64,000 nt of DNA, from contig NZ_CP050695.1 in NCBI RefSeq assembly GCF_012044895.1, positions 3,812,501-3,876,500 of the forward strand, given 5' to 3'. Below the pieces are notes generated by a model. That model did no database searches. It was not told where the DNA came from and saw nothing but the letters and a program-made list of their open reading frames with translations. Source of the DNA: Aquisalimonas sp. 2447 (GTDB lineage Bacteria > Pseudomonadota > Gammaproteobacteria > Nitrococcales > Aquisalimonadaceae). Position numbers and translations under genes: made by a program. Shown one piece after another: positions 1 to 64,000 of the stretch; position 1 is the stretch's first letter, and every line of letters starts with the position of its first letter.

Positions 1-828
1 CTGGGCGCCGTAGATGAAGGCGAAGGTGATGATGATATAGATCCCGCCCATGGAGAACAGCACCGACGACAGAAAGATGGCGAGATCGCGGAACCGGGCG
101 ATATCACGGATGGTGTCACCGATGCGCTTGAACCCCAGGGAAACGTAGCCGCGGTCAGTGGGCCGGGCCTGGGGCACACCCCGTTCACGCAGGAACAGGA
201 ATGTGGGAATGGCCGCCAGCAGGAAGAACCCGGCGGCGAAGGGACCCACCCAGCGGATACGCTCGAAGTTCTCGGCAGTGGCGTCGCCGAGAAAGGCCAG
301 GGTGAACGCGGCGGCAAACAGGCCGCCGATGTAGCCCAGCGCCCAGCCGAAGCCCGAAATCTTTCCCAGGGAACGCGCCGGGCCCAGTTCGGGCAGGAAG
401 GCGGCGATGAAGTTCTCGCCGATGGCGTAGGCAAAGTTGGAGCAGATGATCAGGATCACGCCGAGGATGATGTACCCGGGCTCCACGAAATAGAGCAGCG
501 CCGTGGCGGTGACCGTTGCGATGTAGCTGGCAAAAAGGAAACGCTTCTTGCTGGCGGAGTAGTCCATGATGGCGCCACAAACCGGACCGGACACCACCAC
601 CAGGAAGTAGCTTACCGCCAGGGACAGGCTCCACAGCAGGTTGCCCAGGCGGTAGTCATCCCCCCGGTCGCCGACGATCACCGTGGTGAACATATCGCCG
701 AAGACCACGGTGATGATCAAAAGCGTGTACGCCTGGTTGGCGAAATCGAACATGGCCCAGCCGAAGATCTCGCGCTTGGGCGCCAGGGGCCTCTCTGTTG
801 TTCCCGTCGCGCTCTCCGCACTGCTCAT
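1..828 (-). CDS. MFS transporter, UMF1/Atg22-like family (C-terminus outside window)
   Basis: This is a polytopic inner-membrane transporter; 276 codons are in the window and the 3' end lies beyond base 1. The start is ATG at 826-828. The N-terminus carries the family's EIFGWAMFDFANQAY-type segment, followed by repeated hydrophobic helices separated by short basic loops (for example SASKKRFL). UMF1/Atg22-like MFS proteins are known as efflux permeases for amino acids or other small solutes, but the substrate cannot be read here. It lies upstream of, and on the same strand as, nothing obviously related: the DUF457 gene ends about 30 bp away and may be co-transcribed. The family call is fairly secure; the function is not. 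Confidence 0.8.
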   Translation of the reverse strand, partial: MSSAESATGTTERPLAPKREIFGWAMFDFANQAYTLLIITVVFGDMFTTVIVGDRGDDYRLGNLLWSLSLAVSYFLVVVSGPVCGAIMDYSASKKRFLFASYIATVTATALLYFVEPGYIILGVILIICSNFAYAIGENFIAAFLPELGPARSLGKISGFGWALGYIGGLFAAAFTLAFLGDATAENFERIRWVGPFAAGFFLLAAIPTFLFLRERGVPQARPTDRGYVSLGFKRIGDTIRDIARFRDLAIFLSSVLFSMGGIYIIITFAFIYGAQ

Positions 829-859
829 TCGTGTTCTCCGGGCATCGTCCTGGCTGGCA

Positions 860-1915
860 TCAGATTGCGCTCCTTTCGCCGTTATCCCCCATGCGGTACC
901 GCTCCCAGTCCGAATCCTCGTCGGCACGGCACATGCCGTAGCGGAACGGGTTGCTCATGCCCTCCAGGCGGAAGCGGAGATCCTCGAACACCACGCACTG
1001 ATCCCCGTTGCGCGTGTCCACCGCGCGCAGGGACGGATAGCTGGCAAACCAGCGGAAGAACGCCATGTCGTCCGTGGCCATGACTTCCCGCGCCAGTTCC
1101 TGCTCCTGGTTGTCGGCCCCGTAGCGATGGAAGGTCTCCCAGTCCGCCTGTTCCACCGGCACGTAGGCGCTCCAGAGCCGCAGGAACAGGAAGGCGTCGT
1201 CGCCGAAATCGTGCGGAGGTCGGTCCCGGCGCAGGTTGGCCAACGCCATGTGGTAACGGTCGCCGCGATCCACCACCAGTTTCCAGTTGAACGGCGACCA
1301 AGGCTGCGGATAGGCCTCCGCCACGTAGTCGGTGATGCCCTGCGACTGCGCCCAGTCCCGCGCTTCCGACACCGCCGTACGGTACTGACTGTACTGGAAC
1401 AGCACCAGCGCAGTGACCGCTGCCAGTCCCAGTGCCGCACCGGTGCGCGGCCGCCAGTAGAGGCTCGCCAGCAGTCCGGCAAGGAGCACCCCACTGAACC
1501 AGGGATCAATGATGAAGGTGGTGTTGAATCCCGGCGCCCAGTTGGTGAACGGCGCCAGAATCTGGGTGCCGTAGCTGGTGATGAGATCACCCAGAATGTG
1601 GATGAACAATGCCAGCAGAATGACCCCGTAATACGCGCGCCAGGGGTGGCGCCGCCCCAGGGCCAGCGCGGCCAGCGCAGCCAGCAGCCATGCCCACACC
1701 GGCATCAGCAGCAGGGAATGGGTGATGCCGCGGTGGTTCTCCATGTAGGGCACATGCCCGCCCAGGGTAAAGAGGATATCCAGGTCGGGTGCGGCGCCGG
1801 CAAGGCCGCCGACCCAGGTGCGCTCACGCAGGGAGAGCTGATCAGGACGGGGTTTGCGCGGGGCGCTGGCTCGCGCGGCCAGCACCCCGCTCAGGGCGTG
1901 GGTCAGAGTATCCAG
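860..1915 (-). CDS. Membrane-bound metal-dependent hydrolase, DUF457/YdjM-like
   Basis: An integral inner-membrane protein of 351 aa with several hydrophobic segments. It shows the family hallmarks: an N-terminal DTLTHALSG segment, a PDLD motif, and HRGITHS at about residue 58-64, the putative metal-binding signature. I place the start at a CTG codon (1913-1915), because an AAAGGAG sits about 8 nt upstream and the family normally begins M-D-T-L-T-H; starting at the GTG at 1885 would remove this conserved stretch. The role of the family is poorly defined (putative phospholipid or metal-dependent hydrolase). The C-terminal half is charged and probably periplasmic or cytosolic. The family is likely; the enzymatic reaction is unknown. 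Confidence 0.75.
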   Translation of the reverse strand: MDTLTHALSGVLAARASAPRKPRPDQLSLRERTWVGGLAGAAPDLDILFTLGGHVPYMENHRGITHSLLLMPVWAWLLAALAALALGRRHPWRAYYGVILLALFIHILGDLITSYGTQILAPFTNWAPGFNTTFIIDPWFSGVLLAGLLASLYWRPRTGAALGLAAVTALVLFQYSQYRTAVSEARDWAQSQGITDYVAEAYPQPWSPFNWKLVVDRGDRYHMALANLRRDRPPHDFGDDAFLFLRLWSAYVPVEQADWETFHRYGADNQEQELAREVMATDDMAFFRWFASYPSLRAVDTRNGDQCVVFEDLRFRLEGMSNPFRYGMCRADEDSDWERYRMGDNGERSAI

Positions 1916-1952
1916 AGGGGGGCTCCTTTACCAACCTTTCCAGGAAGTGTTG

Positions 1953-2621
1953 TCAGGCACGGGCGTCGGTGGATTCGTCGGCGACGTTCTCGGGCCGCAG
2001 CGCACCTTGCGGCGGCGCTGGCAAGGCGCCTCGGGGCCGCGGCGAATGATATCCCGGCACCCATTGCGCCATCCATGCGGCACCGTGGAGCAGACGCGAC
2101 AGCCGCGCCCGGGTCCTGCGGAAGTCATGGGTATCCTCGTTGAGCCAGCTGACGAAGGTGGTGACGAAAATGCTGGTCAGGACGGTCTCTTCCAGGCCAC
2201 GCATGGCCCCCGCGGCGTCCCGGTGTGCCGCCTCACGCAGCCACTGCACGGTGCGGCTGATGCGCAGCACCGCGGGAATCTGCACATGCACGTGGCCCGC
2301 CTCCAGCTTGCCCTTGATCATCTCCCGCACCACCCGCTGGTGGTCGGCCTGGGCATCCAGCCAGGTCATGATCAGGCAATGCAGCTTTTCCGTCGCCGGC
2401 AGTGCCTGCACGGCCGGGTCCGACGCCGCAGCGACCAGGGCATGGTCGGGCCGATCGAACCAGGCGTCGGCGATTTCTTCCTTTTCGCGGAAATGCGCCT
2501 GCACCGCCGTCAAGGGGACGTCCAGCCGCTCGGCTATGTCATAGAGCCGGACCTCTTCCCAGCTGGCTTCCTCGGCCAGCTCCACGGCGGCATCCACAAT
2601 GGCGTTACGCGTTGTGCTCAT
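1953..2621 (-). CDS. TetR/AcrR-family transcriptional regulator
   Basis: A 222-aa DNA-binding regulator. Residues 1-50 form a TetR-type helix-turn-helix region (RNAIVDAAVEL, then DIAERLDVPLTAVQAHF). The remaining helical part would be the ligand and dimer domain. The start is ATG at 2619-2621, with an AAGGAGG about 6 nt upstream; a longer in-frame extension lacks such a site. The gene is divergent from the alpha/beta hydrolase at 2714 and shares a 92-bp region with it that contains the small dyad CAGTATAACTG at 2674-2684, a possible but weak operator. The C-terminal approximately 30 residues are proline- and arginine-rich. The effector is unknown. Confidence 0.8.
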   Translation of the reverse strand: MSTTRNAIVDAAVELAEEASWEEVRLYDIAERLDVPLTAVQAHFREKEEIADAWFDRPDHALVAAASDPAVQALPATEKLHCLIMTWLDAQADHQRVVREMIKGKLEAGHVHVQIPAVLRISRTVQWLREAAHRDAAGAMRGLEETVLTSIFVTTFVSWLNEDTHDFRRTRARLSRLLHGAAWMAQWVPGYHSPRPRGALPAPPQGALRPENVADESTDARA

Positions 2622-2713
2622 GCATCGCCTCCTTGTCGTGCTGGCGCTCTTGTCGCGAGCCGCGGGTACCATTCAGTATAACTGGCGCAAACCGGCCACC
2701 CCACACCCAAAGC

Positions 2714-3220
2714 ATGCCCATGACCACCACCGTCTGCTTCGCCCACGGCAAGGAAAGCGGCCCCTGGGGCCGCAAGATCACCGCCCTCGCCGAAGTTGCC
2801 CGTGCTCGCGGGCTCAACGTAATGAGCCCGGACTACGGTTTCACCATGGACCCGGACGAACGCGTGACCCATCTGCTGCAACAGCCCCTGCCCGACGGAC
2901 AGGATCTGGTTCTGGTGGGTTCCAGCATGGGCGGGTATGTCTCGGCGGTGGCCAGCGGATCGCTGAAGCCGCGAGGGCTGTTCCTGCTGGCACCGGCGGT
3001 GGATATCCCCGGGTACGCCGGGGACACCAGGCCCGTGGCCGGCCTGACAGAGGCGGTGCACGGCTGGCATGACGACATCATCCCGCCGGACATCGTGGTG
3101 AGCTGGGCAAAGCGACATCGTGCCCGGCTGCATCTGGTGGACAGCGAGCACACGCTGACGGACCACGTTTCGTGGTTGTGCACGACGTTCGAGGCGTTTC
3201 TCGAGGAGATCGGCGTGTAA
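2714..3220 (+). CDS. Small alpha/beta hydrolase
   Basis: A 168-aa compact alpha/beta-hydrolase-fold protein with no signal peptide, so probably cytosolic. The nucleophile elbow GSSMGG places the serine at about residue 71. A WHDD segment follows strand 6 and a SEHTL motif near residue 146 supplies the likely histidine. It resembles the short YcfP/YqiA-like serine hydrolases, whose substrates are mostly undefined. Two start codons two codons apart (2714 and 2720) are possible, and no strong ribosome site separates them. The divergent TetR gene is the obvious candidate regulator. Confidence 0.75.
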   Translation: MPMTTTVCFAHGKESGPWGRKITALAEVARARGLNVMSPDYGFTMDPDERVTHLLQQPLPDGQDLVLVGSSMGGYVSAVASGSLKPRGLFLLAPAVDIPGYAGDTRPVAGLTEAVHGWHDDIIPPDIVVSWAKRHRARLHLVDSEHTLTDHVSWLCTTFEAFLEEIGV

Positions 3221-3232
3221 GGCGGCCGGTCA

Positions 3233-3252
3233 GGCGGGCCTGAAGGTCCGCC
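3233..3252. repeat. Single REP-like palindrome
   Basis: A GC-rich palindrome with the core GGCCTGAAGGTCCGCC, lying just after the alpha/beta hydrolase stop codon. It matches the half-unit of the REPIN family seen at five other places in this window, but has no inverted partner of its own at the usual 42-44 bp spacing. Confidence 0.6.
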
Positions 3253-3280
3253 CGCCCCCTGCTGGGACGCGCGGCAACTC

Positions 3281-3355
3281 GTAGGCCGGACCTTCAGGTC
3301 CGCCTTTCCCCGACATGCAAGCCAAGGTGGCCCATCGGAGTCCGCAACGGTGGAC
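3281..3355. repeat. REPIN family A copy 1, left part (interrupted by introns)
   Basis: The first palindrome (3281-3304, core GGACCTTCAGGTCC) is intact. The second begins as GGTGGAC at 3349-3355 and is cut there; its other part resumes at 7344-7360. Joining the two pieces restores a 92-bp element with the same 44-bp spacing as the copy at 15285-15376. Confidence 0.8.
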
Positions 3356-5350
3356 GTCGGGTAGGCCGGCCGGTTACCCGGCCGGCCCCCCACAGATCCA
3401 CTCGTGCGGGTTTCCCGCAAGTGGCTCCTCGTGTGAGTGGCTTCGCTACGTGGCGCAGATCCTGGCCCGGGCGAGCGGGTAACACTCCAGGAACCGGGAG
3501 AACTCCGACCACGGGATCGCCGCCTTCTGCGAGCGCCGCGACAGCCATCGGTGCCAGGAGCGCATCGCCTGGGAGCGGACCTGGTCGATCGCTGCAAAGT
3601 TACCACGCACGCCGAAGTAGGCGTAGTGGCCCCGGAGTCTGCGGTTCAGGGCTTGCCACTGCTCAACCACGGGGTGATGCCGCATCACACAGCACCAACG
3701 ATCGATTGCATGCATGGCCCGGCGCAGCCGATCCCGCGCCGTCTTGCGCTTGACCACCCAGCGCCCTCGCCTCGACCGCCCCCAGTAGTGGGTGAAGCCG
3801 AGAAAATCGAAGGTCTCCGGGTGCGGTCCTCCGCCCGATCCGGGCCGGTCGAACCGCACAACCCGGGTCTTCTCCGGGTGGAGTTCCAGCCCGTAGCGCG
3901 CAAAACGCTTGGGCAGCACCTCCATCACCCGCCGGGCATCGCTCTCGCAGGCGAACACCAGCAGCGCATCGTCGGCAAAACGCACCAGGTGCGCCTCACC
4001 GCGCAACCGGGGCCGGACACTGTCCTCGAACCACGTATCCAGCACCTCGTGGAGGAAAATGTTGGCGAGCATCGGCGAGATCACCCCGCCCTGCGGGGTG
4101 CCCCGCCCGGGCTGGCGCCACTGCCCTTCCTCCAGCACGCCGGCGTTCAACCATTTGCCGATCAACCGAACCAGCACGCCGTCACGTACCCGCCGACGCA
4201 GCACCTCCCGCAACAGACCATGGTCGACCCGGTCAAAGAACTTGCGCACGTCAAGATCAATCACCCAGCCACCGCCCATCGCCATCAACGGCCGCCAGAC
4301 CGCCTGCAGCGCCTGGTGCGCCGAGCGTCCCAGGCGGAAGCCGTACGAGCCCTCGTGGAACTCCGGCTCGTAGACCGCCTCCAGCACCATCGCCACCGCC
4401 CGCTGGAGCACCTTGTCCTCAAACGTCGGAATGCCGAGCGCTCGGCGCTCGCTCCCGTCACCCTTGGGGATCGAGGTGCCCCGCACCGGCGGCGCCCGGT
4501 ACGCCCCGGACTTCGCCCGCTCCAGCAGCGAGCTCAGGTTCGCCTCAAGCTCCTCGCCGTAGGCGGCACCCGTGCGGCCATCAACGCCCGGCGCCCCGTC
4601 CTTGCGCGTGCGTCGATACGCCTCACGCAACCACGCCTCGTCAATGTGATGGGCCAACGTCAAAAGCGGCCTGTCCGGAAGACGCCGCGCCAGATCCGCT
4701 ATCTGTTGGCATCGCGTTGAGATGAGATCAGAGTCCAATGCCTCCGCCATCGGTCCCTCCAACAGCTCCACTCACACGGTCTCCCCTTCCCCTTCACCGG
4801 GTCCGCTGGGGCGCGTTCCCCGGCTGCTCCGGTACTATGGGAGACTCCGACTGCCTGCCGCCCGTCTGGCACCGCTCTGGCTGTCCTCGCAGCACCATAC
4901 CGCCGCAGCGCCCTCAGCCTTCGCTCCAGCAGCAGGAGGACGCTCCCACCACTGGCCCGGACTGCGGATCAGCGGTCGCCCGCACCGTCTACTTCTTAGG
5001 CGGAGACGACAGGCCCTCCCAGGTTCCTGGGGGACCCCAATGTGCCCATGCCCCGCTCTCGGACCCCGGCGGGCACACCACACCAGGCCTCTACAGTGCA
5101 GCGTTACTGCCTTCCGGTCTTCAGACACCGTCGGCACCCACAATGTCGCGGATTTCGGGGCTCAATCACGCAGCCTGGACACTCGCTGTCTACGCTTCAC
5201 CACAGCAGTTACCCACTGCAGCGCAAGACTCACTTCCGGCTGGTGGCCAACCTCTACCGGGCGGGCTCAACGGCCCGCTGGGTCCCTCTCGCAATTTCAT
5301 GGCCGCCTCCATGCCACCAATCCCAAGCGACCAGGCTTCGCCTGGCGCTC
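3356..5350 (-). mobile_element. Group II intron, downstream copy of a tandem pair
   Basis: A 1,995-nt element read on the minus strand. It begins GAGCGCC (complement of 5350) and ends CGAC (complement of 3356), giving the expected AY 3' end; the 5' end is a GAGCG variant of the GUGYG consensus. About 580 nt of folded 5' RNA precede the reverse-transcriptase ORF. Domain V is at 3395-3427 (minus): stem GAGCCACT with partner AGTGGATC, inner stem TGCGGG/CCCGCA, AAA loop, CG bulge, and AGC triad at its base. Domain VI follows as a 10-bp GC stem with a UA bulge that puts an A 7 nt from the 3' end. It directly abuts the second copy at 5351 without an intervening exon. The intron class was not determined. 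Confidence 0.85.
3446..4771 (-). CDS. ltrA: Group II intron reverse transcriptase/maturase (copy 1)
   Basis: A 441-aa intron-encoded protein made from within domain IV of the host intron. The reverse-transcriptase blocks are in order: [20 protein letters not shown] (RT2-3), DLDVRKFFD with Asp172, PQGGVISP at 226-233, and the catalytic FADD at 265-268 (a YADD variant). A C-terminal maturase region (HYAYFGV, then WHRWLSRRS) follows. No HNH endonuclease follows it, so retrohoming would rely on hairpin or replication-fork targets. Copy 1 differs from copy 2 at residue 147: FRLGRS here against FRPGRS there. The proline is very conserved in this enzyme family, so copy 1 may be weakened. The start chosen gives the full family length; ATG at 4750 is an alternative. 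Confidence 0.92.
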
Positions 5351-7343
5351 GTCGGTAGGCCGGCCGGTTACCCGGCCGGCCCCCACAGATCCACTCGTGC
5401 GGGTTTCCCGCAAGTGGCTCCTCGTGTGAGTGGCTTCGCTACGTGGCGCAGATCCTGGCCCGGGCGAGCGGGTAACACTCCAGGAACCGGGAGAACTCCG
5501 ACCACGGGATCGCCGCCTTCTGCGAGCGCCGCGACAGCCATCGGTGCCAGGAGCGCATCGCCTGGGAGCGGACCTGGTCGATCGCTGCAAAGTTACCACG
5601 CACGCCGAAGTAGGCGTAGTGGCCCCGGAGTCTGCGGTTCAGGGCTTGCCACTGCTCAACCACGGGGTGATGCCGCATCACACAGCACCAACGATCGATT
5701 GCATGCATGGCCCGGCGCAGCCGATCCCGCGCCGTCTTGCGCTTGACCACCCAGCGCCCTCGCCTCGACCGCCCCCAGTAGTGGGTGAAGCCGAGAAAAT
5801 CGAAGGTCTCCGGGTGCGGTCCTCCGCCCGATCCGGGCCGGTCGAACCGCACAACCCGGGTCTTCTCCGGGTGGAGTTCCAGCCCGTAGCGCGCAAAACG
5901 CTTGGGCAGCACCTCCATCACCCGCCGGGCATCGCTCTCGCAGGCGAACACCAGCAGCGCATCGTCGGCAAAACGCACCAGGTGCGCCTCACCGCGCAAC
6001 CGGGGCCGGACACTGTCCTCGAACCACGTATCCAGCACCTCGTGGAGGAAAATGTTGGCGAGCATCGGCGAGATCACCCCGCCCTGCGGGGTGCCCCGCC
6101 CGGGCTGGCGCCACTGCCCTTCCTCCAGCACGCCGGCGTTCAACCATTTGCCGATCAACCGAACCAGCACGCCGTCACGTACCCGCCGACGCAGCACCTC
6201 CCGCAACAGACCATGGTCGACCCGGTCAAAGAACTTGCGCACGTCAAGATCAATCACCCAGCCACCGCCCATCGCCATCAACGGCCGCCAGACCGCCTGC
6301 AGCGCCTGGTGCGCCGAGCGTCCCGGGCGGAAGCCGTACGAGCCCTCGTGGAACTCCGGCTCGTAGACCGCCTCCAGCACCATCGCCACCGCCCGCTGGA
6401 GCACCTTGTCCTCAAACGTCGGAATGCCGAGCGCTCGGCGCTCGCTCCCGTCACCCTTGGGGATCGAGGTGCCCCGCACCGGCGGCGCCCGGTACGCCCC
6501 GGACTTCGCCCGCTCCAGCAGCGAGCTCAGGTTCGCCTCAAGCTCCTCGCCGTAGGCGGCACCCGTGCGACCATCAACGCCCGGCGCCCCGTCCTTGCGC
6601 GTGCGTCGATACGCCTCACGCAACCACGCCTCGTCAATGTGATGGGCCAACGTCAAAAGCGGCCTGTCCGGAAGACGCCGCGCCAGATCCGCTATCTGTT
6701 GGCATCGCGTTGAGATGAGATCAGAGTCCAATGCCTCCGCCATCGGTCCCTCCAACAGCTCCACTCACACGGTCTCCCCTTCCCCTTCACCGGGTCCGCT
6801 GGGGCGCGTTCCCCGGCTGCTCCGGTACTATGGGAGACTCCGACTGCCTGCCGCCCGTCTGGCACCGCTCTGGCTGTCCTCGCAGCACCATACCGCCGCA
6901 GCGCCCTCAGCCTTCGCTCCAGCAGCAGGAGGACGCTCCCACCACTGGCCCGGACTGCGGATCAGCGGTCGCCCGCACCGTCTACTTCTTAGGCGGAGAC
7001 GACAGGCCCTCCCAGGTTCCTGGGGGACCCCAATGTGCCCATGCCCCGCTCTCGGACCCCGGCGGGCACACCACACCAGGCCTCTACAGTGCAGCGTTAC
7101 TGCCTTCCGGTCTTCAGACACCGTCGGCACCCACAATGTCGCGGATTTCGGGGCTCAATCACGCAGCCTGGACACTCGCTGTCTACGCTTCACCACAGCA
7201 GTTACCCACTGCAGCGCAAGACTCGCTTCCGGCTGGTGGCCAACCTCTACCGGGCGGGCTCAACGGCCCGCTGGGTCCCTCTCGCAATTTCATGGCCGCC
7301 TCCATGCCACCAATCCCAAGCGACCAGGCTTCGCCTGGCGCTC
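5351..7343 (-). mobile_element. Group II intron, upstream copy of a tandem pair
   Basis: A 1,993-nt element almost identical to the copy at 3356-5350. It lies first in the direction of intron transcription. Its 5' end (complement of 7343) follows the exon sequence GGACCTTCAG, half of a REPIN palindrome. A CTGAAG on the intron strand at 7112-7117, about 226 nt into the intron, is perfectly complementary to this exon end and is the likely EBS1. Domain V is the same as in copy 1. Two single-base length differences from copy 1 fall on opposite sides of the outer domain VI stem (one fewer G and one fewer C). Confidence 0.85.
5439..6764 (-). CDS. ltrA: Group II intron reverse transcriptase/maturase (copy 2)
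   Basis: A 441-aa reverse transcriptase/maturase, the twin of the protein encoded at 3446-4771. It carries the conserved FRPGRS segment at residues 145-150, PQGGV at 226-230 and FADD at 265-268, and so looks fully equipped for reverse transcription. There is no C-terminal HNH domain. It would bind its own intron RNA to promote splicing and then act in retrohoming. Outside residue 147 I see only a silent change between the two ORFs, so the duplication is recent or kept identical by gene conversion. Confidence 0.92.
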
Positions 7344-7360
7344 CTGAAGGTCCACCCTAC
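7344..7360. repeat. REPIN family A copy 1, right part (after intron insertion)
   Basis: The sequence CTGAAGGTCCACCCTAC completes the palindrome begun as GGTGGAC at 3349-3355. The insertion point lies between the inner loop and one arm of the palindrome. One base (c) is ambiguous at the junction, so the insertion could be placed 1 nt to the left. Confidence 0.8.
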
Positions 7361-7397
7361 GGAGCTACGGGGGCCCGGTCGGTGGAACCACACCTGT

Positions 7398-8693
7398 TCA
7401 ACGCTGGGTCAGACGCAGCTCGATGCGCCGGTTGCGCTGGAGGGATTCGGGGTCGGTGCCCTCGGCCACCGGGTGGAACTCGCCGAAGCCTGACGGCGAC
7501 AGCCGCTGCGGCGGTACGCCGCGGTCAATGAGATAGTCGACGATGGACTGTGCCCGCGCGGTGGACAGGTGCCAGTTGGAGGGGAACTCCTCCGTGGCGA
7601 TGGGCCGGATATCCGTGTGCCCCTCCACCTGCAGCACCCAGGGGATCTCCTCGGGGATGGCGTCCTGCAGTTCAACAATGGTCTCTGCGAGGCTGTCCAA
7701 CTGGTCCGTTCCGGCATCCTCGATGTCCGCCGAGGCAGTCTCGAAGAAGAGCTCCGACTGGAATACGAACCGGTCGCCCTCGATACGGATGTCCTCACGA
7801 TCGCCCAACACTTCCCGCAGCCGGCCAAAGAACTCGGAGCGGTAGCGGCTGAGCTCCCGCACCCGCTCCACCAGGACCAGGTTGAGCCGACGGCCGAGCT
7901 CGTCGATCCGCTCCTCCTGCTCGGCGACGGTCTCCTCGGAAAGCTCCAGTGCGGCGCTGACCCGGCGCAGTTGCTCCCGCAAGGCCTCCACCTGACGATT
8001 GAGCCGGTCAATGCGGGTCTGCTGCGCGGTGGTCAGCTGTTCTTCGTCCCGCAGCGCGCGCTGCTGCTCCTCCACCAGGCGCTGGAGATCCCGCACCCGG
8101 ATCTCCCGCTCCTCCAGCTCCCTCTGCGCCAGGTGGGTGCGCTCCTCGGCCTCGGCCAGCTCGGCCTCCAGGGCCCGGGCGCGATCCCGCGCGGCGGCGG
8201 CCTCGGCTTCGGTGTCCTCACGGGCGGCGGCGAGTTCGCCGACTTCATCCTCCAGTTCCTCACGCAACTGCCGCAGGGCGTCGATGTCCTGCTGCAGACT
8301 GGCCATCTCGGCCGCCTGGCGCTCGATGGTCTCCTCGTCCTCGGCGATGGTGGTCTCGGCCTCGGCGAGGTCATCCTCCAACGTGGAAATCCGGGTGCGG
8401 GCATCCGCGAGTTCGTCGCGCAGGGCGCCCCGCTCGGCAATGGAAACCGCCAGATCCTGCTCCAGTTCTCGGCGGGCCTCCCGCTCCATGGCCAGTTCGT
8501 CGCCCAGGTCGGAGAGCTCCGCCTCCAGGCGCGCCAGTGCGGCTTCGCGACCGGCCAGGGTGTCGGTGAGATAGTACTGGGCCACCATGAACAGGCTCAG
8601 CACAAACACGAACAGCAGCAACAACGTGGCCAGCACGTCCACGTAGCCGGGCCAGATGTTGACACTGTTGCGATTGCGCCGCTCGGGAAACAC
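7398..8693 (-). CDS. MotB/OmpA-family protein with long coiled coil
   Basis: A 431-aa inner-membrane-anchored periplasmic protein. A single N-terminal membrane helix (WPGYVDVLATLLLLFVFVL) carries the conserved aspartate (about residue 19) that binds protons in MotB/ExbD-like stators. Residues 40-280 are a long, very acidic coiled coil. Residues about 300-431 form an OmpA/MotB peptidoglycan-binding domain (VEGHTDIRPI, then SGFGEFHPVAEG and NRRIEL). The GTG start at 8691-8693 is 1 nt after the stop of the MotA-like gene, so the two are translationally coupled. The pair should form a proton-driven stator anchored to the cell wall. It resembles the ZorAB pair of Zorya defence, but no zorC or zorD follows. 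The family is secure; the process it drives is unknown. Confidence 0.85.
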   Translation of the reverse strand: MFPERRNRNSVNIWPGYVDVLATLLLLFVFVLSLFMVAQYYLTDTLAGREAALARLEAELSDLGDELAMEREARRELEQDLAVSIAERGALRDELADARTRISTLEDDLAEAETTIAEDEETIERQAAEMASLQQDIDALRQLREELEDEVGELAAAREDTEAEAAAARDRARALEAELAEAEERTHLAQRELEEREIRVRDLQRLVEEQQRALRDEEQLTTAQQTRIDRLNRQVEALREQLRRVSAALELSEETVAEQEERIDELGRRLNLVLVERVRELSRYRSEFFGRLREVLGDREDIRIEGDRFVFQSELFFETASADIEDAGTDQLDSLAETIVELQDAIPEEIPWVLQVEGHTDIRPIATEEFPSNWHLSTARAQSIVDYLIDRGVPPQRLSPSGFGEFHPVAEGTDPESLQRNRRIELRLTQR

Positions 8694-8694
8694 G

Positions 8695-9843
8695 TTACCG
8701 CTCGCCGGGATCGGTGCCCGTGGCTCGGGCCACGGTGCGGGTCAACAGCCGGATCTCGTCCCGCAGCTCCGCAGCCAGGTCCGTGCGCTCGCTCTGCATT
8801 TCGTCCACCAGACGATGCAGAGTGTGATCCAGGGACCGCAGCCGCTCCTCCATGGAATCGGACTCTTCACCCCGCTCACCCAGCGAGTCCGCCAGACGCT
8901 GCAGCACCGGCTGCAGCTCCATCTGTCCCCGTGCCTGGCTGAGCATGCGCCGGTGTTCGCTGCGGATCTGCTCCGCCAGCTCGCCCACTTGCTCGGTCAC
9001 CGTGGAAATGCTCTCCTCGGCACTGCGTCTCTCTTCTTCACGCCTTGCCACCAGGCGCTGCAGCCGATCCAGACTCTCCGCGGTCTGCTCCAGTAGTGCC
9101 TGGATATAGGAGGGCACGCTGTGCTCGGTGTCGACGTTGGCCAGAGCACCGGAGCTGAAACGGGTCAGCCCCGTGAGCTGTTCTTCCACATCATTGTAGA
9201 AGCGATTCTGGGCATGACCGGCCTGCAGATCGACAAAGCCCAGGACCAGGGCGCCTGCCAGGCCGAAGAGCGACGAACTGAAGGCGGTGCCCATGCCCGC
9301 CAGCGGCTCCTGAAGACCGGCACGGAGCTGTTCGAACAATTCGGTGGCGTCTCCACCGCCGACGCTCAGCCCGCTGATCACGCGACCGATGCCACCGAGG
9401 GTATCCAGCAGGCCCCAGAAGGTGCCCAACAGCCCCAGGAAGATCAGCAGGCCGATGAAATAACGGGACAGGTCCCGGGCCTCGTCCAGCCGCGAGCGAA
9501 TGCCGTCCAGCAGGGCACGCATACTCATGGTGGTGAGCTGTAATTTATCACCACGCTCCTGCAGCATGCGCCCGAGCGAACCAAGCAGTCCCCGCTTGGG
9601 GGGAGGTGGCAGGGATTCGGCGCCGCGCTGCCAGGCGCGCAGCCAGGCGGCGTCCGGCCCCAGCACCAAGACCTGGCGGAAGTTGATGATGATCCCCACC
9701 GCCAGCACGGCGACGATCATGCCGTTGAATACGGGATTGGCGAGGAAGGCCTCGATCAGGCGCTGGTGCAGCAGCGCCGCAACGCCCGCCACGGCCAGGA
9801 GAAACAACGCAATCCAGATCAGCACGCGGCCCGGTTGTCGCAC
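8695..9843 (-). CDS. MotA/TolQ/ExbB-like proton channel protein
   Basis: A 382-aa polytopic inner-membrane protein. Two helices lie in the first 60 residues, and two more are at about 130-165 (YFIGLLIFLGLLGTFWGLLD) and 200-225 (GTAFSSSLFGLAGALVLGFV). These latter two are the MotA/ExbB channel core with the typical GLLGTFWG and GTAFSSS motifs. A cytosolic, acidic coiled-coil tail of about 150 residues follows. The gene is the upstream partner of the OmpA/MotB gene. Together they would couple ion flow to movement of the long periplasmic coiled coil. It has no flagellar neighbours here, so it is not a standard motA. Confidence 0.82.
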   Translation of the reverse strand: MRQPGRVLIWIALFLLAVAGVAALLHQRLIEAFLANPVFNGMIVAVLAVGIIINFRQVLVLGPDAAWLRAWQRGAESLPPPPKRGLLGSLGRMLQERGDKLQLTTMSMRALLDGIRSRLDEARDLSRYFIGLLIFLGLLGTFWGLLDTLGGIGRVISGLSVGGGDATELFEQLRAGLQEPLAGMGTAFSSSLFGLAGALVLGFVDLQAGHAQNRFYNDVEEQLTGLTRFSSGALANVDTEHSVPSYIQALLEQTAESLDRLQRLVARREEERRSAEESISTVTEQVGELAEQIRSEHRRMLSQARGQMELQPVLQRLADSLGERGEESDSMEERLRSLDHTLHRLVDEMQSERTDLAAELRDEIRLLTRTVARATGTDPGER

Positions 9844-10060
9844 CCCTGCCTCCAGTCAAGGTGATTTGGTCCCTACTTTCCCGTAAACAGCGCCGATAGA
9901 CAAGGCGGTACCGTCACCCGCCGACGACGACACGCCACCGCGTTGGATGCGGTGCAATATGGACTCGGCCTAGGTGTTGCGCCGATCTTCGGGGCAGCCG
10001 TCTGCAGCGGGCGGCGCGATAACACCGATACAGTTGCCATCATTCTCGGGGGAGAAACCC

Positions 10061-11380
10061 ATGATAAAAGCCCTTACCAGAGGCTCCACACGCCTCATGG
10101 AACGGTACCTGCCGGATCCGTTCGTCATTGTCATGCTGCTCACGCTACTGGTGTTTTTCCTGGGCATGGGCATCGAGCGGGAAAGCCCCGTGGCCATGAT
10201 CGAACACTGGGGCGACGGCTTCTGGGATCTGCTCCAGTTCGGCATGCAGATGGTGCTGGTGCTGGTCACCGGCTTCGTGCTCGCCAGCACACCGGCGTTC
10301 AAGCGCATCCTGGTGGCGCTTGCCAGCCTGGCCAAGACGCCGGGGCAGGCGATCATCCTGGTCACGGTGGTGTCGATCTTCGCCGCCTGGATCAACTGGG
10401 GCTTCGGCCTGGTGATCGGGGCGCTGTTCTCCAGGCAACTCGCCCAGGTGGTTCGCGGCGTGGACTACCGGCTTCTCATCGCCAGCGCATACAGCGGCTT
10501 CATCGTCTGGCACGGCGGCCTGGCCAGTTCCATCGGCCTGCTCATCGCCACGGACGGGCACTTCACCGAGGACAAGATCGGGGTCATCTCCACCAGCGAG
10601 ACCATCTTTGCCGGCTTCAACCTGATCCTGGTGCTGCTGATGCTGATCATCATTCCGCTGGTGAACCGGCTGATGATGAACAAGATCGATGAGCCCTACG
10701 TCGCGGATCCGCAGAAACTGGCCGAGGAGGAGAATTCTCCGGAACTCAAATGGGAACGCGCGGCCGACCGGGTGGAGAACAGCATTACCCTGTCCCAGGC
10801 CATTGGCGTCATGGGCCTGGTGTTCCTGGGCTACTACTTCTTCGTCGAGAGTGGCAGCCTGAATCTGAACATCGTCAACTTCCTGTTCCTGTTCCTGGGG
10901 ATCATGCTCCACGGCCGCCCGCGGCACTTCCTGAACAGCATGCAGGAGGCCATCAAGGGTGCCGGCGGCATTGTCATCCAGTTCCCGTTCTACGCGGGCA
11001 TCATGGGGATGATGATCGGCTCCGGGCTGGCAGCGACGTTCTCCGAGTGGTTCGTGGCCATCTCTAACCCCACCACCTACCCGCTGTTCGCCTTTCTCAG
11101 CGCCGGACTGGTGAACGTTTTCGTGCCCTCCGGCGGCGGCTAGTGGGCGGTGCAGGCGGACATCATGCTGGACGCCGGCGCAGCGCTGGGTGTGGATGCC
11201 GCACGCACGGCCATGGCAGTGGCCTGGGGTGATGCCTGGACCAACCTGATTCAACCCTTCTGGGCCCTGCCGGCGCTGGCCATTGCCGGACTGAAAGCCA
11301 AGGACATCATGGGCTTCTGCGTCGTGAACCTGCTGGTCACCGGCGTGGTCATCGGCCTCGGACTGATGTTCCTGCCGTAA
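10061..11380 (+). pseudogene. atoE: Short-chain fatty acid transporter AtoE-like, interrupted by an amber codon
   Basis: The reading frame encodes a 439-codon permease of the TIGR00366/SCFA transporter family (multiple membrane helices, YLPDPFVIVMLLTLLVF at the N-terminus). The start is ATG 10061 with GGGGGAG about 6 nt upstream. An in-frame TAG lies at 11141-11143. It replaces the glutamine of the family's highly conserved VPSGGGQWAVQ segment (CAG to TAG), after which the frame continues cleanly for 79 codons to TAA at 11378-11380. Without read-through the product loses its last approximately 80 residues, including at least two membrane helices, and is probably inactive. The rest of the frame shows no decay, so the mutation is recent, is suppressed, or is a sequence error. 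Confidence 0.85.
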
Positions 11381-11440
11381 GATCCACGGTTACCGGTCCA
11401 CGACCCGGTCCGGACAAGATCGGGTTTCCGATCAGGATCA

Positions 11441-11473
11441 AAAAAAGGGGCACCCGATGGGTGCCCCTTTTCT
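11441..11473. terminator. Bidirectional Rho-independent terminator
   Basis: A 9-bp stem GGGGCACCC/GGGTGCCCC with a GAT loop is flanked by AAAAAA on the left and TTTTCTGTTT on the right. It lies between the convergent ends of the atoE-like frame and amtB and can serve both. Confidence 0.9.
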
Positions 11474-11495
11474 GTTTGCCGGAATCCGGCGGAGG

Positions 11496-12725
11496 TTACT
11501 TCTGACCAGAGGAGACGAACTCCGGATACGCTTCCATGCCGCACTCGCTGAGGTCGAGGCCGTTTTCCTCTTCCTCTTCAGTCGCGCGGATGCCCATGGC
11601 CATCTTCAGGATGAACCAGACGATCCCACTGGCGATGAACACGAAGCCGAAGATCGCGACCAGACCGATGATCTGGTTGACGAAGCTCGCTTCGGGCACC
11701 GACAGCATCACCGCCAGCACGCCCCAGATACCGCAGGTGCCGTGCACGGAGATGGCGCCCACCGGGTCATCGATCTTGAGCTTGTCCAGGCCGATGATGG
11801 AGAACACCACGATCACGCCACCGATGGCCCCGATAACCACGGCCAGCAGCGGGGCCGGAGAGTCCGGCGCGGCGGTGATGGACACCAGACCGGCCAGGGC
11901 GCCGTTGAGCACCATGGTGAGATCCGCCTTGCCGAACAGGATCTTCGACAGGATCAAGGCGGCCACGACACCGGCGGCAGCGGCGAAGTTGGTGTTCATG
12001 TAGACGGTGGCCACGGCGTTGGCGGAATCCGTGGAGGCCACGGCCAGTTCCGAACCGCCATTGAAGCCGAACCAGCCCATCCACAGGATGAACGTACCCA
12101 GCGTGGCCAGGGGCAGGTTGCCACCCGGGATCGCGCGGATCTTGCCGTCCTTGGTGTACTTGCCCTTCCGCGGCCCCAGCAGGATGACGCCGGCCAGCGC
12201 AGCGGTGGCGCCCGCCATGTGGACGATGCCGCTACCGGCGTAGTCGATGTAGCCGAGCTGATCGAGCCAGCCACCACCCCAGGTCCACAGACCCTGGATC
12301 GGGTAGATGAAGCCGGTCATCACCACGGCAAAGATCAGGAAGGCCGCCAGCTTCATGCGCTCGGCCACCGCCCCCGAGACAATGGACATGGCCGTGGCCA
12401 CGAACACCACCTGGAAGAAGAAGTCCGAGAAATAGGAGAAGCCATCGGCGGTGGTGTGCGGATCCGAGCTGGGCAGGAAGAAGCTCAGCGACGGAAACAG
12501 CCCACCGGCGCTTTCGTACATGAGGTTCCAGCCGATCACCAGATACATGATCACGGCAACGGAATAGAGCGTGATGTTCTTGGTCAGGATCTCCACGGTG
12601 TTCTTCGAGCGCACCAGACCGGCCTCGAGCATGGAGAACCCGGCCGCCATCCACATGACAAGCACGCCGGAGAGCAGGAAGTAGAATGTATCCAGCGCGT
12701 ATACAAGCTCAGCAACTTCGTCCAT
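11496..12725 (-). CDS. amtB: Ammonium transporter AmtB
   Basis: A 409-aa trimeric inner-membrane channel that conducts ammonia/ammonium into the cell. Eleven hydrophobic helices can be followed. The paired pore histidines are at about His169 (SGIVHMAGA) and His328 (SVHGTCGIWG). There is no extra N-terminal signal segment of the E. coli type; the protein starts MDEVAELVYALD. It lies 53 bp downstream of glnK, the standard glnK-amtB operon, in which uridylylated or free GlnK controls the pore. The shared sigma-54 promoter upstream of glnK predicts induction during nitrogen limitation. Confidence 0.97.
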   Translation of the reverse strand: MDEVAELVYALDTFYFLLSGVLVMWMAAGFSMLEAGLVRSKNTVEILTKNITLYSVAVIMYLVIGWNLMYESAGGLFPSLSFFLPSSDPHTTADGFSYFSDFFFQVVFVATAMSIVSGAVAERMKLAAFLIFAVVMTGFIYPIQGLWTWGGGWLDQLGYIDYAGSGIVHMAGATAALAGVILLGPRKGKYTKDGKIRAIPGGNLPLATLGTFILWMGWFGFNGGSELAVASTDSANAVATVYMNTNFAAAAGVVAALILSKILFGKADLTMVLNGALAGLVSITAAPDSPAPLLAVVIGAIGGVIVVFSIIGLDKLKIDDPVGAISVHGTCGIWGVLAVMLSVPEASFVNQIIGLVAIFGFVFIASGIVWFILKMAMGIRATEEEEENGLDLSECGMEAYPEFVSSGQK

Positions 12726-12778
12726 CGTTATTTTCCTCTATTACCACTGATCTGAAATCCAGGGCGCGTCACTGAAGA

Positions 12779-13291
<513 letters not shown>

Positions 13292-13338
13292 TTATTCGCT
13301 TCAAGGCAACATTTCGTGGCGATGCACAACCTGAACAC

Positions 13339-13374
13339 GCACCAAAAAGGCGCTTATTGCCTCTTTTTAGTGCA
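13339..13374. promoter_or_regulatory. Two NtrC-like enhancer dyads
   Basis: GCACCAAAAAGGCGC at 13339-13353 has one mismatch from the NtrC dyad GCACC-N5-GGTGC. A weaker dyad, GCCTCTTTTTAGTGC, is at 13359-13373. Their centres are about 110 and 130 bp upstream of the inferred glnK start site, close to the -108/-140 arrangement known for glnA in enterics. Confidence 0.7.
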
Positions 13375-13405
13375 TCACAACCCCGGCCACCCGCAGGAGT
13401 GCACA

Positions 13406-13684
13406 ATGCTGGACCCGAAATCGCTCGATGAAATGGCACGCAAGTTCGCTTCGAACCTGCCCCCCGGCCTGCGCGAGTTCCAGCAGGAGATGGAGCGCAA
13501 CTTCCACACCACCATGCAGAGCACCTTCAATCGCCTGGATCTGGTGACGCGGGAGGAATTCGACGCCCAGGCCAAAGTGCTGGCGCGCACCCGTGCGCAG
13601 CTCGAGGCCCTGGAGGAGCGTGTTGCCGCGCTGGAAGGCAAGGGACCGGAAGACTCCCCCGAGCCCAGCCCCGCACAGGACTGA
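13406..13684 (+). CDS. ubiK: Ubiquinone biosynthesis accessory factor UbiK
   Basis: A 92-aa cytosolic coiled-coil protein of the BMFP/UbiK (YqiC) family, which assists UbiJ and the soluble ubiquinone-synthesis complex. The N-terminus (LDEMARKFASNLPPGLREFQ) and the C-terminal heptads (REEFDAQAKVLARTRAQLEALEERVAALE) match the family layout. The start ATG 13406 has AGGAG 8 nt upstream. The gene is divergent from glnK and precedes comM by 45 bp, a neighbourhood common in gammaproteobacteria. Confidence 0.9.
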   Translation: MLDPKSLDEMARKFASNLPPGLREFQQEMERNFHTTMQSTFNRLDLVTREEFDAQAKVLARTRAQLEALEERVAALEGKGPEDSPEPSPAQD

Positions 13685-13729
13685 CCATCACCGCCGCGCC
13701 AATGGCGCGGCCTGCCCAGGGACGGGTCC

Positions 13730-15256
13730 ATGACACTTGCAGTGGTCTACGGTCGCGCGGGCGTCGGCGTCGACGCCCCGCTGGTCACCATCGAGGTGCA
13801 TCTGGCCAACGGCCTGCCGTCGATGTCCATCGTCGGCCTGCCGGAGACGGCGGTGAAGGAAAGCCGCGACAGGGTGCGCAGCGCCATCGTCAACAGCGGC
13901 TTCGAGTTCCCCACCCGCCGCATCACCATCAACCTCGCCCCGGCGGACCTGCCCAAGGAGGGTGGCCGCTTCGATCTGCCTATTGCCGTGGGCATCCTCG
14001 CCGCCTCCGGCCAGATACCGCGAACAGCGCTGCCCGTGTGGGAGTTCGCCGGGGAGCTGGCCCTGAGCGGCGAGCTGCGGCCGGTCCAGGGCTGCCTGCC
14101 GGTGGCCGTCCAGGCACGCCATGCCGGCCGCAACCTCGCGGTCCCCGCGGCGAATGCACCGGAAGCCGCACTCGTCCACCCGGGGCACAGCTACGGCGTC
14201 GGCCACCTGCTGGATCTGAGTGGGCACCTCGCCGGCCGCAGTGAGCTCCCTCCCGCACAAGCCACCCCGACGGAGGCCGTCTGCTCACTGCCGGATCTGG
14301 CCGACGTGCGCGGGCAGGCCGGCGCCCGCCGCGCCCTGGAGATCGCCGCTGCCGGCGGCCACTCTTTGCTGCTGAGCGGTCCGCCGGGCACCGGCAAGAG
14401 CATGCTCGCCGAGCGCCTGCCCGGTATCCTGCCGCCGATGTCCGATACGGAAAGCCTGGAAACAGCGGCGGTCCTTTCGCTGACCCGCACGGGGTTCGAT
14501 GCCGGTGACTGGGGGCGCCGGCCGTTCCGGGCGCCTCACCATTCAGCCTCCCACGTGGCGCTCACGGGCGGCGGCGGGCGGCCGCGCCCCGGGGAGATCT
14601 CCCTTGCCCACAACGGGGTCCTCTTTCTTGATGAACTGCCGGAATTCGGCCGCCAGGCGCTGGAGGTGCTCAGGGAACCCCTGGAGACCGGGCAGGTAAG
14701 CATCTCGCGGGCAGCGGCGCAGGTGGTGTTCCCGGCACGATTCCAGCTCGTCACCGCCATGAACCCCTGCCCCTGCGGCTACCACGGCGACCCCGTGCAC
14801 GCCTGCCGCTGCACGCCGGACCAGATCGACCGCTACCGCGGCCGCATCTCCGGGCCGCTGCTGGACCGCATCGACATGCAGGTGGAAGTAGCTCGGCTGC
14901 GCCCGGCAGAGCTGCACGAGGCGCCTCCCGGGGAAGCGTCAGCCACGGTGCGCGCCCGCGTCTGCCAGGCGCGGGACCGGCGGCTCGCTCTGAGCGGGAC
15001 CTGCTGCGCAGCGCTGGAGTCGGATGCCGTCGAAGCAGGCTGCGGCCTGGGTCGTGACGAGAGCCGCTTCCTGATCCAGGCCATGGAGCGCCTGGGCCTG
15101 TCGGCCCGCGCTTACCATCGACTGCTGCGTGTGGCACGCACAATCGCCGACCTGGCGAATGCCGACCGGGTCACCGTTCAGCACCTGGGAGAAGCGCTTG
15201 GATACCGGCGACTGACCGGCGGCAGCAGCGCTGACGGTTGTTCGTTGACCAGTTAG
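13730..15256 (+). CDS. comM: ComM/YifB family AAA+ ATPase (Mg-chelatase-like)
   Basis: A 508-aa ATPase. The N-terminal 170 residues form the ComM Lon-protease-like subdomain (MSIVGLPETAVKESRDRVRSA). The Mg-chelatase-type AAA+ core has Walker A GPPGTGKS at about 217-224 and Walker B VLFLDELPEF at 297-306. A cysteine cluster (PCPCGYHGD, then ACRC) and a C-terminal lid follow. In Vibrio and Acinetobacter ComM is a hexameric helicase that extends branch migration when transforming DNA is integrated. It follows ubiK and probably shares its transcript. The family is secure; whether this strain is naturally competent cannot be seen here. Confidence 0.93.
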   Translation: MTLAVVYGRAGVGVDAPLVTIEVHLANGLPSMSIVGLPETAVKESRDRVRSAIVNSGFEFPTRRITINLAPADLPKEGGRFDLPIAVGILAASGQIPRTALPVWEFAGELALSGELRPVQGCLPVAVQARHAGRNLAVPAANAPEAALVHPGHSYGVGHLLDLSGHLAGRSELPPAQATPTEAVCSLPDLADVRGQAGARRALEIAAAGGHSLLLSGPPGTGKSMLAERLPGILPPMSDTESLETAAVLSLTRTGFDAGDWGRRPFRAPHHSASHVALTGGGGRPRPGEISLAHNGVLFLDELPEFGRQALEVLREPLETGQVSISRAAAQVVFPARFQLVTAMNPCPCGYHGDPVHACRCTPDQIDRYRGRISGPLLDRIDMQVEVARLRPAELHEAPPGEASATVRARVCQARDRRLALSGTCCAALESDAVEAGCGLGRDESRFLIQAMERLGLSARAYHRLLRVARTIADLANADRVTVQHLGEALGYRRLTGGSSADGCSLTS

Positions 15257-15284
15257 ACAGACGATGAAGCGCCTCGGCCCAGGC

Positions 15285-15376
15285 GTAGGGCGGACCTTCA
15301 GGTCCGCCCTCTCCGCTCTGATAAGTCAAGGTGACTTGGGCGGGGCTGGAATGGTGGACCTGAAGGTCCACCCTAC
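15285..15376. repeat. REPIN family A copy 2
   Basis: Two palindromes in inverted orientation, at 15285-15308 (begins GTAGGGCGGACC) and 15353-15376 (ends GGTCCACCCTAC), are separated by 44 bp, for a total of 92 bp. It lies between the convergent ends of comM and urtE. Confidence 0.85.
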
Positions 15377-15460
15377 GGCTATCGACGGCTCACCGGTGGG
15401 AACCGCGCAGACGGCTCTGCCCTGACCGGGTAGGGATCCGTAACCCGGAAATACGCCGAT

Positions 15461-16150
15461 TCAGACGGTGAGATGCTCCTGGATAAGATCGTCCCCGAGT
15501 TCCGTCATCTCGCCGGAGGCGACATTTCGGCCGTTGTTGAGGATGCTGAAGCAGTCCGCGGTGGCGCGGGCGAAGGGGAGCTTCTGCTCCACCAGCAGGA
15601 TGGTGAGCCCCTGCTCGCGGTTGAGCAGCCGAATCACCTCGCTGATTTCCTTGACGATGTTGGGCTGGATACCCTCGATGGGCTCGTCCAGCAGAAGGAT
15701 CTCCGGATCCAGCACCAGGGCGCGGCCGATGGCAAGCTGCTGCTGTTGACCGCCGGAGAGGTCACCGCCCCGCCGCCGTGCCATGTCCTTAAGCACGGGG
15801 AACAGCTCGTAGACCCGCTCCGGGATGCCTTTTGACCGCTTGCTTGCCAAGGGCACACGCAGATTCTCTTCCACCGTGAGCTGAGGGAAGATTTCCCGCC
15901 CCTGGGGTACGTAGCCGAGGCCCAGCCGCGCCCGGTCGTAGGGGCGCTTGCGGCTGATGTCCTCGCCCTTGAACAGGATCCTGCCGCCGGCGATGGGCTC
16001 GAGCCCCATGATGCACTTGAGCAAGGTGGTCTTGCCCATGCCGTTGCGGCCCATGAGGCAGTTGGCGCGACCCTCCTGCACGTCCAGGTCCACGTCCCGG
16101 AGGATGTGACTGCCGCCGTAGTACTGGTTGAGGCCTTGGATGCGGAGCAT
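15461..16150 (-). CDS. urtE: Urea ABC transporter ATP-binding protein UrtE
   Basis: A 229-aa ABC ATPase of the LivF/UrtE type. Walker A is GRNGMGKTT, the signature motif is LSGGQQQQLAIGRAL, and Walker B is ILLLDEPIEGIQP, whose EGIQP tail is typical of UrtE. An AGGAGAACCGAG lies just upstream of the ATG. It is the last gene of urtABCDE and is separated from urtD by 159 bp holding a REPIN, which may lower or separately stabilise its message. With UrtD it powers uptake of urea captured by UrtA through UrtB and UrtC. Confidence 0.95.
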   Translation of the reverse strand: MLRIQGLNQYYGGSHILRDVDLDVQEGRANCLMGRNGMGKTTLLKCIMGLEPIAGGRILFKGEDISRKRPYDRARLGLGYVPQGREIFPQLTVEENLRVPLASKRSKGIPERVYELFPVLKDMARRRGGDLSGGQQQQLAIGRALVLDPEILLLDEPIEGIQPNIVKEISEVIRLLNREQGLTILLVEQKLPFARATADCFSILNNGRNVASGEMTELGDDLIQEHLTV

Positions 16151-16186
16151 CTCGGTTCTCCTGTCTGGTGTCTTCCCGTGGGAACG

Positions 16187-16290
16187 TCGCGGCTTGCGCC
16201 GCTCCTACAGGCGGTCTGTCTGGTTCCATCGCGGTTTGCGCCGCTCCGACGGGGTCACGGCGCTGTCCGTAGGAGCGGCGCAAGCCGCGA
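16187..16290. repeat. REPIN family B inside the urt operon
   Basis: A TCGCGGCTTGCGCCGCTCC unit starts at 16187 and its inverted copy GGAGCGGCGCAAGCCGCGA ends at 16290. A third, degenerate unit (ATCGCGGTTTGCGCCGCTCC) lies between them at about 16228. The overall span is 104 bp. It is unrelated in sequence to family A and resembles Pseudomonas-type REP elements. Confidence 0.8.
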
Positions 16291-16309
16291 CCATGGCAGG
16301 CATGTCTGT

Positions 16310-17161
16310 CTAGTCCTCTTCCCCCAGATACACCTGGCGCACCTGCGGATTGTTCTGCACCTGGTCCATGGTGCCCTCGGCGAGCACGCTGCCCTGGTGC
16401 AGCACGGTGACCTGGCGGGCGATGGAGCGCACGAAGTCCATGTCGTGCTCCACCACCACCACGGAGTGCTTGCCGGCGAGGCTGGTGAGCAGTTCCGCCG
16501 TGGCCTCGGTCTCCTGGCCGGACATGCCGGCCACCGGCTCGTCCACCAGCAGCAGCCTCGGGTTCTGCATGAGCAGCGAGCCGATCTCAAGCCACTGCTT
16601 CTGGCCGTGGGAGAGCAGCCCGGCGAGCATGTCCCGCCGGTCGGTGAGGCCGATGAGTTCCAGCACCTCGTCGATGCGGTCCTGCTGCTCGCCACTGAGG
16701 CGCCAGGTGATACTGGTCAGGAGCCCGCGGTCGGCGTGCATGGCCAGCTCCAGGTTCTCGAACACGGTGTGATTCTCGTACACCGTGGGCTTCTGGAACT
16801 TGCGACCGATGCCGCGCTGGGCCACCTCGTGCTCCTTGAGCCGCAGCAGGTCGATGCGGCTGCCGAACCAGGCCGAGCCCTCGTCCGGGCGGGTCTTGCC
16901 GGTGATCACGTCCATCAGGGTGGTCTTGCCGGCGCCGTTGGGCCCGATGATGCAGCGCAGTTCGCCGTCGCCGATGTAGAGCGTGAGATCGTCCAGGGCC
17001 TTGAAGCCGTCGAAAGACTTGGTGATACCTTCGAGATACAGGGCCACGCCGTGGCTCATGTCCACGGTGTCGTCCCTGGGTGGCCGGTTGACCATGTCGA
17101 ACACCTGGTCCCGACGCATGACTTCGCGGAAATCGTCCAGCGACTTGCTCAGGGCATTCAT
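16310..17161 (-). CDS. urtD: Urea ABC transporter ATP-binding protein UrtD
   Basis: A 283-aa ABC ATPase of the LivG/UrtD type with a 35-residue N-terminal extension before the ATPase core. Walker A is GPNGAGKTT and Walker B is RLLLVDEPVAGM. The signature region reads LLSHGQKQWLEIG in place of LSGGQ, which is characteristic of UrtD proteins. Its ATG overlaps the urtC stop codon by 4 nt (ATGA), so the two are translationally coupled. It pairs with UrtE as the asymmetric ATPase dimer of the urea importer. Confidence 0.95.
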   Translation of the reverse strand: MNALSKSLDDFREVMRRDQVFDMVNRPPRDDTVDMSHGVALYLEGITKSFDGFKALDDLTLYIGDGELRCIIGPNGAGKTTLMDVITGKTRPDEGSAWFGSRIDLLRLKEHEVAQRGIGRKFQKPTVYENHTVFENLELAMHADRGLLTSITWRLSGEQQDRIDEVLELIGLTDRRDMLAGLLSHGQKQWLEIGSLLMQNPRLLLVDEPVAGMSGQETEATAELLTSLAGKHSVVVVEHDMDFVRSIARQVTVLHQGSVLAEGTMDQVQNNPQVRQVYLGEED

Positions 17162-18261
17162 GATTCACCCTCCCTGCGACGGCGCAGCATGCCCAGGATC
17201 CCCACCACGCCCTTGGGCAGAAACAGGGTCACCCCGATGAACATGGCACCGAGGATGTACAGCCAGAGATCCGGGTAGGCGCTGGTGGCCCAGGTCTTGA
17301 CCACGTTGACGATACCGGCACCGGCGATCGCGCCCACCAGCGTCCCGCGGCCACCCAGCGCCACCCAGATGGCCATCTCGATGGAGGCCGGCGGCGCCAT
17401 CTCGGAGGGGTTGATCACTCCGGTCTGCGGCACGTACAGCGCCCCGGCCACACCGCAAAGCACCGCCGAGACCACCCACACGAACAGCTTGTAACGCAGC
17501 GGGTCGTAGCCGGTGAAGCGCAGCCGGGTCTCGGCATCGCGGATGGCCGTCATCACCCGGCCGAGCTTGGAGGTGACGATCCAGCGACACAGGAGGTAGG
17601 CGATGATCAGCGTCGCGGCGCTAGCCCAGAACAGTCCCAGGCGCGCCCCCGGCGTGCCCAGCTCGAAGCCCAGCAGGGTGTCGAAGTTGGTCAGGCCGGT
17701 GTCACCGCCAAAGCCTGTCTCCGTGCGGAAGAACAGGTGCATGCCGCCGAAGGTCAGCGCCTGGGTGATGATGGCGAAGTAGACGCCGCGCACCCGGGAA
17801 CGGAAGGCCAGGAAGCCGAAGATGAACGCCAGCACACCGGGAACCAGCGCGATCATCGCCAGGGTGAACAGGAACGAATCAAAGCCGGCCCAGTACCAGG
17901 GCCACTCCGTGTAATCCAGCCACTGCAGGAAGTTGGGCAGGCGGCCGTCATCATAGGCGACACGGGTGAGATGCGCCCCCATGACGTAGCCACCCATGGC
18001 GAAGAACACGCCGTGCCCCAGGGACAGAATCCCCGTGTAGCCCCAGATCAGATCCAGGGCCAGGGCCACCAGGGCCAGGCACAGGAAGCGGCCGGCAAGG
18101 GTCACCATCCAGCCCGGCATGTACAGGGGATGTTCCGGCGGCACCACCAGGTTCAGCACCGGTACGACGATCAGGGCGAGAACCGCCAGGGCGACCAGGA
18201 TCATCCAGGCCGTGCGGGTGTGCAGTCGGCCGACGCGGGACAGCGCGGATTGCGGCTGCAT
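17158..18261 (-). CDS. urtC: Urea ABC transporter permease UrtC
   Basis: A 367-aa LivM-type permease. An N-terminal cytoplasmic stretch is followed by about 9-10 hydrophobic helices. Conserved segments include WGYTGILSLGHGVFFAMGGY and the late VALGGRGTLVGAIAGA motif. It lies 11 bp downstream of urtB and overlaps urtD. With UrtB it forms the membrane channel of the high-affinity urea importer. Confidence 0.95.
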   Translation of the reverse strand: MQPQSALSRVGRLHTRTAWMILVALAVLALIVVPVLNLVVPPEHPLYMPGWMVTLAGRFLCLALVALALDLIWGYTGILSLGHGVFFAMGGYVMGAHLTRVAYDDGRLPNFLQWLDYTEWPWYWAGFDSFLFTLAMIALVPGVLAFIFGFLAFRSRVRGVYFAIITQALTFGGMHLFFRTETGFGGDTGLTNFDTLLGFELGTPGARLGLFWASAATLIIAYLLCRWIVTSKLGRVMTAIRDAETRLRFTGYDPLRYKLFVWVVSAVLCGVAGALYVPQTGVINPSEMAPPASIEMAIWVALGGRGTLVGAIAGAGIVNVVKTWATSAYPDLWLYILGAMFIGVTLFLPKGVVGILGMLRRRREGES

Positions 18262-18272
18262 GATCGGTCTCC

Positions 18273-27911: not shown

Positions 27912-27933
27912 AAAAAAACCGCCCGAAGGCGGT
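27912..27933 (-). terminator. Rho-independent terminator of the cytochrome c gene
   Basis: Read on the minus strand: stem ACCGCC, TTCG tetraloop, stem GGCGGT, then a run of seven T. It lies about 35 bp after the cytochrome stop codon and insulates the ure promoter from it. Confidence 0.9.
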
Positions 27934-27966
27934 TCCTTTGCGTGCGCGAAGGAATTCGGGATTCGG

Positions 27967-28527
27967 TCAGAACTCTTCTTCGACGTCAGCGAGCTCGTCG
28001 TCGTCCAGCTCGACGTCGCTTTCCTCGAGGATGTAGACCACCGCCCGACGCACCTCCTCGTCGCTCAGGCTGGAATCCCCGCCGCGCGCGGGCATGCCGC
28101 GGATGCCGTTAATGGCGTTATAGACGAGTTCTTCCAGGCCCTTGTCTTCGTACAGGCTCGCCCAGGCGTCGTTGTCACCGGTCACCGGTGAGTCCATCAC
28201 GCCGCTGGCGTGACAGGCCATACAGGCAGACTCGTTGACTTCGGAACCGGACATGGCCACCTCTTCGGCGTCATCGTCCGCATCGTCAGCCTCTTCTTCC
28301 GCCATCGCCATCGGGTCAGCGTCACCGTTCTCGCGAACCACACCATGGGGCTGCAGCCGCTGTGAGATCCGCTCACGTTCGTGCTCTGCCCGAGCCATGT
28401 CGCGCGACGTCTCGAAGGTCGCCGCAAACACGGCCAGACCGGCAATGATGAAGGCGGCTACCGTCAGGAGCACCATCACCCCGCCGAAACTCCTCATGAA
28501 CGCCTTGTCGTCTTGCTCGCTGCTCAC
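27967..28527 (-). CDS. Membrane-anchored c-type cytochrome (cytochrome c5-like)
   Basis: A 186-aa protein. One N-terminal membrane helix (GGVMVLLTVAAFIIAGLAVF) anchors it, followed by a long, very acidic linker and a small cytochrome c domain. The haem-binding motif is CMACH at about residue 102-106, with the likely axial methionine in GMPARGG. The layout matches cytochrome c5 family electron carriers that feed terminal oxidases. The acidic linker (EEEADDADDDAEEV) suggests adaptation to high salt. The partner oxidase is not in the window. Confidence 0.85.
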   Translation of the reverse strand: MSSEQDDKAFMRSFGGVMVLLTVAAFIIAGLAVFAATFETSRDMARAEHERERISQRLQPHGVVRENGDADPMAMAEEEADDADDDAEEVAMSGSEVNESACMACHASGVMDSPVTGDNDAWASLYEDKGLEELVYNAINGIRGMPARGGDSSLSDEEVRRAVVYILEESDVELDDDELADVEEEF

Positions 28528-28681
28528 GCTGATCCCCCAACGATACGGTCGATGTTCTGTGCGGGCGGGCCAAAGCCCAGGCCTCGAAGTATATCCGAAT
28601 CCCCCGGGGCGAAAAAGTTGGATCCGTGGCCACCATGGACGACACGCCCCGGAATCGCTATCCTGTGGAACTTGTCATCAA

Positions 28682-28758
28682 GCGCCCGTAGCTCAGTTGG
28701 ATAGAGCGTCGGCCTCCGAAGCCGAAGGTCGCAGGTTCGAATCCTGCCGGGCGCGCCA
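28682..28758 (+). tRNA. tRNA-Arg (anticodon CCG)
   Basis: A complete 77-nt cloverleaf: acceptor GCGCCCG/CGGGCGC, D arm GCTC/GAGC, anticodon stem TCGGC/GCCGA with loop CTCCGAA (anticodon CCG at 28716-28718), T arm GCAGG/CCTGC with loop TTCGAAT, and an encoded CCA end. Confidence 0.97.
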
Positions 28759-28759
28759 T
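28740..28759 (+). repeat. tRNA-Arg 3' end, first copy of a 20-bp direct repeat
   Basis: The sequence AATCCTGCCGGGCGCGCCAT covers the 3' end of tRNA-Arg plus one base. It recurs exactly at 28934-28953. Confidence 0.85.
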
Positions 28760-29210
28760 GCTTTCCTTGATGCAGACTCCACGGGCTTAACTGGCGGCAA
28801 CACCGTTGCAGTTGCCGGGATTCGAACCTGCGACAATAAACAAGTCAGGTTCGACCGGCCGCCGGCAGGCGGCCAGTGCCGCGGAGCGCAGCGACGCGGA
28901 CCCGACGGGTGAGGCGCCTTGAGGCGCCGAAACAATCCTGCCGGGCGCGCCATCCTTCCCTCTGTCGATCCGGCCCTCCAGGCGCACCAGTGCGCCGAAG
29001 CCGCCAACGCTACCGTGGACCCGATCATGGCCACGCCGCGAGAGCGGAATAACCGCCGCAGGTTTGGTACTCAAGCGGGTTACGAGGCAATATCCACACT
29101 CGACTCACTTCCAGGATCAGGGCTTCGGCAGGAAGCGCTGATCCCGACCAATCACGAAGCGCTGACATTCTTGTGCGTCGGCGCCAGTCAGGAGCATTGG
29201 ACGAAGACCC
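28759..29210. other. Non-coding region with tRNA-derived pieces downstream of tRNA-Arg
   Basis: No convincing gene is present. It holds an inverted 17-nt copy of the tRNA T-arm region (28818-28834, GGATTCGAACCTGCGAC), a GGCCGCC/GGCGGCC hairpin at 28857-28874, a repeated GAGGCGCC, and a second copy of the tRNA 3' end. The rest, to the nitronate monooxygenase start, shows nothing recognisable. Confidence 0.7.
28934..28953 (+). repeat. tRNA-Arg 3' end, second copy of a 20-bp direct repeat
   Basis: An exact copy of 28740-28759, placed 194 bp downstream without the rest of a tRNA. It has the form of an att-type duplication left by tRNA-targeted integration, but no integrase is nearby. Confidence 0.8.
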
Positions 29211-30188
29211 ATGAAGACAAAAATCACGGAAATGTTCGGCATCCAGCACCCGATTATTCAGGGTGGCATGCACCATGTGGGCTATGCGGAGCTGGCCGCG
29301 GCGGTTTCCAATGCCGGCGGGCTGGGCATCATCACGGCACTGACCCAGCCCAGCCCCGAGGCGCTTGCCGAGGAAATCCGCCGCTGTCACGAAATGACCG
29401 ACAAGCCCTTCGGTGTGAACGTCACGTTCCTGCCTTCGGTGAACACGCCGGACTACCCCGGTTACATCAAGGCCATCATCGACGGCGGCGTGAAGGTCGT
29501 GGAGACGGCGGGCAACAATCCGCAGCAGGTCCTGCCGCCGTTGCAGGAGGCAGGGATCAAGGTGATCCACAAGTGCACCTCCGTGCGGCATGCCCTGAAG
29601 GCGGAGTCCATCGGCTGCGATGCCGCCAGCGTCGACGGTTTCGAGTGTGGTGGTCATCCGGGTGAAGACGATGTGCCCAATTTCATCCTGCTCCCCCGGG
29701 CCGCGGAAGAGCTGACCATTCCGTTCGTTGCCTCCGGCGGCATGGCGAATGGCCGCTCGCTGACGGCCGCCCTGGCCATGGGCGCCGAAGGCATGAACAT
29801 GGGAACCCGTTTCATCGCCACCCAGGAAGCACCGGTGCACGAACGGGTGAAACAGGCCATCGTCGCGGCCAGCGAGCTGGATACACGCCTGGTCATGCGC
29901 CCGCTGCGCAACACCGAACGGGTGCTGACCAACGAGGCCGTGGAACGGCTGCTGGAGAAGGAAAAGCGCCTGGGTGATGACCTCAAGTTCGAGGACATTA
30001 TCGACGAGGTGGCCGGGGTTTATCCGCGCATCATGAAGGAGGGTGAGATGGACGCCGGTGCCTGGTCCTGCGGCATGGTGGCCGGTCTGATTCACGACGT
30101 GCCCACGGTGAAGGAGCTCATCGACCGCACCATGGCCGAATCCGAGGCGCTGATCCGCGACCGCCTCGCGGGCATGCTGGACAGCTGA
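29211..30188 (+). CDS. Nitronate monooxygenase / 2-nitropropane dioxygenase-like flavoprotein
   Basis: A 325-aa FMN-dependent TIM-barrel oxidoreductase. It begins with the family's FGIQHPIIQGGM segment, has the GNNPQQ phosphate-binding region and the ECGGHPGEDDV motif, and then GGMANGRSLTAALAMGAEG near the FMN phosphate. Members oxidise nitronates or act as NAD(P)H:quinone or enoyl reductases. The call is by family only. It is followed by a hotdog-like gene on the same strand 95 bp away, with a GC-rich hairpin (30213-30246) between them. A role in the neighbouring acyl-CoA catabolism is plausible but inferred. Confidence 0.85.
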   Translation: MKTKITEMFGIQHPIIQGGMHHVGYAELAAAVSNAGGLGIITALTQPSPEALAEEIRRCHEMTDKPFGVNVTFLPSVNTPDYPGYIKAIIDGGVKVVETAGNNPQQVLPPLQEAGIKVIHKCTSVRHALKAESIGCDAASVDGFECGGHPGEDDVPNFILLPRAAEELTIPFVASGGMANGRSLTAALAMGAEGMNMGTRFIATQEAPVHERVKQAIVAASELDTRLVMRPLRNTERVLTNEAVERLLEKEKRLGDDLKFEDIIDEVAGVYPRIMKEGEMDAGAWSCGMVAGLIHDVPTVKELIDRTMAESEALIRDRLAGMLDS

Positions 30189-30283
30189 GGCCTTCCGTTG
30201 CCCGAGAGACCTCGGGGCGTCGCCGCCGGAAAAAGGCGGCGCCCCGGCTTACACGTCACTTCGATCATCAGTGAGACAGGACC

Positions 30284-31207
30284 ATGAGTTTCGACACGCC
30301 ACTCTCCTTGTGCGGCCCCCTGCGGCAGCCGCAGCAGATGCTGGCCGATCAGGAATACAGCGGACACAGCTCGATCCACGACGACTCCATGGCCGAGGAG
30401 CTCGGCTTTCGGGCGGGCCCCATCGAGGGGCCGACGCACTTCAGCCAGTTCGTGCCGTTGCTTGCCCGCATCTGGGGCAACGACTGGTTCGAGCGGGGCT
30501 GCTTCTCGTCACACTTCCAGAACATGGTGGTGGAGGGTGAGTCGGTTCGAGCCTTCGTGGAACTCCCGGAACCGGGCGCCACGCGTGCGCGGGCCTGGGC
30601 CGAGAAGGCGGATGGCACCCCGGTGCTCGAGGCCAGCGCAAGCATCGGCCCGGAGCACGGGGAAACCCTGCTGGAGCAGCGCATGGCGAAGCTGCGCCCA
30701 CCGGAGAAACTGGTGATCCTGTCCGATCTCGAAGTGGGCATGACGGGCGCTCAGGACGAGCCGGTGCGCATGGACCCGGACCAGCACATGGGTAATCTCT
30801 ACCCCTTTTCCCTGAACCAGAAACTGGAAAAGATCACCGAGTACTCGCACTGGTACGCGGATGGTGCGTCGTCCCCGTGGGGTCGCCCGATCATCCCGCT
30901 GGAGATGGTGAGCGTGCTGGCCGAGTACACCAGCCCCAAGGCGCAGTTCCCGGTCAAGCACCCCGTCATCGGCCTGTTCGCGGACCAGGAGATCCGCATG
31001 GTCGACGGTCCGCTGCTGGTGGGCGAGGATTACCTGATCCGCCGCGAGATCGTGGCGCTATCGGAGAGCAAGCGCACGGAATCCTACTGGGTGCGCACCC
31101 GGATCTTCGACGCCGCCGGGCAACAGCTGAAGGCGGAGATGCTGCTCAACCACGCCACGCTGAAGCACTCCTTTCCGGGATACGAAGAGGCGCGCAAAGG
31201 AGCGTGA
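30284..31207 (+). CDS. Hotdog-fold (MaoC-like) protein, function unknown
   Basis: A 307-aa cytosolic protein. The N-terminal half contains segments reminiscent of MaoC/hotdog dehydratases (SIHDDSMAEELGFRAGPIEG, with THFSQF following), and the C-terminal half repeats the pattern (HPVIGLFADQEIRMVDGPLL). This suggests a double-hotdog protein. No clear catalytic Asp-His pair of R-hydratases can be picked out. It lies between nitronate monooxygenase and acyl-CoA synthetase genes, so a CoA-thioester substrate is a reasonable guess. The stop is 22 bp from the convergent acyl-CoA synthetase end. Confidence 0.6.
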   Translation: MSFDTPLSLCGPLRQPQQMLADQEYSGHSSIHDDSMAEELGFRAGPIEGPTHFSQFVPLLARIWGNDWFERGCFSSHFQNMVVEGESVRAFVELPEPGATRARAWAEKADGTPVLEASASIGPEHGETLLEQRMAKLRPPEKLVILSDLEVGMTGAQDEPVRMDPDQHMGNLYPFSLNQKLEKITEYSHWYADGASSPWGRPIIPLEMVSVLAEYTSPKAQFPVKHPVIGLFADQEIRMVDGPLLVGEDYLIRREIVALSESKRTESYWVRTRIFDAAGQQLKAEMLLNHATLKHSFPGYEEARKGA

Positions 31208-31229
31208 TCCGCAGGACCGAGGGGATCGA

Positions 31230-32819
31230 TCATGCCAGCTCATCCCGCAGACTGCGCTTGAGCACCTTGCCGTTGGGATTGCGGGGCAGCGGCTCGCTGC
31301 TGAAGGTACACGCCTCGGGGACCTTGTAGTCGGACAGTGCCGCGGCGCAATGCTGCTTCAGCGCCTCGGCACTGAGCCCGGCCGTCGCCGTCACGACGAA
31401 CGCATGCACGCGTTCGCCCAGCACCGGGCAGGGCCGCCCCACCACCGCCGCTTCCACAACGTCGGGGTGTTCCAGAAGCACGTTTTCCACTTCCGTGGTG
31501 TACACCTTGTAGCCGCCGCGGTTGATCATGTCCTTCTTGCGGTCGAAGACGTACAGAAAACCGTCGCCATCCTTGCTGCCGATGTCCCCGGAACGCCAGA
31601 AGCCGGCGATGAATTCCCGTGCCGTCGCCGCCTCGTTGTTCCAGTAGCCCGGCACCACCATGGGCCCGCGGATCCAGACTTCTCCGGACTCACCCTGCGG
31701 GACTTCACAGCCCGCGTCATCCATGATGACGACCTCGGCACAAGGGAGCTCCGCCCCAACGCTGTCACCACGGCCCGAGGTGTACGCCGGCGGCATCATG
31801 CTGGCCGGTGAACTGGTCTCGGTGGCCCCGTAGGCGTTCATGAGCTGCAGGCCCGGCAGCTTCTCTGCCAGGGCGCGAATGGTGACTTCCGGCATGGGTG
31901 CCCCGCCGTAGCCGCCGATACGCCACGCGGAGAGGTCATGGCCGTCAAAGTCCGGGTCCAGGAGGCACAGGTTGTACATGGCCGGCACCAGCACGGTGTG
32001 GGTCATGCGTTCACGGGCCGCCAGCTCCAGGAAGCGGGCGGCCTTGAACTCGCGCTGGATGATCAGCGCCCCCGCGGCGCGCAGCGACACACCGATCAAC
32101 GCCACCAGGCCGGTGACATGACTCATGGGAACGGTGATCAGGGACCGATCCCCCGGTCCGAGCTCCATCCCCCACTGGAAGTGCATCAGCGAGTGGACGA
32201 TGCCGAGGTGCGTGAGCATGGCGCCCTTCGGCCTGCCGGTCGTGCCGGACGTATAGAGAATGGCCGCGGTATCGTCTTCGGCGACGGTGGCCACCTCGGT
32301 CCGCTGGCCGTGCTCGAACAGGGCGTCATATCCCGCCTCCCCTGGCCCGGCTTCCACACACAGTCTGTGCTGCAGCTCCGGGAGGTCCGCCGGCGACGGC
32401 AACCGGTCCCGCAGCGCCGGCTCGTACACCACCAGCCGGGCACCGGAGTCGGAGAGCATGTGCTGGTACCCGGGCTTCTGGTCCCGGGTGTTCAGCGGCA
32501 CGATCACGGCGCCCAGCCGCCAGGTGGCCAGCATGAGTTCCACGAACGGCGTGCCATTGTCGAGGATGAGCGCCACCCGGTCGCCCGCCTCAACGCCGTG
32601 GGCGGCGAGGCCGGCGGCCACCTGCGCGACCCGGGCGTCGAGTTCCCGGTAGGTGAGTCGCAGCTCGTCATGGATCAGCGCTTCACTGTCGGCGGCACGC
32701 GCCAGCGCCTCCGGCAACAGGCAGTTCAGGTCCGTCGGGCGGTCCGCAAAACAGCGTACCACCCGGTCACCATAGTGGGTCTCCCGCCGCATCGCGGGAA
32801 AGGCATCGCGTGCCCACAT
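31230..32819 (-). CDS. AMP-dependent acyl-CoA synthetase/ligase
   Basis: A 529-aa ANL-superfamily ligase that adenylates a carboxylic acid and transfers it to CoA. The motifs are complete: ILYTSGTTGRPKGAM (P-loop), YGATETSS, GYWNNEAAT, the hinge DRKKDMINRGGYKVY, and the catalytic lysine region PRNPNGKVLKRSLRDEL. The start ATG at 32819 follows GGAGGAGAAAAGAC. A perfect TetR-type operator lies about 160 bp upstream. The substrate cannot be told; neighbours (acyl-CoA dehydrogenase, hotdog protein) suggest a fatty or branched acid. Confidence 0.88.
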   Translation of the reverse strand: MWARDAFPAMRRETHYGDRVVRCFADRPTDLNCLLPEALARAADSEALIHDELRLTYRELDARVAQVAAGLAAHGVEAGDRVALILDNGTPFVELMLATWRLGAVIVPLNTRDQKPGYQHMLSDSGARLVVYEPALRDRLPSPADLPELQHRLCVEAGPGEAGYDALFEHGQRTEVATVAEDDTAAILYTSGTTGRPKGAMLTHLGIVHSLMHFQWGMELGPGDRSLITVPMSHVTGLVALIGVSLRAAGALIIQREFKAARFLELAARERMTHTVLVPAMYNLCLLDPDFDGHDLSAWRIGGYGGAPMPEVTIRALAEKLPGLQLMNAYGATETSSPASMMPPAYTSGRGDSVGAELPCAEVVIMDDAGCEVPQGESGEVWIRGPMVVPGYWNNEAATAREFIAGFWRSGDIGSKDGDGFLYVFDRKKDMINRGGYKVYTTEVENVLLEHPDVVEAAVVGRPCPVLGERVHAFVVTATAGLSAEALKQHCAAALSDYKVPEACTFSSEPLPRNPNGKVLKRSLRDELA

Positions 32820-32973
32820 GTCTTTTCTCCTCCGTCCGGAACCTACCGTCATTCGTAAAGCACCAGTGAATAGAGAACGCCGGCAGGGCCGTCAACCATC
32901 CACCGCCGCATCCCCAGGCATACTTCACGGGCCACCATAGCGCCTGAAGCTTCGTTCCCAGCAGTCACAGGAG

Positions 32974-32991
32974 ATATACCGGTCGGTATAT
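32974..32991. promoter_or_regulatory. Perfect 8-2-8 inverted repeat, TetR-type operator
   Basis: ATATACCG-GT-CGGTATAT. Its form is that of operators bound by TetR-family repressors (ATACCG..CGGTAT core). It lies between the acyl-CoA synthetase gene (start 32819, minus) and the small gene at 33053 (plus), so could control both. Confidence 0.65.
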
Positions 32992-33052
32992 GCTGCGACG
33001 CACCACCCTTGTTATAATGCGCTGCAACACGAACAGTTGAAGCGAGGGTGCC

Positions 33053-33250
33053 ATGAAAAACGACACGACCGAACAACGCTTCGAAGTCTCCCATGATCTG
33101 CTGGCCGATCTGGAGCGCCGTGCGCGCCATGAGCGTGACCAGTACATGGCCGAATGCCTGGGCGCCGGCTACCAGCGCATGCGCCGTGGCATCACCTCAC
33201 TGGTTAACAGCCTGTCGGCGCGCAGCGGCCGCACGCCGCGCCAGGCCTGA
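33053..33250 (+). CDS. Small protein of unknown function
   Basis: A 65-aa basic, helix-forming protein (FEVSHDLLADLERRARHER, then GYQRMRRGITSLV). No family is recognised. The start ATG has GAGGG 7 nt upstream, and a TetR-type operator lies 60 bp further up. It could be a small DNA- or membrane-surface-binding protein; that is a guess from its charge. It is kept because start, spacing and codon use look genuine. Confidence 0.5.
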   Translation: MKNDTTEQRFEVSHDLLADLERRARHERDQYMAECLGAGYQRMRRGITSLVNSLSARSGRTPRQA

Positions 33251-33266
33251 GCACCAAGTCGGCACA

Positions 33267-34502
33267 TCACGACCGCCCCGCTTCCCGCACGGACTCCTCG
33301 CCCACGGCGAGCTCCCGCGGGAAGCTCCGGATCCAGTAGCTCATGGCCGTGCCCATGAGCAGCCCCACGGTGGAAAACAGGAACGCCGACCGGAAATCGT
33401 CGGTGGTATCGATCAGCCAGCCCGCGATGGCCGGCCCCACGAACTGGCCGAAGGCGAAGAACACCGTGGCATAGCTGAAGGCGATGGGGATGTATCGCGG
33501 TGCCACCTGGTCTGTGCTGCTGGCCTGGACCAGGGCAAAGGTTCCGTTCACCGCCAAACCCATCATCAGGAAGTGCAGGAAGAACATGAGCAGTGTCTGC
33601 TCCAGCAGGGGCAGGACGGTGGCCACCGTGACCAGCACCATGGCGGTGGTCAGCGCATTGCCACGCCCCCAGCGGTCCGACAGCATGCCCCAGGCCGGCC
33701 CGGCGGCAATGGAGAGCAGGCCCATCATGGCCACCAGTTGGCCTGCTGTGCGTTCCGAGTAGCCCGTCTCCACCACGAAACTGACCATGAAGATCACCTG
33801 GATAATGTAGGTCAGGCCGATCAAGCCGTAGGTGGTCGCCACGATCAGCATGCGGGGATGGCGGTAGATCAGCCACTTGTCCGCCGACGGCGGCGTTTCG
33901 CCCGCCGCGGTCCTGCTCCCGGGCGGATCGCGCACGACGCCGAGAACCAGCGCGGACACGGCCAGCCCCGTGACGGCGAAGATGCCCCAGCTCAACCGCC
34001 AGCCAGTGTCGCCCAGCTGGGTGTACAGCCAGGGCACCAGAAAGCCGATCAGCAGGCTGCCGGCGCCGATGCCGGCGGACATGCAGCCGATGACAAGGCC
34101 CCGTCGCTCCGGAAACCAGGCCGCCAGCAGCGAGACCATGGGCGCGAAACTGAATGCCGTGCCGAAGCCCAGTAGCGCCTTGAGAAACAGCAGCATGGGA
34201 TAGCTGGACGCCAGGCTGAGCCCGGCGAAGCCCACCGTCACCGTGAGCAGACCGAACACCACGGTGCGCCGCGCGCCCCAGCGCGCCGCAGCAGCGCCAC
34301 CCGCGAGCACGAACAGCAGGTAACCCAGCGCGGTCACGGTGCCAAGTGTTCCCGCCTGCTGATAGCTGAGCCCCAAATCGGCCCGCATGGGGGGCAACAA
34401 CACACCGAACGCCAGCCGTGCGAACACGATCACCACCAGGGCGGTGAAGGTGCCGCAGAGGACGGTCAGCACCATGTTCGGGCGTTGACCGGGATCAGTC
34501 AT
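33267..34502 (-). CDS. MFS transporter
   Basis: A 411-aa inner-membrane transporter with 12 hydrophobic helices. The first is LTVLCGTFTALVVIVFARLA, and the intracellular loops carry the MFS motif A pattern (GGAAAARWGARRTVVFG). The start is ATG 34502, with GAGG about 5 nt upstream; a TTG at 34544 would add 14 poorly conserved residues. It has the layout of YbfB/CynX-like or oxalate/formate-type MFS permeases. The substrate is unknown; it lies among acyl-CoA catabolic genes. Confidence 0.82.
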   Translation of the reverse strand: MTDPGQRPNMVLTVLCGTFTALVVIVFARLAFGVLLPPMRADLGLSYQQAGTLGTVTALGYLLFVLAGGAAAARWGARRTVVFGLLTVTVGFAGLSLASSYPMLLFLKALLGFGTAFSFAPMVSLLAAWFPERRGLVIGCMSAGIGAGSLLIGFLVPWLYTQLGDTGWRLSWGIFAVTGLAVSALVLGVVRDPPGSRTAAGETPPSADKWLIYRHPRMLIVATTYGLIGLTYIIQVIFMVSFVVETGYSERTAGQLVAMMGLLSIAAGPAWGMLSDRWGRGNALTTAMVLVTVATVLPLLEQTLLMFFLHFLMMGLAVNGTFALVQASSTDQVAPRYIPIAFSYATVFFAFGQFVGPAIAGWLIDTTDDFRSAFLFSTVGLLMGTAMSYWIRSFPRELAVGEESVREAGRS

Positions 34503-34640
34503 GGTCACCTCGGCCGGGCCGCTGACCGACAGGCTGCTGGACAATCACCAAAGCTCCGGGCGCTGACGCGCAGGCGATCGGAACCATCCGGGTACCTCCT
34601 GTGAAGTGCCTGGTCTACCCCTAACCATCCGGGACGGCGT

Positions 34641-35660
34641 TCAGATCAGTTGCACGGCCTCTTCCGCCAACGGTCGCGCCATGGCGCCGTACTCGAACGC
34701 CTTGTCGCTGGAGGCATTGCCGTCCAGCGCCCGCTTCTGAATGCCCTGCAGGATAGCCGCCAGCCGGAAGTAGTTGAACACGATGTAGAAGTTCCAGTTC
34801 GGGATGGCGTCGATGCCGGTCAGGCGACAGTACTCGGCCACGTACTCTTCCTCGGTGGGAATGCCCAGCGCCTTGCGATCCAGGTCACCCAGGCCCGGGA
34901 TGGCCGCGTCCTGGGACAGCCGCAACTGCATGCACTGGTAGGACAGATCCCCCCAGGGGTGGCCCAGGGTGGAGAGTTCCCAGTCCAGCACCGCCAGCAC
35001 CTCCGGGGTGTCCGGGTGGATGATCAGATTGTCGATGCGGTAGTCCCCGTGGATCAGAGACATGCGGCCGTCGTCTTCGGGCATGTTGGCTTCCAGCCAC
35101 TGGATGAGCCGGTCCATGGCCGGGTTCTTCTCCGTCTCCGAGGCGTAGTACTGCTTGCTCCAGCGATTGAGCTGGCGGGCGAAGTAGTTGCCCGGCTTGC
35201 CGAAATCGCCCAACCCCACCTGGTGGACGTCAACGCTGTGGATCGCGGCGAGCACCGCCACCATGTTGCCGTAGATGGCCGTGCGCTCGCCGGGGCTGGA
35301 ATCGGGCAGCGCCGCGTTCCAGTGGATGCGTCCTTCCACGTAATCCATGACGTAGAACACCGAGCCGATTACCGACTCGTCCTCGCACAGCAGGAACATC
35401 CGCGGCACGGGCACCGGGGTCTCCTGCAGCGCCCGCATCACCCGGTATTCCCGGTCCACGGCATGGGCCGACTTCAGCAGTTCCCCCGGCGGCTTGCGAC
35501 GCAGCACGTAGCGCCGGCGGTCGGTGGTGAGCAGGAAAGTGGGGTTGGACTGCCCACCGGAAAACTTGCGGCACTCCCGGATGGTGCCGAAGTCCTCGAT
35601 CTGGCCGGCCAGATACGCCTCCAGCCGGGGAAGGTCGAGCTGATCCACAGGTTGGTTCAT
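34641..35660 (-). CDS. Phosphotransferase (APH/ACAD10-11-like kinase domain)
   Basis: A 339-aa protein kinase-like fold of the aminoglycoside phosphotransferase family. It has the glycine-rich start (FSGGQSNPTFLL), the VLRRKPPGELLKSAHAVDRE lysine/glutamate region, the catalytic loop LIHGDYRIDNLI, and the metal-binding AVLDWELSTLG. This subgroup is found beside or fused to acyl-CoA dehydrogenases (ACAD10/11 type), where it phosphorylates 4-hydroxyacyl-CoA. Here the acyl-CoA dehydrogenase gene lies 11 bp upstream in the same operon. That fits degradation of hydroxylated fatty acids; the substrate is inferred. Confidence 0.85.
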   Translation of the reverse strand: MNQPVDQLDLPRLEAYLAGQIEDFGTIRECRKFSGGQSNPTFLLTTDRRRYVLRRKPPGELLKSAHAVDREYRVMRALQETPVPVPRMFLLCEDESVIGSVFYVMDYVEGRIHWNAALPDSSPGERTAIYGNMVAVLAAIHSVDVHQVGLGDFGKPGNYFARQLNRWSKQYYASETEKNPAMDRLIQWLEANMPEDDGRMSLIHGDYRIDNLIIHPDTPEVLAVLDWELSTLGHPWGDLSYQCMQLRLSQDAAIPGLGDLDRKALGIPTEEEYVAEYCRLTGIDAIPNWNFYIVFNYFRLAAILQGIQKRALDGNASSDKAFEYGAMARPLAEEAVQLI

Positions 35661-35670
35661 GATTTTCCCC

Positions 35671-36876
35671 TCAGGCGTTGTACTGGCCGATGACCTGTTT
35701 CCCCAGTGCCATCATGTGCACCTGGTCCGGGCCGTCCGCCATGCGGCACCAGCGTGCATAGTTGAACGCCTCGGCCATGAAATAGTCCGCGGTGAAGCCG
35801 CCGGCGCCATGCATCTGGATGGCCATGTCCAGCACTTCGGAGGTGAGCTGCGGCACCATGATCTTGGCCATGGCGATGAGATCCCGGGCCTCCTTGGTGC
35901 CGTCGGTGTCCATCTTGGCCGCCGCTCGCAGGGTCAGCAGACGGGACATTTCCACCTTCGAGGCCATCACAGCGATGGACTCGCGCACGGAACCCTGCTG
36001 ACTGAGGCGACGGCCGAAGACTTCACGGTCCTCCACCCGCCGGCAGGCGAATTCCAGTGCCCGCTGCGCTGCGCCGATAAGGCGCATGCAGTGGTGGATG
36101 CGCCCCGGGCCCAGACGGCCCTGGGCTACCTCGAAGCCGCGCCCTTCGCCCAACAGCAGGTTCTCCTTCGGCACGCGCACGTTGTCGAACACCACCTCCG
36201 CATGCCCGCCCGGCTCTTCGTAGTAACCGAAGGTGCTCAGCGGCCGCACCACTTCCAGGCCCTTGGCATCCCGGGGCACCAGAATCTGTGTCTGCTGCAG
36301 GTGCCGGTTGGGGTTGTCCGGGTCCGACTTGCCCATGACGATGAAGATGGCGCAGCGCTCGTGCATGGCGTTGGTGATGAACCACTTGCGCCCGTTGATC
36401 ACGTAGTCGTCGCCATCCCGGGTGATGGACGTCTCGACATTGGTGGCATCACTGGAGGCCACCGCCGGCTCCGTCATGGCGAAGGCAGAGCGAATCTCCC
36501 CGTCCAGCAAAGGCTGCAGCCACTGCTGCTGTTGCGCGGGAGTGCCGTATTTCACGAACACTTCCATGTTGCCCGTATCCGGCGCATTACAGTTGAAGAC
36601 CTCGGCGGCCCAGAATACCCGGCCCATGATCTCGGCCAGGGGCGCGTATTCCAGATTGCTCAGACCCGGGCCAAAACGCTCGTCCGGCATGAACAGGTTC
36701 CACAGGCCCTCGGCCCGCGCCCTGGCCTTGAGATCCTCCAGGACCGGCGGCGACTTCCAACGCTCCTTCTGGACCTGCGCGCTGAACTCGTGCTCCGCGG
36801 GATAGACGTGTTCCTCCATGAACGCGGTCAGGCGTTGCTGAAGCTCACGCACATGGGATGGATGCTGGAAATCCAT
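35671..36876 (-). CDS. Acyl-CoA dehydrogenase
   Basis: A 401-aa FAD flavoenzyme of the acyl-CoA dehydrogenase family. FAD and substrate motifs are FAMTEPAVASSDATN and GRKWFITNAMHERC, with RIHHCMRLIGAAQRALE and the C-terminal QMHGAGGFTADYFMAE. The sequence most resembles ACAD11-like members. The start ATG 36876 follows GGAGGAGACTTCC; a longer upstream extension is not conserved. It is the first gene of a two-gene operon with the APH-like kinase and is divergent from the TRAP genes at 37074. Confidence 0.92.
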   Translation of the reverse strand: MDFQHPSHVRELQQRLTAFMEEHVYPAEHEFSAQVQKERWKSPPVLEDLKARARAEGLWNLFMPDERFGPGLSNLEYAPLAEIMGRVFWAAEVFNCNAPDTGNMEVFVKYGTPAQQQQWLQPLLDGEIRSAFAMTEPAVASSDATNVETSITRDGDDYVINGRKWFITNAMHERCAIFIVMGKSDPDNPNRHLQQTQILVPRDAKGLEVVRPLSTFGYYEEPGGHAEVVFDNVRVPKENLLLGEGRGFEVAQGRLGPGRIHHCMRLIGAAQRALEFACRRVEDREVFGRRLSQQGSVRESIAVMASKVEMSRLLTLRAAAKMDTDGTKEARDLIAMAKIMVPQLTSEVLDMAIQMHGAGGFTADYFMAEAFNYARWCRMADGPDQVHMMALGKQVIGQYNA

Positions 36877-37073
36877 GGAAGTCTCCTCCGGACGTCTCGT
36901 TGTTGTATTCGGTTTGCCAATGGTGTGCGACCAGGAACCGCGAGCCCGACAAATCTGTTGACACGCTCTCCCCAGCCGGTAGCTTGGTAACAGCGTTCTA
37001 CCAGACACCATAAGACAAAACGAGCGCAAGAACAGCTTGTCCCTGCCGGGGCCGACCATCGTCGGAGGAGAAT

Positions 37074-37595
37074 ATGTTCCTGCTGTCCTGGGTGGACCGC
37101 ATCAATTCCACTCTCGGGAAGATCGTGAGCTTCCTGATCTGGATCGGGATGGCCATCATCGTCTACGAGGTGATCGCACGGTACGTGTTCAACGCACCGT
37201 CGGTGTGGGCGCCGGGCTACACCCAGCGCATCTTTGCTGCGTACTTCGTGCTGATCGGGGCGTTCACGCTGATTCAGGGCGGACACGTGCGGGTGGACCT
37301 GCTCCTGAACACCCGCTCGCCGCGATGGAATGCCCTGGCGGATTTCCTCAATTACTCCGTGCTGGTGATCTGGGGGCTCGCGCTCTGCTACGAGGGCTGG
37401 CCCTACTTCTACGAGACCTGGGAATGGGGCGACACCGACGACAGCGCCCTGGGCCACCCCATGTGGCCGGTGATGCTGTCCCTGTTCATCGGTGCCGTGA
37501 TGATCACCGTGCAGGGCTGCGTGGAGATCCTTCGCTCACTGATCCTCCTGGTCCGTCCTGATCTGGACGTCAAACGAAGGGGCGTTGTTGTATGA
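37074..37595 (+). CDS. dctQ: TRAP transporter small permease DctQ
   Basis: A 173-aa membrane protein with four helices, the usual DctQ size. An HVRVDLLL segment matches the family motif. GGAGGAGAAT lies just upstream of the ATG. It overlaps the dctM gene by 4 nt and forms the small membrane subunit of a sodium-coupled TRAP importer. Confidence 0.9.
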   Translation: MFLLSWVDRINSTLGKIVSFLIWIGMAIIVYEVIARYVFNAPSVWAPGYTQRIFAAYFVLIGAFTLIQGGHVRVDLLLNTRSPRWNALADFLNYSVLVIWGLALCYEGWPYFYETWEWGDTDDSALGHPMWPVMLSLFIGAVMITVQGCVEILRSLILLVRPDLDVKRRGVVV

Positions 37596-38899
37596 GCCCG
37601 GAACTTCTCACGGTGGGCATGTTCGGGTCGCTGCTGATCCTGATCATGCTGGGCGTATCGCTGTCCTTTGCTTTGGGAGGGGTCGCAGTCGTCTTCACCC
37701 TGCTTCTCAGCGGCACAGCGGGGCTGTTCCCGATGATCTCCGCTGTCTTCGGCACCATGTGGTCGGTGCTGCTGGCCGCCATCCCACTGTTCGTTTTCAT
37801 GGGCGTGGCCCTGGGCCGCTCCCAGATTTCGGCGGACCTATATCGCGCATTCTACCTCTGGTCCGGCCGCGTCAATGGCGGCCTGTTGCTGGGAACCACC
37901 GGTTTCGCCTCGGTGCTCTCCGCCATGACCGGAAGTTGCGCCGCCTCCACCCTGACCACCGGTATGGTGGGCATGCCGGCCATGGAGCGCCATGGCTACG
38001 ACCGCTCCTTCGTGCTCGGCACCATTGGCGCAGCAGGCACTCTGGGCATTCTGATCCCGCCGTCCATCACGCTGATCGTTATCGGCCTGGTCACCGGGTT
38101 GTCGGTGGGACGGCTGTTCATGGGCGGCCTGATCGCCGGGCTGATCGTGATCACCGTGTTCCTCGTGTTCGTCACCATCAAGGCGCGCATGCGGCCGGAG
38201 CTGGCCCCGGCCACGAATGAGGCCGTCCCCATGCGGGACAAGATTAGATCGCTGCGGTCGGTGATTGCCCCGTTGCTGATCATCGTGGTGGTGCTGTCGT
38301 CGATTTTCATGGGCCTCGCCACACCCACGGAAGCCGCCGGCGTCGGTGCTGCCGCCGTGGTGGTCGCCGTCGCCCTGCGCGGCGAACTGACCTTGAAGTT
38401 CATCCGCGAGGTGAGCTACTCCACCGCCTCCACCACGGGCATGGTGATCTGGATCGTGTTCGGGGCAGCGTCCTTCGTGACCGTCTACTCCGGGGCGGGA
38501 GGCATCCAGTTCCTGCAGCGCGTTCTCCTCGGCATCGAAGTGGAACCGTGGATGCTGATCGTGATCATGCAGCTCATCGGGCTGGTCCTGGGCATGTTCC
38601 TGGACCCCATCGGCATCATCCTGCTGGTGTTGCCGATCTTCTTCCCGGTGGTGCAGATGCTGGGCTTTGATCCACTCTGGTTTGCGGTGATCTTCCAGCT
38701 CAACCTGTGCATCGGCTACATCACACCCCCGTTCGGCTACAACATCTTCTACCTGAAGAGTCTGAGTCCGAACACGCCCATTCTCGATCTGTACAAGGCG
38801 GTGTTCCCGTACGTGCTGCTGATGCTGGCGTGTGGCGTGGTTTTCCTGCTTTTCCCCAGCATCCTGGTGGATGGCATCGAGCTGCTGTATCGCGGCTGA
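37592..38899 (+). CDS. dctM: TRAP transporter large permease DctM
   Basis: A 435-aa twelve-helix-type DctM subunit. Family landmarks include MTGSCAASTLTTGMVGMPAM, GTLGILIPPSITLIVIGLVT and the late GYITPPFGYNIFYLK. It overlaps dctQ by 4 nt and is followed 45 bp later by an M20 amidohydrolase. A DctP-type binding protein is encoded on the opposite strand at 41022-42083 and probably serves it. Confidence 0.93.
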   Translation: MSPELLTVGMFGSLLILIMLGVSLSFALGGVAVVFTLLLSGTAGLFPMISAVFGTMWSVLLAAIPLFVFMGVALGRSQISADLYRAFYLWSGRVNGGLLLGTTGFASVLSAMTGSCAASTLTTGMVGMPAMERHGYDRSFVLGTIGAAGTLGILIPPSITLIVIGLVTGLSVGRLFMGGLIAGLIVITVFLVFVTIKARMRPELAPATNEAVPMRDKIRSLRSVIAPLLIIVVVLSSIFMGLATPTEAAGVGAAAVVVAVALRGELTLKFIREVSYSTASTTGMVIWIVFGAASFVTVYSGAGGIQFLQRVLLGIEVEPWMLIVIMQLIGLVLGMFLDPIGIILLVLPIFFPVVQMLGFDPLWFAVIFQLNLCIGYITPPFGYNIFYLKSLSPNTPILDLYKAVFPYVLLMLACGVVFLLFPSILVDGIELLYRG

Positions 38900-38944
38900 T
38901 GAAGACCACCGGGCCGCTGGGGCACAGCCCGTGAGGTATCGCCC

Positions 38945-40126
38945 ATGACCGTGGGACCGGAACGACTGGAACGACTGGTGGACTTCCGCCGGGAACTGCA
39001 CCGTCACCCGGAACTCGGCTTCCAGGAACAGGAGACGGCCCGGCGCGTCCAGGAGCAACTGGACGCCCTGGGCGTTGCCTATGAAGCAGGCATTGGCGGC
39101 ACCGGCATCGTTGCCTGGCTGCAGGGGCGCGGAGGCCCTGCAGCCGCGGCGGTGGGCCTGCGCGCCGACATGGATGCGCTGCCACTGGAGGAGCACAGCG
39201 GCGTGCCCTACGCCTCCGTGAATCCCGGTCGCATGCACGCCTGCGGCCATGACGGTCACACCACCATGCTGCTGGGGGCCATCGAGGAACTCCAGGCCCG
39301 TGACGACTTTGCCGGCACGGTGTACTTCGTGTTCCAGCCGGCGGAGGAAGGTGTCGGTGGCGGCAAGGCCATGGTTGGCGAGGGCCTGTTCCAGCGCTTC
39401 CCCATGGACGAGATCTATGCGCTGCACAACTGGCCGGGGCTACCGGTGGGCCGCTTCGGTCTCATACCCGGGCCCATCATGGCCAGTGGCGATCGGGTGG
39501 ACATCACCATTCGCGGGCGCGGCGGGCACGGCGGCATGAACCCTCACGGCTGCATCGACCCGGTGCGCATCGCCGCCGACCTGATCCAGCGCGCCCACAC
39601 CATCGTGTCCCGCGAAGTGGACCCGCTGCAGCCGGCGGTGTTGAGCATCTGCGCCGTGCAGAGCGGCGACCTGGCCGGCTTCAATGTGATTCCGGACACC
39701 GCGGTGCTGTCCGGCACCCTGCGTGCGCTGGACCCGGCCGTCGGCGAACGGCTGCGGCAGTCCCTGCGCGGACTGTGCGAGAGCCTGGCGCAATACCACG
39801 GCGCGACCATCGATGTGCGTATTGACGACACCTTCCTGGTCACCATGAACGACCCCGATGCCACGGAACTGGGCCGCGACGTCATCCGGCGCCGTTACGG
39901 TGAGGACACCCTGCAGGCGGGCCACCAGCCGAGCATGGGCAGCGAGGATTTCTCCTTCATGCTCAACGAGTGCCGTGGTGCCTACGTGCACGTCGGCTCC
40001 CGGGATGATGAGCATCGTCAGCCCCTGCACAGCCAGGAGTACGACTTCAACGACCGGATCATCCCCACCGGCATCGAACTGCTGTCCGGCCTGGCGATGG
40101 AATCACTGGCGCGGCGGCGATCATGA
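38945..40126 (+). CDS. M20 family amidohydrolase (hippurate/N-acyl-amino-acid hydrolase type)
   Basis: A 393-aa cytosolic metalloenzyme. It shows RRELHRHPELGFQE, the metal site ACGHDGHTTMLLG, the catalytic glutamates in FQPAEEG, and the C-terminal MGSEDFSF. These enzymes cleave the amide bond of N-acyl amino acids, hippurate or indole-acetyl conjugates. It sits directly behind the TRAP permease genes, so its substrate is probably what the TRAP system imports. The 3' end overlaps the next gene by 4 nt. Confidence 0.9.
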   Translation: MTVGPERLERLVDFRRELHRHPELGFQEQETARRVQEQLDALGVAYEAGIGGTGIVAWLQGRGGPAAAAVGLRADMDALPLEEHSGVPYASVNPGRMHACGHDGHTTMLLGAIEELQARDDFAGTVYFVFQPAEEGVGGGKAMVGEGLFQRFPMDEIYALHNWPGLPVGRFGLIPGPIMASGDRVDITIRGRGGHGGMNPHGCIDPVRIAADLIQRAHTIVSREVDPLQPAVLSICAVQSGDLAGFNVIPDTAVLSGTLRALDPAVGERLRQSLRGLCESLAQYHGATIDVRIDDTFLVTMNDPDATELGRDVIRRRYGEDTLQAGHQPSMGSEDFSFMLNECRGAYVHVGSRDDEHRQPLHSQEYDFNDRIIPTGIELLSGLAMESLARRRS

Positions 40127-40959
40127 CCATGGCGGCATCCACCGAATACGAATACAACCCGCACGTCCACGTGCCGGACGTGGCCCGGTACGTGGAAGAC
40201 GCAGCGGAAGCCAGCCGCATGGTTCGGAAGCGGGTAACGGGGGTCTATGATGTCGCCTATGGTGAGCGACCGTTAATGACCTGCGACATCTTTCCCGCCG
40301 GCCCTGACGCCCCCGTGCATGCGTTCTTCCACGGCGGCTACTGGCGGGGGCGGGACAAGGCGGATTACAGCTTCATGGCGCCGGTGTTCCAGGACGCCGG
40401 GGTCACCCTGGTGCTTCCCAACTACAGTCTCTGCCCAGAGGTCGATCTGGAAACCATCGTCGCGGACACCGCGTCCTTCTTTCACTGGCTGGCGAAGAAC
40501 ATCCGGGGGCACGGCGGGAACCCGGATCGCATCACTGCCTCCGGGCATTCCGCCGGGGCCCATCTGGTGGCCATGGCCCATGCGGCGGACCGGGCGGATG
40601 CCCCACCACCGGGACTGGTACGCAAGGCCGTTCTGATCAGCGGCCTGTACGATCTGCGTCCGGTGGTGGACACCACCGTCAACGCCGACATCGGGCTGAC
40701 GGACACCACGGCGCGCCGGTTAAGTCCCATCCGCCACCTGCCCCACCGATCCCTGGAATTGTCCCTGTATGTCGGAGGCGGAGAAACGCAGTCGTGGATT
40801 GCCCAGTCCCGGGGTTTCCTGGCAGTGCTTCAGCGCGCCGGTTACGCCGCGTCGCTGGACGTGCTGGGCAACCACAATCACTACTCCATCGCGGCCGAGC
40901 TTGGAAACGGGCAAAGCCCGCTGGCGCGTGCCTGCGTGGATGCGGCGCGGTCCGTATGA
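40123..40959 (+). CDS. Alpha/beta hydrolase, kynurenine-formamidase-like
   Basis: A 278-aa serine hydrolase. The oxyanion-hole motif HGGYWR at about 65-70 is the kynurenine formamidase (KynB-like) mark. GHSAGAHL holds the nucleophile and NHNHYS carries the late histidine. It overlaps the M20 amidohydrolase by 4 nt (ATGA), so the two enzymes probably act in sequence on an imported amide. A true role in tryptophan breakdown is not supported, as no kynureninase or TDO gene is nearby. Confidence 0.82.
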   Translation: MTMAASTEYEYNPHVHVPDVARYVEDAAEASRMVRKRVTGVYDVAYGERPLMTCDIFPAGPDAPVHAFFHGGYWRGRDKADYSFMAPVFQDAGVTLVLPNYSLCPEVDLETIVADTASFFHWLAKNIRGHGGNPDRITASGHSAGAHLVAMAHAADRADAPPPGLVRKAVLISGLYDLRPVVDTTVNADIGLTDTTARRLSPIRHLPHRSLELSLYVGGGETQSWIAQSRGFLAVLQRAGYAASLDVLGNHNHYSIAAELGNGQSPLARACVDAARSV

Positions 40960-40974
40960 TGCCGTCGCAACGAA

Positions 40975-41000
40975 CGAAGCCGGCCCACGGGCCGGCTTCG
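40975..41000. terminator. Terminator-like hairpin between convergent genes
   Basis: A perfect 12-bp stem CGAAGCCGGCCC/GGGCCGGCTTCG with an AC loop. It has no U-run on either side, so it may act through Rho or simply protect 3' ends. Confidence 0.55.
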
Positions 41001-41021
41001 TGACGGGCTCCTTCCGGCCGT

Positions 41022-42083
41022 CTAGATCTTGCCGGTCATCTCCATGAACTCGTGGAGGATGGCACCCACCTTGCCGGAGTACTCGGGATCGTTTTCCGAG
41101 ACCTCGTCCACCACCTCCATGGTGTACTGGCGCATGGCTTCCATGACCTCGTCCTCCATCTGGATGATTTCGCCATCGTAGTCGTTGACGAATTCTTCCA
41201 TGTGCTGGTAATCGCGCCTCCGGATCAGTGAACTACAGTCGATGCTGGTGGCACGCAGGGCAGCGTCCAGAACCACCTTGTGGTCCTCGCCCAGTGCGTT
41301 CCAATTGTCCATGTTGATGATGACCTCGCCGTTGGTATGTGCCACCAGATTCGGCTGCAGAATGTAGTCGTTGACCTCCTGCAGATTCATGCCCCAACCC
41401 GTGGCAACACCGCCCCAGTGCACGCCGTCGGCGACACCGGTCTGAAGGGCCTGATACAGCTCGCCGCCGTCAATGGCAACGGGCGCCGCGCCCATTTTCT
41501 CGAACACCCGCGCCGCGGTCCCGGTGGAACGGATGTTGAACCCCTCGAAATCACTCAGGGTCCGTATTGGCTCGTTGGACCAGACTGCAATACCCGCCGA
41601 GGAGTACGGACCCAGCTGGTATACGCCGCGTTCCGCGTACGCTTCGCGGATAATATCCAGCGCACCCATGTGGTAGAAGAACATGTGCATTTCTTCGTGG
41701 CTATCCCACGTGGCCAGGTTGCCGTTCAGGTGCCCCGCCACAGGGATCTGGCCGATCCAGTAGGACGGCCAGGTGAACGCGCTGTCCAGCGTGCCGCGGG
41801 CGACGGCCCGCAGGGTATCCCCGGTGGAGACCACCGATCCCGGGGGATGGATCTCGATTTCCAGTTCGCCGTCGGTCCCTTCAGTGACCCGCTTGGCGAA
41901 TTCCCTGAAAATCTCGTCGTAGTACCAGACCCCCTCCGGCCAGTGGGTCTGCATCCGCCACTTGATGGGTTCATTGCGGGATGCGATGACCGCAGGCGCA
42001 CCCACGGCCGCAGCGGCACCCGCGGAGGCAGTTGCCCCGACCTTCAGGAAGTTCCGGCGTGACATGGATCGATCATCGTTCAT
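41022..42083 (-). CDS. dctP: TRAP transporter substrate-binding protein DctP (Tat signal)
   Basis: A 353-aa periplasmic binding protein. The N-terminus carries a Tat signal (SRRNFLKVGATASAGAAAA), unusual for TRAP receptors but seen in the YiaO/DctP subgroup that binds keto acids and amides. The body contains WPEGVWYYDEIFREFAKRV and GVADGVHWGGVATGWGMN. The start is ATG 42083, with GGAGGAG upstream. It faces the dctQM-amidohydrolase-hydrolase operon and probably supplies its binding protein. The ligand is unknown. Confidence 0.88.
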   Translation of the reverse strand: MNDDRSMSRRNFLKVGATASAGAAAAVGAPAVIASRNEPIKWRMQTHWPEGVWYYDEIFREFAKRVTEGTDGELEIEIHPPGSVVSTGDTLRAVARGTLDSAFTWPSYWIGQIPVAGHLNGNLATWDSHEEMHMFFYHMGALDIIREAYAERGVYQLGPYSSAGIAVWSNEPIRTLSDFEGFNIRSTGTAARVFEKMGAAPVAIDGGELYQALQTGVADGVHWGGVATGWGMNLQEVNDYILQPNLVAHTNGEVIINMDNWNALGEDHKVVLDAALRATSIDCSSLIRRRDYQHMEEFVNDYDGEIIQMEDEVMEAMRQYTMEVVDEVSENDPEYSGKVGAILHEFMEMTGKI

Positions 42084-42266
42084 GGTTCTCTCCTCCAGGC
42101 GACGACGCCTTGTAGTGATCATTGTCCGCCGGGGGGTGCTGGTATCTGATTCCCCCGGAGAACAGTGTTATTACGCTACTGTACGGACGACGTTTGTCAA
42201 CTTGATTCGGTGCTGCGGCGAAACAAAATCGGAAAGGAGTACCGATGATCACTTCATGGCGGCCGA

Positions 42267-43004
42267 CTATTTCATCTCGAATCCGCGCTGGCGCAGGAAA
42301 TCGCGCATGTGGGGGCGCGTCTTGTCGGTAAACAGCACGCTGATCTGATCACTCCACGTCGCGGTCTTCTGATTGCTGCTGCGACGCTGGTAATAGGCAT
42401 TCATGGTCTTGTCGAAGGCGTCCACGGCGGCTGCTTCACCGTCATCGTGGTAACGGTCCTCCTTGAGAATGGCGTCCGGGGGCAGCCGCGGCTTGATCTC
42501 CGGCGCCTGATCCGGATAGCCGAGGCACAGCCCGAACACCGGGTAGACGTCATCGGGCAGCTCCAGCAGCGCACTGATCTGCTCGGGGTTGTTGCGAATG
42601 CCGCCGATGTAGCAGATGCCGAGATCCGCGGATTCAGCGGCCACCACCACGTTCTGGGCGAACAGGGCCGCATCCACCGTGGCGATGATGAACTGCTCGG
42701 TCATGCCACGCTGCGGCTCGCGCCCGGTCCGCTCGGTGGCCTCGAATACCCGCTTCATGTCCGCGCAGAACACCAGGAACTCCGAACAGCTGGCCACGTA
42801 CGGTTGCCCACCGGCCAACTCGGCGATGCGCTCCCGCTTCTCCGCGGCACGGACGCGGATCACGGTGGTCGCCTGGACATGACTGGAGGTGGCAGCGCTC
42901 TGGCCGGCCTCAAGCAGGGAGCGGAAAAGCGGCTCCGGGATCGCTCGATCCTCGAACTTGCGAATGGAGCGGTGCGACTGAAGCTGCTCGATCACTGAAT
43001 TCAT
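42267..43004 (-). CDS. NADPH nitroreductase, NfsA type
   Basis: A 245-aa FMN-dependent nitroreductase. It opens with the NfsA pattern IEQLQSHRSIRKFEDR and has QSAATSSHVQA and GICYIGGIRNN, typical of oxygen-insensitive NfsA/FRP members. The start ATG 43004 is chosen because the longer frame lacks homologous sequence. It reduces nitroaromatics or quinones in the cytosol. It lies upstream of dctP on the same strand with 183 bp between; a shared promoter cannot be excluded. Confidence 0.88.
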   Translation of the reverse strand: MNSVIEQLQSHRSIRKFEDRAIPEPLFRSLLEAGQSAATSSHVQATTVIRVRAAEKRERIAELAGGQPYVASCSEFLVFCADMKRVFEATERTGREPQRGMTEQFIIATVDAALFAQNVVVAAESADLGICYIGGIRNNPEQISALLELPDDVYPVFGLCLGYPDQAPEIKPRLPPDAILKEDRYHDDGEAAAVDAFDKTMNAYYQRRSSNQKTATWSDQISVLFTDKTRPHMRDFLRQRGFEMK

Positions 43005-43207
43005 CGGTGGAAGGGTCCTGTTGTCGGCAACTGAAAGAACCCGGCAGCAGGCCGGGGCGGTTAAAGCAGCCTGTGTAATCATCCAGCGCGGCGATCTGGA
43101 AAAGCCTGGAAACAGACACCGGCGGACCCGTAACACTGTCATGCGCCAGGCCTGACTGAGGCAAGACGCTGGTCACTGCTTCCGTAGATAATGCCACATA
43201 CCAATCT

Positions 43208-44032
43208 TCAGCGTGCCGCCAGGGCACTGAAGTCATCGCGATATCCCTGTAGTCGCCCACGAATGCTGCTGCGCTGGCGGTCGCTCAGCCCGGCCAGGAG
43301 ACCGTGGGTGCAATCCAGCGAGACCTCGCGGCTGTCCGTGCGCGCCCGCCGCAGCGGCTCGGGGCGCGACTCGGCGTCGAGCCACCATTCCCGCAGGAAC
43401 GTCTCCAGCTCCGCCGGCGACGGATCGCCACCCAGGAGGCTCACGAACTGCTGATCACGGCGTGCACGCCACTCGAGCCATTGGTCGGTGACATCGGGAA
43501 GCCGCCCGTGGCATGCCGCAAACCGCTCCCGCTGCCCGGCAGAGAGATCCCCCGTCCACGACTCCACCCGCTCAATGACACGACTGGCCCCCGTGGGCGC
43601 AATCTCCTCGGCATACTCCGTTCTGCCGTCGGCGAGCTGTTGCTCCAGGTGCGCGATCTGCGCCGATGACAAACGACGCAGGGTGGCCGCGGCGAACGGG
43701 ATCAGATCCTCCACCGTCGCTCGGAGCAGCGCTTCGCCGGCGTCGAAACCTGCTTCCAGCTCGTCTCGTGAGGTGGCGGGGTTATCCAGCAGGGCTTCGG
43801 CATCGTCCATCAACGCCACCAGTTCCGGCAGACGCTCCGCACGGTGAAAATCCCGATACGCCTGGAGGTCCATACGGACATCACGGCGCTGGTCACGATC
43901 CAGGTCCAGGTAGCTGGCAACGCGCCGGGCCGCGAACCAGTCTCCGTACTCATAGGCGAATTCCAGCCGGCTGCACGCCGAAAGTGTGAGGATCAGCGTG
44001 ATCAGGAGCACGACGGGACGCAGGCAGGACAT
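43208..44032 (-). CDS. DUF6279 family lipoprotein
   Basis: A 274-aa exported lipoprotein. The signal peptide LRPVVLLITLILTLSACS ends in the lipobox LSAC, with Cys20 as the lipidated residue. The mature part is helical, with the family's RVASYLDLDRDQRRDVR region near residue 40. The function of this family is unknown. The first mature residues are SR, so the outer membrane is the likely destination. Neighbours are unrelated. Confidence 0.75.
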   Translation of the reverse strand: MSCLRPVVLLITLILTLSACSRLEFAYEYGDWFAARRVASYLDLDRDQRRDVRMDLQAYRDFHRAERLPELVALMDDAEALLDNPATSRDELEAGFDAGEALLRATVEDLIPFAAATLRRLSSAQIAHLEQQLADGRTEYAEEIAPTGASRVIERVESWTGDLSAGQRERFAACHGRLPDVTDQWLEWRARRDQQFVSLLGGDPSPAELETFLREWWLDAESRPEPLRRARTDSREVSLDCTHGLLAGLSDRQRSSIRGRLQGYRDDFSALAAR

Positions 44033-44212
44033 GACGACACCTCACCCCGCGAGGGGACTCAGGCACAGGTCGAGACAGCCTCCCAGGTGCCCGCGTTGAC
44101 GATAGCGACGGAAGGACGGACCACCCCGTAGACCGCCAGCAGGAGAACAGGTTCAGCGGCCCACGCTGCTGCTCATTGGAGTGGACACCGCGTGACCACG
44201 ACCGGCTGCCCC

Positions 44213-44560
44213 TCAAGGCGCCAGATCGTCAGGCACTCTGACCTCAGCCAGGAGTTCCCGCAGGGTATCGACGAGATCGTCCATGGCGTCCTGGGCGACC
44301 ATGGCGTTCACTCCGCACTCGTACATGTAGGCCCGCAGACGCTCCTGTCCGTCAACGCACCAGGGATGCTCGGTGTCCAGCACCACACCACTCCCCTTGC
44401 TGGCAAAGCACAGCGCACCGGCAGAACGGCCGTCACTCACTTCGAGATCCACCAGCAGGCCCACGAATTCATCGCTGGCCCACCAGCGGGTTCCGGCCAC
44501 CATGATGAACGCCGGCCCGAACGGCAGCACGCCGGGGACGTCAGGGCCTGGTCTGCTCAT
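44213..44560 (-). CDS. Hypothetical protein
   Basis: A 115-aa soluble protein with no recognised domain. Visible features are a WWASDEFVGLLVDLEV core and an acidic C-terminal helix (LVDTLRELLAEVRVPDD). The start ATG 44560 has GGGAG about 7 nt upstream. It is divergent from the first large lipoprotein gene; the 219 bp between them hold two copies of a TGTAAGG direct repeat, so both may be under one response regulator. Confidence 0.6.
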   Translation of the reverse strand: MSRPGPDVPGVLPFGPAFIMVAGTRWWASDEFVGLLVDLEVSDGRSAGALCFASKGSGVVLDTEHPWCVDGQERLRAYMYECGVNAMVAQDAMDDLVDTLRELLAEVRVPDDLAP

Positions 44561-44581
44561 TAAATCTCCCACCCGACCGTT

Positions 44582-44599
44582 TGTAAGGTATTTGTAAGG
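44582..44599 (+). promoter_or_regulatory. 11-bp-period direct repeat (OmpR-type site), copy 1
   Basis: TGTAAGG at 44582-44588 and again at 44593-44599, spaced 11 bp start to start as in response-regulator half-sites. It lies 22 bp upstream of the gene at 44213-44560. Confidence 0.6.
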
Positions 44600-44710
44600 T
44601 GCCGTCCGGCACCCTCGCAAACAGGCTCCATATCACTCTGCCGGCAGCGTACGCCTGCCCTCTGAGCCGCCTCCACCGAAGCGGTGACGAAACCCACGGC
44701 CGGGGTTGTA

Positions 44711-44728
44711 TGTAAGGCCCATGTAAGG
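44711..44728 (+). promoter_or_regulatory. 11-bp-period direct repeat (OmpR-type site), copy 2
   Basis: TGTAAGG at 44711-44717 and 44722-44728, with the same period and orientation as copy 1. Both copies are followed by TGC. It lies about 50 bp upstream of the lipoprotein start at 44780. Confidence 0.6.
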
Positions 44729-44779
44729 TGCGCGCCCGTAGGGTTGTGTGCAGAACAAACGAACAAGAAGGATACCGCC

Positions 44780-46720
44780 ATGGCCCATTCCACTGGAAAC
44801 AACCCGACCCTCACCGGGGCCCGATACCCGCTTGCCATTCTGGGATCCGTAAGCGCGCTGGCACTTGCAGGCTGTTTCGGCGGAAGCGGCTCGTCCGGGA
44901 ACGGGAACGATGACAACGGCGGGGGCGAATCCGATGTCTTCGTGACCTTGGACCGGCTCAGCGGGCTCGGCGTCGATGACACCCGGGACGAGCTGCTTTT
45001 CTACAGGCTCGGTGGCCCACTCGGGTCGAGCGAGGATTTTGAGTCCGGACTCCGTGCGATTGACCCCAATCACCCGCATGAGGCCCTGGAGTTCGACGTA
45101 CAGATCAGTTCCCTGCCGCGAGAGACCATGACACCGGTCATTGAGGGCGAGTGGAGTCAGGAGAACTTCGACCTGACCGGCATCGAGCGAAATCTGGTCG
45201 CCGCAATGGTCAGTGGCCTGGACGAGGACAACTTCCTGGACGGAGACAGTGTTGCGACGATCAACACCGAATCCAGCGTCGCCAACGACCCGCCTGCGGC
45301 GGTTGATCTTCATGGCGAACAGCGGTCTCTCAGCGCAGCCCTCATTGGCTTCGCGGGCATTACGCAGGCCCCGGAGAACATCGATACTGCGCAGCTTTGG
45401 GTGGGAGTCAGTGACGAAAACCTCTTTTACAACCCGGGGTTGAGTGAGGGTGACTCGGCACCCGCTGTCTCCTCGGAGAGTGCCCTCGGCAGAAGCCTGG
45501 TTCCGATTCGTGACATTGCGGACCTGGAGCCCATTGGATGGGTGGCCGTGCAACCCGATGGCAACGAAGGCACAACCCTGCAGTTCCTCGATACCGATGG
45601 ACAGCCTGTTGGCGAAATCCCTCAGGAGGGGGCGGGCACAGGGGACTTCAATGTTGCTGGTGTCTCCAGGTTCGGCGAAATCCTCCCTGATGGGTCGTAC
45701 TACCTCATGGTTGAGGATCCGGATAACGACGTCGCTGAACTACAACTCAGGCGATTCACACCTGACTCATCCGGTGGTCCGGGGAGTGTCGAGGTCGTGA
45801 CCGACGAGTCAGGAGAGGTCGTCGACATGGCGGAGGTCCTCGGTGGCGGGTTTCTTGGCGGTGCCGGGCTCCAAAGCAACCGCATCGCTTACGGCAATGA
45901 CGGCTCGCTTTTCTTCTCGGCCGAGCCGGGCTTTTTCTCCGGACTAGAGGGGAACTCGCTATACCGTGTTGAAGGCACAACCGTTGAAGTCGTGACAACG
46001 TCAGGTGATGACATCCTGGGCAGCCCGGACTCCGACGTTCTTTTCCGGGCACCGGACTCCATCATCTGGATTACCAGGGAAGGTGAAGAGGTCTGGAACG
46101 TGTCCCTCGATGGGACTGATGCCGAATTAATCGCGGACGCGGAAAGCTACCAAGAGGACATCTATGTCGCCTACGGCAGGTCGCTTGGTGGCCTTCGTGA
46201 CTTCAGCACGCCCGTGCGCGCTGCTCACGCAGACGGCTGGGTCTTCTACACGGCCGAGAGCACCTTCGACGAGGTTGCCGCCGTGATGCACAACATCGAC
46301 AGCGGCGAAGTATACGCCGTTGAGGACGCCGAGTGGGTTGGTTCCTCCAGCGACGGCTCGCTGGGCCACGCCGGCTTTCTGGGCCAGGGGCGGCTCAGTG
46401 AAGTCTTTCTCATGAAATCCGACGGGGCCGGTGCCCCAATCCTCGGTGCGGTAGACGCGGCCGATCCCCTTGCCGGTATGGTGGAACTCGGTACGTTGCC
46501 CTCGGGTACTGAAACGGTCCTGCAAGGTCACATCACCAGCCTGGGCGACAACTTCTTTGCTCAGGAAGCATTCGCCTCTGGTCCTCACCGGCTGTTCCGC
46601 GCCAACCTCGATGATGATCAAAACGGGCAAATCATCTACGTCGACGTCAACGACGAAGGATCACTGGAGTCCATCGTCAATTCGGCCTCACCGAACAGCT
46701 ACCCCGTGAGCGGGTACTGA
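44780..46720 (+). CDS. Large lipoprotein of unknown function (646 aa)
   Basis: A 646-aa lipoprotein. The signal ends in LALAGC at about residue 31, followed by a Gly/Ser/Asn/Asp tether (FGGSGSSGNGNDDNGGG) that should hold the folded part away from the outer membrane. The rest is acidic and rich in short repeats such as DGSYYLMVEDPDND and LYRVEGTTVEV, suggestive of a beta-propeller or other beta-rich fold; no family was recognised. AAGGA lies before ATG 44780. It is the first of three adjacent genes with the same N-terminal architecture. Confidence 0.65.
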   Translation: MAHSTGNNPTLTGARYPLAILGSVSALALAGCFGGSGSSGNGNDDNGGGESDVFVTLDRLSGLGVDDTRDELLFYRLGGPLGSSEDFESGLRAIDPNHPHEALEFDVQISSLPRETMTPVIEGEWSQENFDLTGIERNLVAAMVSGLDEDNFLDGDSVATINTESSVANDPPAAVDLHGEQRSLSAALIGFAGITQAPENIDTAQLWVGVSDENLFYNPGLSEGDSAPAVSSESALGRSLVPIRDIADLEPIGWVAVQPDGNEGTTLQFLDTDGQPVGEIPQEGAGTGDFNVAGVSRFGEILPDGSYYLMVEDPDNDVAELQLRRFTPDSSGGPGSVEVVTDESGEVVDMAEVLGGGFLGGAGLQSNRIAYGNDGSLFFSAEPGFFSGLEGNSLYRVEGTTVEVVTTSGDDILGSPDSDVLFRAPDSIIWITREGEEVWNVSLDGTDAELIADAESYQEDIYVAYGRSLGGLRDFSTPVRAAHADGWVFYTAESTFDEVAAVMHNIDSGEVYAVEDAEWVGSSSDGSLGHAGFLGQGRLSEVFLMKSDGAGAPILGAVDAADPLAGMVELGTLPSGTETVLQGHITSLGDNFFAQEAFASGPHRLFRANLDDDQNGQIIYVDVNDEGSLESIVNSASPNSYPVSGY

Positions 46721-46809
46721 GGCAAACACCCCCATGGCGGTAAGCGGCCCTTGCCGGATCCACCTCTCCGGCGAGAGGCCGCGCGTCCTTCCAGGCCAAG
46801 GAGTAAGTC

Positions 46810-49800
46810 ATGTTCATCAACAACAAGAACACAACCGTCGTTTCATTTCTGGGTGCCCTGGCGCTTGGCTTGGGCGGCTGTATCAGCTCGGGCGGATCGG
46901 GCTCCACCAATGGCGGCGGGGATGACTCCGAAGAAGGCCTGGATCTATCTGAGGTAAGCCTCGCGGACACCGACGGTCTGGTGCCGTTTCGTGGCGTTGA
47001 GATCGAAGGCCTGCCGGATGGCGCTTCTGCCGAGAACCTCCACGTCCACTACCGGATCAAGGGAGAGTCCATCTCCCTGCGGGCCGACAGCGATGAGGCC
47101 GTCCTGGCGCCGGTCGCCAGTTTCCGTGATGGGCCGATGGAACTTCTGGTGCCCTTGGCGAAGGCTGATGGCGCAACCATCGAAATGCGCATCACCGACG
47201 GCATCAATGATAGCGAGGTTATCACCGCCTCGATCGGAGCACTTGCATCCCGCCAGAATGGCGCCTGGGACGACTACGTCTCCGGACTCAGGGACCTAGT
47301 AGAGACAACTGCGGAGGCATACGGCCTCGATTACCCCAGTGACATTGAGACCTGGTGGAACAACCCAGGTCACACCGAGGTGCCCTACGTCTCCCTGGTG
47401 CTGGCGTACAACCTCCTGGAAGTTGACGGCGAGGAGCCGGCACTCAAGGACGTGACATTCGATGAGCAGGAACTGGAACTGATCGAGCGCATCATCCCGC
47501 ACATGGGGCTTGTCTCGGAGATGGATCGTTTCGAGAACTTTGCTGGCGAGGATCCGGAATCTCTGATTGCCGACTCGCTCAGCGAACTGGGAACGCAGAC
47601 ACTGCCGACGGTCGCTGAACTTGCTAGTGCGTCCAGCCAAGCGCAGATGGCGGCGCAGATACAGCAGCAGGGGGCTGTGCCGCAGTCCCTGAATGACAAT
47701 GTCAGCTTCGAGGATGGGTCAGCCTACATCGATGGGCTCTTCGATATCGACGGACCGGATGAGGTTCAGGACTGGATGAACCGCTACAACGCGGCCTGGC
47801 ACACGCAGCAGGCCGCGGACGCTGCATTCAAGGCGGCGGACTATACCCTCACGGCCGCGACCGTCGCCGCAGTTGTCGCCTCGGGCGGGTCAGGCACCGG
47901 CGCGGCCATTGCCGGCCGCACGGCGACCCGGGCTGCGATGAAGAAAATGATCTCGGCCGGCCAGGCCACCGCGGGTGTCACACGCCTGGGGCTCGGACTC
48001 ATCCCTTGCTGCATGCACGATGTGGATGCCGAGCTTCTGCCCGAGGACGGTACCGCAGAGATCGAAGACGGAACGAGTTCCATCGTTCGCGTTGAACGGC
48101 TCACAGCCCGCATGCAGAACGACGGTACCGACTTTGCCAAGGAGTTCCTGGAGCGCTTCCCGCTCAACAAGGTCGGCGGCGACATCTCGGGCGAAATTGC
48201 CAAGCAGGGTACGTCCTCATTCGCCAACGAAGTCGTCGTCGACGCCGGTTTCCGGGAAGTGTTCGGCCAGTTCGATGTCGACCTGTTCGATGTCAACTTC
48301 GTGTGGGAAGGCGTCGATATCTCCGGGACCCAGGCATCGGTCCCCCCGGGAGTCGACGGTGAGGCGGCAATCGACTGGGAGCTCGATGGGTTCGCTGGCG
48401 AGCCACCGACGTTCGAGCATTTCCATCCGGATAACTTCAGCTTCCCTTACGGCGATGTCCTGTTCCGATATGACCCCGAGACCTTCTTTGATCGCGAAGG
48501 CGACCTCAATCTTCTCTACACGCGACCGAGCGAGGAGTTCTACACGTTCGGTGTGTGGCATCCCCCCATCCCGGAAGATCGCAGTGAGCTGAGAGGCGTG
48601 CCCATCCGGGTCGTCTTTGATCCCGCGCGCCTTCGTGTCGACGACCCCGGAGAGGAAATAGAGTTCTCCGTCGAGGTGCGTAACGCGGAGGATGCAACCC
48701 TGGTGGATGACGGGGAGCTGGAAACAACGCCCGATCTGTCGGAGCCAGAAAACCAGGAGGACCTTGGATGGATCGAAGGCCCTCTGGATGGTCCGGACCC
48801 AGAGCAGGGCCGGTACGACTACCGTTACCACGCACCAGAGGACGATCTCAACGACTTCGAAACCATCCTGGTGGAGACCGAGGCTGACTCCAATCAGGGT
48901 GTGCGCGAAGAGATCAATGATCCGGCGCCCAGAGAGGGCAGCATGTTCATCCGTACAGACGCAGTGGAGGTTGCCGTCAGCCCGCAGCAGGTGTGTCTCG
49001 ATGAGGGCGAAACCGAAACATTCGAGGCAACGGATGCGCTGACCGGCGACGAGGTCGACGTCACATGGGAGGCTGAACATGGATCGATCAGCTCGAACGG
49101 CACGTTCACTTCCCCCGGTGCAAGCGTCGCAATCGGACTGACATCCGAGGTAACGGCCACCCTTGAGTCCGACCCCGATGTGACGGGTACGGCGAGCGTG
49201 ACCATGGAATGCAGCTGCTGGTATGACGCCGAGGTTAGCGGGGACATCGGTCAGTCTTACGGCGCGGCCAGCATGTGGGTCGACTTTGACGAGGACTCCG
49301 AAGCCATCGAGAGCATTCAACTCAGTAATGACCTGGAAGACAGCGGCCCGGCCGGGCTTGAGCTCGTGTTCGACCCACCTGTTCCCGCCGGGGCCACTGG
49401 GGACTTCGATGCCCGAACCCCACAGGGTACGTTCCGCACCACCCTGGATTTCGGGAGCGTGGATCCCACGAACCCCTTCTCAGTACCAGGTATCTGGCAG
49501 AACGTGCCGTACGGAGACGATCCGTGGGATCCAATCGGCCTGTTGTCTCTCCAGGAGAACAACATATACCCGCTCAGTGATCAGAGCGTTCCTCCGATGA
49601 CGGTCACTTTCGATCGGCACGATATGTGGGATGACACTCCGGACGGGTCAGAGCTGCTCGGCGGGGAGCGCTCCCTCGCTCTCCGGGTGACGGGCAACGT
49701 GCGTCGGCTTGGCCTGGAGTCGATCAACGACGACGAGGCGCAGGTCGTGATCATGGAATCCGGACCGATCGAGATCGATGTCGAGGGCGAATTCTGGCCG

Positions 49801-49857
49801 GGTGCAGTCGGTGTTACCTGGCCGAGTGACAGACAATACTGTTCACCGGTTCTCTGA
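46810..49857 (+). CDS. Very large lipoprotein with bacterial Ig-like domain (1015 aa)
   Basis: A 1015-aa lipoprotein. The signal ends LGLGGC (Cys24), followed by a Gly/Ser/Asn tether. Residues about 340-390 form an alanine/glycine-rich hydrophobic patch (TVAAVVASGGSGTGAAIAG) that could insert in a membrane or pack as a helical hairpin. Residues about 715-800 look like a bacterial Ig-like (Big) domain (VEVAVSPQQVCLDEGETETF, then VTWEAEHGSISSNGTFT). No enzyme motifs are visible. It follows the first lipoprotein by 89 bp and precedes the third by 129 bp that includes a perfect hairpin. Confidence 0.65.
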   Translation: MFINNKNTTVVSFLGALALGLGGCISSGGSGSTNGGGDDSEEGLDLSEVSLADTDGLVPFRGVEIEGLPDGASAENLHVHYRIKGESISLRADSDEAVLAPVASFRDGPMELLVPLAKADGATIEMRITDGINDSEVITASIGALASRQNGAWDDYVSGLRDLVETTAEAYGLDYPSDIETWWNNPGHTEVPYVSLVLAYNLLEVDGEEPALKDVTFDEQELELIERIIPHMGLVSEMDRFENFAGEDPESLIADSLSELGTQTLPTVAELASASSQAQMAAQIQQQGAVPQSLNDNVSFEDGSAYIDGLFDIDGPDEVQDWMNRYNAAWHTQQAADAAFKAADYTLTAATVAAVVASGGSGTGAAIAGRTATRAAMKKMISAGQATAGVTRLGLGLIPCCMHDVDAELLPEDGTAEIEDGTSSIVRVERLTARMQNDGTDFAKEFLERFPLNKVGGDISGEIAKQGTSSFANEVVVDAGFREVFGQFDVDLFDVNFVWEGVDISGTQASVPPGVDGEAAIDWELDGFAGEPPTFEHFHPDNFSFPYGDVLFRYDPETFFDREGDLNLLYTRPSEEFYTFGVWHPPIPEDRSELRGVPIRVVFDPARLRVDDPGEEIEFSVEVRNAEDATLVDDGELETTPDLSEPENQEDLGWIEGPLDGPDPEQGRYDYRYHAPEDDLNDFETILVETEADSNQGVREEINDPAPREGSMFIRTDAVEVAVSPQQVCLDEGETETFEATDALTGDEVDVTWEAEHGSISSNGTFTSPGASVAIGLTSEVTATLESDPDVTGTASVTMECSCWYDAEVSGDIGQSYGAASMWVDFDEDSEAIESIQLSNDLEDSGPAGLELVFDPPVPAGATGDFDARTPQGTFRTTLDFGSVDPTNPFSVPGIWQNVPYGDDPWDPIGLLSLQENNIYPLSDQSVPPMTVTFDRHDMWDDTPDGSELLGGERSLALRVTGNVRRLGLESINDDEAQVVIMESGPIEIDVEGEFWPGAVGVTWPSDRQYCSPVL

Positions 49858-49876
49858 GGTTCCGTGATTCACCAAC

Positions 49877-49909
49877 CATGTGCCCGGTGGACCCACCACC
49901 GGGCACATG
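49877..49909. terminator. Perfect 14-bp hairpin between lipoprotein genes
   Basis: Stem CATGTGCCCGGTGG/CCACCGGGCACATG with the loop ACCCA. No U-run follows, so it may attenuate or stabilise message between the second and third lipoprotein genes instead of ending it. Confidence 0.5.
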
Positions 49910-49986
49910 GGCCCGGCCCGAAGTTCTTGGCACCACTAAAAGCAATACAACCAAAAATTGATTCCGATATCCGCGAGGGCGCACTC

Positions 49987-52152
49987 ATGCTCCAACGACT
50001 CCCCCCAACTTTCTTGCTAGCGCTGTCTACCTCGTTTGCCCTGACCGGCTGTTTCGGAGGCTCGTCCAGCGGCAACGGCGACAACGGCTCCGGGAGTGGG
50101 CTCACCGCGGTTGCCGGTGAGGACATGACAGCCGAGGTGGGCGATACGATCCAACTCGACGGCAGCGACAGCATCTCGGCCAGCAATGATGAAATCGTCG
50201 AATGGCAGTGGTTCTCTTTTCCGTCCGGTTCGGCGGCCTCCATCGCGGACGAGGGTGCACCGGAAACCACGCTGACCATCGGAGCCTCCGCGGAAGGCCG
50301 GACCATTGAGGTCTTCCTGAGTGTAACCAATGCCGAGGGTGTAAATGCTCAGGATGATTTTGCAATCGAGGTCGGCGGCGATGCCCCCGGGGATGCTGAT
50401 CTGACTGACGCGGAGAAACCGCTGCTATTCTTCTCACAAGACGCGGGGCAGGAGGGTGACTATGCCCGCAAGGCGATCCACGCGGTGGATCCGGCAGATG
50501 CTCGCTCACACAGAACGGCGCAGGTGGATGCCCTCGCAACCGATAACGCCCGCACCCGGACGGACGGCAACAGCAATGCGGACCGCCGGGGTGGTAACGA
50601 GTTCGCCCCGGACCGCAACACATTGCCGCTCGGAGTGCTGGCGGTCGAGCTGACGAACGACGGCAATCTCGAGGTTGGGGAGCGCCATGCAGTGGTTTTC
50701 AACACCCCCGAAGGTGAGCTGCGCCGCGTCGACGGATTTGATGGCCTGGACGCGAGCGTGCGCCTTTCATCGGAGTCGGAGGCCCGAGTCGTCTGCGCCG
50801 CGAGGGTCATGACCGACTATACCGATGTCACCCAGTCGGTATTGGCATACCAGCTTCCGACCTTGGATGACCGCCGCTGCACGACCGACACACAGTGGTT
50901 CGCCGTGCGCCTCGACGCGTATGAGGACACCGCTCCCATCGAGCTCACGGAACCGGACACCACTCAGAGGTACATAGACGGTTTCGAAAGCGGCTTATCT
51001 CCCGAATGGGTATTCCCGCTGCGCGATGAACAGGGTGGTATCAACGAGTTGGTAGTTTATCAGGGAAACAACAACCTCTCCTGTTTCGATAGTGGCAATG
51101 GCACGGGCAGACTCTGGCGGGTTTCAGTGAGCAGCGGCGACCGCGAAACGCTGGAGCCTGCCAGCGCGTTCCCATCAACTCCACAGTTCGAAAACGATGC
51201 CATTTGCTCATTCAGAAAGCTGATTTCGCTGGATCATCAACGCCATATCGTGCAGGCATCGTTTCGGGCGGTAGGAGCACCTCGCTATGTGTTCCTTTAC
51301 GATGCTGCGGACGACCGGTTCTCCCTGATCGAGCCCAGAGGCGGCGCACCCGGCGGCCCACTTGACGTCGCAGCAACCCCGACGGGACCTGATGAGACCC
51401 TGATCGTGGACGACCGCGTGTACGTTCTCGACATTGAAGACAGCGACGCCGCTTCCGGGCGTCTGGTCGAAATCGACCCGGATCCGGCGGACGTGGACGT
51501 CCCGGACTACCAGGTGGTTGATGATGACTGGGGATCGGGCCTTGAACCCGAGAGTTTCGTCACCGACGGCCAGAACCTGGGCTGGACCTACGCGGCCGTC
51601 CAACGCACCGGAGACCCAGAGGGAACGTGGGCCGTTCGTGGATTTAACACGGACACGGGTGACGTCACCGAGTATCAGGCGAACTTGGACATCGTTCGCC
51701 CAGGCGGCCTCGACAGGACGGTATACTCGCCATCCGCACCGGTTGGCCGGATCTACTACAACCGGAACTCACCGGGTGCGGCCAGAGCACAGTCGATCAC
51801 CGACAGCACGGACAGTGAGGAGATCGCAGGCAGCATCTTCCTGAGTCAGAGTTGGGACCGGACCATCTCCGGAACCGGCGAACAGGCCGAACACATCTTC
51901 TATCTGACCAGCGGAGATCTGCTTGCGGTGGCGAATGCCACGGACTTTGCGGACGCCGAAGAGCTCGCCTCAACGCAGGTCATAACCCGCAACGCGGGCT
52001 CTGCATCGGCAGAAGGCTATGGAACGGATCTCCTGATGGGGCTGCAGCAGGGGACATCCACGCAGGTGTACTACGTCAATCCGGAAACTGCTGAATTCAG
52101 CGGGCTTTCCGCGCTTGGCGCGATAACGGCTCCCATATCGTTTCATCACTGA
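49987..52152 (+). CDS. Large lipoprotein with N-terminal PKD-like domain (721 aa)
   Basis: A 721-aa lipoprotein. The signal ends FALTGC (Cys20) and is followed by the tether FGGSSSGNGDNGSGSG. Residues about 39-127 match the PKD-like pattern (VAGEDMTAEVGDTIQLDGSD, then EWQWFSFPSGSAAS). The remaining 590 residues are acidic, beta-rich and unrecognised, with segments such as DRFSLIEPRGGAP and IFYLTSGDLLAVAN that echo the first lipoprotein of the cluster. It is probably anchored in the outer membrane and exposed to the periplasm or surface. Confidence 0.65.
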   Translation: MLQRLPPTFLLALSTSFALTGCFGGSSSGNGDNGSGSGLTAVAGEDMTAEVGDTIQLDGSDSISASNDEIVEWQWFSFPSGSAASIADEGAPETTLTIGASAEGRTIEVFLSVTNAEGVNAQDDFAIEVGGDAPGDADLTDAEKPLLFFSQDAGQEGDYARKAIHAVDPADARSHRTAQVDALATDNARTRTDGNSNADRRGGNEFAPDRNTLPLGVLAVELTNDGNLEVGERHAVVFNTPEGELRRVDGFDGLDASVRLSSESEARVVCAARVMTDYTDVTQSVLAYQLPTLDDRRCTTDTQWFAVRLDAYEDTAPIELTEPDTTQRYIDGFESGLSPEWVFPLRDEQGGINELVVYQGNNNLSCFDSGNGTGRLWRVSVSSGDRETLEPASAFPSTPQFENDAICSFRKLISLDHQRHIVQASFRAVGAPRYVFLYDAADDRFSLIEPRGGAPGGPLDVAATPTGPDETLIVDDRVYVLDIEDSDAASGRLVEIDPDPADVDVPDYQVVDDDWGSGLEPESFVTDGQNLGWTYAAVQRTGDPEGTWAVRGFNTDTGDVTEYQANLDIVRPGGLDRTVYSPSAPVGRIYYNRNSPGAARAQSITDSTDSEEIAGSIFLSQSWDRTISGTGEQAEHIFYLTSGDLLAVANATDFADAEELASTQVITRNAGSASAEGYGTDLLMGLQQGTSTQVYYVNPETAEFSGLSALGAITAPISFHH

Positions 52153-52250
52153 TTCAGCCGTGCTAACGGCACATCAGTCAGCAATGACGGCATGCGACTC
52201 TGAACCGAACCAAGGTCGGCCCCAGCCAACCGACACCCCCGGACGGGCCC

Positions 52251-53105
52251 TCAGCCCGCCCGGGTCAGTGCCGCAGCATGCCACCGCAGGTGGTCTTCGA
52301 TGAAGGTGGCGATGAAGAAGTAGGAGTGGTCGTAACCCGGCTGATGGCGCAGCTCAAGGTCCACGCCGGCGGCGCTGCAGGCCTGCTGCAGTCCCTCCGG
52401 GCGGAGCTGGCCGTCGTGCAGGAAGTTGTCGGCATCGCCCTGGTCCACCAGCAGAGGGAGATCACAGCCATGGGCGCGGATCAGCTCGCTGGCATCCCAC
52501 TGAGTCCAGGCGCTCCGGTCCTCGCCCAGGTAGCCACCAAAGGCCTTCTCGCCCCAGGGGCAGGCCACCGGGTTGGCAATGGGCGCGAAGGCGGACACGG
52601 CGGCGTAGCGCCCCGGGTTATGCAGCGCGCAGACCAGCGCGCCGTGGCCGCCCATGGAGTGCCCGCAGATAGACTCCCGGCCGTTCACCGGGAACGTCTC
52701 CCGCACCAGCGCCGGTAGCTCCTCGGTCACGTAGTCGTACATGTGATAGTGCCGGTTCCAGGGCGCGCGGGTGGCATTGATGTAGAAGCCGGCACCGGAG
52801 CCGAAGTCATAGCTGTCGTCCTCGCCGGGTAGGCCGGTATCCCGCGGGCTGGTATCCGGGCAGACGATGGCCACGCCCAGCTCGGCGGCCACCCGCTGGG
52901 CGCCCGCTTTCTGCATGAAATTCTCATCGGTGCAGGTGAGCCCGGACAACCACCAGAAGACGGGCACATCCTGCTGCTCTGCCTGCGGCGGCAGGTAGAT
53001 GGCGAAGATCATGTCGCAGCCCAGCACCCCTGATGGGTGCCGGTAGCGTTTTAGCCAGCCACCGAAGCTCTTGGTGGCGGAGACGAGTTCCACGGATGCA
53101 GCCAT
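52251..53105 (-). CDS. frmB: S-formylglutathione hydrolase
   Basis: A 284-aa cytosolic esterase-D-type enzyme that hydrolyses S-formylglutathione to formate and glutathione. The motifs are FWWLSGLTCTDENFMQKAGAQ (early), the nucleophile elbow GHSMGGHGAL, and the late PGYDHSYFFIATFIEDHL with the catalytic histidine. The order frmA then frmB (12 bp apart) is the standard formaldehyde detoxification operon. The length is normal for the family. Confidence 0.96.
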   Translation of the reverse strand: MAASVELVSATKSFGGWLKRYRHPSGVLGCDMIFAIYLPPQAEQQDVPVFWWLSGLTCTDENFMQKAGAQRVAAELGVAIVCPDTSPRDTGLPGEDDSYDFGSGAGFYINATRAPWNRHYHMYDYVTEELPALVRETFPVNGRESICGHSMGGHGALVCALHNPGRYAAVSAFAPIANPVACPWGEKAFGGYLGEDRSAWTQWDASELIRAHGCDLPLLVDQGDADNFLHDGQLRPEGLQQACSAAGVDLELRHQPGYDHSYFFIATFIEDHLRWHAAALTRAG

Positions 53106-53117
53106 GGCGGGAGCTCC

Positions 53118-54230
<1,113 letters not shown>

Positions 54231-54332
54231 TCACCTCCTCGTCGGCATCGCGGCAACGCACCGCTATGGTTGCAATCGCCTAGTGTAGAAGGCGTAACGG
54301 CCCGGGATTAGGCATCATGGCGCAATAGATTA

Positions 54333-54346
54333 TTGCTGGAGAGCAA
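54333..54346. promoter_or_regulatory. Inverted repeat overlapping the lysR ribosome site
   Basis: TTGCT-GGAG-AGCAA directly precedes the LysR start codon at 54349. It could be an operator for self-repression or a hairpin hiding the GGAG. Confidence 0.4.
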
Positions 54347-54348
54347 CA

Positions 54349-55263
54349 ATGCAGCATTGGGATCGTATCGAGGCGTTCGTCGAGGTCGTCCGGCAGGAAT
54401 CCTTTGCCGGCGCGGCGCGGCGGTTGGGGGTGTCGAGTTCCCACGTCAGCCGGCTGGTGGCACGCCTGGAGACGCAGCTCGGCACGCAGCTGCTCTACCG
54501 CACCACCCGCCAGCTCAACCTCACCGACGCGGGATCGGTGTACTTCGACCACTGCGCCCAGCTTTTCGACGGTTTCCGTGAGGCCCTGCAGTCCATCAGC
54601 GATTACCAGCGCCAGCCCACGGGGGTGCTCAAGGCCACCTGCGCCACCACCTTCGGCGAACGCTTCATCGCTCCGCTGGTAAACGACTTCCTGCTGCGCC
54701 ACCCGCAGCTGCAGGTGCACCTGGAGTTCACCAACCGCCGGGTGGACATCATCAATGAAGGCTTCGACGTGGCCATCCGCACCGGCGCCCTGCCGGACTC
54801 ATCCCTGATCGCCCGGCGCCTGTGCGCCCGGCGGGAGTACGTGGTGGGCTCGCCGGCCTACTTCCAGCGTCACGCCCGGCCGCACACCCTGGAGGAGCTG
54901 TCCGCGCACAACTGCCTGCGGGGCTCTGCCGACGAGTGGACCTTCGACACCCGGGGACAGCACCGCCACCTGCGGGTGCACGGCAACTGGCGGGGCAACT
55001 CAGGGCACGCCGTCCTGGACGCTGCCCGCAAGGGACTGGGGCTGGCGCAACTGCCCGACTACTACGTGCAGGCGGATCTGGACGCGGGCCGGCTCGTTCC
55101 GGTACTGGACGGTTTCGCCTGCACCCACACCGCTGTCTGGGTGCTCTATCCCCGCCACCGCCATTTGTCGCCGAAGGTGCGGCAGTTTGTCGATTTCCTG
55201 GTGGCCGCCATGCAGGCTGAAACGCCCGGGACTGACCGCCGGATTCCGGGGGATGCGCCATGA
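54349..55263 (+). CDS. LysR-family transcriptional regulator
   Basis: A 304-aa regulator. The N-terminal helix-turn-helix reads SFAGAARRLGVSSSHVSRLV at about residue 17-36, followed by the linker helix and a LysR substrate-binding domain (DSSLIARRLCARREYVVGSP). The HTH class (TARRLGVS..HVSR) is of the DsdC/AaeR-like group. It lies divergently next to frmA with 121 bp between, which suggests it controls formaldehyde detoxification. The inducer is unknown. Confidence 0.85.
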   Translation: MQHWDRIEAFVEVVRQESFAGAARRLGVSSSHVSRLVARLETQLGTQLLYRTTRQLNLTDAGSVYFDHCAQLFDGFREALQSISDYQRQPTGVLKATCATTFGERFIAPLVNDFLLRHPQLQVHLEFTNRRVDIINEGFDVAIRTGALPDSSLIARRLCARREYVVGSPAYFQRHARPHTLEELSAHNCLRGSADEWTFDTRGQHRHLRVHGNWRGNSGHAVLDAARKGLGLAQLPDYYVQADLDAGRLVPVLDGFACTHTAVWVLYPRHRHLSPKVRQFVDFLVAAMQAETPGTDRRIPGDAP

Positions 55264-55469
55264 CCGACACGCGCCAACAGGGTCGCGCCGCGGCCCGGAA
55301 CCGCCACCGGTCCGCCTCCGGCGCCCAAACGGCGGGTTTCGTCCAGTGGAATCAGTGCTAGGCTCAGAGACGAAGCACACGCGCTTGTTGACCGCCTGGT
55401 TCTGCAGTCTCTCGCTGCGTTCCTGAGCAGCCATTGAGCAACCCCCAAGAAAAAGAAGGACGCGCTCTG

Positions 55470-56927
55470 ATGGATATGCCCTTACCCACACTGCTGACGT
55501 TTGCCGCCTACCTGGTGCTCATGCTGGCACTGGGCTACTACGCCTACCGCATCACCAACGACCTGTCGGACTACGTGCTCGGCGGCCGCAGCCTCGGCCC
55601 GGGGGTCACGGCCCTCAGCGCCGGGGCGTCGGACATGAGCGGCTGGCTGCTGCTGGGCCTGCCCGGGGCGGTCTACGCTTCGGGGCTCGGCGAGTTGTGG
55701 ATCGGTGTCGGCCTGGTGGCCGGCGCATTCCTGAACTGGCTGTTCGTGGCCGGTCGGCTGCGGCGGTTCACGGAGGTCGCCAAGGATTCCCTCACCATTC
55801 CGGACTTCCTGGAGAACCGTTTCCACGACAAGACCCGCATGCTGCGGGTGATTTCGGCCATCGTCATCCTGATCTTCTTCACCCTGTACATCTCCGCCGG
55901 GCTGGTGGGCGGCGGGCTGCTGTTCCAGAGCACCTTCGGCATGGAGTACAGCACGGCGCTGATCGTGGGCGCGGTGGTGATCATCTCCTACACCTTCCTG
56001 GGCGGCTTTCTGGCGGTGAGCTGGACCGACTTCTTCCAGGGCATCCTGATGTTCCTCACGCTGCTGGTGGTCCCCATGTTCGTGGTGGTGCTGGTGGGCG
56101 GCTGGGGTCAGGCGGAACGGGAGATCGTCTCCATCGACCCCAGCTACTCGACGGTGCTCGAGGGCATGACCTTCCTCGGCATGATCTCGCTGCTCGCATG
56201 GGGCCTGGGCTACTTCGGCCAGCCGCACATCCTGGCCCGCTTCATGGCCATCCGCTCCGTGGAAGAAATGCCCAGGGCCATGACCATCGGCATGGGCTGG
56301 ATGATCCTGGCGCTCATCGGCGCGGTGGCCACCGGGTACATGGGCATCGCCTTCTTCGCCGATGCGCCCATCGAGGAGAGCGAGACCATCCTCATCGAGC
56401 TCATCCGGGCGCTGTTCAACCCGTGGGTGGCGGGCATCCTGATGGCGGCGATCCTGGCGGCCATCATGAGCACCATCGATTCGCAGCTGCTGGTCTCCGC
56501 AAGCGCCCTGACCAATGACTTCTACAAGGGCTTCTTCCGGCCTTCGGCCACGGACCAGGAGATGGTCTGGGTGGGTCGTGGTGCGGTCATCGTGGTGTCC
56601 ATCGTGGCTCTGCTACTGGCCATGGACCCCGAGGCAGGCGTGCTGGACCTGGTGGCCTACGCCTGGGGCGGCTTCGGTGCAGCCTTCGGCCCGGTGATCA
56701 TCCTGTCGCTCTACTGGCAGCGCATGACCGGCGTCTCGGCCATGGCGGGCATGGTGGTGGGCGCGGTGACGGTCATCGTCTGGGAGCAGCTCTCCGGCGG
56801 GCTGTTCGACGTCTACGAGATCGTGCCCGGCTTCCTGTTCTGCACCCTGACCATCGTCGTGGTCAGCCTGCTGGGCAAGGAGCCCTCCCGGGAAGTGCAG
56901 CAGCAGTTCCGCGATGCCGGCATGTAA
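55470..56927 (+). CDS. putP: Sodium/proline symporter PutP
   Basis: A 485-aa SSS-family symporter with thirteen predicted helices. The N-terminal Na+/substrate region YVLGGRSLGPGVTALSAGAS, DMSGWLLLGLPGAVY, and the later SWTDFFQGILM and AIMSTIDSQLLVSASAL are typical of PutP. It imports L-proline with sodium for use as osmoprotectant or nutrient, which suits a halophile. The ATG at 55470 has AAGGA upstream; a second ATG six nt later is possible. Confidence 0.93.
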   Translation: MDMPLPTLLTFAAYLVLMLALGYYAYRITNDLSDYVLGGRSLGPGVTALSAGASDMSGWLLLGLPGAVYASGLGELWIGVGLVAGAFLNWLFVAGRLRRFTEVAKDSLTIPDFLENRFHDKTRMLRVISAIVILIFFTLYISAGLVGGGLLFQSTFGMEYSTALIVGAVVIISYTFLGGFLAVSWTDFFQGILMFLTLLVVPMFVVVLVGGWGQAEREIVSIDPSYSTVLEGMTFLGMISLLAWGLGYFGQPHILARFMAIRSVEEMPRAMTIGMGWMILALIGAVATGYMGIAFFADAPIEESETILIELIRALFNPWVAGILMAAILAAIMSTIDSQLLVSASALTNDFYKGFFRPSATDQEMVWVGRGAVIVVSIVALLLAMDPEAGVLDLVAYAWGGFGAAFGPVIILSLYWQRMTGVSAMAGMVVGAVTVIVWEQLSGGLFDVYEIVPGFLFCTLTIVVVSLLGKEPSREVQQQFRDAGM

Positions 56928-56956
56928 CGGCATGACCGGCGATGCATGACTGACCG

Positions 56957-59467
56957 TTACTGCTTGCGGCGCCGGGCCCTGGCCCGGGCCGCAAGCAGGT
57001 CTTCCAGCGGCTCGGGGCGATGCAGCCCGTAACCCTGCGCGTAGTCCACCCCCAGAACACGCAACTGGGCGATGGTGGCCTCATCCTCGGCGAATTCGGC
57101 GATGGTCTGCTTCTCCAGCAGATGGCCGACGGCATTGATACTGCTCACCAGCGCCTGGTTGACCTGGTCATGCGCGATATTGCGGACGAAACTGCCGTCG
57201 ATCTTCAGGTAGTCCACGGGCAGCGTCCGGAGATAGGCGAAGGAGGAGAGGCCGGAGCCAAAGTCGTCCAGGGCGAAGCGACAGCCCATGGCGCGGAGAT
57301 CACGGATGAACCGGAGTGCACTCTGGAAGTTCGAGATGGTCGCGGTCTCCGTGACCTCGAAGCACACGATCTCCGGCGGGAGGTGATGCAGGCTTAACTG
57401 GTTCTTGATGAACGGCAGTAGGCTGTCGTCACTCAGAGTGCTCCCGGACAGATTCACCGCGCAGTGCGCGATGCTGCCTTCGCCATGATCCCGCAGGGAT
57501 TCCGCGACCAGGGAGAACGCGCGGGTGATGATCCAGCGGTCCACCATGGCGATCAGGTCGAAGCGCTCGGCCGCCGGCAGGAACGCACCCGGAGGGATCA
57601 ACTCGCCGTCAGCGCCACGCAGGCGCACCAGCACCTCGAAGGACAGCCCGTCATCCACCGCGGTCTCGCGAGCGAGGGGCAGAATTGCCTGGGCGAACAG
57701 TTCCAGGCGCCCTTCGTCGACGGCATCGGTGATCTGGGTCGCCCAGTCCATCTCCCGGCGTTCTCTCAGCAACGCCTGATCATCCGCACGAAACACATGG
57801 GATCTGTGACGCCCGGAATTCTTGGCAGCATACACGGCGATATCGGCATCCGAGAGCAGGTCGGTGAGCGTCCGCTTGCCCGGATGGAACTCGAGGATGC
57901 CGATGGAAGCACTGGCGCGGAAAGTGCGGCTCTCCCAGGCGAAGCGGTAGTCGTCCAGGGCACGGTGGAGTGCATCCGCGACCCGCTGCGCGTGCTCGAT
58001 GTCGCAATGGGTGAGGATCACGCCGAACTCGTCACCGCCCAGGCGGGCCAGCAGATCGGTATCACGGACCTGCTCCTGCATCAGGCCGGCCACCTGCCGC
58101 AGCATCTGATCACCGGCGACATGCCCGGCAACGTCGTTAATCACCTTGAACTGGTCCAGGTCGATGTAGAGCAGCGTGTGCTGTTCGCTACCGCGGGTGC
58201 TCTCCGGGTATTGGGCGAGGTGATCCAGTCGCTGTTCAAAGGCATGACGGTTGTGCAGGCCGGTGAGGGCATCGTGGCTGGCCTGCCAGCTCAACTCGTT
58301 GGCGAGCTCCCGGGCATGGGTGACGTCGTGGAACACCAGCACTACACCAATCACGTTGCCATCCCGATCCCGGATCGGCGCGGCGGAATCCTCGATGGCG
58401 AACTCCTGGCCATCATCACGCAATAACAGGGTGTGGTTGGCCAGGCCCACGATCCGCCCTTCACGCAGACACTGCTCCACCGGGTTGGTGGCCGCTTTCC
58501 GGGTCACCTCGTTGACGATGTTAAACACCTCGGTCACAAAGCGCCCGCGGGCACCGTGACTACTCCAGCCGGTGAGGTATTCCGCCACGGGGTTCAGGAA
58601 GGCCACACGCCCTTCGATGTCCGTGGTCACCACACCGTCACCAATGGACGCCAGAGTCACCTGGGCGTATTCCTTCTCCCTGACCAGACTGTCGGCCATG
58701 GCGTTGAACGCACCGCCCAGACGACCGATTTCGTCCTCGCCCGCGACCCGCGCCCGCTCGCGGCTGTCTCCCGCCGCAATCAGTTCGGCGGTTCGGGTGA
58801 GTCGGGCGAGACGGCGTCCGAGCACAAGATAGAGCAGCCACCACAGCCCGCCGAAGGCGGCCACCAGGACGGGGCTCATGACAGCGGCGGAATCCAGGGC
58901 CGCTTCGCGTGCCTGCTGGAACGGATAAGTCAGATCCCATGCGAGGATCACGCCGCCGGCGGGGCTGGGCCCGAGCTGGATGGACGGCCCCATGATCTCC
59001 AGCGGTGCAGCCGCCACCAGGATGTTGTCCGCCTCCAGGTAGCGCACCTGCGCGGCACGCCGCTCCCGGGCGAGGTTCAGCAACTCCACCCCGGCTTCAT
59101 CCAGGGCAGCGGATTCCTCGGCGGCCGCGAGCTCAAGAAGGCTCTGGCCGCGCTCGCTGCGGTTCAGGGCCGCCAGGATGTGGTTCTCATCGTCCACCAC
59201 GCGGGCCTGACGCACCCGGATGTCGGGGTTCAGGGCGACCATCTCTTCCTGGATGCGGGCGTGTTCCTGCCGGCCAGCGAGATGCTGGACCAGCCGCTGC
59301 ATGCGACTGATCTCGTTGGTCAGCTCCCGCTCGGAGTTCTCGAGAATAGACTGCTGCTGGTCCTGGACCAGATTCACTGTATAGAGACTCACCAGACCAA
59401 GCCCGGCCAGGAGCAGCAGCACCGGCAGTGTCAGGTTGATCGGGAAGCGGTAGAGCCACCGCGTCAT
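56957..59467 (-). CDS. HAMP-PAS-GGDEF-EAL cyclic-di-GMP signalling protein
   Basis: An 836-aa inner-membrane sensor. A first helix (LPVLLLLAGLGLVSLYTVNL) and a second near residue 195 (SPVLVAAFGGLWWLLYLVLG) bracket a periplasmic domain of about 170 residues. HAMP (about 210-265), PAS (about 265-385), GGDEF (RLGGDEFGV near 477) and EAL (near 612) domains follow. The EAL motif reads EVL, which active phosphodiesterases also use; the Asn, Glu-Thr, DDFGSG, Lys and Gln motifs are intact. It can be bifunctional. It overlaps a substrate-binding lipoprotein gene by 4 nt, so the periplasmic domain may sense that protein. Confidence 0.92.
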   Translation of the reverse strand: MTRWLYRFPINLTLPVLLLLAGLGLVSLYTVNLVQDQQQSILENSERELTNEISRMQRLVQHLAGRQEHARIQEEMVALNPDIRVRQARVVDDENHILAALNRSERGQSLLELAAAEESAALDEAGVELLNLARERRAAQVRYLEADNILVAAAPLEIMGPSIQLGPSPAGGVILAWDLTYPFQQAREAALDSAAVMSPVLVAAFGGLWWLLYLVLGRRLARLTRTAELIAAGDSRERARVAGEDEIGRLGGAFNAMADSLVREKEYAQVTLASIGDGVVTTDIEGRVAFLNPVAEYLTGWSSHGARGRFVTEVFNIVNEVTRKAATNPVEQCLREGRIVGLANHTLLLRDDGQEFAIEDSAAPIRDRDGNVIGVVLVFHDVTHARELANELSWQASHDALTGLHNRHAFEQRLDHLAQYPESTRGSEQHTLLYIDLDQFKVINDVAGHVAGDQMLRQVAGLMQEQVRDTDLLARLGGDEFGVILTHCDIEHAQRVADALHRALDDYRFAWESRTFRASASIGILEFHPGKRTLTDLLSDADIAVYAAKNSGRHRSHVFRADDQALLRERREMDWATQITDAVDEGRLELFAQAILPLARETAVDDGLSFEVLVRLRGADGELIPPGAFLPAAERFDLIAMVDRWIITRAFSLVAESLRDHGEGSIAHCAVNLSGSTLSDDSLLPFIKNQLSLHHLPPEIVCFEVTETATISNFQSALRFIRDLRAMGCRFALDDFGSGLSSFAYLRTLPVDYLKIDGSFVRNIAHDQVNQALVSSINAVGHLLEKQTIAEFAEDEATIAQLRVLGVDYAQGYGLHRPEPLEDLLAARARARRRKQ

Positions 59468-60534
59468 GAGCCACCACCGGAATCACTATCCGGGCAGCCC
59501 AGGGCCTGCACGAACCGGTCGTCGAACAGCGCCTCCAGGTCGACGTCCTGCGGCAGCAGGCCGTGGGCGTCCATCAGCCCGGCCAGCCGCCGCGTCGTCT
59601 CCTGGAGTACGTCACCGTCATCCGCCAGCAGGTCGCAGTTCTCGGCAATGGAAGGAAACTCGACGCCGCCGAGGGCGCGTTCCAGCTCCGCCGCGGTCAG
59701 CTCACCATGCTCGGCCATCAGGTCGCGGGCATGCCCGGGTTCCGCCTCCAGCACATCCAGCGCCGCAAACCAGTTCTCCAGGAGCTGCTGCAGGTGCCCC
59801 GAGTGGATATCCATGTCGTTTCGGCGCACGACCAGCACGTCCACGATCTCGCCGGGTATCCGCGTGCTGTCGAACAGCTCCCGCGCCCCAGCCTCAAGCA
59901 ACCGGGAGCGGATCGGCTCGAACGTGGCGAGCGCATCCACTTCCTGCGCGCGGAACGCCTGCTCATGCCGCCCGGCGTTGACCCGGACCACTTCCACCGC
60001 ACTGGTATCCAGGCCGGCGTGCTCGAGACCGCGAGCGAGTAGGTAGGCGGTGGCGGCGGAATTCTCCACACCGACCCGCCGGCCTTCGAGATCGTTCAGG
60101 GACTCGATCTCCGGTTGCGCGACAATGGTGTCGGCACCGTGGGAGTAATCCATGACCAGGATGACGCGGATATCATGACCATCCGCACGGAGCAGTAACG
60201 CCTCGTCCAGAGTGAGGGCGGCCACCTCGACGTTGCCGTTGCGAAAGGCACGCAGGGACTCGGTGTTGGACGCGAACTCCGCCACGCGCATTTCGCCGTC
60301 CGGCCACCCGCCCTGAGTACGCGCCAGGTGCACGGGCTGGTAACCGATCCATTGAATGGTGGCGATCCGCAATGGCGGTTCGCTCCCACCGTCGCAGGCA
60401 TACAGCCCGGCAACAAGAACCAGGGCCAGGGCGCCAGCGATCAACCCTGGACGGCGCGGGGTCGACCCTTTGCCTGCAATGCGCCGGGGCAGTCCGCACC
60501 CTCCCCGGGCGCGCCGAACGTTGAATCCGAGCAT
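59464..60534 (-). CDS. Periplasmic substrate-binding lipoprotein (NMT1/SsuA-like)
   Basis: A 356-aa binding protein of the ABC NitT/TauT type. A long N-terminal basic stretch precedes the hydrophobic signal and LYAC lipobox (Cys47). The mature fold begins IATIQWIGYQPVHLARTQGG, with GRRVGVENSAATAYLLARG as second landmark. No ABC permease or ATPase is adjacent. Instead it overlaps the GGDEF-EAL gene by 4 nt, so it probably acts as a ligand sensor input. The ligand is unknown (nitrate, taurine or thiamine precursors are family precedents). Confidence 0.85.
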   Translation of the reverse strand: MLGFNVRRARGGCGLPRRIAGKGSTPRRPGLIAGALALVLVAGLYACDGGSEPPLRIATIQWIGYQPVHLARTQGGWPDGEMRVAEFASNTESLRAFRNGNVEVAALTLDEALLLRADGHDIRVILVMDYSHGADTIVAQPEIESLNDLEGRRVGVENSAATAYLLARGLEHAGLDTSAVEVVRVNAGRHEQAFRAQEVDALATFEPIRSRLLEAGARELFDSTRIPGEIVDVLVVRRNDMDIHSGHLQQLLENWFAALDVLEAEPGHARDLMAEHGELTAAELERALGGVEFPSIAENCDLLADDGDVLQETTRRLAGLMDAHGLLPQDVDLEALFDDRFVQALGCPDSDSGGGS

Positions 60535-60718
60535 TGAGTATCCCTGTGTCCACGCCGGCGTCGCGCTGTGAAGCCGGCTCCCCGGCCATATAATTGTTTA
60601 TCGCGACGCTCAAGGCGATCCCGAGCCTTGACGCAATAAGCGTTGCATCAAATCCTCGATCCCACAACCGTGGGTCGCCCATCATGCGACGGCACCATTA
60701 AGTCCGAGGAGCGAACCA

Positions 60719-61324
60719 ATGCCCGATGCCCGCCTGTACAGCCCCGCCACGGCCCGTAACCGCCAACCCATCCTGGAGGTACTGCAGGTCACCCTGCCGG
60801 AACGCGCCCGGGTGCTGGAAATCGCCAGTGGCAGTGGCGAGCATGCCGTGCACTTCGCGCAGGCCATGCCCGGCTGGGACTGGCAGCCCAGCGACACCTC
60901 CGGCGACGCCCTGGACTCCATCCAGGCGTGGTGCCGGCACACCGGGCTCGACAACGTGCGCCCACCCATCCGGCTCGACATCACCCGGGACCCCTGGCCG
61001 GAAGGCCCCTTCGATGCCGTAGTCGCCATCAACCTGATCCACATCGCGCCGTGGAACGTCACCGACGCACTGATGGCGGGGGCGGCGCAGCAGCTCAGCC
61101 CGGCAGGTGCGCTGGCCCTCTACGGCCCCTACATGCGTGACGGCGAGCACACGGCCCCCAGCAACGCCACCTTCGATGCCGACCTGAAAAAGCGCGACCC
61201 CCGGTGGGGAATCCGGGACCTGACAGACGTCAGCACGGCCGCCAGGCAATGGGGGTTCGCGGCAGAGCGGGTGGAGGAAATGCCCGCCAATAACCTCACG
61301 GTCGTCTTCCACCGCCAGGGATAG
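60719..61324 (+). CDS. DUF938 family SAM-dependent methyltransferase-like protein
   Basis: A 201-aa Rossmann-fold protein with the SAM-binding pattern VLEIASGSGEHAVHFAQAMP and the family end NNLTVVFHR. The INLIHIAPW segment near residue 105 fits the DUF938 family. The substrate is unknown. The start ATG follows a GAGGAGCGAACC site. It is monocistronic and lies between a signalling operon and the TAXI transporter. Confidence 0.85.
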   Translation: MPDARLYSPATARNRQPILEVLQVTLPERARVLEIASGSGEHAVHFAQAMPGWDWQPSDTSGDALDSIQAWCRHTGLDNVRPPIRLDITRDPWPEGPFDAVVAINLIHIAPWNVTDALMAGAAQQLSPAGALALYGPYMRDGEHTAPSNATFDADLKKRDPRWGIRDLTDVSTAARQWGFAAERVEEMPANNLTVVFHRQG

Positions 61325-61408
61325 GCCACCCCGGAAATCCTGACTTGCGTGACAGTCAGTGGACTTTACACTGGAAGCGCATAACGACGATATGAGGAGG
61401 AGAAGGTC

Positions 61409-62611
61409 ATGAGTCATCCTGCCCGCACTCGCCGCAATCAGTGCTGCGCCGCCGTGCTGGGGCTCTGTCTGCCCCTGGCGGCAACACAGACCGCGTTCGC
61501 CGACGACTTCGACTGGCCCGGCAGCATCGGCATTGGCACCCCCGGAACGGACAGCGGCAGCTTCGCCTCGGCCAATGGCTGGGCGCCCCTGCTGGAGGAA
61601 CACACCGACTCAACCGTGCGCGTTATCCCGGAGGACAGCGAGCCCACACGTTACCGCCGCCTGACCGAGCGCGAGGAGTTCGCCCTGGTCTCCACCTCCA
61701 TGGCCGAAGCGCGCTTCCAGATCGAGGGCGTGAATCAGTACGCATCCACGCCCCTGGAGCCCCAGGAGATCGTCTGGCACCACAACGACACCCCCTGGGG
61801 CTTCGTCGTGCGCGGTGACTCCGACCTCGAGTCCATCGACGATCTCAAGGAAGAGGGGGTCCGCGTGTCCGTCTCCAGCCAGTCGCCACCCATGATTCAG
61901 GCCGTGGAAGAGGCACTGCCGGCATTCCTGGGCATGACCCCGGAGGAAGCCGAGGAGAAATGGGAGTTCGTTCCCGCGGGCAGTTACGCCGAGAACTGCC
62001 GCTCGGTGACCGACGGTCGCGCCGACGTGGCCTGGTGTGCGCCCATCAGCGGCGTGCTGTCGGAGATGCAGGGCCACCCGGAGGGGATTCGCTTCCTTGA
62101 CCAGCCGCTGGATGACGACGCGGCATGGGAGCGCTGGCTGGAAGTCCGGCCCACCCACGTACCCACGGAAATCGACATGGGCGTCTCCGAAGCGGTGGGC
62201 GCGGAAGGCCTTGTCTCCAACTTCTACTACTGGACTCGCGCGGACGCCGACGCGGACTTCATCTACAACCTCGCCCGCTGGTTCCATGAACAGCACGACG
62301 AGTACAAGGACACCCACCCGCTGTCCGCCCGTATGTCCCTGGACCTGTTCATGGAATACGTCCGCAACAGTCCGATGCCGGTCCACGAAGGCACAGTGCG
62401 TTACCTGGAGGAGATCGGTGAATGGACCGATGAGGACCAGGCCCGCAACCAGGAGGCCCGGGCCAACATGGAAGACTGGCTGGAGGCGCGTGAGGAAGCG
62501 CTGATGGCCGCCATGGAACGCGGCATCGAGCCGGACCATGAGAACGAGGAGTTCGTGGAACTGGTCGAGGAGCACACGGACGGGCTACCCACGTTCCGCA
62601 CGCAGCTCTGA
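61409..62611 (+). CDS. TAXI family TRAP transporter solute receptor
   Basis: A 400-aa periplasmic binding protein. The signal peptide LGLCLPLAATQTAFA ends at ADDFDWPGSIGIGTPGTDSG, the typical TAXI mature start. The body contains WHHNDTPWGFVVRGDSDLES and AWCAPISGV. GGAGGAGAAGG lies before the ATG. It is very acidic at the C-terminus. It probably delivers its ligand to the fused permease encoded 112 bp downstream. The TAXI ligands known are glutamate-like or unknown compounds. Confidence 0.88.
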   Translation: MSHPARTRRNQCCAAVLGLCLPLAATQTAFADDFDWPGSIGIGTPGTDSGSFASANGWAPLLEEHTDSTVRVIPEDSEPTRYRRLTEREEFALVSTSMAEARFQIEGVNQYASTPLEPQEIVWHHNDTPWGFVVRGDSDLESIDDLKEEGVRVSVSSQSPPMIQAVEEALPAFLGMTPEEAEEKWEFVPAGSYAENCRSVTDGRADVAWCAPISGVLSEMQGHPEGIRFLDQPLDDDAAWERWLEVRPTHVPTEIDMGVSEAVGAEGLVSNFYYWTRADADADFIYNLARWFHEQHDEYKDTHPLSARMSLDLFMEYVRNSPMPVHEGTVRYLEEIGEWTDEDQARNQEARANMEDWLEAREEALMAAMERGIEPDHENEEFVELVEEHTDGLPTFRTQL

Positions 62612-62722
62612 GACCGCGAGCACTGGCGGGTCGTCTCCGGATGACCCGCCAGTCCGCCACGCAGACAACGCAGCGATCCGCTCCCCGCGCGACGGCGCAA
62701 TGGCCACCACCCGGGAGGCAGC

Positions 62723-64000
62723 ATGTCCCAGACCGCTCCCGCCGAAGGCGTTCAGGCGGAGGCCGACGTTACCCGCCTCGGCGACCTGTTTACCTGGCAA
62801 AGCCTGCTGTTCGTGGTGCTCTCCCTGGCCGGCGTGGGTGCCGGGATCTTCTACATCTTCGGCTTCACCTTTGATGGGCAACGGCTGATCGAGGCCGAGT
62901 ATTACTGGATCTTCATCGGCATCTTCTCGGCAGCCGGGTTCATCGCCCTGCCCGCCCACCGTCGCAGCACCCGCGTGCCCATCTACGACATGATCGCCGC
63001 CATCGCGGCCCTGGGCATCTGTCTGTACTTTTTCCTGCATGCCAGGGAGATGGTCATCACCGGATGGACACACGTCCCGCTGGGTATAGTCGTGTGGGGG
63101 CTCATGCTGGAGCTGGCCCGCCGCAGCGCAGGTGCACCGTTTTTCTTCGTGGTGCTGCTGCTCGGGATGTATCCGCTGGTGGCACATCACATGCCCGGCC
63201 TCCTCGCCGGGCTCAGCTACGACTTCAGTGGCACCATCGAGGCCCACGTCTTCCGCTCCGAGGGCATGCTTGGCATCACCACCAAGATCGCCGCCGAGAT
63301 CATCCTCGGCTTCCTGGTGTTCGCCGGCGTACTCATTGCCACCGGCGCCGGGGATTTCTTCATCAATCTGGCCAACGCCACCTTCGGGCGATTCCGGGGC
63401 GGCCCCGCCAAGGTGGCCATCGTCGCCAGCGGCTTCTTCGGCAGCCTCAGCGGCAGCATCTTCTCCAATATCGCCGGCACGGGAACCATCACCATCCGCA
63501 CCATGAAACGGGTAGGCTATCCGCCGCACTACGCCGGCGCCATCGAGGCGTGCGCATCCACCGGCGGCGTGCTGATGCCGCCGGTGATGGGCGCCATCGC
63601 CTTCGTCATGGCCATCACCATCGGCGTGGAATACCGCACCGTCATGCTGGCGGCGATCCTGCCGTCGTTCCTGTTCTACCTCGGACTCATCCTGCAGGTG
63701 GATGCCTACGCGGCGAAGACCGGCATGAAGGGGCTGGAGCCCGAGGAGATTCCCTCCCTGCGCTCAGTGCTCGCGCAGGGATGGCCATACCTGTCGGTGC
63801 TGGCATTCCTGGTGTGGGGACTCCTGGTCATGCGGTGGGAGTACTACGCCCCGTGGTACGCCTGCCTGCTGATGATCGGCCTGTCGTTCTTCCGGCGGGA
63901 TACGTGGCCCACACCGAGGCGTATCGTCGAGACGCTACGCCGGATCGGCACCCTGATTACCCAGACGGCCGCGATCATCCTGCCCATCGCGTTCGTTGTC
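62723..64000 (+). CDS. TRAP transporter fused DctQM permease, TAXI type (3' end outside window)
   Basis: 426 codons of a fused 4TM/12TM TRAP permease that continues past the window. The N-terminal four helices stand for DctQ; DctM motifs follow (FGSLSGSIFSNIAGTGTITI and ASTGGVLMPPVMGAIAFVMA). The start ATG 62723 has GGGAGG upstream. Fused permeases like this pair with TAXI receptors, as the gene before it encodes. It is a sodium- or proton-driven importer of an organic anion of unknown nature. Confidence 0.92.
   Translation, partial: MSQTAPAEGVQAEADVTRLGDLFTWQSLLFVVLSLAGVGAGIFYIFGFTFDGQRLIEAEYYWIFIGIFSAAGFIALPAHRRSTRVPIYDMIAAIAALGICLYFFLHAREMVITGWTHVPLGIVVWGLMLELARRSAGAPFFFVVLLLGMYPLVAHHMPGLLAGLSYDFSGTIEAHVFRSEGMLGITTKIAAEIILGFLVFAGVLIATGAGDFFINLANATFGRFRGGPAKVAIVASGFFGSLSGSIFSNIAGTGTITIRTMKRVGYPPHYAGAIEACASTGGVLMPPVMGAIAFVMAITIGVEYRTVMLAAILPSFLFYLGLILQVDAYAAKTGMKGLEPEEIPSLRSVLAQGWPYLSVLAFLVWGLLVMRWEYYAPWYACLLMIGLSFFRRDTWPTPRRIVETLRRIGTLITQTAAIILPIAFVV

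Follow-up and report, generated by a model that had tools for sequence, protein, structure and literature searches.

A IIB-like group II intron without an endonuclease domain and REP/REPIN repeats as its probable homing sites in Aquisalimonas sp. 2447

The genome of Aquisalimonas sp. 2447, a single contig of 3.97 Mb (G000:C1), contains 15 full-length copies of a group II intron and one internally deleted, decayed remnant, and all 13 of the sites that these occupy across the whole genome lie in the same REP. Comparative sequence evidence gives good support to a IIB-like intron without an endonuclease that homes to REP/REPIN, takes an orientation dependent on replication and re-inserts beside itself. 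What sets it apart from the closest known systems is REP/REPIN as the dedicated target of an intron, together with exon-less tandems. Taken as a whole, we consider it very probable that this is a mobile element which uses pre-existing REP/REPIN repeats as its homing site, enters by way of the lagging strand and can re-insert where a copy already resides.

Two abutting introns within one REPIN

The window, a stretch of 64,000 nucleotides (positions 3,812,501 to 3,876,500 of contig NZ_CP050695.1), holds two of these copies. The initial annotation had placed two near-identical, abutting introns at 3356-5350 and 5351-7343, and these coordinates proved exact; their strand, which it had left unstated, is minus. 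Copy A (7343..5351, minus; 1,993 nt; GAGCG...CTACCGAC) is thus the 5' member of the tandem and copy B (5350..3356, minus; 1,995 nt; GAGCG...CTACCCGAC) the 3' member. In the assembled sequence the end of copy A, CTACCGAC, directly meets the start of copy B, GAGCGCCAGG, with zero exon bases between the two.

The tandem interrupts one half of a REPIN of about 92 bp. Its 5' exon (7344..7360, minus; GTAGGGTGGACCTTCAG) is the first part of the split REP half and includes IBS2 (GTGGA, 7351-7355, minus) and IBS1 (CTTCAG, 7344-7349, minus), while the 3' exon (3349..3355, minus; GTCCACC) is the 3' arm of the same half, with the G at +1 as the IBS3 position. The second half of the REPIN (3281..3304, plus; GTAGGCCGGACCTTCAGGTCCGCC) is intact and inverted relative to the split half. 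Joining the minus-strand flanks as ...CCGTAGGGTGGACCTTCAG/GTCCACC...GGCGGACCTGAAGGTCCGGCCTAC (or, from the start of the 5' exon, GTAGGGTGGACCTTCAG/GTCCACC...GGCGGACCTGAAGGTCCGGCCTAC), where the slash marks the join, gives a normal two-half REPIN, and the rejoined element folds much better than its shuffled versions do (z = -6). Matches to the core REP number 16 in the window, as against 0.7 expected. The repeat displays the characters of REP/REPIN sequences, namely a 5' GTAG with a hairpin, two inverted halves, many extragenic copies and a RAYT in the genome, and exact REP halves number 188 in the host genome. A RAYT-like Y1 transposase (Y1_Tnp) encoded at 2,653,728 (L078, about 1432-1998) is accompanied by several REP halves at distances of up to about 0.9 kb and may be the cognate REP transposase; a second RAYT-like Y1 transposase is located at 3606 kb (L077, 1327-1812).

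The catalytic RNA domains of a group II intron (D1-D4 core, DV/DVI) were recognised in both copies through Rfam matches. RF02005 matched A at 153.1 bits and B at 149.5 bits (gathering score 49), and RF00029 matched B at 42.6 bits, which passes its gathering score of 40, and A at 30.6 bits, which is below it. Each copy encodes an intact reverse transcriptase (RT)/maturase of 441 aa (5439..6764 in copy A and 3446..4771 in copy B, both minus), that of copy A matching RVT_1 and TIGR04416 (341 bits, cut-off 300). No domain was found past the RT/maturase and H-N-H is absent, a trait of the endonuclease-less classes C, D, E, F and g. The 3' end of the intron, AC, fits the AY rule of group II introns, and 14 of the 15 full copies begin with GAGCG, the remaining one having lost that end. 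Copies in a genus-mate (G004) also start with GAGCG, position 2 of the customary GUGYG being altered in the copies of both genomes, and relatives start with GTGCG.

Domain V starts with GGAGCC and thus has the AGC catalytic triad of group IIB (CGC in IIC), and a 6-bp EBS1-IBS1, based on covariation, is accompanied by an EBS2-IBS2, based on statistics, again as in group IIB. In contrast, the group IIC/class C combination of a short IBS1, no EBS2 and a hairpin upstream of the site was not seen in this intron, the site of which lies inside the palindrome. The length of IBS1 (6 bp), the presence of an EBS2 and the AGC triad of domain V all speak against class IIC and rule out a class C/terminator reading, and on these sequence characters the intron is IIB-like, not class C. 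An analogy to hairpin-guided class C introns, drawn in the initial annotation, therefore fails, since EBS1 and EBS2 base-pair with the REP and most relatives' sites have no hairpin.

Insertion sites and target recognition

The exact 5' junction, GTAGGGYGGAYCTTCAG followed directly by GAGCG, is kept at 12 of the 13 sites. At the 13th (1.190 Mb; L012, 1189.9 kb) it has been lost via a small deletion that leaves GTAGGGTGGACCACGCGAAG, and the REP is still recognisable. The assembly of G004 breaks at the intron, and junctions were counted there, eight in all; the five 5' junctions (5/5) and three 3' junctions (3/3) found agree with the REP junction. Mapping of all copies thus placed each at the same REP position, at 13/13 sites here and at 8/8 junctions in the second species, which bears out the earlier suggestion that REPINs are a dispersed landing site for this intron. 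The G004 introns lie in REPs on contigs C50, C109, C318, C398, C400, C404, C425 and C430, and at least one of these sites, that on C50, matches the 1.196-Mb site of the host genome, which is thus either common to both species or was hit twice.

Intact RT frames were found only in window copies A and B and in the 2.659-Mb copy. With the RT broken in 12 of the 15 copies, the family may be little active at present or may depend on activity provided in trans. Several frameshifts are common to four to eight copies, and some sit in homopolymers; the sharing would be compatible with a spread of RT-less copies in trans, with recurrent sequencing error as another possible source.

Relatives with 40-60% RT identity, in each of which the 5' exon differs, were aligned to locate the exon-binding segments. 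One domain I loop pairs with each relative's own 5' exon, with EBS1 pairing at position 227 reaching 0.958 of perfect across 11 introns, as against a maximum of 0.609 with shuffled exons. This covariation among relatives demonstrates the pairing of EBS1, CUGAAG (intron position 227-232; 7112..7117 in copy A and 5119..5124 in copy B, both minus), with the REP loop CTTCAG. Right after a conserved CGAAA, another segment pairs with the more upstream 5' exon above shuffles (permutation p = 0.002), and does so clearly in just about half of the relatives. These statistics lend moderate support to a putative EBS2, UCCGC (intron position 199-203; 7141..7145, minus, in copy A), that would pair with GYGGA of the REP 5' arm. 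The combined IBS2 and IBS1 pattern has 229 matches in the genome as against 13 for the reversed control pattern, and CTTCAG alone has approximately 2,000 occurrences, about 12% of them in REPs (from a 200-kb sample). With EBS1 and EBS2 both pairing with the REP, about 94% of matching targets would be supplied by REPs, and ordinary IIB-type pairing would thus explain why the intron lands there. In the mechanism that we propose, EBS1 would bind the REP loop and EBS2 the REP 5' arm, and reverse splicing would take place between CTTCAG and G, immediately ahead of the 3' arm.

In an unlikely alternative, the feature recognised would be the structure of the REP hairpin, extruded on the single-stranded lagging-strand template, much as class C introns recognise hairpins of terminators or attC, with EBS1 kissing the exact 6-nt loop CTTCAG. 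IBS1 does coincide with the loop to the base, the two 7-bp arms leaving just these six bases unpaired, the REPIN folds much better than its shuffles, the lagging-strand route that we infer would expose single strands, and one relative (L092) likewise sits within a strong hairpin. However, the 5' arm is the partner of EBS2 and could not be folded into a hairpin at the same time, most relatives' sites are without a comparable hairpin, and the sequence match already accounts for the sites. Furthermore, after a first insertion the 3' arm is some 2 kb off, and yet the tandem insertion happened. Sequence pairing, as predicted from the intron and its relatives, is thus sufficient to account for the REP sites, and hairpin recognition is unneeded for the data. 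If the hairpin were recognised, REPs would represent a fourth group II target type beside linear homing sites, terminators and attC, and structure targeting would occur in a IIB-like, not a IIC, lineage. The relative in question, from a Thermoanaerobaculia MAG (about 3367-5426), has its intron inside the 5' arm of the hairpin (CCTTCT/CCCCCAGC...GCTGGGGGAGAAGG, the slash marking the insertion) and is the sole clear hairpin case among the relatives examined.

Orientation relative to replication

In the host genome dnaA lies at base 16, and the GC skew changes from positive to negative between 2.1 and 2.3 Mb. A dif-like site was sought with the E. coli consensus and not found, and the terminus was therefore placed by GC skew. 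Between 0.14 and 1.39 Mb the intron is on the plus strand at every site (6/6), and between 2.42 and 3.95 Mb it is on the minus strand at every site (7/7), so that 13/13 sites follow the direction of replication (two-sided sign test, 2.4e-4). No such strand bias is seen among exact empty REP halves, at 25/33 in the right replichore and 67/63 in the left. The picture of insertion given in the initial annotation stands, but it had missed this uniform orientation with respect to replication, as well as two further tandems and the likely reason for tandems, which are described below.

In the orientation taken by every copy, the target of reverse splicing would be the lagging-strand template, as in RmInt1, an endonuclease-less intron with a reported lagging-strand preference (PMC8914252, PMC5894124). 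An RT without an endonuclease would probably depend on insertion into this template. The intron would probably enter where the lagging-strand template is single-stranded, at replication forks, with nascent lagging-strand DNA probably serving as the primer, and a uniform orientation would be the outcome. As a REPIN carries the target once per direction, one half is always on the right strand.

The uniform orientation could instead be the product of selection for co-transcription with genes, whose direction tends to be that of the fork, rather than of lagging-strand insertion, and the upstream gene is indeed co-oriented with the intron at about 8-9 of the 13 sites. At four of the 13, however, the upstream gene opposes the intron and the direction of the intron still tracks replication, and a bias of 13/13 exceeds that of gene orientation. 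We thus regard selection as quite unlikely to be the explanation; it could contribute to the orientation alongside insertion into the lagging-strand template.

Tandems, empty sites and known systems

Exon-less tandems are present at REPs at three of the 13 sites, the window and two others at 2.416 Mb and 3.348 Mb (G000:C1 2415837-2419814 and 3348195-3350500; L014-L017 and L004). In the 3.348-Mb tandem the 5' member is a full copy and the 3' member the decayed, internally deleted remnant, 91-97% identical, and the 3' end of the remnant resembles the G004 version, which argues that the 3' copy is the older there. The order of age is clear in this one of the three tandems, the 2.416-Mb pair being uninformative. 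In the window, the copy alignment of A and B revealed three substitutions and two one-base indels, and the pair is thus not a single sequence assembled twice. Copy A matches the 2.659-Mb copy without a single substitution and differs from B by three, and thus is not a local duplicate of B.

The tandems are best explained, as far as can be inferred from these sequences, by re-insertion at the 5' junction. Insertion would leave a complete 5' exon, with the first base of the intron, G, replacing the G of the REP arm. Since IBS2 and IBS1 are left intact, and REP arm and intron both begin with G, the 5' junction would stay a target, and if the site were hit again the newcomer would land 5' of the resident to give an exon-less tandem. 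Insertion at the 3' junction is disfavoured as a route to tandems, as the 3' end of the intron, CTACCCGAC, is unlike IBS1 and insertion there would be unexpected. The exon-intron junction, when analysed for REP-like refolding, gave no such hairpin, and the resemblance between GAGCGCC and GTCCGCC is therefore not proposed as a cause.

A local DNA duplication or an assembly duplication, in place of two insertions, appears highly improbable. While assemblies are notoriously prone to error at near-identical copies, the substitutions and indels that separate A from B, the match of A to the 2.659-Mb copy without a substitution, a junction exact to the base and the occurrence of three tandems, one with a decayed partner, all argue against duplication. 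An assembly duplication in particular is unlikely, given the copy-specific substitutions and the three tandems. Two group II RT genes on a Bradyrhizobium plasmid (L053; 3073-4314 and 4875-6002) run in the same direction approximately 560 bp apart and are possibly another tandem or nested pair.

Contig C113 of G004 carries an empty REPIN (GTAGGGCGGACCTTCAGGTCCGCC...CGGCGGACCTGAAGGTCCGCCCTAC) between the same two convergent genes as the window locus. This allele and the join of the window flanks together confirm the earlier claim that the intron pair splits a REPIN and that its joined flanks rebuild a normal element. In a further genus-mate, G003, the REP was matched 82 times in the forward and 85 times in the reverse direction, and the intron, when looked for there, was not detected despite the presence of >100 REPs; most REPs of the host genome are likewise without any intron. 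The empty REPIN in G004 and the intron-free REPs of G003 indicate that the REP was there before the intron. The notion that introns invaded an IS-like element, with the REP as the intron's own cargo or end sequence, would fit the REP sequence at both ends of every copy, but is refuted by the empty orthologous REPIN and by the intron-free REPs of G003 and the host.

RmInt1 and RmInt2 of Sinorhizobium meliloti (class D, IIB3) share with the present intron a IIB-like RNA, an RT without an endonuclease, multiple copies, homing to a dispersed mobile repeat and a lagging-strand bias (PMC5894124, PMC8914252). RmInt2 is reported to use both inverted repeats of ISRm17, one target always being on the lagging template (PMC5894124), which is the same logic as that of the two inverted REP halves here. 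In contrast, the targets described for RmInt1 and RmInt2 are transposon sequences, not REP/REPIN, and exon-less tandems were not found for them in the available portions of these reports (PMC5894124, PMC8914252). The S. meliloti RTs share only about 44% identity with the RT described here, which may be of the D, E or F type by its ORF. Class C/IIC introns, found at terminators and attC, also have no endonuclease and insert at inverted repeats; they lack an EBS2, have an IBS1 of 3-4 bp that follows a hairpin, and carry a CGC triad (PMC4424553, PMC7923331), whereas the present intron has an IBS1 of 6 bp, an EBS2 and an AGC triad and inserts within the palindrome. The class E IIB introns in the attC array of Halorhodospira halochloris are likewise bacterial IIB introns near palindromic elements, but these are truncated fragments, at attC rather than REP and without a genome-wide rule (PMC7923331).

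Mobile elements confined to REP sequences, among them ISPa11, ISPpu9 and ISPpu10, are known (PMC1525189); these are DNA transposons, in contrast to the RNA-guided retroelement described here. A table in the same source places two of the nine group II introns (22%) of Pseudomonas putida KT2440 at REPs (PMC1525189). That part of the source gives no target mechanism, whereas here 13/13 sites and 8/8 junctions go together with matched EBS1 and EBS2. We found no report of a REP-dedicated intron or of exon-less tandems in REPs in the open-access literature, the nearest being this P. putida KT2440 table line.

REPINs multiplied by a RAYT would thus offer an RNA-guided retroelement a ready-made, strand-symmetric set of >200 homing sites, linking two common repeat systems in such a way that the intron can multiply at REPs and not elsewhere in the genome. 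The strand rule, complete across the sites, is evidence from a natural genome that an intron without an endonuclease inserts by way of the lagging strand, and the tandems suggest that insertion does not necessarily spend a group II homing site, which would provide a simple route to intron arrays.
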